DNA of 64,000 nt, taken from positions 1 through 64,000 of IMG/VR virus record IMGVR_UViG_3300036939_000082. One strand, 5' to 3'. Origin of the DNA: a virus. The notes under the pieces are model-generated. The model had not been told where the DNA came from, ran no database searches, and worked only from the letters and a program-made list of their open reading frames with translations. The position numbers were made by a program, and so were the translations under genes. Of this stretch, positions 1 to 64,000 are shown in pieces (positions within the stretch are counted from its first letter, which is position 1; each line of letters begins with the position of its first letter).

Positions 1-285
1 ATATATATCGGTTCCCTCTTCTTCATTAATTTTGCGTTTGATTTCAGCTTGGCGATCGTCATAGGCTTCGCAGCGCGATCGCCACTTGTATTTAGTAGAC
101 CATTTTTTCCAAAGTCCCGGTGCTTTTTTAGTGCCTTTTCCCCCCCCTTTCTTGCCTTCTTCTGTCGAACTCCACCACGCAGAGTCTACACTTCGACCGA
201 CACCCATGTCGCGGTAAATAGTGAATGCGTCGTAAGCTTTTGCCGACTCACCCAGCATTCGCTTGTCCCAAGGTATTTCTTCCAT
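1..285 (-). CDS. Terminase small-subunit-like protein (partial, runs off the window)
   Basis: An open frame starts with ATG at 285, two bases after the stop of the ATPase gene, and stays open to base 1 (95 codons). The visible part has a segment rich in Tyr, Arg and Asp (YDAFTIYRDMG), then a Lys/Gly stretch coded by a run of eight G, then a W-K-K-W-S-x-K-Y-K-W and EAYDDRQAE segment. This W...W...YD pattern is what I know from small terminase-like DNA-binding proteins in phages of cyanobacteria and Gram-positives; it would recognise viral DNA for packaging. The opposite-strand terminase large subunit nearby fits. The C-terminus is outside the window, so the call rests on about half of the protein. 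Confidence 0.55.
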   Translation of the reverse strand, partial: MEEIPWDKRMLGESAKAYDAFTIYRDMGVGRSVDSAWWSSTEEGKKGGGKGTKKAPGLWKKWSTKYKWRSRCEAYDDRQAEIKRKINEEEGTDIY

Positions 286-287
286 AA

Positions 288-1280
288 TTAATCAACAATA
301 ACAATATCTAAAAATGGAATACCGCCGCACGTTCCATTTAAATAAGCTTTTGAAACATGACCATTTTTGACTTTGTATTCCATAATTCCCGTCAATATAG
401 ACGCTTGTTCGTTATTCTTTTCTATTAACCACGTTGCATAAAGGGGTACTTCGTCCATCAATTTTGTTTGATGCGTTGAAACGAGCAATTGCAACCCTGC
501 TATCGAACTTGCAATACGTATCAATTTGCTCGCCAACAGAGGATGCAAATTTTGGGAAAAGCTGTCGATCGCCAAAAGTTTGATTTTTTTCTCTTTCGCA
601 AATAAGAGCAAGCTTAAAAAATCTAAAGCTTCATCAAAGCCTTTTGAATTAGGCAAGTTTAAAACAGGGTCTGGAATTGGTAAATCGATCTGCGACATCA
701 GTTGACACAAGCAAGAATTCAACTCGGGGTCGCTGCGAACAAAATTGAGTACATCTCTATCAAAGCTTGTGTCTGTAGAAAATGCAGTATAGGTTGACTC
801 AAAAAATTCTTGAATTTCGACGCACTCAGGAATTGATATTTTGTTTAAAAATAAATCGGTTTCAAAGAAATCTACGTGACAACCGTCAATCAGCCCGAGG
901 TGATCGCGCTCAAATAAGGTAACAGGTGTATCGCTGTCATCGGAAGAATCAATTTTATAAAGCCATTCATGCTCTACGCATTCGCGTCCAACTTGAAATC
1001 CGTATTGAAGGCGATCACCCGATCGAGCTAAAATGCAAACCTCAAAAAACGAGGGTTCATTGATAGATTCCTCATCTTTTTTGAACGGCGACCAACAAGA
1101 AAGATTGAACCGTACCATCGAACTCATCGCCTCGATCGCCCGAAGCAAATTGGTTTTTCCTGAACTGTTCGCTCCAAAAACAAGAGAGACATTTGCAGGC
1201 TTACTCGATTCATCTGTTGAGATCAAGCTTGTAACTTCTCTGAAAGATCTGTAATTTCCAACGGCAAACCCAACTAACAT
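288..1280 (-). CDS. AAA15/OLD-type ATPase
   Basis: 330 aa. The N-terminus (NYRSFREVTSL, then FGANSSGKTNLLRAI with a Walker A at about residues 36-43) is typical of the RecF/OLD/AAA15 ATPase group. The C-terminal half has the usual counterpart: LLAIDSFSQNLHP at about 240-255, where most family members have a Walker B 'DEPE..LHP', followed by LLVSTHQTKLMDEV. In this copy the Walker B Glu is replaced (DSFSQNLHP), so hydrolysis may be altered. Such ATPases act alone or with a partner nuclease in abortive infection and DNA repair; no partner (RloB or TOPRIM protein) is adjacent. It lies two bases upstream of the terminase small-subunit-like gene and is probably cotranscribed with it. Family confident, role unknown. 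Confidence 0.75.
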   Translation of the reverse strand: MLVGFAVGNYRSFREVTSLISTDESSKPANVSLVFGANSSGKTNLLRAIEAMSSMVRFNLSCWSPFKKDEESINEPSFFEVCILARSGDRLQYGFQVGRECVEHEWLYKIDSSDDSDTPVTLFERDHLGLIDGCHVDFFETDLFLNKISIPECVEIQEFFESTYTAFSTDTSFDRDVLNFVRSDPELNSCLCQLMSQIDLPIPDPVLNLPNSKGFDEALDFLSLLLFAKEKKIKLLAIDSFSQNLHPLLASKLIRIASSIAGLQLLVSTHQTKLMDEVPLYATWLIEKNNEQASILTGIMEYKVKNGHVSKAYLNGTCGGIPFLDIVIVD

Positions 1281-1320
1281 AGCAATAACAAAAAAAACGT
1301 TGTTTGTGTACTTGTATCAA

Positions 1321-1962
1321 TCAGAAATAGCCTGGTAACGCCAAAAGCATTCGATAGATAATGTTATGAAATTCGTGACCAGTAAGAACCATGTTTTTTA
1401 CGTCCAACGCATGAGTGTGTAAGGGAAAACGTTGTGTAGCTCCTCTAATACCATCGCCAATTAATTCCATCTGGGCAATTGAATAACCCCCAATAATTTC
1501 TATTTCTGCTAATATTTTTATTGTTTCCCTATCGAACGGTCTTGGATTTTGCGCCCAAGCTTCGTGAAATTTTCTTTCTAACTCTTCCGAGTTCCTACCA
1601 AACCTTCTAGCTATATCTTGGACTAGCGCAATCCTTTCGGGCGATCGAGCTTCTAAATAATCAAGACGATCCGGAATGGAAGATAGTTCTGGAACTTTGC
1701 GATCTCCACATTCAATTTTTGTTAAATTTTGTGGAGCAACGGCACAAAATTTACTTTGCAAGTGAAACCAGGTACAATCTCTGCATTTATTAAGAGGATT
1801 TACACCTTCCGATAAAAATAAATTAGAAATTCTCTGTGACATAACTATATTTATTGTCTCATTTATTGCGTCAATCGCTCTTTGTCTATCAGCTATGCTT
1901 ATAGTACGTTCTGGTAGTTGTGTTACGTCATGAATCCCAAAAACTAATTTGACGTTCTGCAT
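1321..1962 (-). CDS. Cys-rich-motif protein, paralogue A
   Basis: 213 aa, not recognised. Residues around 57-90 contain a CRDCTWFHLQ...FCAVAP...IEC motif with Cys spacing C-x2-C-x8-C then a further Cys, likely a small metal-binding module. The rest is helical and charged. The same motif recurs nearly unchanged in the gene at 4348-4716, so the two are paralogues or products of a local duplication. The gene is divergent from the terminase gene, with about 40 bp between the starts. Confidence 0.65.
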   Translation of the reverse strand: MQNVKLVFGIHDVTQLPERTISIADRQRAIDAINETINIVMSQRISNLFLSEGVNPLNKCRDCTWFHLQSKFCAVAPQNLTKIECGDRKVPELSSIPDRLDYLEARSPERIALVQDIARRFGRNSEELERKFHEAWAQNPRPFDRETIKILAEIEIIGGYSIAQMELIGDGIRGATQRFPLHTHALDVKNMVLTGHEFHNIIYRMLLALPGYF

Positions 1963-2003
1963 ATTGTTCTGTAGAAATTTTACTTAATTTTACCACACAG
2001 CCT

Positions 2004-4025
2004 ATGGCTCCCAGTTTAGGTCGCGCTTCGCGGGCGATCGCCCGCCAAAAAAAGTCTAACAAAAAACAGAGAGAGAAGTTTGTCGATGAGACTGCGATCG
2101 CCCGCGAAGCTGCGATCACAGATTGGTACAGCGGAGGGGGCGATGTTTACGTACAGTGGGTCAAGGAACACCACCGAACGAGTTCTGGAGAACCTCTTTC
2201 TTGGGACGAAGTATTTTTAGAAGAGGTTTATCTGGCTATAGGGTGTCCATGGCTGGAAAAAGAAGTCATCAAAAAAGCCGCTCAAGTCGGTTACTCTGAA
2301 GGGTTGGTCGCTACAGCCGAATTTTACGCCGGCTACTTGCGATCGCCCATCGGTTTCGGATTTGAGGAACAGCAAAAACTTCGCGACATGGTTGGCTCCC
2401 GAATTCAGCCGGCGCTCGACTACTGCGAACCGATTCAGAAATTGAACCGCGACCGACACGGGGCGACGGGACGCGAAGACATTGACAACAAAACCTCAAT
2501 AACGGTTGCCGGTACAAAAATTTCGTTTTTTTACGCTTGCGTCAAGTCAAAGACTGTAGCAGAACAAGCTCCAGCCACCCTCAGATCGTTTACAGCTTGC
2601 GCGATCTTAGCCGACGAATTTAGCTTGTGGCCTAAAGGCGTTCTCGACATCGCCATCAGCCGGATGGCTGCTTCCCGGATGCCTACCAAACTTGTCCGGG
2701 CCGGTTCCACTCCCTCCTACGAAGGCTCGATTCTTGATTCTGAGATGAAGCGGGCAAAATATTCTTTTCAGTGGCTGGTGAAATGCCCGCACTGTCAAAC
2801 CGCTCAGTTTTTGGTTCCTTTTTCCACCGAAAATCAATCTGGCAATTTTTTGCGACCAGCTCTGTTCAAAGAATCAGACACAGAAGAACTGCGTTTTTTT
2901 GATATCGCCGGCAGGCCCCTGAAGTGGTTCCACCGATCGCCAAACCCAGAAAATATTGAAGATTGGCAGCTCCAGGGAGACGATAAGGAGCGGGCGATCG
3001 ATTCTGCTTACATAGGTTGTCAGTCTTGTAACGAGGAGATACCGAGGGAGGCGATCGCCGCTGGGAAATTTGCTTGTACGCGATCGGGCATTACTTTGAG
3101 AGACTTGAACGACCGGGTTACTCGCGAACGGGAAATCGTCCGCGAAACCGTAGCCCTCGAATTTCCGGTACTGGCATCTTTGCTATTTTCAGCCCCCGAA
3201 AGACTGCGGCGGTTGTTCGCTACCGACAACCCTAGAGATGAAATTCAGCAGCGCCTCGGAGAATCTATTTCTCTGTCCGGTGGCAAGATTGACTTAGGCA
3301 AACTTTTAAGCTGCGTCGGGCGATCGCATCCCGATTTTGCCGAATCCCCAACTTTAACTGTCATGGGATTGGATCAGGGGCGACCCAACTACGGAATCGT
3401 TCAAAAATGGTATTTAAATTTTCAAGGATCTAAAAATGATTGGTGGAAAACCGCCAGAGTCAATACCGTCTGGTTTGGGGAACTCGGAACCATTCAAGAC
3501 GTCGAGGCGATCGCCCTGCAATACGAAGCCGATCTGATCGGCATGGACTCGGAACCGGAAATCCAACTAGCAACGGAATACGCGCTGCTGCACTTGCCGA
3601 CGGGGGCGAGCGTGTCCAAGAAGGGCGATCGGGTCGAGAAGAAGGGGCAAGTTTACCTGTTCGATCAAGTTTCCATGAAGGAGCAGTTCAAGCGGAATAC
3701 TCGAAAAGTTAAGAGCACTGCGAAAGAAACCGAGTTTACTATCTACTCGATCGACCGCACTTTTGGACTGGATAGCGTGCGCGATCGGATCTACCGAGGG
3801 TTGTTCCACCTGCCTGAGGACCTGAGCTACAATGCCAAGGATAAAGGAAACTTTTTGTATCATTTCATTACGAGCGATCGACAAGCAAGCGGGCGGTGGA
3901 TAGAAGCACCTGGCGCACCCGACCACTACTTCCACGCAGCAAACTTTGCTGAAATGTGCGTGCTCGTTAGCTTGTTTGAACCTGGTCCGAAAGGAAAATT
4001 TGCATTTACTAGCGTAGCAATGTAG
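2004..4025 (+). CDS. Phage terminase large subunit (GpA-like)
   Basis: 673 aa, the usual size of the family. It is the ATP-driven motor and nuclease that packages viral DNA into the prohead. Visible signatures: KKAAQVGYSEG at about 90-100, in the place of the GpA-family 'KSAQVGKTE' nucleotide-binding loop; AILADEFSLWPKG at about 200-212 (Walker B DE); two CxxC pairs (CPHC about 256, CQSC about 335) as in GpA-type zinc motifs; and VMGLDQGRPNYGI opening the RNase H-like nuclease domain. The motor loop has Tyr-Ser where Lys-Thr is common, so the catalytic Lys may come from elsewhere, as in other terminases. ATG at 2004 is the only upstream start that fits. A strong HIP1 density marks it as cyanobacterial. 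Confidence 0.88.
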   Translation: MAPSLGRASRAIARQKKSNKKQREKFVDETAIAREAAITDWYSGGGDVYVQWVKEHHRTSSGEPLSWDEVFLEEVYLAIGCPWLEKEVIKKAAQVGYSEGLVATAEFYAGYLRSPIGFGFEEQQKLRDMVGSRIQPALDYCEPIQKLNRDRHGATGREDIDNKTSITVAGTKISFFYACVKSKTVAEQAPATLRSFTACAILADEFSLWPKGVLDIAISRMAASRMPTKLVRAGSTPSYEGSILDSEMKRAKYSFQWLVKCPHCQTAQFLVPFSTENQSGNFLRPALFKESDTEELRFFDIAGRPLKWFHRSPNPENIEDWQLQGDDKERAIDSAYIGCQSCNEEIPREAIAAGKFACTRSGITLRDLNDRVTREREIVRETVALEFPVLASLLFSAPERLRRLFATDNPRDEIQQRLGESISLSGGKIDLGKLLSCVGRSHPDFAESPTLTVMGLDQGRPNYGIVQKWYLNFQGSKNDWWKTARVNTVWFGELGTIQDVEAIALQYEADLIGMDSEPEIQLATEYALLHLPTGASVSKKGDRVEKKGQVYLFDQVSMKEQFKRNTRKVKSTAKETEFTIYSIDRTFGLDSVRDRIYRGLFHLPEDLSYNAKDKGNFLYHFITSDRQASGRWIEAPGAPDHYFHAANFAEMCVLVSLFEPGPKGKFAFTSVAM

Positions 4026-4108
4026 CAGCGAATTTTCCTTTTTGACCACTGTCGAACGGTTTTAGTTCACAAAACAATTAATCAGGTAGATGGGTGTTGA
4101 GTTTCTCT

Positions 4109-4285
4109 CTATTGGCGTCGAACTTCTCTTTCGGCAAGGGTAAACGCCAAGTCATGCAGACCAGGCACTAATTCTTCACCGAATGCTTTATCTCGGGCGA
4201 TCGCTCTAAGCGCATTTTCCGTGTCCCCAGCGGACAATCCTCGCGGTGAGTCGTAATTTTTTATGTTGGGTCTGATGTCTGACAC
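4109..4285 (-). CDS. Small protein, GTG start
   Basis: 58 aa reading from GTG at 4285 to TAG at 4109. A good Shine-Dalgarno (GGAAGGAAAATT before GTG) and no competing frame support it. The product is charged and helical (for example DTENALRAIARDKAFGEELV). No family recognised. Its start lies just downstream of a perfect palindromic operator-like site at 4303-4318. Confidence 0.5.
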   Translation of the reverse strand: MSDIRPNIKNYDSPRGLSAGDTENALRAIARDKAFGEELVPGLHDLAFTLAEREVRRQ

Positions 4286-4302
4286 AATTTTCCTTCCAAG
4301 AC

Positions 4303-4318
4303 TACCTATTTGTAGGTA
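4303..4318. promoter_or_regulatory. Palindromic operator-like site TACCTA-N4-TAGGTA
   Basis: The perfect palindrome TACCTATTTGTAGGTA sits about 20 bp upstream of the GTG start at 4285. The same half-sites (TACCTACAAG, CTTGTAGGTA) recur at 38194-38325 in front of the RepA-like gene, which suggests a shared regulator or replication factor. Confidence 0.45.
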
Positions 4319-4347
4319 TAGCGGGCGATCAAATTATAGCAAAATAC

Positions 4348-4716
4348 TCAGTCAAATAGCCCATCACAAAATTCTGCGTAACGATCGTAGTGTATCTTTG
4401 AGGTGAGTTTTCTCTCAGGCGTTTCCCAAATCCTACAATCATCTTCCACACTAACATCAAGACAGGCTGACGCAAGCGTGGCAAGCATTTGGCGACGTTC
4501 AAAATCGTCATCTCGTGAATCTAAACCAGTTCCACCAAGACTCAAACTACCATCGTGCATAATTATACATTTCAGTTCAAAAGGTTGGCGGTCTGCGCAT
4601 TCAATGCTTGCTAAATTTTGTGGAGCAACAGCACAAAATTTAGTCTGTAAGTGAAACCAAGTACACTGTCTGCATTTATCAAGAAGGTTTAGTGTATGTT
4701 CCAATAACTCTGACAT
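4348..4716 (-). CDS. Cys-rich-motif protein, paralogue B
   Basis: 122 aa. Residues about 14-45 repeat the motif of the gene at 1321-1962: DKCRQCTWFHLQTKFCAVAPQ followed by IECADR. The C-terminal parts of the two paralogues do not resemble each other. The start at 4716 lies inside the end of another frame (4689-4871) that may encode the original N-terminus, so this copy could be frameshifted. Function unknown; a metal-binding module is likely. Confidence 0.6.
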   Translation of the reverse strand: MSELLEHTLNLLDKCRQCTWFHLQTKFCAVAPQNLASIECADRQPFELKCIIMHDGSLSLGGTGLDSRDDDFERRQMLATLASACLDVSVEDDCRIWETPERKLTSKIHYDRYAEFCDGLFD

Positions 4717-4871
4717 TGCATAAACTCCAAAAAATAATTTGACAATATGTATTTATCGGCAATCGCAGTAATTGCTTTCGCAAAATTGGGGTGCGACAAA
4801 AGGCGATCGGCAAGATGCTGAAAATCAGGTTCAAGATCCAAATTTAAGAGCTTTTTTGGTATAAAAAACAA
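4689..4871 (-). CDS. Short ORF overlapping paralogue B, possibly its frameshifted N-terminus
   Basis: 60 aa, ending inside the start of the downstream gene. It contains an Ala/Ile-rich helix (FAKAITAIADKYI) comparable in position with the region that precedes the Cys motif in paralogue A (RQRAIDAINETINIV). This could be a separate small gene translated in overlap, or the 5' half of a gene split by a frameshift. I cannot decide between these. Confidence 0.3.
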   Translation of the reverse strand: MFFIPKKLLNLDLEPDFQHLADRLLSHPNFAKAITAIADKYILSNYFLEFMQCQSYWNIH

Positions 4872-4910
4872 TCAAAAAGAATTTGCATATTTTTGATTTG
4901 TCATTACAAT

Positions 4911-5135
4911 TTAATTTATAGCACCATCTGAAGAGTTATCATTGTTTTCAAAATTAAAACGACATTTTTTGCAAAAATATCCTAGCCTAATAGGTTTCCA
5001 ATTCAATGCCTCTAGCCATACCGAAGCGTGGAACCCAGGTTTTATTACAACTTTATTCCAACAATTGCCACAATAATTTCCAGGCTCTTTGTTGTTTGGT
5101 TTTCCGTAAAAATCACCCGGTTTTTTATTGGTCAC
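4911..5135 (-). CDS. Small zinc-ribbon protein
   Basis: 74 aa with two CxxC knuckles, CGNC at about 22-25 and CKKC at about 55-58, as in zinc ribbons. Its ATG overlaps the end of the preceding gene (5125-5475), so it is the last gene of a four-gene minus-strand operon starting at 6288. Specific role unknown. Confidence 0.6.
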   Translation of the reverse strand: MTNKKPGDFYGKPNNKEPGNYCGNCWNKVVIKPGFHASVWLEALNWKPIRLGYFCKKCRFNFENNDNSSDGAIN

Positions 5136-5475
5136 TGTTTACCCCAAACACTTTTTTGTACAGCCGCCTAGCAACAATATTAGCATTGCTCTTGAGAATC
5201 TCTGAAGCTTCAGCAAAGATTGTTTTGTGATTTCCTTTTTCAAGCCTTGTTCTTAGTTGCTCGATTAAGGAATCGTAGTTGGTATACCGATGTCGGAGCA
5301 TTGCAATCAGCATATTTTCATTAACTTCACCGATCGCCGCGTTCCAGTACAAAGCGGTTTGGCGGACGATCGCCCGAGCGTCGGGAAGTTTGCCAGTTGC
5401 CCGAACTTGCATTTCTTGCGCCCAGACAACTTCCCGCCACACGCCTTCCCTTCGTTTAGTTTTGCTCACAGCCAA
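5125..5475 (-). CDS. Hypothetical helical protein
   Basis: 116 aa, rich in Arg and Ala. No family recognised. It overlaps its upstream neighbour (HNH endonuclease) by 20 bp and its downstream neighbour (zinc ribbon) by 11 bp, which argues for a real translated gene in an operon. Confidence 0.6.
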   Translation of the reverse strand: MAVSKTKRREGVWREVVWAQEMQVRATGKLPDARAIVRQTALYWNAAIGEVNENMLIAMLRHRYTNYDSLIEQLRTRLEKGNHKTIFAEASEILKSNANIVARRLYKKVFGVNSDQ

Positions 5476-5950
5476 TGTTTGGGCGATCGGTTTGTCGTAT
5501 CAGCTTTCGGCAGTAAGAAGTCGAAAGTTGAAATTTACTAGCAATACTTTTGAGCGCAACTCCAGCCCGCAACAAATTTCGCATTTCCTCGCGCTCTCGA
5601 ACTCCAAACTTAGATGGCTTGCCAGTTTTGCGACCGTGGCGAATTCTGTCGGCCGCATTTTCTTTTGCAGTCCCCCATGCCAAGTTCTCTATGCTGTTGC
5701 AAGTCGGATCTCCGTTTAGATGCCGGACTTGATGAAACGGAGTTGGCGCAGTACCGAGGAAAGTTATCGCCATGAGCCTGTGGACTAAAACCGAGCGAGA
5801 TTTGTTGCCTTTTCTTTTCAAAACGCAAACTCGGCGGTAGCCCCTGCCTTCTTGGTGAAACTTTAACAAGTTTCCTTTTTGAGAGTATATATTCCCAAGT
5901 TTGTCAATTTTGTAACCGGGAAATCCCGGAATTTCAAACTGTTCGGTCAT
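5456..5950 (-). CDS. NUMOD4/HNH homing-type endonuclease
   Basis: 164 aa from the ATG at 5950, chosen because GGAGGAG lies 11 bases upstream. The N-terminus (FEIPGFPGYKIDKLGNIYS) is the NUMOD4 module that opens many phage HNH endonucleases. It is followed by the HNH core: VLVHRLMAITFLG and VRHLNGDPTCNSIENLAWGTA, with the histidines and Asn of the HNH_3 family. The C-terminal LRAGVALKSIASKFQLSTSYCRKL is a helix-turn-helix. Such proteins nick or cut DNA and spread their own genes. It begins inside the upstream gene (ATGA overlap). Confidence 0.82.
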   Translation of the reverse strand: MTEQFEIPGFPGYKIDKLGNIYSQKGNLLKFHQEGRGYRRVCVLKRKGNKSRSVLVHRLMAITFLGTAPTPFHQVRHLNGDPTCNSIENLAWGTAKENAADRIRHGRKTGKPSKFGVREREEMRNLLRAGVALKSIASKFQLSTSYCRKLIRQTDRPNIGCEQN

Positions 5951-6288
5951 GATGGTACATCTCCTCCCATAGTCATCCAAGACTGAACTTCCAGTTGCTT
6001 CCTCAAAGAAGTTTCTATCTCTCCAACAAGAATTCCTCTTAACTTTTCAAGACTTAAGCCAGCTTCGATCGCCAAGCCCTTGTGCAAAGAAAATTCTTGC
6101 TCGATCGTCAGCAGCGAATCTAGCGACTGCCCGTACCGCCACGCATTTCTTAGGTTTTGCCTTTGAGTTTCTTGTTTTCTATTTGCAAAAATATAGTGCT
6201 TAACTTCTTCCACTGTCAAGTTGTTGATCCTAGGAAGAAGCACTGCTATTTTAGCTTGGATTATGCGATCGAGAGTTGTTGCATCCAT
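5947..6288 (-). CDS. Hypothetical protein, first gene of HNH operon
   Basis: 113 aa, helical, no family recognised. Its stop overlaps the start of the HNH gene by ATGA, so the two are translationally coupled. It is divergent from the baseplate J gene and its start region overlaps that gene's promoter. Confidence 0.6.
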   Translation of the reverse strand: MDATTLDRIIQAKIAVLLPRINNLTVEEVKHYIFANRKQETQRQNLRNAWRYGQSLDSLLTIEQEFSLHKGLAIEAGLSLEKLRGILVGEIETSLRKQLEVQSWMTMGGDVPS

Positions 6289-6316
6289 TGTTTTTAAATT
6301 TGGTTTAGACTATAAT
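6288..6316 (+). promoter_or_regulatory. Promoter TTGTTT-17-TATAAT for the baseplate J gene
   Basis: TTGTTT at 6288-6293 and TATAAT at 6311-6316 are separated by exactly 17 bp, 25 bp before the ATG at 6342. The same -35/-10 combination recurs at 62684 and 63201. Confidence 0.6.
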
Positions 6317-6341
6317 ATACCGTCTCGCGCGACAAATCAAT

Positions 6342-7517
6342 ATGTTTAAAAAATATTCTGGGCATTATCAATTAGAAGCAATTTTGGCGAAAGATCCTTC
6401 AATCCTCCCTGCCTTTCATCTTTATAACGTCAATATTGAAAAGATTCACGCCGCTTCGCTAGATATGCTGGCTCAACCGATCGACGGTGTTGAATCGCCG
6501 TTTAGTTCCAGAAACCCTTTATCCGCGCACGGACAAATCATGGGGGCGATCGCCTACCTCCACGCTTTGATAGGTCACGAAATCAACTTAGTCCCGGATT
6601 CGCTGTGGGTGCGCTGGTTTCGGCTGCTCGGAGTTGAGATGGGCTTGGCGGAAAGACCCGTGATTAATCTGGTATTCAGGCGATCGCCCGACGCGATAGC
6701 TTCCGGCATTCCGGCAAAAGTCCCGTTAGGGACAGAGGTTAAGTCGATTGCCGGAGAAATTGCTACGACTGTTTACGATCTATATATAGACGAAGATTCC
6801 GATATGGGGGAAGTGCCGGCCAGACTCGATCGCCCCGGCAAAATTTCTATGAATATTTGGCCCGGGGAATTCTCGGTCATCCCTGACGATCTAAATTGGA
6901 TCGATTCAGTCTCAAATACTGAAGTGCTGTTTGAAGGGAAGGAACCGGAGACGCTTCCAGAAGCAATGCTGCGGGCGCGCCAAGCAATTCAATCCGCTGG
7001 AAACCTTGTCAATCCCAGAGATTATTACAGGGCAGCCCTAGACTTGGGCGCGTCAAAGGTTAATTTTCTCCCAAGAGTCAAAAAAGGGTCGAAGGTGCAG
7101 TTTGCAAATTTAGTGACGGTCGCCGTCTACCCGCCGGGAATAGCTAAGCTGATCCAACCAGAAATGACAGACAGAGAGCTGCACGGGATTAACGTTGAGG
7201 TTATTCCCGCCGAGATTATTCCGATCGCCGGTGAAATTGATGTCAGAATTGTGCCGACCCTCTCAAACGATGAAGCTTTTAACCTTGCGGCGACGGCAAT
7301 CCAGAAAAATATCAACCCACCTTTTGGGGTTTGGGGCGATCGGACGTTTCCTAGAAGTTTGGCGATCGCCCTAGAGAACCAGCCCAACTTCAGTTACTCG
7401 GTTCCGAGGGTAAACCTGAAACACGCAGACACCGGGGCGGCGATCGAGTTGCTGGCGATCGAGCGTTGGAATTTGCTGGAAATACAGCAGAACTTGGTAA
7501 TAAACTGGATTCGGTGA
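6342..7517 (+). CDS. Baseplate J-like protein
   Basis: 391 aa. The central part (GIPAKVPLGTEVKS..., then VPARLDRPGKI..., then WIDSVSNTEVLFEGKEPET) follows the order of the Baseplate_J family (P2 gpJ, T4 gp6): a 'P.GT' strand, a turn with a Pro-Gly, the 'VtN' strand and a segment with LPEAMLRARQA, then NPRDYYRAALDLG. These proteins build the baseplate wedge of contractile tails. No Shine-Dalgarno is visible; a promoter lies just upstream. It stands alone, flanked by genes on the other strand, which is unusual for a tail gene. Confidence 0.78.
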   Translation: MFKKYSGHYQLEAILAKDPSILPAFHLYNVNIEKIHAASLDMLAQPIDGVESPFSSRNPLSAHGQIMGAIAYLHALIGHEINLVPDSLWVRWFRLLGVEMGLAERPVINLVFRRSPDAIASGIPAKVPLGTEVKSIAGEIATTVYDLYIDEDSDMGEVPARLDRPGKISMNIWPGEFSVIPDDLNWIDSVSNTEVLFEGKEPETLPEAMLRARQAIQSAGNLVNPRDYYRAALDLGASKVNFLPRVKKGSKVQFANLVTVAVYPPGIAKLIQPEMTDRELHGINVEVIPAEIIPIAGEIDVRIVPTLSNDEAFNLAATAIQKNINPPFGVWGDRTFPRSLAIALENQPNFSYSVPRVNLKHADTGAAIELLAIERWNLLEIQQNLVINWIR

Positions 7518-7628
7518 TTTGTTGGCAATATCTGTAACTTCTGATATATTGGAATAGCGGACGATACGACACATTTTACTGAGCTTGCGAGTAGCTTGTT
7601 GGGTACATGGTGTGTTTGTTGTTTTCAT
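7371..7628 (-). CDS. Possible antisense ORF over the 3' end of the baseplate gene
   Basis: 85 aa from ATG at 7628. The only argument for it is its leader, GTAAACACAAAACAAAAACA directly before the ATG, which matches the leader seen before many genes here. Its last 147 bp lie antisense to the baseplate J gene, and the product has no recognisable family. It may be spurious or a decayed gene that kept its promoter. Confidence 0.3.
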   Translation of the reverse strand: MKTTNTPCTQQATRKLSKMCRIVRYSNISEVTDIANKSPNPVYYQVLLYFQQIPTLDRQQLDRRPGVCVFQVYPRNRVTEVGLVL

Positions 7629-7653
7629 TGTTTTTGTTTTGTGTTTACAACTC

Positions 7654-7708
7654 AAAGCCTGTTTAGTTTTCCCATCCCATGCTGGTGTTTTGCTAAACAG
7701 GCTTTTTT
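7654..7708. terminator. Intrinsic terminator (stem AAGCCTGTTTAG)
   Basis: The arms AAGCCTGTTTAG and CTAAACAGGCTT are complementary over 12 bp, separated by a 28-base loop and followed by a T run. It ends the plus-strand baseplate transcript and may also stop minus-strand transcripts. Confidence 0.65.
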
Positions 7709-7770
7709 GTGACTAAAAATATTTACTGCTATTTAAATTCACATAAGCGATCGCTTATGTGAATTATCAC

Positions 7771-8091
7771 TCAAACACGCTGAACAAGACTTGTTAAACA
7801 AGATCGATCATCTTCGTCTTCGCTAGCATGGAAAAGGTGTACCCATTGCTTCGCTTCCTGCCAAGCGATCTCTGCACTTTCTGCTGAGTTTTTAGTCATC
7901 AGTTTTTTGTACGCACCATCTATGACGAAGTATGTGGAAAACACATCCAAATCCTCTACAAAAATATTTAATCCCCGATAAGATTCGTGCTGACATCTCA
8001 TCAGTTGTTCAACAAGTTCGACTGCTGGGGTATTCGATTCCACCAAGTTGGTGGCAATTTTGATAGCTCTATCTCTGGTTCTTTGCAACAT
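7771..8091 (-). CDS. Hypothetical protein, last gene of the ATPase operon
   Basis: 106 aa, no family recognised. Acidic C-terminal part (ASEDEDDRS). It is the last of about 13 co-directional genes that begin at 14658, and starts 14 bp after the stop of its upstream neighbour. Confidence 0.6.
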   Translation of the reverse strand: MLQRTRDRAIKIATNLVESNTPAVELVEQLMRCQHESYRGLNIFVEDLDVFSTYFVIDGAYKKLMTKNSAESAEIAWQEAKQWVHLFHASEDEDDRSCLTSLVQRV

Positions 8092-8104
8092 TTGGTTGTT
8101 CTTC

Positions 8105-8668
8105 CTATGATTTTGGTTTGCCCGCGACGATCGCAGTCACCGCCTGTTCTGCTGAAGTTAATTGAATTAATCGACTTAGCGGAATCTCCGCTCCGATCGC
8201 CCCAGCGGGTTCGACCAAAACAAACCATTTTTCTAGAATCGTTTCCGCAATACCAGTAACAGAAGTGTGCTGGATCGTTCGATCGCCCAAAGTTGCCGTG
8301 TATATTTTGGTCTTCGGGTCTTGGGCGATCGCCACGCCGTATTTCTCGAATAATTTATTTGCAGTTGCCAGTCCTATGCCATTTTTCCAAGCCATTTTTC
8401 TTGCCTCTACTATTTCTTCAGATGTGATGGGCGATCGCTCCCAAGTTCCTAAAGGAATTTTCCCCAGACATTCTAGGAGCTGACAAGTCGTTTTCACTGA
8501 CAGTCCAAGCTTGTCGGAGAACGAAATAATTGCTTGAACCGTTACTTCTCCAGTTGCTTCAAGCTGGCGATCGAATAAGCTTGTCAAAACTGGGGCAACT
8601 TGATTGAGAGTTTTTCTGTAGATCGATATTCGATAATTAAAATCCGTTAACTGCTTGTTGAGCGTCAT
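8105..8668 (-). CDS. Hypothetical helical protein
   Basis: 187 aa from ATG at 8668. I prefer this start because it overlaps the stop of the small membrane protein gene (ATGA); longer starts would run through that gene. The protein is Ala/Leu-rich with alternating helices, no recognised family. Confidence 0.6.
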   Translation of the reverse strand: MTLNKQLTDFNYRISIYRKTLNQVAPVLTSLFDRQLEATGEVTVQAIISFSDKLGLSVKTTCQLLECLGKIPLGTWERSPITSEEIVEARKMAWKNGIGLATANKLFEKYGVAIAQDPKTKIYTATLGDRTIQHTSVTGIAETILEKWFVLVEPAGAIGAEIPLSRLIQLTSAEQAVTAIVAGKPKS

Positions 8669-8844
8669 CGATCTGCTTTTGTTAAATTTATTGTCGCTAT
8701 GCCACCAGCAGCAAGAACTATTCCTGCCACTTTTAAAGGATCTCTCCATTCGGGCGGTGCGGAAGTTGTCATTGGAGCTACTGCGGTGGCGATCGTCCCA
8801 GCAGTGCAAACTATAATCAGCGTATCTCTGATTTGACTTTTCAT
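8665..8844 (-). CDS. Small two-TM membrane protein, holin-like
   Basis: 59 aa. Two hydrophobic stretches, LIIVCTAGTIATAVA (about 9-23) and VAGIVLAAGGIATINL (about 39-54), are separated by a short Pro-rich polar turn, and the C-terminus is charged (TKADR). This is the topology of class II holins, but also of many small membrane proteins, so the function is inferred only. Both ends overlap neighbouring genes by ATGA, which supports real translation. Confidence 0.6.
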   Translation of the reverse strand: MKSQIRDTLIIVCTAGTIATAVAPMTTSAPPEWRDPLKVAGIVLAAGGIATINLTKADR

Positions 8845-8951
8845 TTTTTCCTATTTTTACGGTGTGCTGCTTTGTGAAAAAGAGAAGCGTTGGTGGGAAG
8901 CAAGTCTGCGATTGTCGATAATTTGACGATCGATCCAAATCTCAACACCAT
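8841..8951 (-). CDS. Very small basic protein
   Basis: 36 aa. It begins with ATG fused to the TAA of the upstream gene (TAATG) and ends with a TGA that overlaps the ATG of the holin-like gene. The product is basic at its C-terminus (HKAAHRKNRKK). The double stop-start overlap is the only strong evidence. Confidence 0.5.
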   Translation of the reverse strand: MVLRFGSIVKLSTIADLLPTNASLFHKAAHRKNRKK

Positions 8952-9331
8952 TAATCTAGTTCGCAAAGTTTAACCGAATGTTTCCATTCTGGATATAGCT
9001 TTGTCAACTCCCTCAGTCCTGCCTCGATCGCCCCATCCAGTTCACCGTGAAACGACAAAGCAAAATGTTCGTGTTTATTTCGATTCGTCGCCAAACAGGA
9101 AATAGCATAGCATTTATCTAAGTCCTGGTCGATAGATTCAGTGACTTTTATTTTGGCAAAATCTAGATTGTCAAAGGGATATTTATCAGTTTGATCGGTT
9201 CTTGAGTTGCCTTGGCGATCGACAATCTCGTAAGAATAAGAGATCCCATCGTAATCATGAGGATTCCACTGTTCAAAAAATGAAATCTTGCATCCACGAT
9301 ATTCGTCTTTGTTAATTAGTTTCGCTGCCAT
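8951..9331 (-). CDS. Hypothetical protein
   Basis: 126 aa, rich in aromatic residues (YRGCKISFFEQWNP, YDGISYSYEI). No family recognised; small, soluble. Part of the long minus-strand operon, 35 bp downstream of the ATPase gene. Confidence 0.6.
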   Translation of the reverse strand: MAAKLINKDEYRGCKISFFEQWNPHDYDGISYSYEIVDRQGNSRTDQTDKYPFDNLDFAKIKVTESIDQDLDKCYAISCLATNRNKHEHFALSFHGELDGAIEAGLRELTKLYPEWKHSVKLCELD

Positions 9332-9366
9332 CGTTAGTTACTCCGTTAATTTACTTTTTTTTCATT

Positions 9367-11202
9367 TTATTCACTGTCGCCATCGTTTGCAGCAAGGCAT
9401 TTCTCAACAAATGAGGCATAAAAATTTTTTTGTGCTTCACTGCCATACTTATTAATGATGTAGACAAAGCAAGGCTGTCCGACTCGTCGATAGACACCAC
9501 CTGACGAAAACTTCCAAGCTTTTTTTATGATTTCAGAACCTGCCCGATTCGTATCTTGATACGCACAAAGTTGCTCAAAAAGCACTAATTCGTCGCGATC
9601 TGGTAAGTATTTTGCAAAATCAGAAGCATCCCAGATACGCCGTAAACCTTTATCCTGTGAGGTTTCTGGCATTTGATACGACTCCTGATACGCCTCTGAT
9701 AGGTTTTTTGGTATCAAAGGCGTATCAGAGGCATTTTGGCGCGATCGTCTCTCGTCTATAAGGTGATCGATCTCTTCAGTCGTTAGTTCGGACGACCATT
9801 CATCCCAGGGCGGAGTGTCGTCTGGAGACTCTTTATAGATACGCGATAACGTGGTTCTTTGTTCTTCAATATCTGAATCTGGCTTTGCTTCGACAGTAAT
9901 TATCCTTTCAACTTTAGTGTCTGAATTGCGTTGCTGTCCGACTGGTAGTAAGGCTTTGGTAATTTTAGGTAAAAGACCTACAAAAGCTTCTCCACCTGTA
10001 CACAAAAACACTGGTTGTTTAGTTTGTCTAGACTGAGTAATTAAATCAGACAGTTCGTTAGTCAAAAGCTTCCGATTTTCATCAGAAGGAATAATATAAG
10101 CATTCTTTAAAATCAATTGAATTAAATTATAGTCACCTTGTTTTTCTCCTTTGTTGTTAATAGATTCCAAACCTTGAGCAACAATTGCTAAACAAGTTCT
10201 TAGGTTAGCATCTCCGACTAATCCTAGCGACTCTAAGATAGCACTCTGAGCCAAGATAAACAATGCAATATTTAACTCTCGACCAACTGTAACTATATCG
10301 CTAAGAATTATCTGGACTTCGTTCCAAACAAGTTTGTTTTTCTTGAGAATGAGGCAAATAGAACTCCAGTCTTCAAGGATTAAACGTATGGTTGAAAGCT
10401 TAGGTCTGTCTTCCTCTGGTACATCAGTTCTTTCCTGAAAAATTATATGAATTTCCCGCAACTTATCTAAAGCATTAACTGGATCTAATGAATTAAATCG
10501 AACAACTCTATTTGCTTCACGCAATCCACAGAATGAATCATTTTTTCTAGAAATGACCCAAACATCAGCATCGGGAAAGTCCTGATAAAGAAATTCAAGA
10601 TATGCGCTCAAGGTGTGCGATTTTCCAGCCCCTGTAGAACCAACGACTAAGATTGACATATCAGACTTGCGAAGTCGTTGGAGAAGTCGTTTTCCTTTGT
10701 CTTGTGGTTCGACAGAACTAGACTGTGTTTCCGATCCGATCGCCCCCGCTTCAACGCTACCACCAACCCGATCGCCCCGCCCCATTTTCTCAAGCTTCTC
10801 CAATTCCGATCGCCTCCGAGCTTCCTCAATCTCCGCCTCCAAAAGACCTGGAAACTTTATCTGCTTCAAGGTTTGCAGGTGTCGCTGGTGGTCGAGGGCT
10901 TGAATTTCGACGTTGGCTTGGGCTCGACTTTGGGCGATCGCCACCTCTTCCATTTTTAGGACTTCAAGCGTGGACTGCTCAAGCATTTTCTGATGTTCTT
11001 TCAGCTCAAAAGCCTTTAAATCAAAGGCTTCCTGGTCTTGTTCGAGTTTGTGACCTTTGAACCCCGCAGCAAATCCCGCAGCGGCTCCGCCAGCAAAGAG
11101 AAATGCTTGAATCCGGTTTAAGTTCTTATAGGGAACTAAAAGCAATCCGGCGATCGTCAAAATTGCACTGCCACCAATTAAAATCGATTGTTTCAGTTTC
11201 AT
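9367..11202 (-). CDS. Membrane-anchored P-loop ATPase (HerA/FtsK/conjugation-type)
   Basis: 611 aa. Order of parts: two hydrophobic segments (about 6-22 and 32-48), a long charged coiled coil (about 50-140), an ATPase domain with Walker A VVGSTGAGKSHT at about 186-197 and Walker B IRLILEDWSS at about 275, and a C-terminal module after about residue 520 ending in a winged-helix-like region (AGSEIIKKAWKFSSGGVYRR). The layout resembles DNA-translocating or conjugation-type ATPases (TraD/HerA/FtsK class). In cyanobacterial mobile elements such genes travel with small membrane proteins, as here. It overlaps the membrane protein gene at 11199 by ATGA. Possible roles are DNA transfer, partition or delivery; the sequence does not decide. 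Confidence 0.7.
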   Translation of the reverse strand: MKLKQSILIGGSAILTIAGLLLVPYKNLNRIQAFLFAGGAAAGFAAGFKGHKLEQDQEAFDLKAFELKEHQKMLEQSTLEVLKMEEVAIAQSRAQANVEIQALDHQRHLQTLKQIKFPGLLEAEIEEARRRSELEKLEKMGRGDRVGGSVEAGAIGSETQSSSVEPQDKGKRLLQRLRKSDMSILVVGSTGAGKSHTLSAYLEFLYQDFPDADVWVISRKNDSFCGLREANRVVRFNSLDPVNALDKLREIHIIFQERTDVPEEDRPKLSTIRLILEDWSSICLILKKNKLVWNEVQIILSDIVTVGRELNIALFILAQSAILESLGLVGDANLRTCLAIVAQGLESINNKGEKQGDYNLIQLILKNAYIIPSDENRKLLTNELSDLITQSRQTKQPVFLCTGGEAFVGLLPKITKALLPVGQQRNSDTKVERIITVEAKPDSDIEEQRTTLSRIYKESPDDTPPWDEWSSELTTEEIDHLIDERRSRQNASDTPLIPKNLSEAYQESYQMPETSQDKGLRRIWDASDFAKYLPDRDELVLFEQLCAYQDTNRAGSEIIKKAWKFSSGGVYRRVGQPCFVYIINKYGSEAQKNFYASFVEKCLAANDGDSE

Positions 11203-11582
11203 TGCCCACCTCCGATCGCCCCGACCAAAAACACGATGACAAGCAACAGGGCGATCGCCCCACCAACGTGAACGGGTTTAATTAAGTAAATCAAATCCCA
11301 CCAGGGAAGGATCAAGCCGACAGCAAGCGATAATCCGCTGTAAAACTGGAACGACTTATCGTTCGCGGGAAAAAAGATTAGCGCTGCAACTCCCAGTCCG
11401 GCTCCCAGCGCGTACAAACCCCAGTAGTTTGGGGCGATCGCCACCATCGTTGTTGCTAGTCCGCCAACCGCAAACCATCCGAGAAAGTAGGATGCCTTGG
11501 TTAGATTGCGCCGGAATCTCAGCTCTTTAGATATTTCTGGCGTGACTTGGACGGGTTCTGGTTGCTGCTGCGAAAAATACAT
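11199..11582 (-). CDS. Integral membrane protein with about four TM segments
   Basis: 127 aa from ATG at 11582, chosen for the AGGAG five bases upstream. After a 40-residue polar N-terminus come hydrophobic stretches such as YFLGWFAVGGLATTMVAI, YALGAGLGVAALIFF, LSLAVGLILPWWDLIYLI and GGAIALLLVIVFLVGAIGG. No family recognised. Overlap with the ATPase gene suggests that the two act together in the membrane. Confidence 0.65.
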   Translation of the reverse strand: MYFSQQQPEPVQVTPEISKELRFRRNLTKASYFLGWFAVGGLATTMVAIAPNYWGLYALGAGLGVAALIFFPANDKSFQFYSGLSLAVGLILPWWDLIYLIKPVHVGGAIALLLVIVFLVGAIGGGQ

Positions 11583-11674
11583 CTCGATCTCCTGTAAGTC
11601 TTGTCGTGTGTTTGTTTGAAATATGTGCGCCAAACAGAATTGCACAATTAGCAATTTTGTTTGGCGCATTCTGT

Positions 11675-12529
11675 TCATCGATTTTTGGCAATATTGCCAA
11701 TTCTTTGGAAACCGCGCATCAAAGTGCCGATTGCCCCGCCAATTGCTTTTTTTGTTGCGCCCGCCGCATCCCCTCGCCAAGTAAAAGCAATTTCGTCGCG
11801 AGGTCTGGCAGTTTGTTGTTGGTAAAATTGGGCGAATCCGATAGGTGCGGCGGACTGACCTGACATCCCCGCTAGCTCCAAAAATCTTGGGTGACTAAAA
11901 CCCGAAGTTCCATGCTTTAGAGCTAGTGTACTTTGCTCTAAAAGTATATCCATCTCGCTTTTGCCACTAATACCCCACTGCGCGATCGCCTCAGCTACTT
12001 GCGGATCGGTCTGCATGGATTTGATTCTCTCATCCAGATTGACTTTATATTTTCCGAGCAAATTACTGCATTCCGCTTGCAAAAAAGTCTTGTATTCAGC
12101 AGTTTGATTGGAATGTAGCTTTTTAAACTCTGCTACCCTGTCCTTTCCTTGCGCCACCGCCTGTTCAAATTCGGATTCCGCGATCAGTGACTTGGTAGCA
12201 CCTTTTTCGATTTTCGCTAAGCCCTTCCAACCTTTAGTTTCAATGCGCGATTGCATTTCATCCCAAGATATTTGCCCGTCCACAATCGCAGAAAGGTCTT
12301 CTTCGAGTTCAGGAAGGATTTTTTTGAGTGCTTCCATTTGTTTGCGACGATCGCCTATTGCTGCAAGTGTGGCTAAAGTCCATGTGGATGGGTCATTAGT
12401 CTTGAAACCATAAGCGGTTTGGAGCATCTCCTGACCGTTCGGAGTAACAGTGCGGTTCTGGAGGGAACTCAACATTGAGCCACCGCTTTCATTTTTGCCT
12501 GGGGCTGCGCCCGGTGTAATGTTTCTCAT
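11675..12529 (-). CDS. Hypothetical helical protein
   Basis: 284 aa from ATG at 12529, which overlaps the stop of the upstream gene (TAATG). Mostly helical and charged (for example KILPELEEDLSAIVDGQISWDEMQSRIETKG), with a Gly/Ala-rich C-terminus. No family recognised. Confidence 0.6.
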   Translation of the reverse strand: MRNITPGAAPGKNESGGSMLSSLQNRTVTPNGQEMLQTAYGFKTNDPSTWTLATLAAIGDRRKQMEALKKILPELEEDLSAIVDGQISWDEMQSRIETKGWKGLAKIEKGATKSLIAESEFEQAVAQGKDRVAEFKKLHSNQTAEYKTFLQAECSNLLGKYKVNLDERIKSMQTDPQVAEAIAQWGISGKSEMDILLEQSTLALKHGTSGFSHPRFLELAGMSGQSAAPIGFAQFYQQQTARPRDEIAFTWRGDAAGATKKAIGGAIGTLMRGFQRIGNIAKNR

Positions 12530-12927
12530 TAGAGATCCTCGCAATTAAAATACAGTGCAGCTAAGAACATCGCTTCGCCTACCTGATTTCTTTCCACCAC
12601 AGGCAGTTTAGATAAATCGATGCCAAGGATAATAGAAAGTCCGGCTTCAGCAAAAACTTGAGACAATCCAAGCTTGAACGCTTTGAATGGATTTTTCTTC
12701 GCAGCTAACTCATTTGATAATTCCTTACCTTTTTCTTTTGCCAACCTGTGCAATTCTGCTATTGGATATACGTCAATAGATACCCCTTGCGGTAGAAAGG
12801 TAGATAAAGCGTCTCGTTTAAGGAACCCGTAACAAACGTTGCTTTTTGTCTCAATTAACTGATGAAAATATTGTTGTACCTTGATAGGCAACTGTTTGGC
12901 ATATGTTTCGACTTCTGTTTTTTGCAT
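12529..12927 (-). CDS. Hypothetical protein
   Basis: 132 aa from ATG at 12927. Contains an Ala/Leu-rich segment near the C-terminus (FKLGLSQVFAEAGLSIILGIDLS). No family recognised. TAATG overlap with the next gene shows that it belongs to the operon. Confidence 0.6.
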   Translation of the reverse strand: MQKTEVETYAKQLPIKVQQYFHQLIETKSNVCYGFLKRDALSTFLPQGVSIDVYPIAELHRLAKEKGKELSNELAAKKNPFKAFKLGLSQVFAEAGLSIILGIDLSKLPVVERNQVGEAMFLAALYFNCEDL

Positions 12928-12980
12928 TTTTTGGTTCTTTGACAAATAATTTGATCGCTTCTGATAGCCCCGGTTTCTGT

Positions 12981-13157
12981 TCAAAACAGCCATGAAAACA
13001 ACGAGCAATCTTTTGTTGGCTGTTTTTTTAATGACACAGCTCGTTTCGTGTCGATAACCCAAAGCAATTTTTTGAGTTTGGAAGATTGTTCGGAACTCTG
13101 AGTGGGTCGATCTCCCGCTGTTGTTGCTAAGCTTGCTGGATTTGGTTGAGTTTGCAT
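12981..13157 (-). CDS. Small basic protein
   Basis: 58 aa from ATG at 13157, six bases after the stop of the upstream gene. Basic middle region (KLKKLLWVIDTKRAVSLKKQ). No family recognised. Confidence 0.5.
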   Translation of the reverse strand: MQTQPNPASLATTAGDRPTQSSEQSSKLKKLLWVIDTKRAVSLKKQPTKDCSLFSWLF

Positions 13158-13162
13158 CGTAT

Positions 13163-13480
13163 TTACTGGTTGTTGTGCTGTTTGCAGAAATCGGCGATAC
13201 CCGATCGCGCCTTGAATAATTCGATTTGTTGTTGCTGGGATTTTTGGGCTTCCCCGGTTGCACCGAGGTGGTGTCCGATCGCCCCAGAGCAAATCAATGC
13301 TCCAATTAGCACGCCCGCGACCAACAAGGAATTTTTCTTGGAAGTTTCCGATACTGCGACTGGTTGGTTTTGGGGTAACGGGGCGATCGGGTAGCCAGTT
13401 GTATCAAAACTAATGTGCATTGATTGAGCTTGCTGCTGTGGTAGGCTATTTTCTTCTTGCTGCTCGACTAGATAACTCAT
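13163..13480 (-). CDS. Single-TM protein with Gln-rich N-terminus
   Basis: 105 aa from ATG at 13480, which has a GAGG eight bases upstream and overlaps the stop of the gene before it (TGATG). A hydrophobic segment NSLLVAGVLIGALICSGAIG at about 48-67 would anchor it in the membrane; the two flanks are polar and Gln-rich. No family recognised. Confidence 0.55.
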   Translation of the reverse strand: MSYLVEQQEENSLPQQQAQSMHISFDTTGYPIAPLPQNQPVAVSETSKKNSLLVAGVLIGALICSGAIGHHLGATGEAQKSQQQQIELFKARSGIADFCKQHNNQ

Positions 13481-13659
13481 CAACAGAACCTCATCAGTAA
13501 TTCCATGTCGGTAACAGCGTAGGGCTGACCTGGGCGGAAGAAATTTTTCAAGAAACGGATCATTAGTAGGTGGCTCCACAGATTATTGTTGGGACTGACG
13601 AAGACAAACAGACTGACGATTTGCTTGTCTTCGCGAAGTTTTTCTAAGTAATCGACCAA
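13480..13659 (-). CDS. Small protein with probable TTG start
   Basis: 59 aa. The frame has no ATG near its start; TTG at 13659 is the best candidate, 16 bases inside the preceding gene. The sequence looks coding: VDYLEKLREDKQIVSLFVFV, then FRPGQPYAVTDMELLMRF. Its TGA overlaps the ATG of the following gene, a typical coupling. No family recognised. Confidence 0.55.
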   Translation of the reverse strand: MVDYLEKLREDKQIVSLFVFVSPNNNLWSHLLMIRFLKNFFRPGQPYAVTDMELLMRFC

Positions 13660-14282
13660 TTCTTGATTGCGTCGATCGCCTCTTGCGCTTCTTTCGACCT
13701 TGTTAACTTGGGCGCGATCGGCATTTCCGTGTATGTTTTTTGAGCGGTTCCGTCCAAAAAACCCTCACCTTCAACAATCTTTTCACGGTATAATTCGTAC
13801 TCGTCCTGTTCTGCCTGCTGTTTTCCAAGTACACCCTGACGGACGGAGAGAATCCCGTCAATCCGAGCATATTCGCCAGTGAGTTCTTCGAGTACACCCT
13901 CTTGAAATTTATCGTCTCTAGCGCGGTTCAGCCGATCGCTAAAAACTTGCTTTCTTGATGCCAATTCAGCACTTGCTGCACCCGAATACTGTCGTTGGAC
14001 ATCCTTAACGATTGGTTTGCGAATTGGGCGATCGTCTTGAACCGAAGAAGGTGCTTGCTCTGTCAAACCTTGAGATGGTGAGCTACCAGCCAATCTCGGA
14101 GCAGCCTTCGCCTGATTTTCGTATGCGGATTTAATATCTCGAATCTGTTGCGGGAGCAATTGCTCGCCAGATTCTGCTGAAATTTCGAGTTGCATGGCGA
14201 TCGCGTACAATGCTCCTTCTGGTGCTTTGATAGCTTGGCTTAGTTGGGCGATCGTCTTGATTTCGCTGTTATTGTTTGACAT
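13644..14282 (-). CDS. Hypothetical protein
   Basis: 212 aa from ATG at 14282. N-terminal helical domain (KTIAQLSQAIKAPEGALYAIAMQLEIS), a Gln/Ser/Pro-rich linker, then a charged helical domain. No family recognised. It overlaps both neighbours. Confidence 0.6.
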   Translation of the reverse strand: MSNNNSEIKTIAQLSQAIKAPEGALYAIAMQLEISAESGEQLLPQQIRDIKSAYENQAKAAPRLAGSSPSQGLTEQAPSSVQDDRPIRKPIVKDVQRQYSGAASAELASRKQVFSDRLNRARDDKFQEGVLEELTGEYARIDGILSVRQGVLGKQQAEQDEYELYREKIVEGEGFLDGTAQKTYTEMPIAPKLTRSKEAQEAIDAIKNWSIT

Positions 14283-14658
14283 GGAAAAGTTCCTCAAAGT
14301 ATGCCCGATGGCTGAATTGGTGTTTATTCTCTTTCAGATAAGCTCGAAGCTTTTCGTATCTTGGGTTGGGGTGCGATCTCATCCAGCGAGCGACCTTTTT
14401 GATGCACCACAGTTGATGAAGATTTAGCCCCCAACGTTTGTCCCAGAGCAATTGCCCGCTATTGGGACTTACGAGGTAGTCTGGGATGTTGGCTTTCAAT
14501 ATCCGATCCCACTCCCAGATTGTTGTTCTGGATTTGACACCTGATATTTTTAACTTGCTTCTCGGAACCGTGTAAGTTTCGAGGTAGCGATCTGTACCAA
14601 ACTCCCGACAAAACTCCTGCTCGGAAATTACTTGAACGTGTGCTTGCGCTTGTTGCAT
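14269..14658 (-). CDS. Hypothetical protein, first gene of the ATPase operon
   Basis: 129 aa. Basic and aromatic C-terminal half (WGLNLHQLWCIKKVARWMRSHP). No family recognised; nucleic-acid binding is conceivable from the charge. It heads the long minus-strand operon and overlaps the next gene by 14 bp. Confidence 0.6.
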   Translation of the reverse strand: MQQAQAHVQVISEQEFCREFGTDRYLETYTVPRSKLKISGVKSRTTIWEWDRILKANIPDYLVSPNSGQLLWDKRWGLNLHQLWCIKKVARWMRSHPNPRYEKLRAYLKENKHQFSHRAYFEELFHVKQ

Positions 14659-14947
14659 AATTTTTCAGCTTTTTCGTCGAACGAGTGATGCACAAAATAA
14701 ATCTCGTTCACTGTCGCTTGTCCAGCGCTTATAAAAATAAATCTACAAGATACTTCTGAGTAACTCAATTACTTGTGATATCGCTACCTGCAACTCTTGA
14801 CTTATTTTGCATAATGCGTATAATTCAGCGCACAAATACAAGTGACAAAAATCAGGCACGAAACTACGTTCGCCGCGACACTTCCCCGTATTGCGTCTAA
14901 AATCAGAAAATCGGGCGATCGTCCAATCCCACAAATAACGAAAATAT

Positions 14948-15439
14948 ATGCTTTTAGCTGCGACTCCACCCCTTCCGGCTTTCACCGCTACTGTTACCAA
15001 GATCGTCGATGGGGATACCTTAAATGTGGTGATTCCCGGAAATTCTCAAGAAATCAAAGTAAGATTTGCCTGTGTTGACGCGCCAGAACTGGATCAACCC
15101 GGAGGAAAACCGTCGCGAACTAGCCTCTCGGCATTGCTGCCACTTGGTACAGTAGTTGAAATCAGACCCGTCGCTCCCAACGATCAATACAACAGAGTAC
15201 CTGCTTTCGTGTTCAGCGCAGGAAAAAATGTCAACTTACAGCAGACTCTTGCGGGTCAAATGTGGTTTTACCCAGAATACAGCCGCACCTGCCCGGAATA
15301 CGCCCCGGCGTTGAAAGCAGCCGAAGCTGAAGCGAGACTCAACAAGCTAGGACTTTGGAATCAACTCGATCCCTGTCGCCCTGCGGATTGGCGATCTAAC
15401 AAGTGTGTCGATCAAATTCCCGACTGCAAACCAATATAG
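14948..15439 (+). CDS. Thermonuclease-like (SNase) protein, probably exported
   Basis: 163 aa. After a short hydrophobic start (MLLAATPPLPAFT) the protein shows the staphylococcal-nuclease fold: VTKIVDGDTLNVVI, then VRFACVDAPELDQP (the first active-site Arg and the Asp), then an AEAEARLNKLGLW helix. The second catalytic Arg/Glu region (usually 'ELVR.G.A') reads QTLAGQMWFYPEY, so an active-site residue may be missing. Cys residues near the C-terminus (CRPADW, CVDQIPDC) suggest an exported protein. Family assignment is firm; activity is not. Confidence 0.78.
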   Translation: MLLAATPPLPAFTATVTKIVDGDTLNVVIPGNSQEIKVRFACVDAPELDQPGGKPSRTSLSALLPLGTVVEIRPVAPNDQYNRVPAFVFSAGKNVNLQQTLAGQMWFYPEYSRTCPEYAPALKAAEAEARLNKLGLWNQLDPCRPADWRSNKCVDQIPDCKPI

Positions 15440-15519
15440 TTTTCAAAAAAATTGGAATCTTACTAAAAAGTTAGATTCAAAGTCGCATACCAAACCTTTA
15501 AAAGTGCCAAATAGTCTAC

Positions 15520-15548
15520 TTGACATACTTGACACCTCAATCTAGAAT
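15520..15548 (+). promoter_or_regulatory. Strong sigma70-type promoter with tandem TTGACA boxes
   Basis: TTGACA (15520-15525) and TAGAAT (15543-15548) are spaced by 17 bp. A second TTGACA at 15529-15534 overlaps in the spacer, so ACTTGACA is repeated; this may be an operator. It drives the three overlapping genes from 15608. Confidence 0.6.
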
Positions 15549-15607
15549 AAAAAAAACGCTTCCCGGTGAAGGTAAAGCGAAAACAGCATAAAAAGGTTTA
15601 GGTGTAT

Positions 15608-15910
15608 ATGATAACAGCTATCGCCCCAGAAATGCGGTTAACTGAGTTTTTCAGGATTTGGATACCTCGTCTCTATCCAGGGATCAAATATGAAGATCCA
15701 TGCCTGAAGCAAAAAACGAGAACCCCACAAGGAACTACTGAAGAGCTAACTTGGAAGCAAGCCTGTCTCCGGGAAATGGAAATTAACTGGGGGTATTCGC
15801 GGGAATACCTAAGATACCTCAAACTCACGAAAGCTTCAACTCCACTGCGGGAACAAGCTTACCGAATGAATATCGCCTACGAGAGAATATATGGACAAAA
15901 AGCGGCCTGA
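15608..15910 (+). CDS. Hypothetical protein
   Basis: 100 aa from ATG at 15608 (a GTG two codons upstream is possible). Basic and aromatic, with TEELTWKQACLREMEINWGYS. No family recognised; it resembles small conserved proteins of cyanobacterial mobile elements. It overlaps the next gene by 20 bp. Confidence 0.55.
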   Translation: MITAIAPEMRLTEFFRIWIPRLYPGIKYEDPCLKQKTRTPQGTTEELTWKQACLREMEINWGYSREYLRYLKLTKASTPLREQAYRMNIAYERIYGQKAA

Positions 15911-16328
15911 TCGAATTGCTATCAAGGTTTTTTTCGATTCTTTGATAGAAAGAACGAATCTTAACGCGATGGCGGCGGATGCCGGTATTGCAGCTACAGA
16001 GTACGTTCGACGACTAATAGAGATGGCAGTAAAAAATTTTCGTCTCACCGGAAAACACATTATATTCCCTGACGCTCCTTTCTCTAGCGCAACCGCCAAA
16101 GACGATCGCCCCTCTATCGCCCAACTACTGCAATCTTGCGACTTACAACAGATGGCCGCTGATATCCCGTATCCGGTCGAAAGGTTGGAAGAGTTGAGGG
16201 CGGGCGATCGACCTTCAGACAAAGACCTGTCAGTTCTTGCTGTCAGCTCTCTAGGGCTGGCGATTGAAGAACTGGAACTGCTCCGATACATTTATTTTGA
16301 CCAGGAGACCCCATGCAACAAGAACTAA
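15891..16328 (+). CDS. DNA-binding protein, RHH-like N-terminus and HTH-like C-terminus
   Basis: 145 aa. The N-terminal IAIKVFFDSLIERTNLNAMAADAGI and EYVRRLIEMAV look like a ribbon-helix-helix. The C-terminal SIAQLLQSCDLQQMAADIPYPVERLEELRAG has the layout of an XRE-type helix-turn-helix. It is probably the regulator of its own operon, whose promoter has tandem TTGACA boxes. Confidence in DNA binding is moderate. Confidence 0.55.
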   Translation: MDKKRPDRIAIKVFFDSLIERTNLNAMAADAGIAATEYVRRLIEMAVKNFRLTGKHIIFPDAPFSSATAKDDRPSIAQLLQSCDLQQMAADIPYPVERLEELRAGDRPSDKDLSVLAVSSLGLAIEELELLRYIYFDQETPCNKN

Positions 16329-16996
16329 ATCTTTTCCACAACTGCTCGATCGAACAGGTTGACGATCAAACACTGTTGATATCTCCGATGGGAGGCGCGG
16401 ACATGAAGTCCGCAGTCGCCCAAGGATTGCTTTACTCGATCTCGTCAATCAGGGCGGAACTCGAAATTAGGGGATTAAAAAAAGCCCTAATTGCCAGAGG
16501 TGAAGGCAAACCCCCCTATCCCATTTTGCGACCAACTTTTCCTGCTTTTTCCGAAGAGAGCTTGCGGGCGATCGGGCGATCGAATCCTACGCTGGCACGG
16601 GCAATGGACCCGATTGCAGAACTTGCAGAGGGAGAAAAGTTCATAACGATTGTAAGCATGGAAAGTGGTAGATGTAAACACAGCAACGTTACAAAAGAAA
16701 GGGGCATCCGCCCAGCTCCTGAATGGACTGGCTACGATTACCGTCAGTCATGGAGAATTGACGGCGAAAACTTGAGCGAGGAGTATTTCAAGTTAGTGAA
16801 CCGTTTATACGATAACGAACAACTCACTGGATTTGAGTATAAGCTAATTAGACCTGATGATGGAGCGTTAGTTAGCTATGCCACAGATTTCTTCTACTTG
16901 CCTGACTGGTACGGCGAACCCGTGCGGGTTGGTCTTTCAAATCCCAATGATTACCAGGTGTTGGAAGCGGGTCGGGGTGATCGGATAATTCGGTAG
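16313..16996 (+). CDS. Hypothetical protein with PAS-like C-terminal region
   Basis: 227 aa. Residues about 140-215 (SWRIDGENLSEEYFKLVNRLY..., FEYKLIRPDDGALVSYATDFFYLP) look like a PAS fold, but no ligand motif is clear. The last codons (RGDRIIR) are supplied by a dispersed repeat (16968-16993) that also occurs in the next intergenic region, so the original C-terminus may have been replaced. Confidence 0.5.
   Translation: MQQELNLFHNCSIEQVDDQTLLISPMGGADMKSAVAQGLLYSISSIRAELEIRGLKKALIARGEGKPPYPILRPTFPAFSEESLRAIGRSNPTLARAMDPIAELAEGEKFITIVSMESGRCKHSNVTKERGIRPAPEWTGYDYRQSWRIDGENLSEEYFKLVNRLYDNEQLTGFEYKLIRPDDGALVSYATDFFYLPDWYGEPVRVGLSNPNDYQVLEAGRGDRIIR
16968..16993 (+). repeat. Dispersed repeat, copy 1
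   Basis: 26 bp identical to 17288-17313 (begins CGGGTCGGGG, ends GGATAATTCGG). The core GATCGGATAATTCG also occurs in terminator-like palindromes at 28607, 31079 and 31547. Here it forms the 3' end of a coding sequence. Confidence 0.7.
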
Positions 16997-17021
16997 TTTA
17001 TTGATTGATTGAGCTAAAGCC

Positions 17022-17276
17022 ATGTTAGAAAAATTGATTGATTTTTTACTTCCAAGTCAAAAAAAAGTGTTTGTTGGTCAATACTATATAGCCAATGGGT
17101 ACTGGACTCATATTTATGAGGATCGCGACTGTTTATTGCCTTATCAAATTGATAGATTTATTTGGGAAATCCATCACGAGCGAAAAGGATTCACCGATAA
17201 TGGTCGAGCATCTTCCCAGTCTGAGGCAGTTATTTTGGCAGATAAATTTGTGTACTCCAACAATCTCGATGACTAA
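17022..17276 (+). CDS. Hypothetical small protein
   Basis: 84 aa, aromatic-rich (QYYIANGYWTHIYEDRDC). No family recognised. Flanked by two copies of the same dispersed repeat. Confidence 0.5.
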   Translation: MLEKLIDFLLPSQKKVFVGQYYIANGYWTHIYEDRDCLLPYQIDRFIWEIHHERKGFTDNGRASSQSEAVILADKFVYSNNLDD

Positions 17277-17287
17277 GAATTTGAAGT

Positions 17288-17313
17288 CGGGTCGGGGTGA
17301 TCGGATAATTCGG
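17288..17313 (+). repeat. Dispersed repeat, copy 2
   Basis: Identical over 26 bp to 16968-16993; lies between two small genes, about 25 bp upstream of the next ATG. Confidence 0.7.
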
Positions 17314-17339
17314 ATAAGCTAACAGCAAGGTGGAATAAA

Positions 17340-17540
17340 ATGAAAAACTTGTACGAAGAATCGAAAGAATCGCTTAAGCGACTGCCTAGACAAATTTTAA
17401 AAGCTGGTGCAGTTCTAGGGGTATTGATCGCCATCTCAACAATACTAAATCTAAACAAACAGTTGTTTGCTGGCGCTATCGCCATTGGCGTCGTCGCAGG
17501 AATTGTGGTAGTAGCTCACGATGAATTACAAAACAGGTAG
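17340..17540 (+). CDS. Small membrane protein with two TM segments
   Basis: 66 aa. Hydrophobic stretches AGAVLGVLIAISTIL (about 22-36) and LFAGAIAIGVVAGIVVVA (about 42-59), with a charged N-terminus (ESKESLKRLP). It has holin-like topology but no specific evidence for lysis. Confidence 0.5.
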   Translation: MKNLYEESKESLKRLPRQILKAGAVLGVLIAISTILNLNKQLFAGAIAIGVVAGIVVVAHDELQNR

Positions 17541-17558
17541 ATATTTGCTCCAGATAAA

Positions 17559-17591
17559 TAAACCGCGTTCCTCGCTCCGTGCGGGGATTTT
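17559..17591 (+). promoter_or_regulatory. Hairpin plus T run directly before the rusA start
   Basis: A short stem (CCGC/GCGG around TTCCTCGCTCC) is followed by GGATTTTTTATAA and the ATG at 17599. It resembles an intrinsic terminator or attenuator placed at the start codon, as in front of the genes at 18615, 20729 and 25130. Confidence 0.4.
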
Positions 17592-17598
17592 TTATAAA

Positions 17599-18033
17599 AT
17601 GCTGCAACAAATAAAAATCAAACCAACAACCCAGAGTTTTATCTTAGACAAGTTACCGCCAACAATGAACGAAATAATAGCGATGGCAAAGCCTTTTAAG
17701 AAGAGTAGAAAATGCAGTCCTTACGACTTAGCAAAAATAGAGTGGAATCAGCGGATAAAAGAGATAGTCCGAGCTAAAAAACTTAAGTCGTTCAATACTC
17801 CGGTATGGATTCATTTGAGATTTTTTGTAAATAAAAAAATAGATTTAGACAATCTTCGCGCCTGTCAAAAATTCATCTTAGACGGTATGATCGAAAGCAG
17901 GTTTATTCCGTCAGATAGCAGAAAAAATGTAAAAAACATCACTTACGAAGAAAACGAACCCCTAAAAGGGATAGTAATTATTGTCACGGTATCCGACAAA
18001 CCGATGTATAGATTGGAAGCGATTAAATATTGA
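17599..18033 (+). CDS. rusA: RusA-type Holliday junction resolvase
   Basis: 144 aa from ATG at 17599. The key signature is KIDLDNLRACQKFILDGM at about 93-110, matching the RusA 'DLDNLlK.vLDaL' motif with its catalytic aspartates; a preceding VWIHLRFFVNKK strand and the following FIPSDSRKNVKNITYEE (in place of 'DD..V..l...k') complete the fold. Phage RusA proteins resolve branched DNA before packaging. The longer frame upstream passes through the hairpin and is unlikely. Confidence 0.8.
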   Translation: MLQQIKIKPTTQSFILDKLPPTMNEIIAMAKPFKKSRKCSPYDLAKIEWNQRIKEIVRAKKLKSFNTPVWIHLRFFVNKKIDLDNLRACQKFILDGMIESRFIPSDSRKNVKNITYEENEPLKGIVIIVTVSDKPMYRLEAIKY

Positions 18034-18049
18034 ATCACACAAAAATTGG

Positions 18050-18063
18050 GCGATTGTGCTAAA
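18050..18063 (+). promoter_or_regulatory. Extended -10 promoter (TGTGCTAAAAT)
   Basis: TGTGCTAAAAT ahead of the gene at 18106. The same extended -10 form (TGCTAnAAT) recurs at about 38283, 41460 and 42758, several times behind a GGGCGAT box. Confidence 0.4.
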
Positions 18064-18105
18064 ATATTTTTAAGCTTGTAGACAATAGACAAAAATAAAA
18101 CAATT

Positions 18106-18552
18106 ATGGTTGTGCGCTGGAAAGGAACAGACTTTGAGTTTTTGGATGAAGAGTCTTTTGAGGCTTTATCAACAATTAACTATACACTACCATGTAGAAA
18201 CTATTCGCCAGTAAATTGGGATTTAGACAAAAAAATCCCTTACGTGCATTACTCGGAAGCATGGGCAACAACAGAAAGAGTTGTATTTGGATTGCAAGAC
18301 GATCGCCTCACATACAACTACGACGATCGCCTATGCCAATGGGATTACAAAAAATGGCAGTCCAGCAGACAAATAGAAGGAATTGAGAAAAGAAATCCTC
18401 GGTACTGGCAAGAGGTATTGCGGAAATATTGGGACGATCCGGAACTAGAATTGGGTTGTATCATTACAGCCGTCAATCAAAGCAACGGATTCCAGTATTT
18501 GGTTTTTGGATGCAAGCACAGCAAAAAACAGGAGGCAACTTCTTCACAATAG
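18106..18552 (+). CDS. Hypothetical protein
   Basis: 148 aa, rich in Trp and Tyr, with a repeated DDRL(T/C)xYNYDDRL element. No family recognised. Confidence 0.5.
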   Translation: MVVRWKGTDFEFLDEESFEALSTINYTLPCRNYSPVNWDLDKKIPYVHYSEAWATTERVVFGLQDDRLTYNYDDRLCQWDYKKWQSSRQIEGIEKRNPRYWQEVLRKYWDDPELELGCIITAVNQSNGFQYLVFGCKHSKKQEATSSQ

Positions 18553-18577
18553 TCAACTCAAAAAAATAATTCTCACG

Positions 18578-18608
18578 CCGAGCGACCGATCGCCCGGTTT
18601 TTTATATA
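18578..18608 (+). promoter_or_regulatory. Terminator/attenuator-like hairpin at the gp25-like start
   Basis: An 8-bp stem with one A-C mismatch and a CCGA loop (18578-18597) is followed by TTTTTTATATA; the ATG is at 18615. An almost identical element sits at 20698-20724. Confidence 0.6.
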
Positions 18609-18614
18609 AAAACT

Positions 18615-19094
18615 ATGGATATAACATTCACGGGAAACGATTGGACTTTTTACGCGCCGCACAACCCAAGCAGTGGATTGAATATAGTGTCGGGAGTGCG
18701 GGCGATCACCTCCCGAATCCTCCACGTCATCCTCACCCGCAAAGGAGAAGACCCGATTCACCCGTCGCTGGGGATAGCGCCGGATCTGTTTCAGCCGCTC
18801 TCGACTTACGAACCCCGTTACCTGGCATTCCACCTTGAAGAAGCGGTTATGGATTGGAACGATCGCGCCAAAATTGGAATAGGGGCGATCGCGGTAGGGA
18901 TTGTGATTTACGAGGAGCGGTACACAAACGGGATGGCGATCGAGATTCAGTTTACCCCCGAAGAAGAAGACTTGGTAAGTACCCTAACCTTTGGATACTG
19001 GGAGTATTTGGGGGCGGTACACGAGCGATCGCTTCAAGAATTTTTAGACGGAATTCAACTTGACGGGCAACAATTTCGATCGCTAGTAAGTTAA
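18615..19094 (+). CDS. gp25-like baseplate wedge protein
   Basis: 159 aa. It has the profile of the T4 gp25/GpW family: a central ITSRILHVILTRKGEDPIHPSLG segment (in the family, 'R.l.tr.Ger...P.fG'), followed by a helical part and a beta-rich C-terminus. gp25 links the baseplate to the sheath and primes sheath assembly in contractile tails. Its position, alone between small genes and behind a hairpin, is unusual. Confidence 0.8.
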   Translation: MDITFTGNDWTFYAPHNPSSGLNIVSGVRAITSRILHVILTRKGEDPIHPSLGIAPDLFQPLSTYEPRYLAFHLEEAVMDWNDRAKIGIGAIAVGIVIYEERYTNGMAIEIQFTPEEEDLVSTLTFGYWEYLGAVHERSLQEFLDGIQLDGQQFRSLVS

Positions 19095-19138
19095 TATTGC
19101 TGTATGCTAGAAATAGCACAAAACAAAAGCAAAGCACA

Positions 19139-19477
19139 ATGCTACTAAAACTTAAATTGCCAGAACAGGAACACGGAAGTCACAAAAATCTTGATTATTT
19201 AGAGATTGACTCAGAAACTAGCGTCGTGGCAAGCGTAGTTGGTGTCGAAAAATCAAAACACAACACCCGGTATCACCTAGGTATCCAAAAACTAATATGT
19301 ACGAGTTATCCAAATAACTTTGAGTCGATTATTTTGAAGCAATTGAATTCAACAAAAACTTGGACATTAGAAGTTGAATTCAAGACTGAAAATCGAGATG
19401 GCGATTCACTTTGCAAATCACACTCGCTAAAGGTATTAAGCGTCAAAACAGTAAACAGTTTTGAGGACATTGATTGA
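19139..19477 (+). CDS. Hypothetical small protein
   Basis: 112 aa from ATG at 19139, chosen because the leader GCACAAAACAAAAGCAAAGCACA abuts it in the manner of other genes here. Beta-rich, polar. No family recognised. Confidence 0.5.
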   Translation: MLLKLKLPEQEHGSHKNLDYLEIDSETSVVASVVGVEKSKHNTRYHLGIQKLICTSYPNNFESIILKQLNSTKTWTLEVEFKTENRDGDSLCKSHSLKVLSVKTVNSFEDID

Positions 19478-19531
19478 GTTGCTTTAAGTTCGATATGTCA
19501 AAAAAAAAAACACAAAACAAGATACAAACCC

Positions 19532-19837
19532 ATGAAAATGAGACTTTTCTTATCCGCACAATCTTCAGAAGATGAAAGAATAGAGATCGTACACGATACT
19601 CAACTCTATGTAAACTGCATTGCAGTTCAAGCTAATTGCTTGCGTACAGAATGGATACTGGACGCAAAAGGTTTAGATTTTGCGACTTGCGATTTTGATG
19701 TTTTAAAACTAAAAAGAAGCGAGCTAGATCAATCCCCGATTAAGCTAGTAGCTACATCTGAGTTTTTAGAGGCAACGGTTGAATTCGAGGTAAATTCAAT
19801 AAACTTTATATCTGACTTTCCAATTCCAAAGATGTAA
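19532..19837 (+). CDS. Hypothetical small protein
   Basis: 101 aa. The leader AAACACAAAACAAGATACAAACCC precedes the ATG. Beta-rich; no family recognised. Confidence 0.5.
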   Translation: MKMRLFLSAQSSEDERIEIVHDTQLYVNCIAVQANCLRTEWILDAKGLDFATCDFDVLKLKRSELDQSPIKLVATSEFLEATVEFEVNSINFISDFPIPKM

Positions 19838-19903
19838 TTGTAAACCAACTAGAGATCGTCCGTCCGATTGTAATTCCAAAATCAAAACAATCCCAAAATA
19901 CTT

Positions 19904-20425
19904 ATGATTTGGCAAACGATAAATCCAAATAACTTACCCAAAAAAGAAGTTTTAGCAATAAACCTCACAAATTATGATTTTCCCGAGGATCGACCTATAG
20001 ATTATGGAGAAAAAGCTGTTGGCTACTTAGATTATGATTTGAATCGTATTTGGTGTCGTGACAATTTTGGTGAAATACTTATGATTGGTTGTACGCATTA
20101 TATTGAAATTGACAGTATTCAAATGCCAAACTGTGATTCAAGCACAGACCACCTTTCGGAAATAGTAGATGCACTTTGCGGGCGATCGACTTTCCCAGTA
20201 CCTCCGGGAAAAATCCTCGCTGCTGCGATTGAAGAAATAGGCGTATCCCCCAGCAAATTTGCCGAAATGCTTGGCGTTCATCCAAAAACGGTTGGAGAAT
20301 TTACTTTGGGCGATCGAACAATTTCTGCTGAGATGGGCGAGCTTATTGGCAGCGTTTTAGAGATGGACGATCGGCAGTGGTTTGAACTTCAAAAAAAAAT
20401 AGTTGCTGCCCGCTGCGAAAATTAG
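19904..20425 (+). CDS. HigA-like HTH protein with extra N-terminal domain
   Basis: 173 aa. Residues about 98-170 have the HigA/VapI-type XRE domain: PPGKILAAAIEEIGVSPSKFAEMLGVHPKTVGEFTLGDRTIS, then LIGSVLEMDDRQWFELQ (family: 'FW..lq..yd'). The first 95 residues are a separate domain with LDYDLNRIWCRDN. No HigB-type toxin is adjacent, so it is probably a phage regulator. Confidence 0.65.
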   Translation: MIWQTINPNNLPKKEVLAINLTNYDFPEDRPIDYGEKAVGYLDYDLNRIWCRDNFGEILMIGCTHYIEIDSIQMPNCDSSTDHLSEIVDALCGRSTFPVPPGKILAAAIEEIGVSPSKFAEMLGVHPKTVGEFTLGDRTISAEMGELIGSVLEMDDRQWFELQKKIVAARCEN

Positions 20426-20454
20426 TATATTGGAATTAAGTTAATGGACTTATC

Positions 20455-20661
20455 ATGAAGACAAATAACATGACTGTTTTTTTGTCAGGAGATGCTTCCG
20501 ATCTTCTGACAACACTTGCTCAAGACCAAGGAATAAATTTAGAAGAAGCTTTTCGGAAAGCTATTGCTACTGAGGATTATCTTTACCGCGCCAGAAAAGA
20601 AGGAGCAAAAGTTTTGATACTCACACCAAACAAGGAAGTACGAGAAATCCTGTTCAGATAA
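20455..20661 (+). CDS. Small ribbon-helix-helix-like protein
   Basis: 68 aa. FLSGDASDLLTTLAQDQGINLEEAFRKAIATEDYL fits the strand-helix-helix layout of small RHH-type proteins. It follows the HigA-like gene by 29 bp and may be cotranscribed. Confidence 0.5.
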   Translation: MKTNNMTVFLSGDASDLLTTLAQDQGINLEEAFRKAIATEDYLYRARKEGAKVLILTPNKEVREILFR

Positions 20662-20697
20662 TAAAGTAAAACCTAAATCCTAAATATATTCTCTAGT

Positions 20698-20724
20698 CGA
20701 GCGACCGATCGCCCGTTTTTTTTT
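20698..20724 (+). promoter_or_regulatory. Terminator/attenuator-like hairpin, second copy
   Basis: The 18-base stem-loop (20698-20715) repeats that at 18579-18596, followed by nine T and, four bases later, the ATG at 20729. Confidence 0.6.
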
Positions 20725-20728
20725 AAAT

Positions 20729-22468
20729 ATGGACGCACCCTCATCTTTCTCTTCCAGCGGACAGCTTGCCCCCAACCCCGTGACCAAACGAACTTACTTT
20801 CCAAGTCGCGGTTGGGCCGACGAACAAGTGGCCACTTTACAGAAAGCGACCGTTCTAGGTAAAGAGAAAGCGACGATCGCCCGCCAAGAAAGGACACCCC
20901 GATTCGACGCGGAGTACAACCCGCTAGAAATCATGTTTCTGACGGGAAAGTACAAAGGAATGATTCTAGACATCGGGTTGAACGTTCAAGAATTTGGCGA
21001 ATCTCAATCGGCAGATTGGTCGGATGCTAAGGGTACAAACATCAAAGTGGGGTCTAATTTTACCAAAATTACGCCGCGCACTTTTAATATCAAGTTTGAA
21101 TATTCCAACTTGAGAGAAGATATCCGACAGTTGAGCGAGGCAGTTTCGCACACTCAGGAACTCGATGACGAAAAAACTTGGACTCCGCCGCTGCTGCGAA
21201 TGCTGGTAGGAAAAACCTCGATCGCCCCTGTAGTTTGCACGCAGTTTGACGTAAACTACGACGAACCGCTGCCCGGAAAGAGAGGGTTCAGGCACAGCGT
21301 AGTGTCTATGAGTTTGAAGGAGATTGCGGGACAAGGATCTAAAAGTCAACTGGGAGCGCCGTTGGTTTCCAGCAAAACTGCTTTGCAGCAGTACGCAGCC
21401 GACACCAGCGAGCGAGACAAGGCGGCGATCGGGCAGAACAAGGTGACTCAAGTCTTGCTGGCTCCCTGTTTGGGCGAAGAAGCCAGCGCTACAATTGCCA
21501 GTCTTACCGAAAACAAGCAGCTAGACGACGCAGGCGCACTGCTTGCGCTCCCGCCAGAAACGTTTTTAAATATGGTGGTAGCCGGGTTGATCGGAACTGA
21601 AACTTTAAAAAACCCTCAGATTGCAGAAAAACTGAAACGGGACTTGGCAGAAAAACTAGCAAAAGATTCACCGGGGATGAACCCGGTCAACATCCGCACC
21701 ACAGCCGAAGCTCTTTACCTAGGAAACCCCAGCGCGCTTCCGGCCTCGCTAAATATGCCGGTACCCGGAACCGGACGATCGCCCTTCGACAAATTGCTCG
21801 CTCAGTACCAGGCAATCTTGGATGCCATGCAAACCCAAAAGCTAGACGAAACAGACCCGATTTTTGGCAAGAGCACTTTTGACGAAAACCAAGAAAAAAG
21901 TACAGTTGAGCCAGGGGCAGCCGGTGCGATGATCGATTCGTTCGGATGCGCTATTAGCTTGAGGCGAGCGGGTTCTCCCTCTTTGGCAGCTAAGCCGACA
22001 GAATCGGACAGTCGGGCGATCGCCGGCATCAATCAAGCTCTAGCTAATCCCAAACTATCAGACAAAGAAGTTGCAGCAATATTCAAGCTGCCCGCCGACA
22101 CGCCGGAAACGGTAACTCGACAGTTGCGGAACAGCGGTCCGTACAAGTCTAAAGAAGATTTTTTGCAGAAACTGGCAAACTCTCGAAACGGGGTGACGGG
22201 GTACGTGCTCTGGCAAAACTTTGAAGCGCGGGACAAAGAAAATCTTGGCAAGATCAATGAGTTTATAGCCAAAGAAAATTTAACTGACGACGAAATTAAG
22301 AAAGCTTTTGGTGTTGCAGACAAAGAGGTGGCGATCGTCCGCAACGGGGGCAAACCCTTCAAGTCGAAGCAAGAATTTTTGGATAAAATGGCAAAATTGG
22401 GGTCGTCGCCGGACGCGAGTCGCGGATACCAGGCGTGGGAAATTTTTTGGAAAAACAATTCAAAGTAG
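20729..22468 (+). CDS. Tail/baseplate structural protein with duplicated C-terminal module
   Basis: 579 aa. The N-terminal 200 residues (NPLEIMFLTGKYKGMILDIGLNVQEF..., then FNIKFEYSNLREDIRQLSE..., then CTQFDVNYDEPLPGKRGFRHSVVSMSLKEI) look like a tail-tube-initiator or LysM-associated baseplate protein of contractile systems (gp53/CIS type); this is a pattern judgement. The C-terminal 140 residues hold two copies of a helical unit with the form L(S/T)DxE(V/I)...(G/K)P(Y/F)KSKxxFLxK(L/M)A, similar to helix-hairpin-helix repeats. The start is fixed by the adjoining hairpin and the absence of an upstream ATG. Confidence 0.6.
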   Translation: MDAPSSFSSSGQLAPNPVTKRTYFPSRGWADEQVATLQKATVLGKEKATIARQERTPRFDAEYNPLEIMFLTGKYKGMILDIGLNVQEFGESQSADWSDAKGTNIKVGSNFTKITPRTFNIKFEYSNLREDIRQLSEAVSHTQELDDEKTWTPPLLRMLVGKTSIAPVVCTQFDVNYDEPLPGKRGFRHSVVSMSLKEIAGQGSKSQLGAPLVSSKTALQQYAADTSERDKAAIGQNKVTQVLLAPCLGEEASATIASLTENKQLDDAGALLALPPETFLNMVVAGLIGTETLKNPQIAEKLKRDLAEKLAKDSPGMNPVNIRTTAEALYLGNPSALPASLNMPVPGTGRSPFDKLLAQYQAILDAMQTQKLDETDPIFGKSTFDENQEKSTVEPGAAGAMIDSFGCAISLRRAGSPSLAAKPTESDSRAIAGINQALANPKLSDKEVAAIFKLPADTPETVTRQLRNSGPYKSKEDFLQKLANSRNGVTGYVLWQNFEARDKENLGKINEFIAKENLTDDEIKKAFGVADKEVAIVRNGGKPFKSKQEFLDKMAKLGSSPDASRGYQAWEIFWKNNSK

Positions 22469-22531
22469 GTTATGCGGGCGATCGTCCTACATTTTGACGC
22501 TATAATTTATTTTAAGAATTATTTGCTAATC

Positions 22532-22954
22532 ATGAAAAACTTAAATCTAAAGCCTGGTACCAAAAAACAAACTATTCAGGAATTGTTTAAATACCTGAGC
22601 GATCGAAACCCAATTTGCCACCAGTGCTACACTCATTGGCTGAAGAAAGACTTGACATTGGAGCAAAGCCTAGAACTTTCCTTGAGAGGGGTAAGAGAAT
22701 ATTGCTACAAGTTGATTCAACCAATTCCGGCGGATTTGCTTGTTTTCAATGGAGAACATCTTGATTACGTTGAATTTGTCAACAAATCAGAATATCCTTC
22801 TTATGTAAAGCTTAAAGCTTTAGTGGAGTATTCAGCAGAACTATTTGAATTTGCTTTTAAATATGATAGTTTAAACTCGCCTGTTAAAATAATGCTATCA
22901 GGGGCGGAAGCGAAAAATTTCGCAAAAAACAACAACCTACAACTTTTGCTATGA
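22532..22954 (+). CDS. Hypothetical protein
   Basis: 140 aa from ATG at 22532; a TATAAT at about 22500 is its likely -10. Helical; no family recognised. It overlaps the next gene by ATGA. Confidence 0.55.
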   Translation: MKNLNLKPGTKKQTIQELFKYLSDRNPICHQCYTHWLKKDLTLEQSLELSLRGVREYCYKLIQPIPADLLVFNGEHLDYVEFVNKSEYPSYVKLKALVEYSAELFEFAFKYDSLNSPVKIMLSGAEAKNFAKNNNLQLLL

Positions 22955-23766
22955 GTAATATGAAACCAATACCTTTAATACCCTTAGTAGTACAAGAGCG
23001 AATTGAAAACTCAATTACATCTAAAAAAGATTGTTGGCTTAGTAATTACAATCCAAGTACAGAAAAGCCACAAATTCTTATCAATGGTACAGTTTACAGA
23101 CTCACTCGTGTAGTCTACAAACTTTACAAAGGCAAAGATCCAGGAGGATTTTACGTGTGTCATACCTGTGACAACCCTAGATGTATCAATCCAGATCACC
23201 TATGGCTTGGTACATCTGCTGACAACATGAAAGACAAAGTAAATAAAAACAGACAATTAAAAGGGTCTACAATACCAAGTTCTAAACTTACCGAAGAAAA
23301 AATTAAAGAGATAAAAAACTTATTAATCGAAAACAAACTCACTCTTAAACAAATCAAAGATAGATTTGGCGTGGGTATTCGGACAATTTCAGAAATCAAT
23401 TCTGGCAAAAGATGGAGTCATGTTGAAGGTGTAGGAACTAAAATAAAAACGACACAAGGAGGAAGAAAACTAAGCTCTGAACAAGTAGAAAGAATAAAAA
23501 AATTACTCTTAGAAGGTATGAGTTGCACCGAGATTGGTCAATTGTTTGGGGTTTCTCGTTCGACAGTTCAAAGTATCAAACAAGGTAAAACGTGGAATCT
23601 ACCAGAAACAAAAGAATTTAAAAAATTGAAGACTGAGCAAGTAAAAAAAATAAAAAATATGCTTTCTGATGGCATCAGTTGTGCTGAAATTGGTAGATTA
23701 TTTGGAGTCTCCAGAAAAGCTATTGAAAATATTAAACATGGCAAAAGTTGGAGTTCTTTAGATTAA
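22951..23766 (+). CDS. HNH endonuclease with three helix-turn-helix repeats
   Basis: 271 aa. The N-terminal half has the HNH core: VYKLYKGKDPGGFYVCHTCDNPRCINPDHLWLGT with the Cys pairs and His/Asn. The second half contains three units of the form K(L/I)..eqvk.IK.LL..g.(S/T)..eIg..FGVs...I..I..GK.W, each a helix-turn-helix of the kind that follows phage HNH domains. The three HTHs would give long, specific DNA recognition. AT-rich codons and few HIP1 sites compared with neighbours suggest a recent arrival. Confidence 0.85.
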   Translation: MSNMKPIPLIPLVVQERIENSITSKKDCWLSNYNPSTEKPQILINGTVYRLTRVVYKLYKGKDPGGFYVCHTCDNPRCINPDHLWLGTSADNMKDKVNKNRQLKGSTIPSSKLTEEKIKEIKNLLIENKLTLKQIKDRFGVGIRTISEINSGKRWSHVEGVGTKIKTTQGGRKLSSEQVERIKKLLLEGMSCTEIGQLFGVSRSTVQSIKQGKTWNLPETKEFKKLKTEQVKKIKNMLSDGISCAEIGRLFGVSRKAIENIKHGKSWSSLD

Positions 23767-23830
23767 AATATCTTATTAAATATTATGCAAACTATCGTGA
23801 TAAACTAAAAAGCAAATCAACAAAAAAAGT

Positions 23831-24448
23831 ATGTTAAATCTAGATTTATCTCAATTCAATGTCTTCGTCGGAGAGACTGGCGCGATCGACCGCTACCCAG
23901 CAAGATTAATAGCATCATGCTTTTTATACGATCTGCCAACTTTAGACTTGAAGGGTTTAGATCGAGAAATCGATCGCGCAACCAACAATTTAAAATTGGA
24001 GCGCAAGCAAAAGATTGAAGAGATTTTGCAGACGATCGGTTTTGATCCAAAAATTCTGGAAAAAGATTCTCGAAAAAATAGAGCTGAAAGACTCGTTTGT
24101 TTGTACTTTTTGGTAATCTCTTCAGACGTTATACCGCAGATTGTCGGTTTTAAAGAATTTGGAATATATTTTAACCCTAGATTGGGCAAAAAAATAACCC
24201 AAGACCTAATTAAGCTAGCTAAAGCCTACGATATAATTGTCTTCTTGTCAACGCAGAATGTCGGTTGCTTAGATGCTTTAGATTTGGAAGATGACGCCCA
24301 AAGATTGTTTGTTGTGAACTATAATGCAGAAGGCGATCCGATCGCCCGCAGGCAAAACAGTCTAAAACCGCTTGAAGGACAAGAAGCTGTAAACCTTTCA
24401 GTAGCATATCTCAAAGGAGATCTTGGCGGGCTGGCTAAAAATTTCTAA
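23831..24448 (+). CDS. Degenerate ATPase-like protein (AAA15/OLD type without Walker A)
   Basis: 205 aa. It begins LNLDLSQFNVFVGETGAIDRYPARLIA, where ATPases have 'FvGpNgsGKS', so the P-loop is destroyed. The end (FNPRLGKKITQDLIKLAKAYDIIVFLSTQNVGCLDALDL, then RLFVVNYNAEGD) matches the region around Walker B and the 'STHSP..l.al' element of AAA15 proteins, but lacks the acidic pair. The middle is short. It looks like a shortened, non-hydrolysing relative, perhaps a decoy or regulatory subunit. Confidence 0.45.
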   Translation: MLNLDLSQFNVFVGETGAIDRYPARLIASCFLYDLPTLDLKGLDREIDRATNNLKLERKQKIEEILQTIGFDPKILEKDSRKNRAERLVCLYFLVISSDVIPQIVGFKEFGIYFNPRLGKKITQDLIKLAKAYDIIVFLSTQNVGCLDALDLEDDAQRLFVVNYNAEGDPIARRQNSLKPLEGQEAVNLSVAYLKGDLGGLAKNF

Positions 24449-24480
24449 AACGGGCGATCGAAACTAAAACTAACAAAAGG

Positions 24481-25065
24481 ATGTCTAAAATGTTAATTTC
24501 AGAATACAAGGGCTACGAAGGAATCTTTGAGTACGATCAAGATAGCGAGTTGTTTTTTGGGAATGCAATAGCGACAAGGTATCGTTCGGCAATTACCTTT
24601 CAAGGTGAGACGCCAAAAGAAGTAGTCAAAAATTTTCAGCAAGCGGTTGACAAACACCTCAGTTTATTGTCTAAGCAACAAGATAATGTTGCAAATAGTC
24701 AAAGTTTAAACCCGCAAACTATTGCAAGCACGATCGAAGATATCAAGTATAAATTAGCAGGAGTAACTCAAGGGCCTTGGCGGTGGGCAGACTGGCAAAC
24801 TGATTTCGGATCGCGGGAAGAAGAAGGACTAGAAAACAAACGAGATTTGGAATATTCACCTAGCAGGGGCGACTCTCGGGGTTCTGAAATACACGAAAGA
24901 GGGGATAAGGCTATCAAGGTTCTAAAAGTTGAAGAACCGCTAGACAACGAACAGGATGCTTATTTTATAGCCGATTCAAGGCGGGATATCGAAACCCTTG
25001 TGGCGATCGCAGAATTTCTGTTGAACGAAAATCAAAAACTAAAAGCTAAACAACCGCCAGTCTAA
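24481..25065 (+). CDS. HicB-like domain protein
   Basis: 194 aa. Residues about 5-58 (YKGYEGIFEYDQDSELFFGNAI..., ITFQGETPKEVVKNFQQAVDKHL) show the partial RNase H fold of HicB antitoxins. The rest (TQGPWRWADWQTDFGS, later YFIADSRRDIETLVAIAEFLL) resembles small phage proteins of the 'TpGPW' type. No HicA toxin lies beside it. Confidence 0.6.
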   Translation: MSKMLISEYKGYEGIFEYDQDSELFFGNAIATRYRSAITFQGETPKEVVKNFQQAVDKHLSLLSKQQDNVANSQSLNPQTIASTIEDIKYKLAGVTQGPWRWADWQTDFGSREEEGLENKRDLEYSPSRGDSRGSEIHERGDKAIKVLKVEEPLDNEQDAYFIADSRRDIETLVAIAEFLLNENQKLKAKQPPV

Positions 25066-25092
25066 GTTAATTTTCAAAAATTCAACACCTAC

Positions 25093-25124
25093 CCTGTCTG
25101 GGATTCTCTAGGCAGGAATTTTTA
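25093..25124 (+). promoter_or_regulatory. Hairpin plus T run before the hub gene
   Basis: CCTGTCT pairs with AGGCAGG around a 10-base loop, then AATTTTTATATTT runs straight into the ATG at 25130. Same arrangement as before the other late genes. Confidence 0.5.
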
Positions 25125-25129
25125 TATTT

Positions 25130-27280
25130 ATGGAAGAAATCAAACCCCCTACTAAACCGATCGCTCCCGCACCTCCCGCTGCTACCCCAAAATCCGACAC
25201 CGCACTAAAAGCTATCGATCTGAAAAAAACGCCCAAGGAAGCCCCAAAATCCGAGGAAAAGAAAGGAGAAGACGATCGCCTGCGGTGGTTTTTCCGTGCC
25301 AAAATTAGCGGCACTGCCGGAGTAAAAAGCGACGGGGCGACTGCCCCCGCCCCCCCTGGATTGGTGGACAAAAACTCCAAAGATTCCAAAGATGACCTTC
25401 TGGGAAAATTAGAAAAATTGAAAAAGGAACTCGAAAAACCCGCACTTGCAAAACCCACAATAGATTCCAGCAGGCAAGCAATCGAAGCAGCGCTCGGGAA
25501 ATCAAAGGAAAAAGCGGTTGCCAACAAAAAAACTGTCGGCAATTTTGTCGAAACCGAACTCGATAAATTGATGGCTCCCGACAGCAAAGAGGCTAAACCG
25601 CCGGAGACTGGAGAAATCGTAATTGACTCAACAAAAGGCGACATATTGGGGGTGCCGTTCATCCGGCTTTCAACTTACCAAACCTCAACCGCAAAGTTTA
25701 CCATCAACGACCCAGACGATTCAATCCGCAAGCAGTTGCTCAAGCATTCCAAAATTGAAATTGAAGCCGGGTTTGTCAACGGATTCAAAATCAATAAATT
25801 TGTAGGAGTGCTGTTCGCAATCGGGCGAAAGTTTCCCGACGGCACTGAGGTAGAAGCGGTAGATACCTCTCAAAAAATGGCAACAGGCGCTCCAGCTATT
25901 CAAGCTCCCGGAGGAACCGAGGAGCCGCTAAAAGACGACAAGACTGACGAGCGCATCAGCAGCACGTTTGAAGGGGAAGCCATATTTATGGGAGGCGGAG
26001 TCGGGATGACCGCGACACACGCGACGCTCCCGCTGATGAGTCGAGTGAGGATCACCAATACGGCAAACAACAAAACGGCAATCGTCGAAATAAATGATAA
26101 GTCGATCGGGCCGGGCGACTGGGTGCTGGAACTGAGCAAGGACGCCGCAAAAGCAATGGGCATGACGGGGACGGGAGCCATCCGCGTCAAAGGCGAAGTA
26201 ATGGAAACAGCCTTGGAAAAAGAAGCCCGCGAAAATAAAGAGGGCAAGCCAAAAACGGCTGCACCAGTCACGGGGAAAACCAGTTCAGACAAAACCGACG
26301 CGCCTGCGCCTAAAGTAGACCGCAAACCGCTCGCGCCCTCGGCAACGGCAGATACTGAGAAAAAGAAAGAAAAATCAACAAGTACACAGCCCACAACTCC
26401 TACGTTCAATGCCGCTTCCGCAAATTTTGAAGCGGACATGGCTAAGTTGGGCGATCGGAACCCAAAAGATCAAGTATTGAATGCTGAGATTTTCACGAAA
26501 GCCACAGACCTCAAAGTCAAGGATAACTCTTTGGTCAAATTGACGGGCGCAGGGAAAGTCGCCATGTCGCAGACCATGATGGAGGCGACGCAAAAAGATG
26601 CGTCGCTGAAAGGTCAAACGGTAATTGCCAGAGGAAATACCGTTACCCAGGCAGCACCGGGAACCGGAACTCCATCGGGAGTCGTTTTGGATTACCAGAC
26701 AAATCGGGCCGCTTTTATCAAAGTTGATGTCAAGCGGCGCATGGGAGTGCAGTTGCAATCCGGTTACGGCGCAGTTACCGTTAAGGGTTTTAACGTTAAC
26801 GACAAAACCATGGTTTCCGCCACGGCTGTTTCTACTCAACCCCCCAAACAACATCCGACCGGAGTCATCCAAGCCCCGGAATGGGGAACGATCAAATTAG
26901 CAGACCCAATAATTCCGGGTTCACCGTATACTTGGGCGATCGCCACTCGCAACGGCGAGCGCGTCCCGACAAAAGAAGTGATGAATCAAATCATCAAAAT
27001 TTGCCAGGTAATTACGCCTTTAACTGCAAAATCTGTCGGTGCGGGGAAATCTTGGAACATCACATCTTGGTATCGAGATCCTGCAGCCAACGCAGCGGCG
27101 CAGGGAGCGGCGCAAAGCTATCACCTTACGGGGGGAGCTGTTGATTTTTACTACGAAACCAACGGCGGAGAAATGGCGCTCTACCGAGAGTTAGAGGGAT
27201 CTTACGAAGGAGGGTTAGCAGTAAAACACGGTGGCTTCGTTCACATTGATGTCGGACCGAGAGGTCGCTGGAATTACTAA
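25130..27280 (+). CDS. Baseplate hub/spike protein with RlpA-like and M15 peptidase domains
   Basis: 716 aa. Low-complexity Pro/Ala/Lys N-terminus (1-160); a gpD/gp27-type hub domain (about 163-255: IVIDSTKGDILGVPFIRLS, then FVGVLFAIGRKFPDGTEVEAV); a double-psi beta-barrel like RlpA (about 280-365: HATLPLMSRVRITN, AIVEINDKSIGPG, ELSKDAAKAMGM, where the Asp is kept); a Pro-rich linker; a second beta domain; and a C-terminal M15 peptidase with SYHLTGGAVDFYY and GGFVHIDVG carrying the zinc His-Asp-His. It would form the central tail needle and degrade peptidoglycan crosslinks during entry. Confidence 0.8.
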   Translation: MEEIKPPTKPIAPAPPAATPKSDTALKAIDLKKTPKEAPKSEEKKGEDDRLRWFFRAKISGTAGVKSDGATAPAPPGLVDKNSKDSKDDLLGKLEKLKKELEKPALAKPTIDSSRQAIEAALGKSKEKAVANKKTVGNFVETELDKLMAPDSKEAKPPETGEIVIDSTKGDILGVPFIRLSTYQTSTAKFTINDPDDSIRKQLLKHSKIEIEAGFVNGFKINKFVGVLFAIGRKFPDGTEVEAVDTSQKMATGAPAIQAPGGTEEPLKDDKTDERISSTFEGEAIFMGGGVGMTATHATLPLMSRVRITNTANNKTAIVEINDKSIGPGDWVLELSKDAAKAMGMTGTGAIRVKGEVMETALEKEARENKEGKPKTAAPVTGKTSSDKTDAPAPKVDRKPLAPSATADTEKKKEKSTSTQPTTPTFNAASANFEADMAKLGDRNPKDQVLNAEIFTKATDLKVKDNSLVKLTGAGKVAMSQTMMEATQKDASLKGQTVIARGNTVTQAAPGTGTPSGVVLDYQTNRAAFIKVDVKRRMGVQLQSGYGAVTVKGFNVNDKTMVSATAVSTQPPKQHPTGVIQAPEWGTIKLADPIIPGSPYTWAIATRNGERVPTKEVMNQIIKICQVITPLTAKSVGAGKSWNITSWYRDPAANAAAQGAAQSYHLTGGAVDFYYETNGGEMALYRELEGSYEGGLAVKHGGFVHIDVGPRGRWNY

Positions 27281-27332
27281 TCAATCCCATATTAACCACG
27301 TTAAAGTAGTAGAAAGCATTTTGATTGAGATC

Positions 27333-27830
27333 ATGAACACAAACAAAAAGATCAATGAAACCAAAAACATAGATTTAGCTTACTCGTACACAAAAGATTT
27401 TTTTGACGATCGCAGAACAGAAATCGAGAACATCAATAGAAAATTAACTACATTTTTACTTTTTGGTGGTTTTTTACTCGGTTTTGGCATAAATTTGCCT
27501 CACAGTCGCCCAGGATACATACTGATACTGAGTAAAGTAATGGTATTGCTTTTTAGCTTTCTATCGATATCCAACCTGCTTTGGGGCTTGAGTTATACCT
27601 ATAAAGTAAAAGTTGTAATACCCAGTTATTTAATGGAGGATGAGTGTTTTGAGAAATCAAATACAGAAATCAAGGCGATGATAATCAATACTCATAAAGA
27701 AAATACCGAAAAAGTTGAATTATTGACTAAGAAAAAACTAGAAATCATTAAAAAGACAAAAGCATTTTTGCTAACTGGCACATTGTTTTTTGTCCTAAAC
27801 GCCTTCTGGGTAATGGCTATTGAAAGATAA
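27333..27830 (+). CDS. Three-TM membrane protein, SLATT-like
   Basis: 165 aa from ATG at 27333. Acidic helical start, two hydrophobic segments (FLLFGGFLLGFGI about 46-58; ILSKVMVLLFSFLSISNLLWG about 68-88), a charged helical stretch, and a final TM (AFLLTGTLFFVLNAFWVMAI). The layout is similar to small SLATT-type effectors, but this is a topology argument only. Confidence 0.45.
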   Translation: MNTNKKINETKNIDLAYSYTKDFFDDRRTEIENINRKLTTFLLFGGFLLGFGINLPHSRPGYILILSKVMVLLFSFLSISNLLWGLSYTYKVKVVIPSYLMEDECFEKSNTEIKAMIINTHKENTEKVELLTKKKLEIIKKTKAFLLTGTLFFVLNAFWVMAIER

Positions 27831-27840
27831 CGGTAATATC

Positions 27841-28584
27841 ATGTCTAAAAATTTTTATCCTTTCTCTCCCGACTGGGGTTCCCCACCACCGGGAGCAGCG
27901 ATCGCCAATTTAATGGAAGAACGCGGTTGGAATCCATCTGATTTAGCCGATCGCCTGCAATGTACCGAAGATTTTGTGGAGTCGCTGCTTAGCGGCGAAG
28001 CGGTTGTCACCAACGAACTTGCTGTCAAACTAGAGAATGTACTGGACAGCACAGCAGAATTTTGGTTGAGACAGGAAGCGCTGTACCGTTCAGATTTGGA
28101 ATTGGAGCGTCAAAGCTTGCTCTACAGCGCTCAAATGCTTGCTGCACTGCACCACCAAATACGGCAGTTCCACCGTCGCGAACTCGTCAACTTCAAACCA
28201 GATTATCTTCAGAAACTAACCCGCCCGATCGCCCACAAAGCAAATACAATCCGAAATAGCTGGACAACGCTCTCTAATAAGGAAAAAGAATCTTGGCGAA
28301 AACTTGCCTGCGACATTATCGAAGCAGAACCTGCTGGGTTTTTCTGGCGGATGCGGGCAAGTGCTTATTTGATTTGGGTGCGGGCGATCGGGCAAAAAAA
28401 AGCATTTGATGAATGTGCGATGGCGCTGGATTGTCTAGTTGACAATGTGCTAGACGCGATCGAGCGAGAAGATCTTCAGTACCCAATGAAAATTGCAATA
28501 TCAGGCGATCCCTCTGGTTTAGAGGATTTTGTAAAAAGATATTCAACAAAAAAATCGCGACAGATCAACTCGATGCTCGATTAA
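27841..28584 (+). CDS. HigA-type antitoxin-like protein with C-terminal extension
   Basis: 247 aa from ATG at 27841. Residues about 12-85 are a clear HigA domain: PPPGAAIANLMEERGWNPSDLADRLQCTEDFVESLLSGEA, then NVLDSTAEFWLRQEALYR. The remaining 160 residues are helical with Trp-rich elements and unknown. No toxin gene is adjacent. Confidence 0.7.
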   Translation: MSKNFYPFSPDWGSPPPGAAIANLMEERGWNPSDLADRLQCTEDFVESLLSGEAVVTNELAVKLENVLDSTAEFWLRQEALYRSDLELERQSLLYSAQMLAALHHQIRQFHRRELVNFKPDYLQKLTRPIAHKANTIRNSWTTLSNKEKESWRKLACDIIEAEPAGFFWRMRASAYLIWVRAIGQKKAFDECAMALDCLVDNVLDAIEREDLQYPMKIAISGDPSGLEDFVKRYSTKKSRQINSMLD

Positions 28585-28606
28585 ATTGAAGTAATTTCAC
28601 AAAAAC

Positions 28607-28643
28607 GGGCGATCGGATAATTCGATTTGCAATAGATCGCCCA
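28607..28643 (+). terminator. Imperfect hairpin of the GGGCGATCGGATAATTCG family
   Basis: CGGGCGATCGGATAATTCGATTT followed by GATCGCCC. It can fold, but there is no T run, so termination is uncertain. Confidence 0.35.
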
Positions 28644-28656
28644 CAACAGCAAAAAA

Positions 28657-28821
28657 ATGGAACCAATAGATGAAGTTTTAATCAAACCCGTACCTGAAGA
28701 ACAAATAAATTATTTTGATCTTCCACAAGAAGGGCTTTTTATTGACGAAAAACGACCTCTTTACAAAGGACGACGCACTTGGGACGAGTGTCTTATAAGG
28801 AATACCCTGAAAACCCCGTGA
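28657..28821 (+). pseudogene. Short ORF ending inside a transposon-like hairpin
   Basis: 54 aa (start MEPIDEVLIKPVPEE) that runs into the left-end-like hairpin at 28811 and stops there. It is probably the 5' part of a gene cut by the element at 28806-29332; the frame at 29333-29475 may be the 3' part, but this is not certain. Confidence 0.45.
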
Positions 28822-29332
28822 CTTCAGTCCGGGGATGAAAGAGGGGTTGCAGGATTTATCCTGCCTGCTCTCTTTACCCCAGTCCTGAATCTAAAATCTC
28901 ATCTTTTCAATTCAAAAAACTTTTGTGAAAAGTTTTGGACACGACGGGACAGTATGGTAAACTGAAACAGTCAGGGTTAAACTCCCTTGCTATCGTGAAA
29001 CGGGACATGAGACACACTTTTAGGCATAAACCGGGGGACAAAGTGCGACGAAAACACTATAAACAGTCGAAACCGAAAATGTAGGTTTCAATCCAGCAAA
29101 CACAATTTTTTTACGCTCGAATTGTTAAGTAGGGTAGGGCATACCCGAACTCTAGGGAAATATCCTAGTATGCTTTTGGAGATAGATCCGCTGGGATGTT
29201 TCTGAGTTAGGCTCATCAATTGGTGGTATCCCCACGGTTGAAAGGTTTAAGAATTGCCGCAAGGACAGAACATTTTAAGGTCAGTCGCTGAATTAAGAAT
29301 CCCCTCGGCTTTCAGCCATGGGAGTGTCAAAA
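28806..29332 (+). mobile_element. Non-autonomous IS200/IS605-type (TnpB-family) element relic
   Basis: Left side: a hairpin of CCCCG-t-GACT paired with AGTC-CGGGG (28813-28833), followed by GATGAAAG. Right side: GAATCCCCTCGGCTTTCAG...GGGAGTGTCAA (about 29297-29332), the typical 3' end of TnpB elements in cyanobacteria, which is also the 3' part of their omega RNA. No tnpA or tnpB frame survives in the 0.5 kb between. Boundaries are approximate. Confidence 0.5.
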
Positions 29333-29475
29333 TGGGTACTGTTCAATGCGATACTGGTAACACATTTTTTCTCGTCTATGGACTTGGTGAGTATCATTTG
29401 AAAAATGTCGATCAAGTATCTTTTGCGGTAACTTACCCAGCAGGGTATTTCCAAATAAATGTTTGCTATAAATGA
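29333..29475 (+). CDS. Short ORF following the element
   Basis: 47 aa from the ATG at 29332-29334, immediately after the element end; beta-rich (NTFFLVYGLGEYHLKNVDQVSFAVTYPAGYF). It is followed by a good terminator at 29476, so it is at least the 3' end of a real gene. Confidence 0.4.
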
Positions 29476-29508
29476 AGAAACGGGCGATCGGATCGCCCGC
29501 TTCTTCAC
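29476..29508. terminator. Bidirectional terminator
   Basis: GAAGAA-a-CGGGCGATC is complementary to GATCGCCCG-c-TTCTTC; lies between convergent genes. Confidence 0.65.
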
Positions 29509-29514
29509 TTTGAT

Positions 29515-30507
29515 CTATTTTGGTTCATATAAGATCGCAGATTCAATGTCTGAATAAAAATGACTGCTCGATTCTGAATTAACAAAAACACCTGAAGGCA
29601 CCCAGCCAGATTTGACAAAATTTATCGCCACCAGCCTAGAGTATCCCTCGGATTCCAGCCAAGATACTAAGGACTCAGCAGAATTAAACACGGGCGAGAT
29701 GGGACTTCCTTCACTGACTGTTTCCCAGATTTGCCATCCTTCCCCGGCAGGTGGCTCAACTTTGACCCAGTTTTCATGTAGGGTCTTCAGTTGTTCGGAT
29801 TGCCAAAGAACTCTTTCGCCGTTGCAACGATCGCAAGCTAGATCGATACCCAGCCTTTTGCATTTAGCTTCAATACAGATAAAAGCATTTATTGAATCGT
29901 ATCCCCCGAATTTTGCAACAGACCAGCGGTTAACTTCAATTGCCGAAGGAACGTGCAGGCGCACGTCATCTGGTTCTAACAACTCCATTTCGCACTCGTG
30001 TTTGTTGCAAAAACAAGACAACCTTCCAGTCTGAGAAACAAATTCTTTTCCTACAGGACACCAAAAACCTTTAGTTTCCCATTTTTTGTTCTGCCAACCC
30101 GAACCGGGAACAAATTTATGAGTAAAGTCAAACAATCCGTTGTTTGTACAAAGACTGTAAACATCGTCTTGGTCTAAGTTGTAGCTCCAGCAAGAATTAA
30201 AATGTGCTGCCAACCGTCTAGCTTCATAATGAACTGTTAATTCAGATACTTCTCGATCCTTGAAATTATTTTTTGCACATTTTATTACCTCTTCATCTTC
30301 AGAAGTCCACCGACTACTTCCTGTCATGCTTGGATCGAAATCCGATCGACCGTACCATTGGTTTCGCAACTCTCTTGCGCCGGGACTGTAACCAGATCCT
30401 TCGCAATAAGGACATTCACAAGAATCATACGGGTTAAAGTATCCGTACCAAGTCTTGTTTAACGGCTAATCAAAATCCAACGAAACTCGCTTAATTTCTC
30501 TGCCCAT
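29515..30507 (-). pseudogene. Conserved phage protein with in-frame amber codon (zinc-finger start)
   Basis: From ATG at 30507 the frame reads MGREIKRVSLDFD, then TAG (30466-30468), then PLNKTWYGYFNPY, CECPYCEGSGYSP and on to a stop at 29515. I know this family from phages as an uncharacterised protein whose start reads 'DFDWPLNK', so TGG (Trp) has become TAG. The rest is intact: CxxC/CxxCxG zinc-type motifs and a conserved PPAGEGWQIWETVSEGSPISPVF stretch (about residues 265-290). It is either a recent nonsense mutation, or the amber codon is read through; re-initiation at 30369 would lose the zinc finger. Confidence 0.7.
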
Positions 30508-30637
30508 GTGACAATTCCTTATTTTTGTTATTTAAAGTGTACTATTAAATCATACTATTTTTATAACAAAAATCTATATTTTCTGGATTTTAAAAATCTG
30601 TGTTAGTATTGTATTGCTTGTTGCACTTGGAATTTCT

Positions 30638-31051
30638 ATGGATTTTTTAAAAAGCAATAGTTATATATTGTTGGGTAGCGTACCTGAAGACAGACAACCC
30701 GAGTATTTCAGAACGCTTTGCTGTGAAGTTGAATCTACAGACAAGAAACATAGATTTCAAAATATTGCTTTAACCCGCAAACAATTAAAAATGTTGCGAG
30801 ACATGATCGATCAGCTTTTGACTGATGAAGATGAGTCTGAAGTAATATCATCAGATCGCCAGCTATTGCAAGAAATGGAAGCATTGGTGCAAACTGCAAT
30901 AGATGGGTCTACCAATTTTGATGATATCTGGGATTCTTTTTGGAATATAAAAAAACAGATAGACACATACGTGGATTATTGCGATCCAGACACAAGTTCC
31001 GAAGAGGACATCATGGCTTATTTAAATGCAGCAAGAGAACAGATTAAGTAA
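30638..31051 (+). CDS. Hypothetical acidic protein
   Basis: 137 aa from ATG at 30638. Acidic, helical, with TRKQLKMLRDMIDQLLTDEDESE. No family recognised. Confidence 0.5.
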   Translation: MDFLKSNSYILLGSVPEDRQPEYFRTLCCEVESTDKKHRFQNIALTRKQLKMLRDMIDQLLTDEDESEVISSDRQLLQEMEALVQTAIDGSTNFDDIWDSFWNIKKQIDTYVDYCDPDTSSEEDIMAYLNAAREQIK

Positions 31052-31078
31052 GACTTTTGTTAAAGTTCAAAATAGAAA

Positions 31079-31114
31079 GCGGGCGATCGGATAATTCGAT
31101 CGCCCGCATTTTTT
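31079..31114. terminator. Terminator with palindrome GCGGGCGATCGnATAATTCGATCGCCCGC
   Basis: Arms GCGGGCGATCG and CGATCGCCCGC with a short loop, then a T run (ATTTTTT). A member of the dispersed palindrome family. Confidence 0.7.
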
Positions 31115-31133
31115 AACCTGTTACTTGTGGGTG

Positions 31134-31385
31134 TTATGTGTTAATTTCTGATTCAGTTAGCCAATTTTCAGAGTCAGAAAAAAACATTAAAAGTTCTTTG
31201 TTTGTTGTGTAACTTGGATCTGAAATCTTAAACGTAAATCCTCTGTCGGTAACAGAATGTAGCCAAAAACCTGTCCTTGTTTCGCCAAGAGAGTCATTGT
31301 AATCCCACTCTATATATTTAAGATCGATCGGACGAAAAGTGAAATTACCAACACGAACTAAATTACGCGGATTGATTTTTTCCAT
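31134..31385 (-). CDS. Hypothetical small protein
   Basis: 83 aa. The leader AGCACAAAACAAGTAAA abuts the ATG. Beta-rich. No family recognised. Convergent with the preceding gene. Confidence 0.5.
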   Translation of the reverse strand: MEKINPRNLVRVGNFTFRPIDLKYIEWDYNDSLGETRTGFWLHSVTDRGFTFKISDPSYTTNKELLMFFSDSENWLTESEINT

Positions 31386-31544
31386 TTTACTTGTTTTGTG
31401 CTTTTGGTGCTTGCTTATTTAAAAACTATCATAACTTAACTCAAATAAAACGTCAATACACAAAATTAAATTATCTAATGATACAAAAAAGATAGAAAAG
31501 ATATTAAATCTTAGTTCAGGGCAAGAAGAATAATTTCAAACAAA

Positions 31545-31575
31545 AGTGGGTGATCGGATAATCCGATCGCCCGCT
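31545..31575. terminator. Palindromic terminator downstream of the Csx3-like gene
   Basis: GTGGGTGATCGGATAATCCGATCGCCCGC can fold into a long stem and is followed by TTTCTT. It would stop the minus-strand transcript of the Csx3-like gene. Confidence 0.55.
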
Positions 31576-31578
31576 TTC

Positions 31579-31725
31579 TTATTCTAAATTATTCTTGAAC
31601 CAGTCAATTACAGGTTCCCATTCGCTGTTTCGAGCAGACTCACAAATACCAAACGGAACGTAGATTGTCAATCCTTTCCCTGTCGGCTTTGGTCCAGGTT
31701 TTTTACTGCGTCGCCGAGACAGGGA
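31579..31725 (-). pseudogene. Remnant of a small basic protein downstream of the Csx3-like gene
   Basis: An open frame ending at 31579 reads SRRRSKKPGPKPTGKG, then LTIYVPFGICESARNSEWEPVIDW. The first part resembles the 'GRPK..' start of small phage DNA-binding proteins. There is no start codon in frame before it, so the 5' end appears lost, perhaps through the repeat at 31711-31728. Confidence 0.35.
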
Positions 31726-31729
31726 AAGG
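31673..31729. repeat. Inverted repeat, 12-bp perfect arms
   Basis: CCTTTCCCTGTC (31673-31684) and GACAGGGAAAGG (31718-31729) are perfect complements 33 bp apart. Part of the right arm, GCGTCGCCGAGACAGGGA, is repeated at about 61114-61131 inside another gene. Confidence 0.6.
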
Positions 31730-31733
31730 TGGA

Positions 31734-32039
31734 CTAGCCCAAAGGGAGTACAGTACCCCTTTTGTATGTGGGCGAATTAGAGTGAACTACGATGCCACCC
31801 CCAGCTTTCGGATCGTACACGGCGATCGCATCAAACAAATTTTTGACAGAAAGTGCAACAGCCTCGTTCGCCCACATGGGCATCCCCGACACAATCACTA
31901 CACCTCCGCCACGAACCTCCGGCACTGTAAAATTTTCGAGTTCGGCGATCGTCAGCGGGTTTTGAGCATTGACGGGATTGCCGTCTTTCAAAATCTCTAA
32001 CAGCGTCACACCGTTGTTTTCAGTCACTTTAACTTCCAT
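31734..32039 (-). CDS. csx3: Csx3-family protein (CRISPR ring-nuclease-like), stand-alone
   Basis: 101 aa. The conserved Csx3 elements are present in order: GGGVVIVSGMPMW at about 44-56, an alternating helix, DAIAVYDPK at about 70-78, and GIVVHSNSPTYKRG at about 82-95. In A. fulgidus Csx3 (Crn3) the corresponding 'AVYDPRLG' Asp is important for cleaving cyclic tetra-adenylate. The histidine that precedes this strand in the cyanobacterial and archaeal proteins I remember ('H-x-Y/F') is Asn67 here, and the Arg after DP is Lys. No cas gene is nearby. It may be an active or an inactive (ligand-binding) ring-nuclease relative; a phage copy would counter type III CRISPR signalling. It has its own TTGACA promoter and terminator. 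Confidence 0.8.
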   Translation of the reverse strand: MEVKVTENNGVTLLEILKDGNPVNAQNPLTIAELENFTVPEVRGGGVVIVSGMPMWANEAVALSVKNLFDAIAVYDPKAGGGIVVHSNSPTYKRGTVLPLG

Positions 32040-32070
32040 AACTCTTACCTAAACTTGAATCAGTACATTT

Positions 32071-32099
32071 ATCTTAGACGGTTGCAAGCCAGGTGTCAA
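32071..32099 (-). promoter_or_regulatory. Promoter of the Csx3-like gene (TTGACA-17-TAAGAT)
   Basis: Minus strand: TTGACA at 32099-32094 and TAAGAT at 32076-32071, spacer 17 bp, followed by AGGTAAGAG before the ATG at 32039. A near-consensus promoter suggests constitutive or early expression. Confidence 0.65.
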
Positions 32100-32153
32100 T
32101 ATTTATCTAATACAATTTTAGTGGCAGCGTTGGTCTAAGATGGTAGATATGAC

Positions 32154-32182
32154 AAACCAACCGCGTTTCGGGCGATCGGTTT
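32154..32182. terminator. Hairpin AAACCnACCGC...GGGCGATCGGTTT
   Basis: Terminator-like stem with loop GTTTC; similar to the hairpin at 32554-32582. It lies between the Csx3-like promoter and the end of the next minus-strand gene. Confidence 0.5.
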
Positions 32183-32194
32183 ATACAAAGAGTT

Positions 32195-32428
32195 TTACCA
32201 GAACAACCAGATAGAAATAAGCTCAGCAATACACTGACCTATTCCAACACCAGGAACTATAGCTAATACTGACATTAATATTAATTCATCTTCAGTAAGC
32301 ACCCACAGGGGTTGATTTAAAAAACAGAAAAACAAAACTAAACAATGAAGCAAGAGGAATACCAAATTAGAAATGGTTGCTTGAATCTGAAGACTACGAA
32401 TAGCGCGATTGTATTGCTCTTTAGACAT
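32195..32428 (-). CDS. Small membrane protein, two TM segments
   Basis: 77 aa from ATG at 32428, chosen for the AGGAG eight bases upstream. Hydrophobic stretches ISNLVFLLLHCLVLFFCFL and LILMSVLAIVPGVGIGQCIAEL. No family recognised. Confidence 0.55.
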   Translation of the reverse strand: MSKEQYNRAIRSLQIQATISNLVFLLLHCLVLFFCFLNQPLWVLTEDELILMSVLAIVPGVGIGQCIAELISIWLFW

Positions 32429-32553
32429 TTCAAGTTCTCCTAAATGAGTGTTTGGCATCAAAAATTTAGTCAAATTATAGCAATTGTTGTGAAAATCTAC
32501 AAAATTTTGGGATGTTACCTACTATAGCTTGCGATAAAATTAATAGATACGGC

Positions 32554-32582
32554 AAACCGATCGCGTTTCGGGCGATCGGTTT
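32554..32582. terminator. Hairpin AAACCGATCGC-gtttc-GGGCGATCGGTTT
   Basis: An 11-bp stem with one mismatch, followed by TTGTATAAG, 32 bases before the ATG at 32615. Probably a terminator or leader hairpin for the antirepressor-like gene. Confidence 0.5.
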
Positions 32583-32614
32583 GTATAAGCCAAATTACTT
32601 TCATCGCAAGTAAA

Positions 32615-33409
32615 ATGACCAACATTATTGTAAGCATTCCAGACGAAATCCGCAACGAATTCCGAGTTGATGTCGACGGTAAAGCATTTGTGTCTATCAG
32701 AGGGGCTGCACGGATTGCAGATGTCACCCATGTTGCACTTCTTAAGGCGTTTGAAGGTGGTAACAAAAATCCTAGCAAACTTGCTCAAATGCTTATGGAT
32801 GCAGGATTTGAACCTGGTAACTTTTCTGAAACTGGTATCCCAGACATCGCGCTGTCGATCCTCCTCAAATATTACGCATTTAAAGCAAATCGTACTACAG
32901 AACAAGCTGAGCGCTTCTATGATGCTATGAGTGCGGTCGGTACGCGCACTTGGATACAGCAACAACTTGGTTGGAACCCTATACTAAGCCAAGCTCCATA
33001 CTGGTATCAGCGTTTAGTTCTATTCTTGGCTCAAAACAAAGTGCCTGCCGGCTACTTTTCAATATTCCAAGAAACGATCGCCCTCGTTGGAGATTTGGAG
33101 ACAGCAGGCTATGTACTACCCGATAATGCAATCCCCGATATTTCTATCGGGAAATGTTGGGCAAATCACTTGCGAGCTGAAAAAATAAACCCCAGCGATG
33201 TAGCAATCAATTACCCACATCAATATCCGGGTTGGGCGCACCCGGTGGATGCCAACGCCTATCCTGAAGAAATGCTGCCAAAATTCAGAAAGTGGTTCCG
33301 GGAAACCTACAAACCCGTCAAACTTCCCGCTTACCTCGCAGGCAAAGATAGCAATGCGCTGCCCGCGCTCAGCAAAATGCTCGATATCCCGATCGCCCTC
33401 TTGAAATAG
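32615..33409 (+). CDS. Phage antirepressor-like protein
   Basis: 264 aa. The N-terminal domain (FVSIRGAARIADVTHVALLKAFEGG) looks like the DNA-binding module of antirepressor/BRO-type proteins; the middle has TEQAERFYDAMSAVGTRTWIQQQLGW. The C-terminal YPEEMLPKFRKWFRETYKPVKLPAYL resembles the end of phage antirepressors with P63C-like domains. I know similar cyanobacterial genes only as hypothetical. Its role in lysis-lysogeny control or abortive defence is an inference. Confidence 0.5.
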   Translation: MTNIIVSIPDEIRNEFRVDVDGKAFVSIRGAARIADVTHVALLKAFEGGNKNPSKLAQMLMDAGFEPGNFSETGIPDIALSILLKYYAFKANRTTEQAERFYDAMSAVGTRTWIQQQLGWNPILSQAPYWYQRLVLFLAQNKVPAGYFSIFQETIALVGDLETAGYVLPDNAIPDISIGKCWANHLRAEKINPSDVAINYPHQYPGWAHPVDANAYPEEMLPKFRKWFRETYKPVKLPAYLAGKDSNALPALSKMLDIPIALLK

Positions 33410-33428
33410 TTTCCGCAATTTAGACAAC

Positions 33429-33465
33429 AAAAAGCCTTGGAATCCAATAAATTCCAAGGCTTTTT
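33429..33465. terminator. Bidirectional terminator
   Basis: AAAAAGCCTTGGAAT-ccaataa-ATTCCAAGGCTTTTT is a perfect stem flanked by A and T runs between two convergent genes. Confidence 0.8.
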
Positions 33466-33476
33466 AACCTAGATTA

Positions 33477-34103
33477 TCAATCTGGGTTTTGATACTCGAC
33501 ACAAATATTGCAACTTGGTAGCTTGCTTTGCAACCACGCTACATCCGTATTTTTGAGCTTATTGTCTTCAAGAAATAAGTGTTTCAAAACAGTCAAAGAT
33601 GCTAGTGGTTCAATGTTACTAATTTGATTTTGATTGAGACTAAGTACGTTTAAATTAGTCAAGGAAGCTAGCGGCTCAATGTCGATGATTTTATTGGCTC
33701 CAAGCCACAACTTCGTTATAGTCTTCAAAGAAGCTAGCGGTTTAAGATCGCTAATTTGATTACCTCCAATGCCAAGCCAAATCAAATTACTCAAGGATGT
33801 TAACGGCTTAAGATCGCTAATTTGGTTGTTTCCTAAAAACAGGTATCTCAACTTAGTCAAAGATGTTAGCGGTTCAAGATCGCTGATTTGATTGGCTCCA
33901 AGACCAAGCAAATCTAGGTCAGTCAAAAATGCTAGCGGTTTAAGATCGTCGATCTTATTATTCACAATGTAGACGGTCTTCAGATTAACTAAAGATTTTA
34001 GCGGTTCAAGATCGCTAACTTGTCTGCTTGAAATGTCAATTTCTGTCAAGGTATTCAAATCACTAAATTGATCCAAAATCTTTTGAGTGTGCTTAGCTGT
34101 CAT
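33477..34103 (-). CDS. Leucine-rich-repeat protein
   Basis: 208 aa. About eight 22-residue LRR units of the internalin type (ISDL(E/K)PL(A/T)SLT.L..L.LG.NQ) fill residues 15-190, giving a curved protein-binding surface. No signal peptide or anchor. The leader GTAAACCAAAACA before ATG matches other accessory genes. A second LRR protein is at 45390-45875. Confidence 0.8.
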   Translation of the reverse strand: MTAKHTQKILDQFSDLNTLTEIDISSRQVSDLEPLKSLVNLKTVYIVNNKIDDLKPLAFLTDLDLLGLGANQISDLEPLTSLTKLRYLFLGNNQISDLKPLTSLSNLIWLGIGGNQISDLKPLASLKTITKLWLGANKIIDIEPLASLTNLNVLSLNQNQISNIEPLASLTVLKHLFLEDNKLKNTDVAWLQSKLPSCNICVEYQNPD

Positions 34104-34255
34104 TGTTTTGGTTTACGTGTTCAACATTATACTTTAATTGTAGCATACCGATCGCCCGTATTTCGATCGCCCGCTTAAAATAGAATCGTCCAATAAATCT
34201 GAATTTCTCAACTATTTGTGATAAACTGAATTTAAGACATCACCCAATTAATAAT

Positions 34256-34513
34256 ATGTTGATCGCCCAACCTCCAGAAAATTTCCCTATCCGCGTCTAC
34301 TATTCAGAATCTGAATACAAATGGTATTGGCAGTACGAATACAAAGGCGAATTTTGGGAAGGCTTCGGCTTTGATTCAGAGAAAGAAGCCCTAGAGTATG
34401 GCATTAAGTACGTAAAATCGCAACTTCTTGCCCATAAGCGACAAGCTCAACAGAAAATGGAGGAAGCTAGTTCGTGCTTGGAACAATTAGAACAACAAGT
34501 AGGGCGGCTTTAA
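34256..34513 (+). CDS. Hypothetical small protein
   Basis: 85 aa; aromatic N-terminus (VYYSESEYKWYWQYEYKGEFWEGFGFDSEKEALEYG), coiled-coil C-terminus. No family recognised. Confidence 0.5.
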   Translation: MLIAQPPENFPIRVYYSESEYKWYWQYEYKGEFWEGFGFDSEKEALEYGIKYVKSQLLAHKRQAQQKMEEASSCLEQLEQQVGRL

Positions 34514-34565
34514 GAAAACTGTTTTAAATCTACAGCGAGTGGAGATCGCCATTTGTCGCTCAAAA

Positions 34566-34904
34566 TTAACTTTGCTCATTTTGTTTTTCTAAACCAACAT
34601 CAACGATCGCCAGTCGATTTAAAAAAGACTGGCGATTTTCTATTACAGATTTCCCGGTTTTTGTAATTTGATAATATTTCCGTCGTACCCCTTCTAATTC
34701 ATCGCCCCATCTAGGAGTTATCCAACCTTTTTTTTCAAATTCTCTAAGAGTTGGATACAAAGATACTGGATTGTATTTTATTGTATTATTTGTCGCATTA
34801 CTGATAATACGAGCTATCTCTAAACCATACAAGGCTTGACCGTACAGGCTCCGAAGGATAGCTTCTTCTTTGGTTGTTATATCAGAAATTTTACTATTAG
34901 GCAT
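34566..34904 (-). CDS. PadR-family transcriptional regulator
   Basis: 112 aa from ATG at 34904. The winged-helix core is clear: AILRSLYGQALYGLEIARIISNATN, YNPVSLYPTLREFEKKGWIT, then RRKYYQITKTGKSVIEN. PadR proteins repress by binding dyad sites; the palindrome at 34903-34916 overlaps the start and suggests autoregulation. Confidence 0.8.
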   Translation of the reverse strand: MPNSKISDITTKEEAILRSLYGQALYGLEIARIISNATNNTIKYNPVSLYPTLREFEKKGWITPRWGDELEGVRRKYYQITKTGKSVIENRQSFLNRLAIVDVGLEKQNEQS

Positions 34905-34916
34905 ACTACACAGTAT
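34903..34916. promoter_or_regulatory. Operator-like palindrome ATACT-N4-AGTAT at the PadR start
   Basis: The 14-bp perfect dyad spans the first two bases of the start codon. It lies just downstream of a TATATA -10-like stretch. Confidence 0.5.
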
Positions 34917-35033
34917 ATATAACAAGTTTTTACTTAAGTCAATATATCGCTAACAGTAACTTTTTGCAATTTTTTCGTCCGTTTAAAAATAAAGGCACTA
35001 ACCTCAAAGATAGAAATCTTAATACTTTGCCAA

Positions 35034-36107
35034 ATGACTCCCACCGCTGGTAATCCCAGTTCTCCGGCAGACGCAGCCACTCTAGGCTCCATCAGCCCAG
35101 CCTCTTCAGGCAAACTAGCCAACGCTATTCCAGTCAAAGAAGTTCGATCGTCAACCGTTAAATACGGCGACTTCACTCCCTCAAACCTGCCGACGCTACC
35201 GTTTGGGCTTTACTACCAACCGACAGACGACGAACCAACAGAAAGGTTGAGGGATTACACGCTGGTCGAAAACCTCGACACAGGAGCCTACAGCGGACTG
35301 ATATCGAGAATGATGGAAAAACAGAGGCCGTCGTTTGAAAGAATTGTCAAGATAGCTTCTGAATTTCTTGCAAGAGCTGTTACTCATTTTGGAAAATACC
35401 CGATCGCCGAGATCGCAAAAAAAATGAGCGTCACTCCCGAAATACTCATCCAGCGGATGTACCGGGAAGATGTTGTCACTTTGATTTTTGCCTGTCGCCT
35501 GAAAGTCGTGGGTTCGTCGTGCGATTTTCAGGGCGACATAAAACCCGAGCAGCAGCCGAGAACGCCGTTTGACTACGCGATCGACACTGAATGCGGCTGC
35601 GAAGACGCAAAACGGATCAAGTACGACCCGCGAGAAACGGGAGACTACTCCCTCCGGCTCGTCGAAATAAAACTGTACGAAACCGACTCGATCGCCAAAC
35701 CAGTTTTTGAAATAACACTGCCGCGCGGATTTTCTGACGGAGGCAAGACAAAAATTACTAAGCTTTTTGTGGAACCGCTGAAATGGTTTCAACTGGGAAA
35801 AGTTGTCAGCAAAGAACAAGAAGGCAGCGACGATTTTAAAATCATGCAGGAAATGATCGTTGCCGTACCTGAAAGCGAAATCTACGGGCAGTCCAAAACT
35901 TCTAACCCATTTTGCAAAGAACTTTACAACGCAATGTCGATCGCCGACATTAAAGCGGTAGGGATGGGCATAAAAAATCTGCTAGATATAGGGCCCGGTC
36001 AGACGTTTCAAATTTTTTGCTATCACTGTCAAAAAAACGTACAGCACCAAATTCCTTGGCCCTCGCTCGCCCAGTTCATTTATAGTACCGACGAGTTGAC
36101 AGGCTAA
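35034..36107 (+). CDS. Probable baseplate/tail assembly protein with C-terminal zinc knuckle
   Basis: 357 aa. Low-complexity N-terminus, then mixed alpha/beta. Near the end, FQIFCYHCQKNVQHQIPWPSLAQFIYS has the CxxC...aromatic pattern of T4 gp26/gp51-type baseplate hub assembly proteins, which I use for the call. The following gene starts on its stop (TAATG). Confidence 0.5.
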   Translation: MTPTAGNPSSPADAATLGSISPASSGKLANAIPVKEVRSSTVKYGDFTPSNLPTLPFGLYYQPTDDEPTERLRDYTLVENLDTGAYSGLISRMMEKQRPSFERIVKIASEFLARAVTHFGKYPIAEIAKKMSVTPEILIQRMYREDVVTLIFACRLKVVGSSCDFQGDIKPEQQPRTPFDYAIDTECGCEDAKRIKYDPRETGDYSLRLVEIKLYETDSIAKPVFEITLPRGFSDGGKTKITKLFVEPLKWFQLGKVVSKEQEGSDDFKIMQEMIVAVPESEIYGQSKTSNPFCKELYNAMSIADIKAVGMGIKNLLDIGPGQTFQIFCYHCQKNVQHQIPWPSLAQFIYSTDELTG

Positions 36108-36793
36108 TGAACGACTCTTTTCGATTTAATGCGGTATGGGAGCAAATAGCCCGAGTTGAGGAAGAATTCAAGAAAGATACCAAAAACGACTCAACTACAA
36201 AAGGGGAAATTTCGGTTGTCATGCGGGAAGATACTCCCAATGCCAAAATTAGAACTGTTTTTTCCTCGTTCTTAACGGTAGAGCTAAGAGAAAAACCCAG
36301 CAATCAACTATTTGCAGAATTGCGGGCGATCGTGCAACCTGCAATTCTAAGCAGTACCCGAAACGTAGATACGGCAACCGAAATTCTTCTCGAACGCGAA
36401 AACAACTCAGTTTTTATTTCGACCACCACTCTAAAAATGTGGTTTGTAGATGTTCGGACAGCCGAAATAGTAGCCCAAAAAATCGGGCGCAGGAAAGAAG
36501 ATTCGCTGGCGATCGCGTTGGAAAAATTGAAAGTTTCAGTTTCGCGCTTTGTAAACAACAACCATACTTTAGACGTTCACCTAAAGAATGGCAACCTCAG
36601 CACGATCAAGCGAATCAAACATTCTATCGATTTAGAAAAAGAGCTGGGTCTGCCAAGTTTGAAAAAAACTTTGCACGATAATTTGTTTGACAGCCGTACT
36701 CAGAATCAGTGCGAGTTAACGGCCCTTATTCGAGGCGGAAAGTTTGAACGCTGCGAAAAAGCGAGTCGCGAAGAGTTCAATTGCCGAGCTTGA
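36107..36793 (+). CDS. Hypothetical protein coupled to the baseplate gene
   Basis: 228 aa, no family recognised. TAATG overlap with the previous gene indicates coupling and a probable structural or assembly role. Confidence 0.6.
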   Translation: MNDSFRFNAVWEQIARVEEEFKKDTKNDSTTKGEISVVMREDTPNAKIRTVFSSFLTVELREKPSNQLFAELRAIVQPAILSSTRNVDTATEILLERENNSVFISTTTLKMWFVDVRTAEIVAQKIGRRKEDSLAIALEKLKVSVSRFVNNNHTLDVHLKNGNLSTIKRIKHSIDLEKELGLPSLKKTLHDNLFDSRTQNQCELTALIRGGKFERCEKASREEFNCRA

Positions 36794-36796
36794 ACA

Positions 36797-38188
36797 CTAC
36801 CAGAGAATTGGCTCCTCCTCCTCGTATTTTTCGACAATTACGGCTTTCGCAGGTTCAACTGCGGAGGCTTTTTCAATTTCAGCAATATTAGCAGCCAAGA
36901 TTTCTTCTGCCTTGGTCGGTCTGCCAAATCTTTTATTGAGGAGCGATCGCGCCCTTTCTCTCGCCGCCAAACTTTCTGGGGTCGGTGCATACGGGTCTGC
37001 CGCTTCCTCTTCCTCCGTCGCTGGATCTAAATCTGTACCCGTCGTCGGTTCGAGTTCCGGAAGTGAAGTCTCAACGCAAGCGATCGCGTAGGTCGGTAAA
37101 TTGTTGGCGATCGCCCGTTCCTTCGGTACTCCCAGCTCAACCTGTCGCGTCGCATCTTCGATCGCCCGCTCCAATCCCAATTTCACAGCATTCGCCACCG
37201 CCGCCACGACTGGCAGTCTCCGCAACTGCCCCGCTGCATTTTTGGCCGCCTCTGTTGTCGTCGCGCCGACTTTGTTAATGCAATCCTGGGCGATCGCCTC
37301 AGCTACTACCTGTTCCGGCACTCCCCGCAGCCTGAAGCCCGGGGGAACCAAGCGACTGCCCAATTCCTCACCGGAAATAAACTCTTCCCACAATAGGGCC
37401 ACACTAGCTTCTGGAACTTTCGCCTTAGACTCGCGCATGACCCAGTTGGCATATCCCTCGGGGGAATCGATGTCTACCCGCTGGTAGCAGTATTCCAAAA
37501 GTCTCTCAAAAAATAATTGTCGCTCAACCGGACTCGACCGCACGGAACACCGATCTTTTTCCAAAAATTCATTTTTTTTGAGAAGTTCGGCAACCACCTT
37601 TGCTTCCAGCAGACTGTCTTCAAGCAACCTCTTCTCTTCGTTCTCTTTTTCTATTTCTAAAAATTTATCAATAGTTCCGCCCGCTTCTCCGGGAGAGATT
37701 TCTTGAAAAACTTTTTTTGAAGATGTATCTTGATATGATTTGCGCTCAGTCGCGAGATCGATAGGATCATTTTCGGGTGATCGATTTGACGGTTTTGCGC
37801 AAATCGAGAGCGGCGCACCTTTCAGCAATTCAGCCAGCTTTTCGTAGCTGACTGCGTAGTATTTACATTGGTCAAAATAATTAGCCCTCAGTTGGCGGAC
37901 GACAATCAAGCCCAGCTTCTCAAGTCGAGCAAATATGCGGCGGAGTTTGTGGGCGCTCAGCCAGGGGAAGTTTCCCAGCCAGTCTACCTGCTTGCCGTGA
38001 GACTTGTTTAGTTTGCGCGGGTTGGTGCAGAGGATCGGGTTGCGAATCATTTTTATGCCGTCGGGAGCGATCGTCCCGCTCATCGCTGGGTTCTCGACGC
38101 ACCACTGAAGTTTGTTGAAGATTACTGCTTCCTCAAGTCCGATAGCGGCCGCTAGGTCTGGGCTGAAAAATCCTAATTCTTGAGACAT
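36797..38188 (-). CDS. RepA/replisome-organiser-like protein
   Basis: 463 aa. The N-terminal 130 residues (GLEEAVIFNKLQWCVENPAM, then WLGNFPWLSAHKLRRIFARLEKLGLIVVRQL) are the winged-helix domain found in phage replisome organisers and plasmid initiators; the remainder is acidic and Ala-rich with RARSLLNKRFGRPT. It would bind the origin and load helicase. Repeated TACCTAC sites just upstream of its start (38194-38325) support origin or autoregulatory binding. Confidence 0.65.
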   Translation of the reverse strand: MSQELGFFSPDLAAAIGLEEAVIFNKLQWCVENPAMSGTIAPDGIKMIRNPILCTNPRKLNKSHGKQVDWLGNFPWLSAHKLRRIFARLEKLGLIVVRQLRANYFDQCKYYAVSYEKLAELLKGAPLSICAKPSNRSPENDPIDLATERKSYQDTSSKKVFQEISPGEAGGTIDKFLEIEKENEEKRLLEDSLLEAKVVAELLKKNEFLEKDRCSVRSSPVERQLFFERLLEYCYQRVDIDSPEGYANWVMRESKAKVPEASVALLWEEFISGEELGSRLVPPGFRLRGVPEQVVAEAIAQDCINKVGATTTEAAKNAAGQLRRLPVVAAVANAVKLGLERAIEDATRQVELGVPKERAIANNLPTYAIACVETSLPELEPTTGTDLDPATEEEEAADPYAPTPESLAARERARSLLNKRFGRPTKAEEILAANIAEIEKASAVEPAKAVIVEKYEEEEPILW

Positions 38189-38193
38189 GGGGA

Positions 38194-38325
38194 TTACCTA
38201 CAAGCTGGGTTTGCTTGGTTGGGCGCGATCGGTGCCACTTGTAGGTAGATTCTTAGATTTAGCTTGACATTTGAAGAAATGTGCTACAATCTTAATTGAG
38301 ATTACCTACTCGTTCCTACAAGTGG
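38194..38325. repeat. Iteron-like/operator repeats upstream of the RepA-like gene
   Basis: TTACCTACAAG (38194-38204), CCACTTGTAGGTA (38235-38247, inverted), ATTACCTACT (38301-38310) and CCTACAAGTGG (38315-38325). The outer CCACTTGTAGG/CCTACAAGTGG pair is a perfect inverted repeat. Confidence 0.55.
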
Positions 38326-38392
38326 TGTTCGTCGCACCCAAACAACTTTTGCAAGAAGCCCCGCTATTCGACTAGCGGGGCTTCTTGTTTTT
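38264..38392 (+). ncRNA. Possible small RNA divergent from the RepA-like gene
   Basis: TTGACA (38264-38269) and TGCTACAAT (38282-38290, spacing 15, with extended -10) precede about 100 bases without an ORF that end at a strong terminator (38352-38392). This is inference from signals only. Confidence 0.4.
38352..38392 (+). terminator. Strong intrinsic terminator
   Basis: AAGAAGCCCCGCTA-ttcgac-TAGCGGGGCTTCTT followed by GTTTTT. Confidence 0.8.
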
Positions 38393-38467
38393 GATAGTAA
38401 CACAGGTTTGCCGGATAGCCCAAAAATTTGCAGGGGGCGGGGGCAATCGGGCAAAACCTTAAATCTG

Positions 38468-38953
38468 TCATAACATATCTTTTGAGTAACTGAAATTGTG
38501 AAATTTTAGCAATTCAGGTGAATCAAAATTTATATCAGTCAATTCTGGTATTTCTAAGATAGGGAATATTGACCGAAGATATAGAACTGATTGAACGTAT
38601 AAATTTTCATCAGTCCAAAATGCTTTATTGTGAGCTACGTTATGGAATCCTGCGTTTTGTATCTTTGCAACGTGAGCTACGTTATGGAGTCCCGCGTTTT
38701 GTATGACTGCAAATGGTTGACCTTCAAACCACGCAGTTGCCAATTGCCAATATTTTATACTATCTTCTTGGCGATAAAGTGCTTTTATTTCTATCTTTTC
38801 ATTATTTTTAATGAAACCTGTGTGATTTATGTAGTTTGATGTATGTGCAAATTCGTGTATGTGACACACAAAATCTTTTAACTTAAAACTTGTTGATTGA
38901 GGAGTTAATCGATAAAGTTCGGCAATATTCATGATTTTAAGAGTGTTTGCCAT
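38468..38953 (-). CDS. Hypothetical protein with a 14-aa tandem duplication
   Basis: 161 aa from ATG at 38953; a longer frame reaches 39187 but crosses promoter-like sequence. The unit VIQNAGLHNVAHV / KIQNAGFHNVAHN is repeated, coded by two near-identical 33-bp stretches (38630-38662 and 38672-38704). His residues in both copies could bind metal. No family recognised. Confidence 0.5.
   Translation of the reverse strand: MANTLKIMNIAELYRLTPQSTSFKLKDFVCHIHEFAHTSNYINHTGFIKNNEKIEIKALYRQEDSIKYWQLATAWFEGQPFAVIQNAGLHNVAHVAKIQNAGFHNVAHNKAFWTDENLYVQSVLYLRSIFPILEIPELTDINFDSPELLKFHNFSYSKDML
38630..38704 (-). repeat. 33-bp direct repeat inside the gene
   Basis: Two copies starting GTGAGCTACGTTATGGA, 42 bp apart (in frame), differing at two positions; a recent duplication. 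Confidence 0.7.
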
Positions 38954-39062
38954 TTCTAAATGGGATTTGGTCTGCGTTGTTTTGATAGTAACACAGGTTT
39001 GCCGATCGCCCCTAAGATTCCGCGACGACGGACGATCGCCTTTTACGATCGCCTTTTTAGGA

Positions 39063-39096
39063 CAAAACCCGGCGATCGGTTGATCGCCGGGTTTTG
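39063..39096. terminator. Bidirectional terminator
   Basis: AAAACCCGGCGATC-ggtt-GATCGCCGGGTTTT, perfect stem. Confidence 0.75.
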
Positions 39097-39107
39097 CTAT
39101 GGTTTTC

Positions 39108-39308
39108 CTAATCTGATTTTTTGTTTTTTGGAGTACAGTATTCCTCAACCCATTGCTCGATCTGCTGCTGCGCTTCACGCCGACCACCGGCTAGCTTTTC
39201 AAATTGGGCGATCGTTCCGACTTCCAGAAAAACCCAATACTGCTGTCGCTTCTTTTTTGGCGGTACTTTGGGACGACCGGCTCCTTCGCGCTTACCACCT
39301 CGACTCAT
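39108..39308 (-). CDS. Small AT-hook-like basic protein
   Basis: 66 aa from the second ATG (39308), since SRGGKREGAGRPKVPPKKKR is a familiar start of small phage DNA-binding proteins; 39326 is an alternative. The rest is one helix (FEKLAGGRREAQQQIEQWVEEY). Likely DNA binding. Confidence 0.55.
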   Translation of the reverse strand: MSRGGKREGAGRPKVPPKKKRQQYWVFLEVGTIAQFEKLAGGRREAQQQIEQWVEEYCTPKNKKSD

Positions 39309-39455
39309 CTCTTTTAATTTTGTCATTTATTTTTCTTAAAACTATTGACAGTGCTTTTTGATTATGGCATAGTTTATTTAACTGATACAAAGTACGTCTA
39401 ATGTTTCATTTGATTTTCCAGCAATACAGTTAAGTTTTGGAGCGCTAGTTTAAAA

Positions 39456-39635
39456 ATGAGCCAGAAACAGTATTTCAAAGATACTAACGTTCGAGATACT
39501 TGTTCTGCATTAAGTATTGCCGAAGTTGAATCGTTTGTAGAAGGTCAAGTTATTGATGGGATGTTGACTGTCAAGGGTCAACGAATTGATGTTGACTTTG
39601 TTGAAATAGAAAAAAAGAAGCGGATCGAGAACTAG
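39456..39635 (+). CDS. Small hypothetical protein
   Basis: 59 aa (MSQKQYFKDTNVRD...VDFVEIEKKKRIEN). No family recognised. The reading frame is the only one open here and its codon use looks coding. Confidence 0.45.
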   Translation: MSQKQYFKDTNVRDTCSALSIAEVESFVEGQVIDGMLTVKGQRIDVDFVEIEKKKRIEN

Positions 39636-39719
39636 ATAGGTGGATTATTAGCGAGTATGGCTAATTGCTGATTCACTATTTTTTTGAATGTCTTAAAAAC
39701 ACAAATACGAACAAAAATA

Positions 39720-40406
39720 ATGAACTCATCTAAATTTACCCGTCCTTCTTTGGCTGAATATTCTCAAGGCTATTATCAGGCAGCCCCAGTCGAGTCAATC
39801 TGCAATAATTCGTACAAATTGATTGAGCAGTGGGAAATCCCTGTTTTAGAATCTGGGGAAATCCTTGTATACGGGGTGCGTCTCGTTCCCTCTCAAAAAG
39901 CTAAAATTAAAGTCTATTTTGGCTCAAGATCTAAGCGAGCAGTTGTTTGGTCTGAAGACCAACCATATAAAATGATGGGCGTTAGCTACGATTGCTATGG
40001 ACTTAAATTCAAAGAACAAGGGGATACTGTTTCGGATGAAACTATTGAAAGATACCTTGTTAATAATACAAGTCACGGCGTGTTGTACTTATCTTTTACT
40101 GGCGTTTCAATAAATTGCACTGACGAAAACTGGAAATTGCATCTTTCTAAGCCAGAGAAATATCTGAGCTGGACAGGTTCGGAACGTTTTTGTTCATCGG
40201 AAACCAATCAAATTTTTCAAAAAATAGCAAAACAAGTAGGCTGCACGGTTCCCAGAAGAGTTTTTGTACAATGCAACTGGCAATTGGAAGCTAACAACAA
40301 ACAAAACATTACGCCACGAAAAACTTCTTATCTAAAAATTTGCAGAGATTTGTCAATAGTTGAGTACAAATCTGCTGACGATGTTATGGTTTCTATCCAT
40401 TTTTGA
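39720..40406 (+). CDS. Hypothetical protein
   Basis: 228 aa from ATG at 39720, behind the leader ACACAAATACGAACAAAAATA. Beta-rich middle (GEILVYGVRLVPSQKAKIKVYFGS). No family recognised. Confidence 0.55.
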   Translation: MNSSKFTRPSLAEYSQGYYQAAPVESICNNSYKLIEQWEIPVLESGEILVYGVRLVPSQKAKIKVYFGSRSKRAVVWSEDQPYKMMGVSYDCYGLKFKEQGDTVSDETIERYLVNNTSHGVLYLSFTGVSINCTDENWKLHLSKPEKYLSWTGSERFCSSETNQIFQKIAKQVGCTVPRRVFVQCNWQLEANNKQNITPRKTSYLKICRDLSIVEYKSADDVMVSIHF

Positions 40407-40540
40407 GGATTTGGTGAAAACAAAATTTAAATATTACTAATTTTCAAAATCCAAGAGCCAGCAATTAATGCCCGATCGCCCACAGTCTCAAATTTCACCT
40501 AATTGAACGTGACCCATTGAACGCAAACAACTTAAACCCT

Positions 40541-40954
40541 ATGCCAGTAAAAGGATTTCGACAACTCCGCGTTCCGACGCGCACTTTTGAAATAGAGTTC
40601 AAACACCGTCCGCCGGATGACGCAACGGGCGATCGGGAAGTGTTAATTAAGACCGAGCAAATACAAGTTCCGGATGTTGGTAATCGTGAATGGGAGAAAC
40701 GGTGGGCAATGATGACCGTATGGAATACTTTTTCCAATCCGGAAGCGAAAGAACTTGGAATTAACCAGGCTTTCATCTTTTCTAAGGATTTTCGGGAATT
40801 GGTTTTTCGGATTGAACTCAATCCTTTCACGGACGAAGAAGCACACAAGTTGGATGTGCCGGCGCAGCAAGAATACGATCAATGGCTGGCGGCAGTGCGG
40901 AAACAGTTTAAGAAGCGCTATGGCGTCGAACTCGACGATTGGATGGGTACTTGA
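40541..40954 (+). CDS. Hypothetical protein
   Basis: 137 aa from ATG at 40541. Mixed alpha/beta, acidic; possibly a virion-associated or tail assembly protein, but no specific motif. No family recognised. Confidence 0.5.
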   Translation: MPVKGFRQLRVPTRTFEIEFKHRPPDDATGDREVLIKTEQIQVPDVGNREWEKRWAMMTVWNTFSNPEAKELGINQAFIFSKDFRELVFRIELNPFTDEEAHKLDVPAQQEYDQWLAAVRKQFKKRYGVELDDWMGT

Positions 40955-40999
40955 TGTTGCGGGCGATCGTCCGCTGCATTGCTGACCAAAAAACTGGGT

Positions 41000-41390
41000 A
41001 CAAGCCCGTCCTTCTAGAACGGCTTTAGTTAAGAGTTATGAATAACCAAAGATATGCTTTGTCAGACTGCTACAGTTAGGGATGTTGCAGCAGCGCAAGT
41101 AGTTCTAATTAGAGGACTTGCAGCCGTGGGACACACGGTGAAGATGCTTGGGGAGGGTAAATTCATTGGAATCCCTACAAACCAAGAAGCTTAGTTTGGT
41201 ATTGTCAACTAGCCTATTATTTCCATTAAAAGATCAAACAGCAAGCACTTGTGTGAAAAAGCTCACAACCCAGTATGGTGTAATTAATTGCAGTCGTAGG
41301 GCATACGGTAAAGAAGCTTTTGGAGGGTTAACTCAGTAGAGTCCCTATGAAGAAAGAATCCCCACGCCTTTAGGCTGGGGAGTGTCAAGC
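41000..41390 (+). mobile_element. Relic of one or two TnpB-type IS605 elements
   Basis: The left end resembles an IS605-type hairpin (GCCCGTCCTTCTAGAACGGC, about 41003-41022). The right end is GAATCCCCACGCCTTTAGG...GGGGAGTGTCAA (about 41351-41387). Inside are two successive copies of the conserved 3' tnpB/omega-RNA region (about 41110-41190 and 41280-41340), so two related elements have fused or nested. Confidence 0.6.
41054..41194 (+). pseudogene. C-terminal remnant of TnpB
   Basis: The frame reads TVRDVAAAQVVLIRGLAAVG, then HTVKMLGEGKFIGIPTNQEA and a stop. RDVAAAQ...RGL.AVGHTVK is the conserved end of TnpB proteins just after the zinc finger. Everything upstream is deleted. Confidence 0.75.
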
Positions 41391-41461
41391 AATCGAATAC
41401 GGAGGTACTGCGAGCCCGGGTTCTTTTAGTTTGTTCGTTCTTGGGTTGGGGCGATCGGTGC

Positions 41462-41543
41462 TACAATATTAACTGGCAGACAAGCGACAAGCCAACCGAA
41501 AGCAAAACCCGCAGATTGAGAGAGACTGCGGGTTTTGTTTTTC
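41462..41543 (+). ncRNA. Possible 70-nt small RNA
   Basis: An extended -10 (TGCTACAAT, 41459-41467) is followed by about 70 bases without ORF and a terminator (AAAACCCGCAG / CTGCGGGTTTT, then TTTTTC, 41504-41543). Evidence is limited to these signals. Confidence 0.35.
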
Positions 41544-41618
41544 TTGAGGGGCGATTGTTGGGTTTTGGCTTTTACAAAAGAATCGATTTTATTTTTGTGG
41601 ATTCAATCGACCTTTTTG

Positions 41619-42161
41619 CTAGCGATCGCCTAGAAAATCCTCAAATATTGCACCCCGTTTAATCAGATATTGCTTCATCGATTTAGAAATGACGGAGTTT
41701 GAGTTGAATCGGGCTTTCTCAACATTAGTCTGACTTAAGTCAGCACCGCTCAGGTCAGCACCGCTCAAGTCAGCACCGCTCAGGTCAGCACCGCTCAGGT
41801 CAGCACCGCTCAAGTCAGCACCGCTCAGGTCAGCACCGCTCAGGTTAGCACCGCTCAGGTCGGCATCACTCAGATCGACATCACTCAAGTTTCGATCTGT
41901 GATTCCCTGGGTAACAAGTTCTCGTACTAGATGCCACTTGTTGTTGATTTCGTTGTTATTGTCATCCTTTGAGTGTTCACTCAAGATTTGAACACTTGCA
42001 ATAGGAAAACCGCTTATTTCTTCTAATTCTCCTGACTTGATGCGAGATACAAGGCGTTTGACATATTCTTGAGAACCTTCTACCGTTAATACGGTACTGT
42101 GTGCAGGATTCTTATTTTGGTTGTCAACAATTCGATCGCCCGGAACTAATTTCTTTTTCAT
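41619..42161 (-). CDS. Pentapeptide-repeat protein
   Basis: 180 aa. Residues about 95-150 are an uninterrupted series of ADLSG-type pentapeptides, which fold as a right-handed quadrilateral beta-helix; some such proteins mimic DNA and bind gyrase. The N-terminal 85 residues are a separate domain with VLTVEGSQEYVKRLVSRIKSGEL. The repeats are almost identical at the DNA level (see 41739-41888), so the array expanded recently. Confidence 0.85.
   Translation of the reverse strand: MKKKLVPGDRIVDNQNKNPAHSTVLTVEGSQEYVKRLVSRIKSGELEEISGFPIASVQILSEHSKDDNNNEINNKWHLVRELVTQGITDRNLSDVDLSDADLSGANLSGADLSGADLSGADLSGADLSGADLSGADLSGADLSQTNVEKARFNSNSVISKSMKQYLIKRGAIFEDFLGDR
41739..41888 (-). repeat. Ten 15-bp tandem repeats in the pentapeptide gene
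   Basis: Units GTCAGCACCGCTCAG/A; eight nearly identical, the last two diverged. Each unit codes one pentapeptide. Confidence 0.85.
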
Positions 42162-42204
42162 CTTTGTTTAAAGTGTGGTTTTGTTTTTTTTGAGGGACGA
42201 TCGG

Positions 42205-42320
42205 CTATTCCCACCAAATTTCTTTAACAGGACGGCTCCAATCTGTTTCGGGGTGCATATTTTCTGGGGTAACTCCCTCCATTAGCTGTTCTAGTGTTGA
42301 AGGCTTTTTACGATTGTCAT
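42205..42320 (-). pseudogene. Decayed MazE-type antitoxin
   Basis: The frame ending at 42205 reads STLEQLMEGVTPENMHPETDW followed by SRPVKEIW, the typical toxin-binding C-terminus of MazE ('..L.eLl.gvTpeNrh.e.dwG.pvGkEvW'). No ATG is in this frame; the ATG at 42318-42320, directly behind a TATAAAGCAAAAACAA leader, is in another frame and stops after nine codons. A frameshift at the 5' end has inactivated it, and no MazF toxin is present. Confidence 0.6.
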
Positions 42321-42387
42321 TTGTTTTTGCTTTATAGGATTACCAAGTTATTATATACTCTAATACATCGATTAGAGGTTGTTCTTT

Positions 42388-42684
42388 ATGAAACGAGACG
42401 AAATTAAGCTCAGTTTTATAGAGACAGACAACGAGTCAATTAGCGAGACTTGTAGGTGCGAATTTTGCGATCGCCCTATCCGATTTTACCGATATAAAGG
42501 ATGGCTCTTTAACAACTATGTCGTTCAAAATACAGATGGTAGCGTTCACCGTCGCTGCGATCGCCCGGTAGCATGGTCGCCGTCTCGCAGGGATATTCCA
42601 GATGGCTGGGAGTATTGGCGACCCGACAGCGATGACGATCGCGCGTGTTACATCATAAAAAAGTACACTCGTTTTGAAAAGTGA
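42388..42684 (+). CDS. Small zinc-finger-like protein
   Basis: 98 aa from ATG at 42388. CRCEFCDRPI and SVHRRCDRP give a C-x-C-x2-C...H-x3-C metal site. No family recognised. Confidence 0.55.
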   Translation: MKRDEIKLSFIETDNESISETCRCEFCDRPIRFYRYKGWLFNNYVVQNTDGSVHRRCDRPVAWSPSRRDIPDGWEYWRPDSDDDRACYIIKKYTRFEK

Positions 42685-42701
42685 TCCACTATCAAAAAAT
42701 A

Positions 42702-42746
42702 GACCCGCATCTTTGTTTAAGAGCAATTGGAGCGGGTTTTAATTTT
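42702..42746 (+). terminator. Intrinsic terminator
   Basis: ACCCGC pairs with GCGGGT around a long loop, followed by TTTAATTTT. Confidence 0.5.
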
Positions 42747-42769
42747 GGGGCGATAGCTGTGCTATTATG

Positions 42770-42784
42770 TCATGATACATACTG
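42770..42784 (+). repeat. 15-bp operator-like repeat TCATGATACATACTG, copy 1
   Basis: Lies between an extended -10 (GTGCTATTAT) and the GTG start at 42795; an identical copy is at 43006-43020 near the 3' end of the same gene. Likely binding site of the encoded RHH protein. Confidence 0.5.
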
Positions 42785-42794
42785 AGGTAACATC

Positions 42795-43058
42795 GTGGAA
42801 ACAAGGCAACAGCGGTACGAGCAAACTAAAAAAGGTAAACAAACGCGACAAACGGCAATTGCCGCTTATAGAACTAGGCGGGTCAAATGGGAAGTTTGGT
42901 TAACTCCGGAAATATCAAAGGCCCTAGAAGCTTCAATCCCTGACGGGGAAAGCAAATCAGAGTTTTTGAGAAAAATTTTACACAAGCACCTTGACAGGGT
43001 AGTTTTCATGATACATACTGTAGGGGAGCCTGATGAAATAAAAACAAAAAATGACTAA
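42795..43058 (+). CDS. Ribbon-helix-helix-like regulator
   Basis: 87 aa, GTG start with GAGGTAAC upstream. RVKWEVWLTPEISKALEASIPDGESKSEFLRKILHKHL has the strand-helix-helix layout of MetJ/Arc-type repressors. Two identical 15-bp sites flank the gene's promoter and 3' end. It overlaps the next gene by ATGA. Confidence 0.55.
   Translation: METRQQRYEQTKKGKQTRQTAIAAYRTRRVKWEVWLTPEISKALEASIPDGESKSEFLRKILHKHLDRVVFMIHTVGEPDEIKTKND
43006..43020 (+). repeat. 15-bp operator-like repeat, copy 2
   Basis: Identical to 42770-42784; inside the 3' coding part of the RHH-like gene, ahead of the next start. Confidence 0.5.
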
Positions 43059-43353
43059 CCCAGAAATGTCGGAATTAATTGCTCAATCTGAAGCTGAAAT
43101 TGCTGCGCTCAAAGCTAACCTCGATCGAATGCAGGAGCGTCACGATTTACTCAATGCTGTCGAAGCGGTGCGCGAATCTATTTTGTTGCACCTTGACCGG
43201 GCGATCGAAATGTTAAATAAAGTCGCCCCGACTCAAGTTGCAACGTTCAAAAGTGAAATTGACGCAAAGTTTGAAGCGGCAGAATGGCGATCGGAATGTA
43301 ATGCTAGCAAAATTGGAGAGATAGTATTCGTCGAAACCAAGATGAAGAGTTAG
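43051..43353 (+). CDS. Coiled-coil protein
   Basis: 100 aa; heptad-rich helix ELIAQSEAEIAALKANLDRMQERHDLLNAVEAV. Overlaps the RHH gene. Function unknown. Confidence 0.55.
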   Translation: MTNPEMSELIAQSEAEIAALKANLDRMQERHDLLNAVEAVRESILLHLDRAIEMLNKVAPTQVATFKSEIDAKFEAAEWRSECNASKIGEIVFVETKMKS

Positions 43354-43427
43354 TAGTTTAACGGCGATCGGGGTTGCGCATCGTACACGCGAAATTTTAA
43401 TTTTCTAAAAATGCAAAAAGAGACAAT

Positions 43428-43928
43428 ATGACTAGCTACATTGAACTTTTGATTGAAAATCTACAGTTACGCACGAAAAAAGAACGCCTGACTATAGAAA
43501 AGAAAAGTCTGAAGACGGAAATTGAACGCTTGACTAAACAATTAGAACACATGAAGGCATTAAGAATTGAAATGCACAACGCATTTAAGCACGATCGCCC
43601 GATAGGTACAATGAAAGAAGTAGGCAGGGAGTCGCTAGAGTTTAACTGTGATGGCACTGGTGGAACGATTCACATAGTGAAATACGTTGATGATAGTGGT
43701 ACTTCTTTTATATACACAGAAGGGTTTGCCGAAAACGGTGATATAGCTCCTAAATTGTTCTGGCTAGGATATGCTGTTTTTTTCTTAGCTGAATGGCTAG
43801 GGCAACTAGGTTTTGTTTCTGTACCCGATCGGTTTGTAAAACTTTGTGAGGAAAATCCTAAATTTTTGGGTTTTGTTGATCGGGAGTTTCAACGGATCCG
43901 CGACACAAACCGAGGTGATAATACATGA
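43428..43928 (+). CDS. Coiled-coil/membrane-associated hypothetical protein
   Basis: 166 aa. N-terminal coiled coil (TKKERLTIEKKSLKTEIERLTKQLEHM), beta region, then a moderately hydrophobic LFWLGYAVFFLAEWLGQLGFV. First gene of the operon leading to the PAPS-reductase-like protein; overlaps the next gene. Confidence 0.55.
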   Translation: MTSYIELLIENLQLRTKKERLTIEKKSLKTEIERLTKQLEHMKALRIEMHNAFKHDRPIGTMKEVGRESLEFNCDGTGGTIHIVKYVDDSGTSFIYTEGFAENGDIAPKLFWLGYAVFFLAEWLGQLGFVSVPDRFVKLCEENPKFLGFVDREFQRIRDTNRGDNT

Positions 43929-44269
43929 AAAACCGCAAATTAGTCGAAGTTAAAGTTTTTGAACCTGCAAAACACTCCTCACTAGGAGAATGTAAAATAG
44001 ACGGACAGTTCTCTCATCTCGATCGCCACCGATTCACTAATTGCTGGCAAAAACCTTTACCCAGCGGAGCTATTAGGTGCTGGCAACTAGGTTGCCAAGG
44101 TCGCTGGGATTTTGTAGACGGCGTTTGCCTTGATTTTCTTGGTCGGTATCGCGCTGAGATTGTTGGGGAAATTTCGCGCGATCGCCAAGGAGAGAAAGAT
44201 AGATTTGTTTCCGCTGATGCAGCACAATTGAAATTTTTTACACAAAACGAAAACTTTTCCAAGGATTAA
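43925..44269 (+). CDS. Hypothetical protein with Cys/Trp-rich core
   Basis: 114 aa; four Cys and four Trp between residues 19 and 65 (NCWQKP, IRCWQLGCQGRW, GVCLDF). Possibly a metal-binding partner of the adjacent PP-loop enzyme. No family recognised. Confidence 0.5.
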   Translation: MKNRKLVEVKVFEPAKHSSLGECKIDGQFSHLDRHRFTNCWQKPLPSGAIRCWQLGCQGRWDFVDGVCLDFLGRYRAEIVGEISRDRQGEKDRFVSADAAQLKFFTQNENFSKD

Positions 44270-44270
44270 A

Positions 44271-45299
44271 ATGAACACTCAACTGACACTTGCACTCGAC
44301 ATATTCCCCGACGCCAGTCTAACTTTAGAGCAAAAAATCGAATGGAGTTTAAAAGTTTTTGACAGTTTAGACGAAGAGAAAGAGTACCGACTTGCTTTTA
44401 GTGGAGGTAAAGACAGCCACGTATTACTCGGAATATACTTAAAGTGGCGCGAGTCTCGTCAAAAAAACTTGAAGTTAAATGTGGTCTTTTCTGATACGTT
44501 GCTAGAAAGTCAGCAGCTTTACAGTCTGATCGAATTGACAGAGAAGACTTGCAAGGCAAAAGAAATCAACTTTATTCGAGTTAAACCCTTGTTAGAACAC
44601 AATTTTTGGGTAATTCTGTTTGGACTGGGTTATCCTGTACCGAATCACAGGGTTAGATGGTGTACAAGCCGTTTAAAAATCGATCCAATGGAAAAGACCC
44701 CGGGCATCGGCATTACGGGTTCTCATTTTGGAGAGAGTACAAAAAGAGACAACAGACTAAAAAAATGCGGTTCCAACGAATGCGGTATCAATGAATTATC
44801 TAATACTGTTGAACCTTTAGCAATCTGGCGAAACTGCGATATCTGGGATTGGATAATACTGTACTCTGACAGTATTATCTATAACGGAGTAAGCAGTCAA
44901 TTATTGTCCACATACAACATAGCAGAAGATAAAAATGGGAGCTTGAGAATGGGTTGTTTTATGTGTCCCGTGATAGCTCAGAGTACAACAGTTAAATTGG
45001 TAAACGATGGCATCGTGTCTCCAATTACCCTCAAAATTCGGGAGATTCTTGAAATTTTGCGAAAAAAACCCAGGATTTTATCGCAAAGGACTAAAAAGAA
45101 TGGGGCAATTTTAGTGGACGCTAGAATCGAAGTTTGGGAAAAAATGAAACCTTTTTTTCCTGTACTTTTAGAAAACAACTGGATTCAGCCCGAGGTAATA
45201 CACTTGGTTGAAGAAATGTTGTCTAAGAGAACTTACCCCCCAACCTACAAACAAGATTGGATAAAAGAACAGGAACAACTTCTCAAAAGTTTAGACTAG
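44271..45299 (+). CDS. PAPS-reductase/DndC-like PP-loop protein
   Basis: 342 aa. PP-loop SGGKDS at 44-49; PNHRVRWCTSRLKIDPME at about 125-142, as in the substrate segment of DndC-type enzymes; and Cys residues in RMGCFMCPV near 225-231 with an upstream CGSNECGI, which could hold a [4Fe-4S] cluster. The family activates sulfate-type or other substrates by adenylation; some members insert sulfur into DNA or tRNA. It is shorter than true DndC (50161-51726). The last gene of a three-gene operon with a strong terminator behind. Confidence 0.75.
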   Translation: MNTQLTLALDIFPDASLTLEQKIEWSLKVFDSLDEEKEYRLAFSGGKDSHVLLGIYLKWRESRQKNLKLNVVFSDTLLESQQLYSLIELTEKTCKAKEINFIRVKPLLEHNFWVILFGLGYPVPNHRVRWCTSRLKIDPMEKTPGIGITGSHFGESTKRDNRLKKCGSNECGINELSNTVEPLAIWRNCDIWDWIILYSDSIIYNGVSSQLLSTYNIAEDKNGSLRMGCFMCPVIAQSTTVKLVNDGIVSPITLKIREILEILRKKPRILSQRTKKNGAILVDARIEVWEKMKPFFPVLLENNWIQPEVIHLVEEMLSKRTYPPTYKQDWIKEQEQLLKSLD

Positions 45300-45331
45300 A
45301 GACAAAATACCGATCGCGCAATCGTCTACAG

Positions 45332-45365
45332 CAAAAACCCAGCAAATGTTTGCTGGGTTTTTGCG
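45332..45365 (+). terminator. Intrinsic terminator
   Basis: AAAACCCAGCAAA-tg-TTTGCTGGGTTTTT, perfect stem. Confidence 0.85.
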
Positions 45366-45389
45366 TGTAAAGTATCGGTGTAACCGCTT

Positions 45390-45875
45390 CTATTGCATGA
45401 TACAATTTGGCAGCGCTTTCTGAAGCGAGCTTTTTTCTTCTCGACTAATTTCATTTCCGCCAATATAAAGCTCGGCTAAGTTGTGCAGCGAGCTTAACGG
45501 CTCAAGCGTTGTAATTTTATTGCCTGACAAGTTTAACCTTGTCAGATTGGTTAATTTCGCTAGGGGTGCAACATCGACAATTTGGTTGTCGTCTAGATAG
45601 AGCCACGTCAGATCCAGCAGCGATCCCAGTGAGCTGAGGTTGACTATTTTATTTTGTCTCAAGTCTAGGTGTATCAACTTGAACAATGGTTCTAGCGGAC
45701 TGATGTCGCTGATTTTGTTTCCCTTCAACCAGAGATACATCAGGTGCGTCAATTCACTGAAAGGCTGCAAGTCCTCAATTCCTTTGTCCTCGACAGCTAC
45801 ATCCGTCAGCCTAGTGATTTCGCTGATTTTAGGTAGCTGTTCTGCCGTGTACTGGTCGGGGTATATGTACGTCAT
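45390..45875 (-). CDS. Leucine-rich-repeat protein, second
   Basis: 161 aa with six internalin-like LRRs (ISDISPLEPLFKLIHLDLRQNKI and similar). It probably derives from the same ancestor as 33477-34103. Its promoter is a TTGCGT-17-TACCAT cassette behind a hairpin. Confidence 0.8.
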   Translation of the reverse strand: MTYIYPDQYTAEQLPKISEITRLTDVAVEDKGIEDLQPFSELTHLMYLWLKGNKISDISPLEPLFKLIHLDLRQNKIVNLSSLGSLLDLTWLYLDDNQIVDVAPLAKLTNLTRLNLSGNKITTLEPLSSLHNLAELYIGGNEISREEKSSLQKALPNCIMQ

Positions 45876-46075
45876 TAGGTGTATGAGTAAAAATCTGTTT
45901 TGTTTTTGATGGTATCACAAGTTGTGGCACTACGCAAACGAAAAGCCTCTCGGTTAAGTACCAAAGGACTTTTTCGATATTTAATTGGTAAACTAAAAAT
46001 TTACACAAATGCTTTAAGATGTAAATAGCGTGCTACTAGGCTGCTTTTTCCATCACTGACAAGGACTAAACCAAT

Positions 46076-46495
46076 ATGACTTTTAAAGAATCTCGTTTTT
46101 TGCTTCGCTTTGACGAATTTGCGCCAAAAGCTTTCTTGATCGCCTTAGCAAAATTTGAAGGAATTTTTTCCTCTGACTTGATACATCAAGTGAATCAAGT
46201 AGGCGATGCTTTAATCGGTAATGAATTAGAACAAACATCTCAACTTATTTGTATTGCCCAAAAAGATGTTATTTTTTACGAGGTTTTCAAACAGGCTTAC
46301 GAGGACTTGCTGGAAGTTGACAGTGAAAATGCAAGTTACTTTGATAAATCAGATATATGCTTGCGACGGACTGGTGATGATATTGAGAGATTTTTAACTA
46401 CTCCCCTGAGTGATGCAAATCCTCAGACTGCGGTCAAAAGACTTTTTGGAGGAGCAGATAATTTAGTTGAACGGGTTTATCAACTGAGATTTTGA
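46076..46495 (+). CDS. Hypothetical protein
   Basis: 139 aa; helical, no family recognised. Confidence 0.5.
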   Translation: MTFKESRFLLRFDEFAPKAFLIALAKFEGIFSSDLIHQVNQVGDALIGNELEQTSQLICIAQKDVIFYEVFKQAYEDLLEVDSENASYFDKSDICLRRTGDDIERFLTTPLSDANPQTAVKRLFGGADNLVERVYQLRF

Positions 46496-46622
46496 TTTGA
46501 TCTGTTATCGTAGTTAGTACCCAGCTAAGTCATTAGACGTTTTGGAAAAGGTTCACTTTTTTGTTCGGGTCTACAGAGGTGAGACTGCTTTGTTTTTGAT
46601 GGTGTCACAAGTTTTAACGGGA

Positions 46623-46671
46623 CGCAAACAACAAGCCCTTCAGTATTTAAATGAAAGGCTTGTTGTTTGCG
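46623..46671. repeat. 20-bp-arm hairpin with adjacent orphan promoter
   Basis: CGCAAACAACAAGCCCTTCA pairs with TGAAAGGCTTGTTGTTTGCG around GTATTTAAA. On the minus strand it runs into TTGCGT-17-CACCAT, nearly the same cassette as in front of the LRR gene at 45875, but no intact minus-strand gene follows. Confidence 0.55.
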
Positions 46672-46734
46672 TTGAAAGCTACGAAGCATCAATCTCTATC
46701 CAACCAGGATTTGGTGTGTAAATTTCACAACTCT

Positions 46735-47097
46735 TTAAGTGTGTTGTGTGTCCCAAAAATTAGCTAATGTCTGAACCTCTTTACGCCATTCTGCCGTCAA
46801 ACTGTACATTCGACGGGGGCGACCGCGCCCTTCTGTCTTTTTCCAGTAGGGTTTTGTTATCCCCTCTTTCTCAAGAAAATTTAATGCGACATAAAGTACC
46901 GTATCAGAAACCTGATAAACAGGAAATTTTTCTTTCAGTTTGTCCATCAGTTCTGTTCCGTAGGAATCTCCCTCTAATAAAACCGAAAGGATGTAACATA
47001 CTGCCTCTTCTGGGTTTAGGTAAATAGGGGGTGGGAATTGAAAATATTGATAAATTTTTGCGAGGCTGAGCCGTGAATTCGTTGGGTTGTGGATCAT
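46735..47097 (-). CDS. PadR-family regulator (Pex-like)
   Basis: 120 aa. EEAVCYILSVLLEGDSYGTELMDKL, SDTVLYVALNFLEKEG and EGRGRPRRMYSLT are the PadR winged helix in the form typical of cyanobacterial PadR proteins such as the clock-related Pex. It lacks the usual target gene beside it. Confidence 0.8.
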   Translation of the reverse strand: MIHNPTNSRLSLAKIYQYFQFPPPIYLNPEEAVCYILSVLLEGDSYGTELMDKLKEKFPVYQVSDTVLYVALNFLEKEGITKPYWKKTEGRGRPRRMYSLTAEWRKEVQTLANFWDTQHT

Positions 47098-47269
47098 TGG
47101 TTTTGTTGATTCTAATACTTTTATTAGTTTAGCACGATAAAACGTTTAGCAGTTTATTTCGATCGACAGGTTTTTGTTTTTTACGGTTAGAGATTACGCA
47201 GTTTGTTTGCCTAAAATGTGGCAGTGAGGCGGATATATAGAATTTTGCGATGTTATTGTTTTGATTTAT

Positions 47270-47580
47270 AACAAACCTTGATTTAGTATTGCTTGTAACT
47301 CTCCCCCGTGCTAGAATGAATTATAAAATTTTCAGGAAAGCCCATAAGACGGTAACATTCCTTCAGTGTCAGCTTTCTCACTACATCTTGCTCGGGAATG
47401 TAGATAAAAAACCTACCCGATGTTTCTTGCGAAGGAATTGTGGGATGTACTCCATCTACCGAATAAATGCGATTAGGTTGTCTGTGAACTCTCGATAAAT
47501 GTATCGAATTGTTTACCGGGCAAGCCGACTGACTGAACCAAGAATCCTCGTACCTTTAGGTCGAAGAGTGTCAAGCACTA
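47270..47580 (+). mobile_element. TnpB-type element relic, third
   Basis: About 47540-47576 carries the right-end motif GAATCCTCGTACCTTTAGG...GAAGAGTGTCAA shared with the relics at 29332 and 41387. The preceding 250 bp hold no ORF. The left boundary is uncertain. Nothing else recognisable lies in the gene-free stretch 47098-47652. Confidence 0.4.
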
Positions 47581-47652
47581 TGCAAAACGTGAATTTGAGA
47601 TTGAGGTAGAAATAATAACCTGCAATTATTGCTACTCCGATCACCCGCTCTT

Positions 47653-48234
47653 TCAATTTTTCAAGAACTGTTCAGCCGCCAGCCAAGCTTTTTCGGGAGT
47701 TGGATGCGGTGCGCTCAATGTCCGATCGCCCGCGCCCACACCAAAATCGTAAGGAAAAGATCCGGGTGCTCGAACGCGGAAGCTCCAACCTTCCGATCGC
47801 CCACGTTCCACTAATTCGACTCGATACTGAACCCGCTGCACCGTGTATATCTGGCGATTGCCGTTCCTAACGTCTAATCCGCCGTAGCAATCGGGACGGT
47901 AGGTTTCCACGATTTTTGCAACCAAGCTTCTGTGGCAGCGCACGGGCGATCTCTCCCAACAGCACAAGGTTACATCGGTTTCTGGATCGAGATTGTCCAG
48001 CCAGTGCTTGATAGCATTCCAGCGCGATCGGCAAGTTTTTCGATAAGCTTCCACATAGTCTTCCCAATCTGCTTTAGACTTCGGGCTGTTTTTGTACTTT
48101 TGTACCGCTCTCCAATTAGGGACAAACAGTTCGATTGTCTTGACATCGGAGTGGGACTTAGGTGGATACTTGGCGATTGACTGGAGTTCGCCAAACTGAA
48201 ATTCCCATTTAGAGAATGCTGTGAAGTAAATCAT
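47653..48234 (-). CDS. DUF488-like protein with C-terminal extension
   Basis: 193 aa. The segment DVTLCCWERSPVRCHRSLVAK (about 90-110) is the hallmark of DUF488 proteins ('vaLlC.E.dp..CHRs.va..l'), with Cys and His that may form an active site. The N-terminus MIYFTAFSKWEFQFGELQSIA fits less common DUF488 forms; a second domain (IYTVQRVQYRVELVERG..., PEKAWLAAEQFL) follows. It is the last gene of the DndC operon, two bases behind the helicase. Function in nucleic acid repair or modification is a guess. Confidence 0.7.
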   Translation of the reverse strand: MIYFTAFSKWEFQFGELQSIAKYPPKSHSDVKTIELFVPNWRAVQKYKNSPKSKADWEDYVEAYRKTCRSRWNAIKHWLDNLDPETDVTLCCWERSPVRCHRSLVAKIVETYRPDCYGGLDVRNGNRQIYTVQRVQYRVELVERGRSEGWSFRVRAPGSFPYDFGVGAGDRTLSAPHPTPEKAWLAAEQFLKN

Positions 48235-48236
48235 TT

Positions 48237-49976
48237 TTAACTGTTTTTAACGCCTAGTTTTGCCGAAATTTCTCGTTGTAGAACTCTTCTAAATGCTATT
48301 TCAATATTGCAAATTCGAGTTTTGACCATATTTAATAGAGGAAGCGAGGTGATTCTAATCTCTGCGGTGTTATTGACGATCGCCACTAGGCGACCGTGCT
48401 GTCTCAATAATTCCTGCGTTCCGTAGGGTCTAACCTCGTTTAAAGTTTTATTCCACAAACGATGTAACTCGATCGCGCTTAACGGCTTGTTTTCTTCGTT
48501 AGCTTCTTGATACTTGAGTCGAGCCCACTTGGTTGAATGACCCAGTTTTTTTGCTAAATATCGCCAACTACCCAGAGAAATTTCCGATCGCCACTCTTTG
48601 CTTGTTTCGGTAAATTGATGGTATACCCAAGCAGTTGGGTACTTAAGGCGTTGGCAGTTAGCCAATAAATCATCAATTATTGCAGTGTGTGTTGGATTGG
48701 GAGTTAAATCGATCTCTTTGTCTTTGTCGTTTGCATTCAATTCTGGTTTTGGTTTTTCTCCTCCGCCACTACCCACTTTGAACGTGTTTTCAGTCAGACA
48801 GTTTGGACAAAGACATTTTAAATCGGGAATCTCGTGCGACAGCGGCTTGAAGATGTGAGAACACGATTTGCAGACAACGTGCAGGAACCGTTTAGCTTCT
48901 ATTCCAAGGCTTTGAGGTTCCAGCGACCATTCTCTTTCTTCATCTGGCAGTCCTAACGATTCCCAACTTTTGCCGTGATCGATGATTGTGGCAAAAGTCT
49001 TGCCGTCTGCCAATCTCAGTCCGCGACCGACCATCTGGAGCCACAGGCTCAAGCTTCTTGTGGGCCGCACGATCTGAACAACTTCAATACTGGGAAGATC
49101 GAATCCTTCTGAGATAATTCCGCAGTTGCAAAGGACGATCGTCTCTCCTGAGTTAAACCTGTACAGAACATCCCGCCGATCGCCCGTTTCCGTTTCTCCG
49201 TCTAAATGCTCCGCTGGAATCCCAGCAGCTTGAAAAGCTCCTGCATATTCGCGACTTCTAGCAACGTCTACAGCAAAAACCACAGTCCGGTTCCCGCCTG
49301 CCCGTCGCTTCCACTCGGCTACCACATCGTTTGGCTCTATTTGTTCGGCAACCGCTTCGCTCAATCTTTCACTATTGAAGTCTCCACCGCTGCTTTTGAT
49401 TTTGTTGGTATTGATTGTCTTGCCAGCTTGGTACAGTTTGTACTGAGACAGATATCCGCGATCGATCAGTTCCTTGGTGGACGGCCCGCAGATTAGTGAT
49501 TGAAATAGGTATTTAAACCCTTGACCGTCATTTCTACACGGAGTTGCAGTGAATCCCAAGATTTTGGCATTTGGATAGTTTTGCAAAACTTTTGTGTAGC
49601 TCCGACTGCAAGCGTGGTGTGCTTCATCAATAATTACTAGGTCTGCTGGCGGTAAATATTGGCGGCGGGCGAGCGACTGGATTGATGCAATTTGTAAATT
49701 GTAGAGAGGGTTTGGCTTGTAGCCGTTTTTGATGATTCCTGCGGAAATTCCAGAAATAGCCTCCATTTTTTCTTGGGCTTGCAAAAGCAATTCTTCTCTG
49801 TGAGCAATAACTAAGACTCGCAGTCCACTATTCAAAAACGGTGCGCTAATCGTTCCGAACGTAGGTGTTTTTCCACCGCCAGTAGCGAGTTGCACCATAA
49901 TGGAGCGAACGTCGTTTTGCCACAACTCCAATACCTTGAATTCTATTTCTTCTTGGTAATCTCTTAACTTGTACAT
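48237..49976 (-). CDS. SSL2/DEAD-box superfamily 2 helicase with zinc ribbon
   Basis: 579 aa. Motif I VQLATGGGKTPTFG (about 44-57), motif II LVIIDEAHHAC (about 113-123), motif III TATPCRN, and motif VI QMVGRGLRLADG near 315-326. A zinc ribbon with CKSC and CLCPNC (about 360-385) follows, then a helical C-terminus. SSL2-type helicases of phages open DNA for repair, recombination or modification. The leader AACCAACACAAAACAAGAACA precedes the ATG. Confidence 0.88.
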   Translation of the reverse strand: MYKLRDYQEEIEFKVLELWQNDVRSIMVQLATGGGKTPTFGTISAPFLNSGLRVLVIAHREELLLQAQEKMEAISGISAGIIKNGYKPNPLYNLQIASIQSLARRQYLPPADLVIIDEAHHACSRSYTKVLQNYPNAKILGFTATPCRNDGQGFKYLFQSLICGPSTKELIDRGYLSQYKLYQAGKTINTNKIKSSGGDFNSERLSEAVAEQIEPNDVVAEWKRRAGGNRTVVFAVDVARSREYAGAFQAAGIPAEHLDGETETGDRRDVLYRFNSGETIVLCNCGIISEGFDLPSIEVVQIVRPTRSLSLWLQMVGRGLRLADGKTFATIIDHGKSWESLGLPDEEREWSLEPQSLGIEAKRFLHVVCKSCSHIFKPLSHEIPDLKCLCPNCLTENTFKVGSGGGEKPKPELNANDKDKEIDLTPNPTHTAIIDDLLANCQRLKYPTAWVYHQFTETSKEWRSEISLGSWRYLAKKLGHSTKWARLKYQEANEENKPLSAIELHRLWNKTLNEVRPYGTQELLRQHGRLVAIVNNTAEIRITSLPLLNMVKTRICNIEIAFRRVLQREISAKLGVKNS

Positions 49977-50160
49977 TGTTCTTGTTTTGTGTTGGTTGAG
50001 GACTTAATACTAGAGATAAGATCGACTTTCCTCAAGGATTGCCAATATCTTGTTTAGCTTGTCAATAGAGCATCCAAGTCCAAAACGCATAGTGATTGAT
50101 TTTGGTTTTCACTGCTTTTGTTCACAAAAATTGATTTGGGCTTTATGGTGGGGAAAATTG

Positions 50161-51726
50161 TTAGTGTTTTTGACCAAATTTTAAGTCTGCCCACGACAAT
50201 TGCTTGTCTATATTCTCTTTTGGCTTGCTAATTAACTCCTTAATTTTTTCCATGCCATCAACTCCATTGTTAACCGCTGCACTCAACTCGTGTTTTTCCT
50301 GTGCTCGCGATATCGCATCCTCCCGAGATTCTCCATTCCGCTCAAATGCTTGCTCCAAAGGCTTATAAACGTTTTTGCGATGGGGTGATAAACGTTGCTT
50401 ATCCGTCAGACTTAGCAAGCTTGCCATCAGTTCTAGGTGATTTTTGTCGTCACCACAAACCTCTTTAAGCGCTTCCCACTCTTCATTGCCAAGGATAGTG
50501 CGCTCGTCAATATGTCGAACATCTTTAAAAACTTCACCCGTCGCTTCTTCGTAAATTCGTGGCAAACTGTCGTCAAATTCATGCTTCTGTTCTAGCCAAA
50601 TCCTGCGGATTTCACTGAGTTCTTCTGGGGTAATTAAGGTGATGTCGCGCATTTCTAGGGGTGCAGTTTTGCGGATGTGAGTCTGTGTTTCTAGTACCCG
50701 TCTGAGCCAGTGTTCGCGCCAATGTCGTAGATATGGTCCTGGTATAAGTTCGACAGACGTGGTGCCGTCGTCCATCGTCTTGTCGAATAGATCAACCCTG
50801 CCGTTCATCCGTCGATAATCGCGCCGATCACGATCGTCCGGGACTTGTAGTTCGTTCCGAATATCAAGCAACGGTTGCATCCATTCTTTTTGACTGTCGT
50901 TAATAATCATTGCTTCCATCGATTTGTCTTTGCTAACCATCGTGCAAGTCCAACAACCAAACCGAGAACTACCACAGCTAGGGGTAGAAGTATCAACTAC
51001 TAGCGGGCATTCATTATCTGCCGTTGCGCCACGATACATGACAAACAGATCTTTGTTGCTCCCGCCCCACGGATTGTCAAATTGCATCAAATACATCCAT
51101 ACCTCGTCCGTGCGCCAATCTTCAATCGGAAGGTAGATAAAAGATCCAGGATTTGCTGGGCTTGAGTTTAAATGTTTTGCTACCCTGCTTTCCCTATGCT
51201 TCGCCATATTGGTGGCACGGGTAGAACTTTCAGCACTACGAGTGCCAAGTGCCAAAACAACTTGACCGCAGGTGGCGATCGACTGACGTATAAAGACCGT
51301 GGCGGGATTGATTTTTAGACGATCTGTACACCATCGAAAATTACGCCGGGGTGCTGCATACCCTTTCCCAATCAAACAAACCCAAAAAGTGTCCTGAATA
51401 GCTGGTGTAGTGACTTGAGTTACGATCGGCATTTCTTGTTCCAATGCTGCTCGCTCCATCTGCTTCAACGAACTGCGAACTTGGGCGGACACAATTGGAT
51501 TCTCCACCAGCGTGTCATTTGTGAGTACGTAGATTTTGTGGATGCGTTGATCGATCGGTAGTTGGCGGACGGCGTTCCAAATTAACTGCAAAACCGTGGT
51601 ACTATCTTTGCCTCCACTCCAACCGATGACAATTGGATTGCCCTCTAGATATATTTGCTGAATTTCTTTGGTCAGCAGTTCGATTTCGGTCATTAGACCG
51701 GGAACGGTACGGAGAGTATCTGTCAT
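50161..51726 (-). CDS. dndC: DndC-type DNA sulfur-modification protein
   Basis: 521 aa, the length of DndC. PP-loop WSGGKDSTTV at about 36-45; NFRWCTDRLKINP at about 128-140; ALGTRSAESSTRA at about 157-169; and the Fe-S cysteines of SCGSSRFGCWTCTM near 247-260. In Dnd systems DndC, an ATP-pyrophosphatase with an iron-sulfur cluster, activates DNA for phosphorothioation with DndA/D/E. None of dndA, dndB, dndD or dndE is visible, so it is an orphan. It overlaps the ASCH gene at its start (shared A). Confidence 0.88.
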   Translation of the reverse strand: MTDTLRTVPGLMTEIELLTKEIQQIYLEGNPIVIGWSGGKDSTTVLQLIWNAVRQLPIDQRIHKIYVLTNDTLVENPIVSAQVRSSLKQMERAALEQEMPIVTQVTTPAIQDTFWVCLIGKGYAAPRRNFRWCTDRLKINPATVFIRQSIATCGQVVLALGTRSAESSTRATNMAKHRESRVAKHLNSSPANPGSFIYLPIEDWRTDEVWMYLMQFDNPWGGSNKDLFVMYRGATADNECPLVVDTSTPSCGSSRFGCWTCTMVSKDKSMEAMIINDSQKEWMQPLLDIRNELQVPDDRDRRDYRRMNGRVDLFDKTMDDGTTSVELIPGPYLRHWREHWLRRVLETQTHIRKTAPLEMRDITLITPEELSEIRRIWLEQKHEFDDSLPRIYEEATGEVFKDVRHIDERTILGNEEWEALKEVCGDDKNHLELMASLLSLTDKQRLSPHRKNVYKPLEQAFERNGESREDAISRAQEKHELSAAVNNGVDGMEKIKELISKPKENIDKQLSWADLKFGQKH

Positions 51727-52175
51727 TATTTTTTCCGGTTTGCGAGATTTTTGGTAACTGGGAGCAAAGCAAAGATTTGCTCTGAGCTTAATTTCAAAAG
51801 CTGCTGCGGAGGATTGATGCCCGCATCTTTTAATGCAACAAGGTCGATCGCGCTTTCAAATCTTTTGGGGCGATCGACCCACACCGCTACCCCTGCATCC
51901 TTACCCTGATAATAAGCGTCGAAATCTTCCGCCGACACTTGTGCATACTGTTCAGTTTCTCGTCGGAGTCGATCTATCCAGATTTGAGATCGATCGCGCA
52001 CCCTAACTTCGCCAATAACTTCGCCTACCGGGAGCGTTGCGTAGATTAGGAGGCGATCGCCCGCTGATAGCGAACTTCCAAAATTACCCTTGCGGAGTTC
52101 TACGGTTTTCGGGCGATCGTCCGAAAAAAACAAACTAGCCCAAGTCGGCTTGACTGACATCAGGTAAGTTTCCAT
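51726..52175 (-). CDS. ASCH/PUA-like domain protein
   Basis: 149 aa. LMSVKPTWASLFFSDDRPKTVELRKGNFG and GDRLLIYATLPVGEVIGEVRV are the signature of ASCH domains (structurally related to PUA and EVE), which bind RNA or modified bases. It starts on the stop of the RHH gene (TAATG) and its stop overlaps dndC, so it is coupled to both. Confidence 0.8.
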   Translation of the reverse strand: METYLMSVKPTWASLFFSDDRPKTVELRKGNFGSSLSAGDRLLIYATLPVGEVIGEVRVRDRSQIWIDRLRRETEQYAQVSAEDFDAYYQGKDAGVAVWVDRPKRFESAIDLVALKDAGINPPQQLLKLSSEQIFALLPVTKNLANRKK

Positions 52176-52384
52176 TATTCTTCCTTCCCAAAGTACATTT
52201 TTATGTGTTCTTCTATGCTGAAAACCCTTCCGTATTCCTCAAAATAGGCGTTGTCGAACAAAACCCATGCTTCGAGCCTGCCGCACATAGGGATGTCTCC
52301 CTCAGCGCACAACTTTTTGAACTTTCTCTTGTCTGAAGGATGCAAGAAAACGCTTACTTTGTCTTTATCTGGGGGTTCTGGCAT
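52175..52384 (-). CDS. Small ribbon-helix-helix-like regulator
   Basis: 69 aa. KVSVFLHPSDKRKFKKLCAEGDIPMCGRLEAWVLFDN has the strand-helix-helix arrangement. First gene of the ASCH-DndC-helicase-DUF488 operon; it likely controls the divergent promoters at 52414-52502. Confidence 0.55.
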   Translation of the reverse strand: MPEPPDKDKVSVFLHPSDKRKFKKLCAEGDIPMCGRLEAWVLFDNAYFEEYGRVFSIEEHIKMYFGKEE

Positions 52385-52413
52385 TTTTTTGGATTAAAAA
52401 GTGATTGTCTCTA

Positions 52414-52502
52414 ACTATGCTACTTATTCTACCAGTTGTCAAGTATTTTTGATGAAATAATTTTAGCACCTCTTGACATAAGTAGTATACTTATGCCACT
52501 AT
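52414..52502. promoter_or_regulatory. Divergent promoters with palindromic operator
   Basis: Minus strand: TTGACA (52442-52437), 17-bp spacer, CATAGT (52419-52414). Plus strand: TTGACA (52473-52478) overlapped by a 17-bp perfect dyad ATAAGTA-GTA-TACTTAT (52478-52494) and a CACTAT -10 (52497-52502). The minus spacer carries a related half-site AATAAGTAG. Confidence 0.65.
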
Positions 52503-52641
52503 TGATTTATTGTAAAAGCAGTGAACTGATTATGGCTATCGATTGGAATTAAATTCGTCAAACAGCAAAAGCTGTAGAAAGTGTTTAACCGCGATGCAAT
52601 CAACTTACTTGAATACAAAAATACGGAGGGAGTGCGAGAAA

Positions 52642-53670
52642 ATGACTAATATTGAATGGTGCGACATCACTGCAAATCCAATTCATTTAATCCGCGAGGA
52701 CGGATCGAACGGCGGTCATTTTTGCCAGAAGTTGTCCCCTGGATGTTTAAATTGTTATGCAGAGGAAATAAATCAAAGCAATTATTTTGGTTTTGCTTCA
52801 CACTTGCCGTATTCTGGAAAACCACCAGAAAATTTGATTTTTGATGATGAAGTGATGCGAAAGCTAGTCAATATGCGATCGTCCAAAACAATCTTCCTCT
52901 GTTCGATGACCGATCTATTTGGCAACTGGATTCCATCTGAATGGATCTATAAAGCATTTGCCTATATGGCGATCGCCTCGCAGCACAAATTTTTAGTCTT
53001 GACCAAGCGACCGGAAAGGATGAAAGACATTTTGCGCTGTGGCGGAAAGCAACGCATCAGACGAGATGCTGTCGATGTAGGGCGATCGATGGGCTTAGAA
53101 CCAAGACGCTACGAAAGTTTCGAGACTTGTGATTTTGATTGGCCTTTGGCGAATGTGGGGCTGGGAACGTCAATCGAAAATCAGCAAGTTGCGGGCGATC
53201 GGGCAACAGATCTACTTGACTGCCCAGCCGCAATGCGATTTTTATCTTGCGAACCACTCCTAGAGGAATTGAATTTAGTTTCGTACAAGCGTAACGGTGG
53301 TAGCTACAATTACCTCCTAAATACATGGGAACCCCACAAGTCTGGGGCTGGTGGCGCTGTCGCTGGAGGTCGGATATCGCCTTTTTATAATGACGGAATT
53401 AATTGGATTATCTGCGGTGGAGAGTCTGGCTCCGGTGTTCGCCCCTGCCATATCGATTGGATTCGATCGCTCGTTCAGCAATGCCAGCAAACCAAAACAG
53501 CGGTGTTTGTCAAGCAATGGGGAAGTCACGCGATCAACTCCACCCCATACATTGATGGAGTTGTTCAAAGTCACTTCCGGGTAAAGCTCAAGAGTCGGAA
53601 AGGTGGGGACATTTCTGAATTCCCTGCCGACTTACAGATTCGACAATTTCCACATTTTTTAGGGAAGTGA
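52642..53670 (+). CDS. DUF5131 (phage Gp37/Gp68) three-Cys protein, radical-SAM-like
   Basis: 342 aa from ATG at 52642. WCDITANP, CQKLSPGCLNCYAEE (Cys at about 28, 35, 38), FLCSMTDLFGNWIP, LTKRPERM and GGESGSGVRPCHIDWIRSL...FVKQWG are the full Gp37/Gp68 signature. The three Cys are arranged as in Fe-S/radical SAM-like enzymes; the substrate is unknown. First gene of the plus-strand operon with the methyltransferases. Confidence 0.85.
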   Translation: MTNIEWCDITANPIHLIREDGSNGGHFCQKLSPGCLNCYAEEINQSNYFGFASHLPYSGKPPENLIFDDEVMRKLVNMRSSKTIFLCSMTDLFGNWIPSEWIYKAFAYMAIASQHKFLVLTKRPERMKDILRCGGKQRIRRDAVDVGRSMGLEPRRYESFETCDFDWPLANVGLGTSIENQQVAGDRATDLLDCPAAMRFLSCEPLLEELNLVSYKRNGGSYNYLLNTWEPHKSGAGGAVAGGRISPFYNDGINWIICGGESGSGVRPCHIDWIRSLVQQCQQTKTAVFVKQWGSHAINSTPYIDGVVQSHFRVKLKSRKGGDISEFPADLQIRQFPHFLGK

Positions 53671-53675
53671 ATGCT

Positions 53676-54071
53676 ATGTCTCAGATCAACATTGAAAGAC
53701 ACCAATCATTTAGTCATTCGGGTTGTAACTTTACAACTTACGACGAGTCTCAATTTTTGATGGTAGCCGAGTATTGGGAGGCGAGTCAGGAAAGATCGAA
53801 CAAATTACCTTTGCAGGGATTTGGGAGAGCCACGTACAGAAATTGTGTAGAAGCTTGTATTGAGGCAATCGAGCAAGCTGTTAACGCAGAATTTAGTCTT
53901 AACCATGCAATCGGGAAAGAAACTTTACTAATCGTTCCAGTAGTTGTAATGCGTTTTACCTTGCACCCTAGGAAAAGCACGGCAGGACTTCCTAGAGCGG
54001 AGAAAGATGAGCTACACCAGCGACAAACCGCCCACAGAACTAATAACAATACAAATGGGGAAGAAAAATGA
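53676..54071 (+). CDS. Hypothetical protein
   Basis: 131 aa from ATG at 53676 with AGGGAAG upstream. No family recognised. Overlaps the next gene by ATGA. Confidence 0.55.
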   Translation: MSQINIERHQSFSHSGCNFTTYDESQFLMVAEYWEASQERSNKLPLQGFGRATYRNCVEACIEAIEQAVNAEFSLNHAIGKETLLIVPVVVMRFTLHPRKSTAGLPRAEKDELHQRQTAHRTNNNTNGEEK

Positions 54072-54463
54072 GTTGTAATTGTGAAATGCCAGCGCTGTAT
54101 AGGTCAAAGCTGGTAAAGACAAGAAAAAAACATAAATGCGTAGAATGTAACGAGCATATTGCGATTGGGGAAAAGGCAGAAAAAGTAGACGCTATCTACG
54201 ATGGTAGTTTTCAGACTTTTTACACTTGCTTGCAATGTCAAGAGATAATCGAATTCATTCGTCAAGAACATGAAGACGATTTACTCAAAGACTTGAAAGA
54301 GGCACTGTGTTGTCATGGCGAACTGTACGAATTGTTGTCTGAAAGTGTTTTTGACAGTCAGGAAGAGGAAGAAGGTTATGCCTGTCATTATCGACCAAAC
54401 GTTTCTTGGTTGAATCCGTTTGTTCAAGGAAAACTATCTCTAAATATTGAGGCAAAGTTATGA
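54068..54463 (+). CDS. Zinc-ribbon-like Cys-rich protein
   Basis: 131 aa. CNCEMP, HKCVECNEHIAIGEK and YTCLQCQEI give two or more CxxC knuckles of the kind found in phage 'zinc-ribbon' proteins; acidic middle. Overlaps both neighbours by four bases. Confidence 0.65.
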   Translation: MSCNCEMPALYRSKLVKTRKKHKCVECNEHIAIGEKAEKVDAIYDGSFQTFYTCLQCQEIIEFIRQEHEDDLLKDLKEALCCHGELYELLSESVFDSQEEEEGYACHYRPNVSWLNPFVQGKLSLNIEAKL

Positions 54464-55674
54464 GAGCCTCAATCGGTTTTGCGGGCGGTGGATTGAGTTC
54501 GATCGCCCTAGAGCTAGCAGGAATTAAAGTAGTACACGCGGTTGAGAATAATCCCCAGGCAGCAGGGATTTATGCGATGAATTTCCCCGAAACAAATCTA
54601 GAGATTAAATCGATCGCCAATATTGATTGGTCGGCGATCGGGAAGATTGACTTCTGCCAAGATTCTCCGCCGTGCCAAAACTTCAGCGAGGCTGGTACCG
54701 GCGAAGAAACCGACTTAGATGTTTTTTTGGCGCAAGCCTTGGTGCGGAAAATTGAAGCGCTCAATCCCAAGTTCGGAATTATAGAGCAAGTTCTCCGCTA
54801 CTTTGGTAAAGAGTCAAAAAGCTGGGCGATCGTAGAGTCCGGGTTGAAGCGGATGGGATATAACGTCAGAGTCGATCGCGTCAACGCAGCAGACTTTGGC
54901 ACCCCTCAATCTAGAGAAAGGGGGTTTGCAATTTATAGTCGCGGTAAATTGCCTGCCGTGCTACCGTCTCACGCAGAACGAAAAGATGAAGGCACTTTGT
55001 TCGATACTTCCGTTTACGGACTGCCGACTTGGCGGGGGTGGTACGGGGCGATCGCCGACTTGTTGGCAGAACTGCCCGTCTACACGGTGGCGACTGTCGG
55101 CGGAACGCCTCTAAAAAAGCCAAACGGTCAGTACCAGTGGATTGTCAACGACAAAGAACTGACGGACAAAAACGGTTTAGCGCTTTGGCAGATTCAGCGA
55201 CTGGCGTCGGGGGCGATCGCCTCTAAATATGGGTTGTGTCAAAGCAAGGCTGGTGGTCAGAAAGACTCACTGATCAAAGATTTTAAATCCACAAGTCCAA
55301 CTGTTTTGGCATCGATTTGGAAAGGTATGCCGAAAGTGCTCGTTGGCAAGACGGGGGCGAAGAACGGGCCATTGAGCGCGATCGCCCCAGAGTATCCCAG
55401 CAACACGATTCGAGCTTTTGGCAAGGACGGACACTGGCACCGCATGGACTGCGTGTTTGGTGGAACTCCTAAAACAGGGGCGATCGATGACTACCTAAAA
55501 TCTCTTAAGGTTATCCAACTGTCCCCTCGGTGCTTGGCTCGACTTCAGGGGTTGCCCGATCATCGATTCAAGCTTTCAGGCAACAACGTCCAAGATTGTA
55601 AGGTAATCGGAAATGGAGTGGCGATCGAGCCGATGGTCGCTTACGCAAAAATATTGATAGGAGCAAAAAAATGA
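54460..55674 (+). CDS. C5-cytosine methyltransferase homologue 1
   Basis: 404 aa. Motif I IGFAGGGLSSIAL (5-17); motif IV DSPPCQNFS with catalytic Cys72; motif VIII VNAADFGTPQSRERGFAI (about 140-160); motifs IX-X near RLQGLPD...VIGNGVAIEPM. Motif VI, usually ENV, reads EQV here (GIIEQVLRY), a change in a residue that stabilises the target cytosine. Probably transfers methyl groups to cytosine C5, protecting phage DNA from restriction. No partner endonuclease is seen. Confidence 0.85.
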   Translation: MRASIGFAGGGLSSIALELAGIKVVHAVENNPQAAGIYAMNFPETNLEIKSIANIDWSAIGKIDFCQDSPPCQNFSEAGTGEETDLDVFLAQALVRKIEALNPKFGIIEQVLRYFGKESKSWAIVESGLKRMGYNVRVDRVNAADFGTPQSRERGFAIYSRGKLPAVLPSHAERKDEGTLFDTSVYGLPTWRGWYGAIADLLAELPVYTVATVGGTPLKKPNGQYQWIVNDKELTDKNGLALWQIQRLASGAIASKYGLCQSKAGGQKDSLIKDFKSTSPTVLASIWKGMPKVLVGKTGAKNGPLSAIAPEYPSNTIRAFGKDGHWHRMDCVFGGTPKTGAIDDYLKSLKVIQLSPRCLARLQGLPDHRFKLSGNNVQDCKVIGNGVAIEPMVAYAKILIGAKK

Positions 55675-56306
55675 AACAAATAATTTTACCTGGTGATAAA
55701 TTTGGATATTTAGAAGTCATAGAAGAGGTTGAACCTTTTGTAAGCAAATCAGGTAATTCTTTTAGGCAATTCATATTTAGATGTCAATGCGGTAAAGTGA
55801 TAACAAAAAAACTTGGACCTATCAGAGAAAAACGAGTTGTTTCGTGTGGGTGTTACAATAATACACGAAGAATCAAACATGGTTTAAGTGAAACAGCTTT
55901 GTATCAAGTTTGGACTGGAATGCGTCAAAGATGCTACAACCCCAAAAATCCTAAATATTCAATATATGGAGGGAATGGTATAAAAATTTGTGAGGAATGG
56001 AACACTTCGCCATCTGCTTTTGTTGAATGGGCATTGTCTAATGGATATTCGCCAGGACTCACAATAGATAGAATAGACAGTAATGGTAATTATTGTCCAG
56101 CTAATTGCCGGATTGTTGACTATTTTATTCAAAACAACAACACAAACAGAAACCATGTTGTTGAAATTTTTGGTGAAAACAAAACTATTGCTGAATGGTC
56201 TAGAGATACGAGGTGTGTAGTTGACTATGAAACATTTGCGTCTCGCATAAAAAGAAAATGGAATCCGCTTTTAGCCCTTACGAAAAACAAGCAAAAAAGA
56301 AAGTGA
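55671..56306 (+). CDS. HNH/AP2-type phage endonuclease
   Basis: 211 aa. Cys-rich N-terminus (FRCQCGKVITKKL..., SCGCYNN), then QVWTGMRQRCYNPKNPKYSIYGG and LTIDRIDSNGNYCPANCRIVD with the HNH-type 'D.idn.g.Y.p.NCr' motif familiar from phage homing endonucleases. It overlaps the end of methyltransferase 1 and its 3' end overlaps the fragment at 56258. AT-rich, likely a mobile gene inserted between its neighbours. Confidence 0.8.
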   Translation: MKQIILPGDKFGYLEVIEEVEPFVSKSGNSFRQFIFRCQCGKVITKKLGPIREKRVVSCGCYNNTRRIKHGLSETALYQVWTGMRQRCYNPKNPKYSIYGGNGIKICEEWNTSPSAFVEWALSNGYSPGLTIDRIDSNGNYCPANCRIVDYFIQNNNTNRNHVVEIFGENKTIAEWSRDTRCVVDYETFASRIKRKWNPLLALTKNKQKRK

Positions 56307-56446
56307 AAATTACTAAGAAGCTACTAACGTGGCGACGTAACAGCGGTGCTGATGTCGAAATAATTGCGACTTCACTGGGTGGCGCCGGTCACAAACAGGT
56401 GGCGGTTTTTGTGCTGTGGTCAAAATTAAGCCTTGCAAATTTTTAA
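56258..56446 (+). pseudogene. Fragment with DHHA1-like end
   Basis: 62 aa. The part after the HNH stop reads SGADVEIIATSLGGAGHKQVAVFVL, which resembles the 'iA..fGGGGHk.AAGf' end of DHH/DHHA1 phosphoesterases. It may be the 3' piece of an interrupted gene, or a small gene in its own right. The N-terminus inside the HNH frame is probably not real. Confidence 0.35.
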
Positions 56447-56458
56447 GATTTGCAAGGC
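56430..56458 (+). terminator. Hairpin GCCTTGCAAAT / ATTTGCAAGGC
   Basis: Perfect 11-bp stem with loop TTTTAAG, without clear T run. It overlaps the end of the preceding fragment and may be a leader for the next gene or a processing site. Confidence 0.4.
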
Positions 56459-56486
56459 GACTATCAATTTGATGGAGGGTAAAAGT

Positions 56487-56972
56487 ATGACTGTTCAAGC
56501 ATTAAGCAAATATCTAAAAACGTTAAAAAGACAAACAGAATTGGAACTTACCAAAACAGAGGTAAAAATTGCACAGATTGAGGAAAATATAGCTTATTAT
56601 GAAAGAATGTTGGCGTTAATAGATCCTGACGGATCTGTTTCAAAAGATGGAGATTTAAAAACGATCGTCTCAAGCGCAGACTCTCAACGCCTCAGCTTAG
56701 AACACTGTCGTACTCCCAAGAAAATGAAACGCCCTCAATACGCAGGGTTTACTCTTGTAGAATCAATACAAAAAGTTCTTGATAATAATCAAGACCCGAT
56801 GTTGGTCAATCAAATTGTTGAATCTATATTTGACGTGCGTTCAAAAAAAGAGTTTTTGCGAGCTAAAAATGCTTTGTATGTAGAGTTGCGGTCAAATTCA
56901 AGAGGAAGTGCCAAGAAGTGGAAAAAGATATCTAAATATCTTTATGCTTCACTTTTATTTAAAGCGGAGTAG
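56487..56972 (+). CDS. Hypothetical helical protein
   Basis: 161 aa from ATG at 56487 with GGAGGG upstream. N-terminal coiled coil (KTEVKIAQIEENIAYYERML); C-terminal FTLVESIQKVLDNNQDPMLVNQIVESIFD looks like a winged-helix (HARE-HTH-like) domain. It precedes methyltransferase 2 in the operon; a restriction-related regulator is possible. Confidence 0.5.
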   Translation: MTVQALSKYLKTLKRQTELELTKTEVKIAQIEENIAYYERMLALIDPDGSVSKDGDLKTIVSSADSQRLSLEHCRTPKKMKRPQYAGFTLVESIQKVLDNNQDPMLVNQIVESIFDVRSKKEFLRAKNALYVELRSNSRGSAKKWKKISKYLYASLLFKAE

Positions 56973-57022
56973 TTTTGAGCTAATAATTAATTGTAGTCAG
57001 TAATAAACAAGAGGTAAAAACA

Positions 57023-58276
57023 ATGTTGTGTGCAACTGAATTTAGTGGGGCTGGGACAGTCGATCATGCTTTCAAGCGACGCGGTGGAAAAATAGTTTTT
57101 GCAGTTGAATATTGGAAAAAAATGGCAGATGAGATGTACATCCCAAATCATGGAGCTGAACATCTTTTAATCTCAAAAGTCCAAGATATGTGTACAGAAA
57201 GTTTTAAAATTGGTAAAGGCAATTTAGATATATTTTGGGCATCACCGGAATGCGACGAATTTTCAAAAGGCAAAAAAGGTGGTGCAGAAGGGCTAGAGCA
57301 GACGAGTTCTGCTTTTGCGATCGCCGACCACATCAAAATATTGATGTCGAAGTGTGTGGTTATCGAAAACGTCGAGGGCTACGTTGGCTCTAGGAGTTAC
57401 AACCATTTGAAACTCACATTGAGCAAGTTGTTTTATAGCACACAGACTTTCCTGTTAAATGCCGCTGACTACGGAACGCCGCAAACCAGGAAGCGGATGT
57501 ACCTGATTGCAACTCGCAAAGACATTGGCTCAGTACCGGCGATCGCCCCAACACACGCCAAGCATCCGATGCCTTCACTGTTTGGCGATCCTATCAAACC
57601 TTGGAAAGGTTGGCTTGAGGCGGTAGCAGACTTGTTGCCCGATCGCCCTTACTATACCTGGAATTCGGAAAAATCTGATTGGGTGTTCCATCAAACCAAT
57701 GGCGACCGCATGACCAACGGTTTAGCTAAGTGGCAGATGAATCGACTGAAAGAGGCGATCGCCTTTGGCAAACTCAAGGAATTCAGTTCCTTAATAGTAG
57801 ACGGTAAAAATGCTGGTCGCGAAATCACCTTTTGCAATGAGCAAAAGCCTGCCTACACGATCGTCGGCAGTTGCAATTCAGAAAGTCACTGGCCGACAGC
57901 CATACTTGTTCCGGGGGCAAACGCTGGCAACAATTCTCCAACTGTTCGGTTAGGTGACAAGCCAACAGTAACGATAACTCCGGGCGTATACCCTACGGGA
58001 GTGCTGTCGGGCGATCGGATAAAACTGAATCCGCTAAAAACCCCTGAATCTCAACTTCAAATCATTCTCGAAAACTGCATTTTTGTGAAATTTTCCACAA
58101 GAATGCTGGCGAGGTTGCAGGGGCTGAGTGACGACTACAAATTGCCTAATAACAATGCACTTGCTAGCGAAGGAATCGGCAACGGCGTTGCCGTAGAAGT
58201 TGCTGAAGCTATTTATACGGCACTTGAAAAACAAATTAATCGTAGTAGTAACGGATTCCAACGTCATGCTTGTTGA
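57023..58276 (+). CDS. C5-cytosine methyltransferase homologue 2 with PEC motif
   Basis: 417 aa. Motif I ATEFSGAGTVDHAF; motif VI VIENVEGYV; motif VIII AADYGTPQTRKRMYLIA; motif X region RLQGLSDDY...GIGNGVAVEV. Motif IV reads WASPECDEFS, so the catalytic Cys77 is preceded by Glu rather than Pro, and Asp follows in place of Gln. Some phage relatives I remember share this 'SPEC' form. It may transfer something other than methyl, or use a different activation. It is overlapped by 11 bp by the next gene. Confidence 0.82.
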   Translation: MLCATEFSGAGTVDHAFKRRGGKIVFAVEYWKKMADEMYIPNHGAEHLLISKVQDMCTESFKIGKGNLDIFWASPECDEFSKGKKGGAEGLEQTSSAFAIADHIKILMSKCVVIENVEGYVGSRSYNHLKLTLSKLFYSTQTFLLNAADYGTPQTRKRMYLIATRKDIGSVPAIAPTHAKHPMPSLFGDPIKPWKGWLEAVADLLPDRPYYTWNSEKSDWVFHQTNGDRMTNGLAKWQMNRLKEAIAFGKLKEFSSLIVDGKNAGREITFCNEQKPAYTIVGSCNSESHWPTAILVPGANAGNNSPTVRLGDKPTVTITPGVYPTGVLSGDRIKLNPLKTPESQLQIILENCIFVKFSTRMLARLQGLSDDYKLPNNNALASEGIGNGVAVEVAEAIYTALEKQINRSSNGFQRHAC

Positions 58277-58556
58277 ACAAGAAATTATTTATTGGAAACG
58301 ACAACATCCACCACTCCTAATTCCAGCAATCGCCGGAAAACGTTTTTCAATAGGAATTGACCCGCTTGACAACACTCGCTTTGTCTTGATATGGAAAAAT
58401 ACTGGTACTGTAGCTTATGAATTTGTCACCGCACAATGCTTAGTGGGTTGTTTCAAAGAGCTGGAATTTTCCGATTCTAAATTAGATGACAATCGCTTGT
58501 TGTTTCTTGATCTTGTAGAAAAATGGCGGTCTATTGAGCGTGACACACAACTATAA
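58266..58556 (+). CDS. Hypothetical protein coupled to methyltransferase 2
   Basis: 96 aa from ATG at 58266, overlapping the methyltransferase stop. Beta-rich with KRFSIGIDPLDNTRFVLIWKNTGTVAYEF. No family recognised. Confidence 0.55.
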   Translation: MLVEQEIIYWKRQHPPLLIPAIAGKRFSIGIDPLDNTRFVLIWKNTGTVAYEFVTAQCLVGCFKELEFSDSKLDDNRLLFLDLVEKWRSIERDTQL

Positions 58557-58613
58557 CGTCACACTTGTTAATAGAAAAATGTCCACTGAACCGAACGCAA
58601 CAAAACAAAAAAC

Positions 58614-59357
58614 ATGAAACCAGTAACTCAAGAACGAATCCTAAAAGCTTTGGATAAATTATTCACTCGGACGCACAATAGTAAAACAATGAAGCAGACC
58701 CAAGCTTTTGCGCTGCACGGTCTGAAAACTTTGACTGGTTCATTGCAACCAATTGATAGCGACAAACTGGAGTTGGAACTTTCACTGATTGAAGGTGATC
58801 GACCCACCAGTCGCGCAGATTTTTCCGCCAAACTGAATCGCTTAATGGATATTCATCACGAAAGGCGATCTCGTATTCTCGACATTCAAGTTAAGCATCG
58901 GGTCAGTGGATTAGAGTGGCAGCATATTGAGCAGACTGAAACAAGTAGCAATTTTTACTTTTTAACTTTCAATCCTCTGTTGCGACAAATTCCCAGTGAT
59001 ATGCAATTGTTAGCAAAGCAAAAGCCTTACGTTGTTCAACACTGGATTGATTATGCTGTCACTGCTATTTTGACGGTCTATCAGAATGTTGAGGATGAAT
59101 GGCAGCCTACAGCGCTTGATCGAGTCTGGACAAAGAGTTCTGAGTTTGATTGGGCTATGATTTCGATTGATAAGTATTACCTTTCGCCAAAAATGATGAA
59201 AGTTAGGGGTTTTGATAGCCCGCAAAAAAAACCTGAGATGCCTGACGATAAATTACACGTTGAATGCGACTTGACGATCGGGAGAGGCGAAGATTTTGAC
59301 AGTATTGATGCAGACATTCTTTGGTTCCGTGCCACTAATCATCAACTAAACTTTTAA
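58614..59357 (+). CDS. Hypothetical protein
   Basis: 247 aa. The leader GCAACAAAACAAAAAAC precedes ATG. No family recognised; aromatic residues and FYFLTFNPLLRQIP. Followed by a good terminator. Confidence 0.55.
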   Translation: MKPVTQERILKALDKLFTRTHNSKTMKQTQAFALHGLKTLTGSLQPIDSDKLELELSLIEGDRPTSRADFSAKLNRLMDIHHERRSRILDIQVKHRVSGLEWQHIEQTETSSNFYFLTFNPLLRQIPSDMQLLAKQKPYVVQHWIDYAVTAILTVYQNVEDEWQPTALDRVWTKSSEFDWAMISIDKYYLSPKMMKVRGFDSPQKKPEMPDDKLHVECDLTIGRGEDFDSIDADILWFRATNHQLNF

Positions 59358-59376
59358 ACAACATTTACAAAATAAA

Positions 59377-59413
59377 AACCCGACGCAATCGAGGGATTGA
59401 ATCGGGTTTTTTT
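59377..59413 (+). terminator. Intrinsic terminator
   Basis: AAACCCGACGCAATC / GATTGAATCGGGTTT with T run to 59413. Confidence 0.7.
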
Positions 59414-59421
59414 AGTGACAA

Positions 59422-60048
59422 CTCAAGGGAGTTGTCGGCAATCTAGTCGAGGGACTTAATCGCCCGTTATTGATTGACCATCAACCAGTCCACAAGGGCT
59501 GGCTTTTTGGCTGATTTTTTAGGCTTTGCAACTGAGGAGCTGCTTTCCGCAATTAACTCGCGGAGTTTCAGTATGGTGAGCTGGTTGAGCTCGCGTTTAG
59601 ATTTTTTCTTTTTGGGTGTACGTTGGACGTACACCCCTGGGAACGACAGAGCTAATATTTCTGTTTGTTTCCCAATAGTAATTACCTTGCCGAGGGGTTC
59701 GGTAGTTACTGGGACGATCGCCTCAAGGGATTTGATCGCCTCATCTGGTTCTGCAACCGCCAACTCAAGGGAGCGGGCGATCGCGCTTGTGACCTGATAC
59801 TCGAATGCAGTTCTTTCCAAGGGGATAGGTGCTGCACCGACAAGCATCAGCGTTGTGAGTGCGACTGGTAACTCAAGGGAGTTGGTCGCAGGTTGTGGTT
59901 TACGCTGGGCGCTCGACTCAAGGGAGGCGATCGCTGCTTTCTCAAACGCAGTTCTTTCCGAGGGGAAAGATTTTGCATTTAAAATAGAGGTTGGGCGATC
60001 GTTATTAGTCGGTTTTGGGATTGTCGATATCATCCAATTCTCAAGGGA
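59422..60048 (-). repeat. Six copies of CTCAAGGGA in and behind the next gene
   Basis: At 59422, 59722, 59764, 59872, 59917 and 60040. Five fall in the same codon phase of the minus-strand gene (Ser-Leu-Glu); the copy at 59419-59434 is a perfect dyad CAACTC-aagg-GAGTTG downstream of the stop. Confidence 0.7.
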
Positions 60049-60285
60049 GGTTTGAAGGGTGTCAACAATGCCGTCGATCGCGGACAAGAGCCAGTTAAAG
60101 CCACTCAGTGCCTGCTGAATGGCTTTAACTGCTTTGCAGGCAACCTTGGCAACAAATAGGATTGTCGCCAAGATTACTTGCACTACTTCGATTGCAGACT
60201 GAATCAGTCTGATGATTAAGTTCAGTGTTGCCAATACGAAGACTGCCAGCATTGCTACTGACATGAAAATGTTTTGAAGTTTCAT
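59467..60285 (-). CDS. Membrane protein with SLE repeats and Rho-N/SAP-like tail
   Basis: 272 aa. A long hydrophobic N-terminus (MLAVFVLATLNLIIRLI, then VVQVILATILFVAKV) spans the membrane or inserts amphipathically. The middle carries internal repeats, ERTAFE(K/Y)...(S)LE twice, and five SLE triplets. The last 45 residues (REL.QLTILKLRELIAE...KKPALVDWLM) look like a Rho-N/SAP motif, which binds nucleic acid. The combination suggests a membrane-tethered DNA- or RNA-binding protein. The leader AACACAAAACAATC abuts ATG. Confidence 0.55.
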   Translation of the reverse strand: MKLQNIFMSVAMLAVFVLATLNLIIRLIQSAIEVVQVILATILFVAKVACKAVKAIQQALSGFNWLLSAIDGIVDTLQTSLENWMISTIPKPTNNDRPTSILNAKSFPSERTAFEKAAIASLESSAQRKPQPATNSLELPVALTTLMLVGAAPIPLERTAFEYQVTSAIARSLELAVAEPDEAIKSLEAIVPVTTEPLGKVITIGKQTEILALSFPGVYVQRTPKKKKSKRELNQLTILKLRELIAESSSSVAKPKKSAKKPALVDWLMVNQ

Positions 60286-60462
60286 GATTGTTTTGTGTTC
60301 TAAATTACTTGCAAAATATTTGTGAAGTGTTATTTTGCCTATACTTAATTATAACTTATAATTACACAATATACAACAATTTTAGATGTTTATTGATGGA
60401 TTTATACGAAAAAGCCTCGGAATTAAATTCCAAGACTTTTCAGTTAAATCGTTATTACTGCT

Positions 60463-60597
60463 TTACCATTGTCTTATATATTCGCCTCTAGATTCGTCCC
60501 AGACATAAGTTTGCTGAACGGGAAAAGGTGGAGGTAAAGCACGGTCTTTATCGCTAGGAGGAGGAGGTGGTACTATCTTATCTATTCCTGGTGGCAT
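60463..60597 (-). CDS. Tiny Pro-rich protein
   Basis: 44 aa with a poly-Pro run (VPPPPPS) and YVWDESRGEYIRQW at the end. The leader AAGCACAAAACT precedes ATG. No family recognised. Confidence 0.45.
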   Translation of the reverse strand: MPPGIDKIVPPPPPSDKDRALPPPFPVQQTYVWDESRGEYIRQW

Positions 60598-60639
60598 AGT
60601 TTTGTGCTTGTTTGTTATAACAATCTAATTATAATACAT

Positions 60640-61680
60640 TTAATTGCTAATGTTACGCATTAATACCTTGAAACTCATTGTAGGCAAGCTTCCGCTTTTG
60701 ATATAATTTTGCGTTCCCTTTTTTAAACTTCCAACTACTTGCAGCCCGATCGCCAGGTCGTGTGGCGGGGAATAAACACTACCACTTTGCTGAATCAGTG
60801 ACATCAACCCGATCGCCACCTGTCTCGCTTCGCCTTCTTTCGATGCGATGCAGGAAATTTCGATCGCCCGATCGCTTCCGTAAACCAGCGGCACTTTAAT
60901 GCTTTCGTTTTCTGAAACTTGAATGGCATCTTCCCATTGTGGTCGGTGGTGAACGCCTTCTTCGATTTCGCGAATCACGACGCAGGGAACAGTCGATATT
61001 TGGTAGAGGTACTGACTGAACTCGACGCTGGGACACACAGAGAATAGCAGTTGCCCGATCGCCCCACCTGTTAATTTTTCAGAAAGCTGTATATTTCCCA
61101 ATTCTGGTACGGGCGTCGCCGAGACAGGGAGCTGATTGAATAGCTGGAATTTTACGTCTGTCAGAGCGCTTCCGTCAAAGCCCTGTGGGAAAGGGGTTGA
61201 ATATCCGTCGCTGTTGATTGCCACGTTCTGGGAAAAGGCGATCGGCGTTTTCAGTTTCTGAGGCAGTGCGGTTTCCAGAAGGTATTCCACTATGTCCTGG
61301 CGGACGCAGTAGCCTACCTTTAGTTCTTTAAACAATGAGTTAGGTTCAATTTTAACTAAAAACTGAATTGCTCCAGCCCATTTAGATATTCCCGCCCGAA
61401 TTTCCGCAGGTGTGGCAAAAACAGGAAATTCAGATTCTTCCCAGCGCCCGTTAGTGAAGTAAAACCAATTGTCGCCCGTTGAGGTGATCGCCGCGCTCAT
61501 TTTGCCAAACCCGTTCAACTCAAATCCCATCCAACTGTCTGCAAGTCTTGGGTGAAGGATAGGAAGCAAGATTTCTGCTGCATTCTTTCGATCTTTGGTT
61601 GTCCAGAATTTGTCAAATTTTACTAGATTTTTATAGGCGATCGGGGCGATCGAATTGTCAAAAGTACGAATAACTTGCAT
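60640..61680 (-). CDS. Probable tail/virion structural protein
   Basis: 346 aa from ATG at 61680; upstream in-frame sequence is A+T-rich and promoter-like. Beta-rich with many HIP1 sites, as in other virion genes here. It lies on the same strand as the gp10-like gene. No specific family recognised; a tail adaptor or baseplate role is inferred from context. Confidence 0.45.
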   Translation of the reverse strand: MQVIRTFDNSIAPIAYKNLVKFDKFWTTKDRKNAAEILLPILHPRLADSWMGFELNGFGKMSAAITSTGDNWFYFTNGRWEESEFPVFATPAEIRAGISKWAGAIQFLVKIEPNSLFKELKVGYCVRQDIVEYLLETALPQKLKTPIAFSQNVAINSDGYSTPFPQGFDGSALTDVKFQLFNQLPVSATPVPELGNIQLSEKLTGGAIGQLLFSVCPSVEFSQYLYQISTVPCVVIREIEEGVHHRPQWEDAIQVSENESIKVPLVYGSDRAIEISCIASKEGEARQVAIGLMSLIQQSGSVYSPPHDLAIGLQVVGSLKKGTQNYIKSGSLPTMSFKVLMRNISN

Positions 61681-61748
61681 TAATTCAGAAGTTAAAACTA
61701 TAAATTTGAAATTATACAATAAAATAAGACCAAAAGCTCTATTTAACG

Positions 61749-61777
61749 TTGAATTTAATATATTTCTATGATATAAT
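61749..61777 (+). promoter_or_regulatory. Promoter TTGAAT-17-TATAAT
   Basis: TTGAAT 61749-61754 and TATAAT 61772-61777, followed by the leader AATAAACACAAAACAAGGCATT and ATG at 61806. Confidence 0.6.
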
Positions 61778-61805
61778 AATAGTAATAAACACAAAACAAG
61801 GCATT

Positions 61806-62099
61806 ATGAGCTTAAATAATCACGTCAATCGGAGCAATCCGATCAAATTTGTGATGGAATTTTTCCCGGTGGTAGCTTCTTTGTTGGAATTCGGCGAGGC
61901 AATCGTCGAAACAGTTGAGATGTCCTACATTCATGGATTTATAATACATATCCCTGTTCACTTTATAAGTGAAGTTGTAGGGTTGACACTAGCTCAATAC
62001 GCCATCGCATTCTTAATAGCCTATAAAAGTAAGTGGTCAAAACACTCTGTGAACGCAACTTTAGAAGTAGTATTACTACTATATTGCGTGTTTAATTAA
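61806..62099 (+). CDS. Small membrane-associated protein
   Basis: 97 aa from ATG at 61806. Hydrophobic stretches FFPVVASLLEFGEAIV, GFIIHIPVHFISEVVGLTLAQYAIAFLIAY and LEVVLLLYCVF. Inserted on the opposite strand between two tail genes, so probably a moron. Confidence 0.5.
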   Translation: MSLNNHVNRSNPIKFVMEFFPVVASLLEFGEAIVETVEMSYIHGFIIHIPVHFISEVVGLTLAQYAIAFLIAYKSKWSKHSVNATLEVVLLLYCVFN

Positions 62100-62102
62100 G
62101 AC

Positions 62103-62145
62103 ATAAAGCCGTAAGACAAAAAGTTTTACGGCTTTATTTTTTTGT
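62103..62145. terminator. Bidirectional terminator
   Basis: ATAAAGCCGTAA...TTACGGCTTTAT with a T run; it ends both the membrane protein gene and, overlapping its stop, the minus-strand gp10-like gene. Confidence 0.7.
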
Positions 62146-62671
62146 TTTTACCAAAGACAATATTATTGAAGTCTCGCTTCAGCCTAATTTTTGCTTCATC
62201 GATCGCCCGATGGATGGAATCGCTCCAAGATCCGCGACCCGGTACGACGATCGCCATCGTATCGGTTCGCAAGAAGATTCCCCTCGAAGCAAGGAAGCCT
62301 CGCATTTTTGGGGTAAGGGTAATTGTGGCTCCCCTGTCTTGGACTATCGCCACCACGGTCGGTTTGCCGGATGGAATTCCTACCCAGGCGATCGCGCCCT
62401 TGGCGTTAGCCTTGCTTCCAAATTCTATGTGATTTAAGATGCCGGAGCCGTCGGGTTCCCCGTACTGGCTGTAAAGATACTCGGTTGCTTCCGACAGCGG
62501 AGGAGGCGCGCCGCCCCTACCCTGTGTCGCCAAGTGCGATTGGTAGGTTTCTTCAAAATCCTGCGCTGACTCCTCCGCCCATTTTTGCCCAGTCGGCACT
62601 ACTTGTTTTTGGATTTGAGTTAGGCGCGATCGGAGTGCAGGAAACTCGTTTTTAGTTACTTTAAATTTCAT
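62126..62671 (-). CDS. HK97 gp10/gpS-like tail completion protein
   Basis: 181 aa. RSRLTQIQKQVVPTGQKWAEES at the start, a low-complexity middle (GRGGAPPPLSEATEYL), then a beta-rich part and a final helix (SWSDSIHRAIDEAKIRLKRDFNN). The order (helix, loop, beta sheet, 'A...a...i...i..') is that of head-tail joining or virion morphogenesis proteins. Moderate confidence. Confidence 0.5.
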   Translation of the reverse strand: MKFKVTKNEFPALRSRLTQIQKQVVPTGQKWAEESAQDFEETYQSHLATQGRGGAPPPLSEATEYLYSQYGEPDGSGILNHIEFGSKANAKGAIAWVGIPSGKPTVVAIVQDRGATITLTPKMRGFLASRGIFLRTDTMAIVVPGRGSWSDSIHRAIDEAKIRLKRDFNNIVFGKNKKIKP

Positions 62672-62683
62672 AGTTTATTTTAC

Positions 62684-62712
62684 TTGTTTAGACTTTATTT
62701 CTTTGTTATAAT
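62684..62712 (+). promoter_or_regulatory. Promoter TTGTTT-17-TATAAT
   Basis: TTGTTT 62684-62689 and TATAAT 62707-62712, then AGTAACACAAATGTAAACAA before ATG 62749. Same cassette as at 63201 and 63564. Confidence 0.7.
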
Positions 62713-62748
62713 AATAAAGTAACACAAATGTAAACAAAAGCAAATTCC

Positions 62749-63138
62749 ATGACAACTACATTTCCTAAAGCTACACTGACAAAAGTAGATTTTACGTCAG
62801 ATCCATTCGTTTTTCGTAGACCCGATGATTCGTTAATAAGTAAACGGGTACTGGTTGACTGTCATAAAGCAAGCCAGCCTATTACAATATCCCTTTACGA
62901 TTATCGTGGATATCACTGTTCTATCTGGATAAAAGATACTCACTGCTTAACTGGACACGGGAAAGGCTCAACCATTTTAAAAGCCTTAGTTGGAGCTTTA
63001 AATGAGATTGGCATCACTTTTGAAACACCAATACCCGAAAACCTCACAACTCAAGAACAAATAGAGGGTGTCATGCACGCGATTGCAGATGCACTGCAAA
63101 TCAACCAATCAAGAGTGATCACACACGCTTGGACATAA
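62749..63138 (+). CDS. Hypothetical protein
   Basis: 129 aa. Mixed alpha/beta (ISLYDYRGYHCSIWIKDTHCLTG). No family recognised. Own promoter and terminator. Confidence 0.55.
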   Translation: MTTTFPKATLTKVDFTSDPFVFRRPDDSLISKRVLVDCHKASQPITISLYDYRGYHCSIWIKDTHCLTGHGKGSTILKALVGALNEIGITFETPIPENLTTQEQIEGVMHAIADALQINQSRVITHAWT

Positions 63139-63160
63139 TTGACACCATAAACTAAGCGGT

Positions 63161-63199
63161 AAAAGCCCGTAGCTTAATTAATAAGCTACGGGCTTTTTA
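63161..63199 (+). terminator. Terminator abutting the next promoter
   Basis: AAAAGCCCGTAGCTT-aattaat-AAGCTACGGGCTTTTT; the T run leads directly into the -35 of the next promoter (63201). Confidence 0.85.
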
Positions 63200-63200
63200 T

Positions 63201-63229
63201 TTGTTTGAATTATTATTGTTTGGTATAAT
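63201..63229 (+). promoter_or_regulatory. Promoter TTGTTT-17-TATAAT
   Basis: TTGTTT 63201-63206, TATAAT 63224-63229, then GAGTGACACAATCGTAAAC before ATG 63261. Confidence 0.7.
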
Positions 63230-63260
63230 GAAAGAGTGACACAATCGTAAACTTAAAACA

Positions 63261-63515
63261 ATGACACATACAACGTTCTCACACATACGCAATTCCGCTT
63301 ACTTTTCTTTCATAGATAGAGACAAGGAACCGAAAAGCCCAGAGGGATTAGAAGGCAACGTATGGAAAAAAGTATCCATACGGAAAATCCGCAAACTAGG
63401 CGAAACTAAAGAAAAAATATTTGCAAAAGCAGATACACCAGTTGTTTTAGTTGCAAATAACCTAGACGACTTGATTGCAAAAAATCCGGTCTACGTCTCA
63501 ATTAAAGAGAGCTAG
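63261..63515 (+). CDS. Hypothetical small protein
   Basis: 84 aa, basic, no family recognised (VWKKVSIRKIRKLGETKEK). Its leader lacks Shine-Dalgarno. Confidence 0.5.
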   Translation: MTHTTFSHIRNSAYFSFIDRDKEPKSPEGLEGNVWKKVSIRKIRKLGETKEKIFAKADTPVVLVANNLDDLIAKNPVYVSIKES

Positions 63516-63522
63516 TGTTTAA

Positions 63523-63563
63523 CACAAAACTCGTAGCCTATTAATCAAGCTGCGGGCTTTTAT
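63523..63563 (+). terminator. Imperfect terminator
   Basis: CGTAGC / GCTGCG around CTATTAATCAA followed by GGCTTTTATTT; diverged copy of the 63161 terminator. Confidence 0.55.
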
Positions 63564-63592
63564 TTGCTTAACACATACATATTTGTTACAAT
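63564..63592 (+). promoter_or_regulatory. Promoter TTGCTT-17-TACAAT
   Basis: TTGCTT 63564-63569 and TACAAT 63587-63592, then GAGTAACACAGAGTAAAC. Third copy of the cassette. Confidence 0.65.
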
Positions 63593-63627
63593 AAAAGAGT
63601 AACACAGAGTAAACTAAAACAAATCTA

Positions 63628-64000
63628 ATGACAAGAACACCATCTCAAAAACAATCCATAAATAGGTTTGTCAAAGAATACAAAAGAGGCGTAGAACTTA
63701 CCAATAGCGGAACAAAGGTTAATGTAGGTTCTTGGAACTACGATTATGTTGATAGAGAAGGTTTGCGTCAATGGTTTATGTCTGGATTAAACCGTAAAAT
63801 AAATTCCCACGGTAACATCCGACAAGAGTACCGAAACTATAGCATAGATTTGTATAGAGATTGTCAAATCTATACTGCTTGGAAACAAAAAGGTCAAAAA
63901 ACCCAATGGGGTTTTGGTTTTCGCAGTTTATATTTCAAAAAACGATTTCCTGAAATACAATTAGAGATGAAAGAGGTTGAAATAGAATTCAAAGAACATT
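63628..64000 (+). CDS. Hypothetical protein (partial, runs off the window)
   Basis: Open from ATG at 63628 to the end (124 codons). Basic and aromatic (NRFVKEYKRGVELTNSG, YDYVDREGLRQWFMSGLN). No family recognised. Confidence 0.5.
   Translation, partial: MTRTPSQKQSINRFVKEYKRGVELTNSGTKVNVGSWNYDYVDREGLRQWFMSGLNRKINSHGNIRQEYRNYSIDLYRDCQIYTAWKQKGQKTQWGFGFRSLYFKKRFPEIQLEMKEVEIEFKEH

Follow-up and report, generated by a model that had tools for sequence, protein, structure and literature searches.

What does a stand-alone Csx3-like gene do in the DNA of a large phage? Csx3 is an enzyme with which bacteria break down an alarm molecule of CRISPR systems, and phages defeat type III CRISPR signalling with AcrIII-1. 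A first-pass annotation of the locus had accordingly seen in it a candidate counter-defence gene that might act either as a ring nuclease or as a sponge.

Fold and active residues of the Csx3-like protein

The window that we analysed, 64,000 bases long, is the first part of a virus record of 188,942 bases (IMGVR_UViG_3300036939_000082, here G000), the genes of which include a GpA-type terminase, a baseplate wedge protein and further phage proteins. The cyanobacterial HIP1 octamer GCGATCGC occurs in this record 127 times, while 2.7 copies are expected, and this excess points to a cyanobacterial host. A single relative was found in IMG/VR, IMGVR_UViG_3300035684_000001 (G001, L002), which has 188,553 bases. 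A gene-by-gene comparison has shown synteny along most of the length, the two records being cut open at different places, with protein identities of 96% for the terminase and 71% for csx3.

The frame in question (31734-32039, minus strand) encodes 101 amino acids, ends with TAG and does contain the Csx3 motifs that had been quoted for it. Its sole Pfam match is Cas_csx3 (PF09620; 42.7 bits, E 5e-11), for which the gathering cut-off is 21 bits. Since the score lies above this cut-off and a conserved orthologue is present in the second phage, the assignment is not due to chance. With the Crn3 equivalog model of NCBIfam the protein scored 29.5 bits and did not reach the cut-off of 55.4, and a sequence search of the PDB returned AfCsx3 alone (E 0.005-0.02). 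The structure comparison that had been proposed as a check led to the same family: for an AlphaFold2 model calculated from eight phage sequences (pLDDT 77), the best PDB match is the A. fulgidus Csx3 with cA4 (6yud; E 3e-6, TM 0.72), and AfCsx3 accounts for every one of the 13 top matches (E 3e-6 to 5e-5). A Foldseek search of viral structures gave no match. As judged from the model, the Csx3 fold of the protein is settled. Two other candidates were discarded, namely L003, a phage tail gene with a 34% match that arose by chance, and L051, a chance match of the pattern. Between the two phages, residues 1-28 are identical (window 31956-32039, synonymous changes only), and the remainder is about 60% identical.

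AfCsx3 depends on two residues, D69 and H60, which sit on opposite dimer faces. The histidines H57, H60 and H80 have been called absolutely conserved; H60A and D69A abolish the activity, and R71A and H80A reduce it strongly (PMC7371418). We compared these residues by aligning the phage protein with Csx3 from archaea, cyanobacteria and phages. In the window protein, H57, H60 and H80 correspond to Leu63, Lys66 and Asn88, and in the relative to Leu, Lys and Thr. R46 is absent in both phages and R71 is replaced by lysine (Lys78 in the window), a change that had already been noticed. The earlier statement that the histidine before the YDP strand has become asparagine, on the other hand, has to be corrected, as His60 is aligned with Lys66 and Asn67 is the next residue; according to the alignments, it also overlooked that His57, His80 and Arg46 are lost, in both phages alike. 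D69 is kept as D76, together with S51-G52 (S44-G45 in AfCsx3), P54 and W56. As far as can be judged from the alignments, the best-kept part of the protein is this D69/SG..P.W face, the site of cA4 binding in AfCsx3.

With the catalytic face lost and the D69/SG..P.W face kept, catalysis of the Crn3 type appears unlikely and ligand binding the likelier use of the protein. The affinity for cA4 may be low, since R46 is lost and R71 is a lysine. It could still be argued that the protein is an active cA4 ring nuclease in which Lys66, Asn67 and His86 have taken the place of the Crn3 histidines: the fold and Asp69 are kept, and K66, N67 and H86 are conserved in both phages. Given the effects of the AfCsx3 mutations and the replacement of three histidines and two arginines in the phage protein, we consider this quite unlikely. 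Of the original proposal, the Csx3 fold and the phage location stand, as does the lack of cas10 described below, whereas the ring nuclease option is disfavoured, every histidine of the catalytic face being gone.

The reading frame beyond the stop codon

The gene has a sigma-70-type promoter, TTGACA-N17-TAAGAT (32071-32099, minus strand), which was found as described before; the relative has the same two hexamers, likewise 17 bases apart, around a spacer of diverged sequence. The terminator that had been attributed to csx3 exists as a terminator-like hairpin (31543-31577, no strand assigned), and a similar one is present in the relative, but it does not directly follow the csx3 stop. Between the two lies a conserved frame of 53 codons in -1 phase, right after the stop codon of which the hairpin ends the unit, so that csx3 probably extends beyond its 101 codons.

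This tail frame (31579-31740, minus strand; 53 codons and a stop, GLVHLSLSRRRSKKPGPKPTGKGLTIYVPFGICESARNSEWEPVIDWFKNNLE) is 81% identical to that of the relative at the amino acid level. Of its 36 nucleotide changes between the phages, 22 are at third positions, and there are 10 non-synonymous changes where 22 would be expected, a number as low as which was seen in none of 5000 permutations. The remaining five frames of the region contain stops. Hence the comparison shows the tail frame to be under purifying selection at the protein level; the csx3 body is under such selection too, less strongly. The first-pass annotation had missed the tail. One might suppose that csx3 is a decaying or inert gene, considering that it is rare and has lost its catalytic residues. 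The selection on both tail and body and the retention of promoter, slippery heptamer, hairpin and terminator make this extremely unlikely.

How could the tail be translated? A scan for the X_XXY_YYZ pattern found the slippery heptamer C_CCT_TTG (31740-31746, minus strand) in 0 phase, 3 bases 5' of the stop codon, so that the gene ends with the heptamer followed by GGC TAG; the 17 bases TACTCCCTTTGGGCTAG are unchanged between the two phages. Ten nucleotides 3' of the heptamer there is a 12-bp hairpin (CCTTTCCCTGTC / GACAGGGAAAGG; 31673-31729, minus strand), a candidate frameshift stimulator, which forms in both phages according to RNA folding (z of -2.2 and -1.8). One of its C-G pairs has become G-U in the relative, which with two sequences amounts to weak covariation. 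When csx3 and the -1 frame are joined at C_CCT_TTG, an ungapped product of 153 amino acids results in both phages. Since CCCTTTGGG lacks a long homopolymer, we dismissed transcriptional slippage in csx3.

The main alternative to frameshifting is that translation restarts at a CTG or TTG codon past the csx3 stop, in which case the tail would be a small protein in its own right. At codon 7 of the aligned tail the window indeed has CTG and the relative TTG, and the six codons before it show three non-synonymous and no synonymous changes. However, none of the codons ATG, GTG and TTG occurs in the window frame ahead of the conserved tail start (SRR..), a Shine-Dalgarno-like sequence is absent, and the candidate start would lie inside the hairpin stem. 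A second gene with an equal slippery ending, TTTGGGCTAR, in both phages also speaks against reinitiation, which we regard as very unlikely.

This second gene was found when both genomes were scanned for a conserved slippery heptamer with an adjoining open -1 frame. The scan gave five genes. Three are spurious, their frames being nested in longer genes or running antisense to them, which leaves csx3 itself and a gene for a virion protein of 332 amino acids, similar to head-decoration or tail-fibre proteins (G000:74997-75995, minus strand, L004:12997-13995, outside the window; G001:146295-147293, plus strand). It ends with T_TTT_TTG GGC TAA, followed by a conserved 20-codon tail in -1 phase (GLNFFIESPTRIWSWISTNV in one phage, GLNFLIETPTRIWSWISTNV in the other), in which 6 of the 7 changes are at third positions. 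A programmed -1 frameshift is thus probable for the virion gene as well. That two unrelated genes combine TTTGGGCTAR with a selected -1 tail makes programmed -1 frameshifting the best reading of the shared endings, one in which we have high confidence, and the sequences argue strongly for recoding of csx3.

T7 gene 10A/10B is a phage example of a C-terminal extension by -1 frameshifting, and the likeness consists in the slippery site near the stop and in the short and long forms. The extensions of the T7 type belong to structural genes, whereas of the two cases in these phages one is in an accessory gene. Accessory genes that are controlled by frameshifting would escape standard gene callers, as the csx3 tail did.

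The tail is basic (RRRSKKPGPKPTGKG), and in its model (pLDDT 71) a strand and two short helices are weakly predicted. Searched against families, PDB chains and folds it had no match, nor did its model match any PDB structure, and among viral contigs, phages and plasmids we found no homologue except that of the relative. Rhizobium (E 8) and ShdD (E 0.4) gave weak hits that we attribute to chance. A ribbon-helix-helix reading, suggested by the predicted strand-helix-helix order, is unsupported.

Other Csx3 genes in phage-like DNA

We wanted to know how widely such genes occur. A csx3 with a stripped catalytic face is known from two sequences, those of G000 and G001; the search for homologues in other phages produced one of this type, in the syntenic 189-kb phage. 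Neither the Csx3-like protein nor the tail had a match in 84,980 cellular genomes, and among the INPHARED phages there was no credible match to the Csx3 of the window, of archaea or of the Pyramidobacter phage element described here. Phages that carry Csx16, Csx20 or Crn4 are few. In a survey of ring nucleases in 28,114 phages, AcrIII-1 was reported 36 times, Csx20 four times and Csx16 twice, and Crn3 was not listed (PMC12409355).

Intact Csx3 proteins do exist in smaller phage-like elements. Pyramidobacter sp. YE332 has an element annotated as a plasmid (NZ_CP133039.1) with a stand-alone crn3 (L029:11361-11645), a LexA-type repressor, an integrase, a DNA polymerase and a holin; the crn3 lies in a leftward operon and is, by its position, an early operon gene behind the repressor. 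The viral contigs L030, L031, L032, L034, L035 and L036/L037 encode Csx3 with H57, H60, D69 and H80. These residues are also kept in the Pyramidobacter element, unlike in the window protein, and R71 is kept throughout except in L036, which has a lysine. L038 is a broken csx3 copy. In L036 (5515-6261), the Csx3 domain forms the C-terminal part of a phage protein of about 245 amino acids.

The phage nature of the small contigs was judged by tail, head and tape-measure matches, as a Terminase_6N search among them gave no match. Ten long proteins of G002, G004, G005, G006 and G008 (four further contigs and L039) were scanned, and every contig yielded PHROG matches, to phage structural, tape-measure or other proteins. 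None of the six contig copies of Csx3 that we examined has a slippery ending or a comparable tail.

Cas10 was absent from all ten records searched, that is, the complete 188,942-base record of the window, the relative, the Pyramidobacter element and seven Csx3 contigs. The earlier remark that no cas gene is near thus extends, for Cas10, to the entire record. We consider the stand-alone phage Csx3 genes with intact residues to be candidate anti-type III genes. Their presence in other phage-like records makes counter-defence by a phage Csx3 more plausible, and a role against type III systems is, from these sequences, plausible.

A possible role in counter-defence

We propose, with a probability of about 0.5, that the gene encodes a cyanophage binder of cyclic oligoadenylate with a Csx3 fold, devoid of Crn3 catalysis, which is made as a short form and, by frameshifting, as a long one. 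A one-gene cassette of the large phage would yield the protein in both forms: normal termination at TAG would give the 101-residue form, and a -1 slip at C_CCT_TTG, aided by the downstream hairpin, the 153-residue form with a basic C-terminal domain. Having lost the metal-binding and catalytic face of Crn3 and kept most of the cA4-binding face, it would bind without cutting. The ligand might be a cyclic oligoadenylate, cA4 first of all, or a related nucleotide, and its binding would lower type III CRISPR signalling during infection. Ligand binding and the counter-defence role we infer solely from what is known of the family.

More tentatively, the two forms may be a cyclic oligoadenylate-binding core and the same core with a basic domain for nucleic acid binding or capping, which would make a tuned sponge or a regulator responsive to cyclic oligoadenylate. 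A sponge role is possible as far as the residues go. A 2026 paper, which counts against it, cautions that type III systems produce so much cyclic oligoadenylate that sponging could be fruitless (PMC13148439).

Alternatively, the Csx3 fold may have been repurposed with no direct anti-CRISPR role, as a regulator or nucleic acid binder to which the frameshift adds a basic domain and which perhaps senses a nucleotide and binds DNA or RNA. Such a role would agree with the loss of the catalytic face, the strong constraint on the 28 N-terminal residues, the absence of cas10 from the record, and the strongly basic tail, for which one strand and two short helices are predicted weakly. We find it rather unlikely, as the face that is best kept is the one that binds cA4 and the tail resembles no known family or fold.

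In comparison with Csx3/Crn3 (A. fulgidus AF1864; PF09620; TIGR02579), the proposed binder has in common the fold, the YDP motif with D69, the SG..P.W face and the length. It differs in the replaced H57, H60, H80, R46 and R71, the score below the NCBIfam cut-off, the location away from type III genes and the probable frameshift tail. AcrIII-1 (viral Crn2, DUF1874) would have a comparable purpose, the depletion of cA4 in infection, but it has another fold and cleaves cA4 rapidly, and the window protein has no DUF1874 match. Binding without efficient cleavage is what the protein would share with Csx15 and with the phage nucleotide sponges Tad1, Tad2 and Acb2, whereas the family scans of the window protein gave Csx3 only. 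Csx3 thus appears in phage DNA in two ways, intact in small phage-like elements and stripped in large cyanophages. The two are material with which to probe how a host off-switch may be turned to counter-defence, and the stripped form raises the question of whether a dead version acts as a sponge.

Several other genes of the record deserve mention. Two proteins with PAPS-reductase domains are encoded in the window (50161-51726, minus strand; 44271-45299, plus strand), one of them adjoining a helicase (48237-49976); they could be part of a set for DNA or nucleotide modification. Two cytosine DNA methyltransferase genes lie at a short distance from each other (54460-55674 and 57023-58276, both plus strand). 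Elsewhere in the record there are two TnpB-like genes (G000:167260-168501 and 177667-179241, L009; OrfB_IS605, Cas12f1-like TNB), one fused to a DUF6575 domain, and a single open frame of 6321 amino acids (G000:134444-153409, minus strand), which is 88% identical in the relative.
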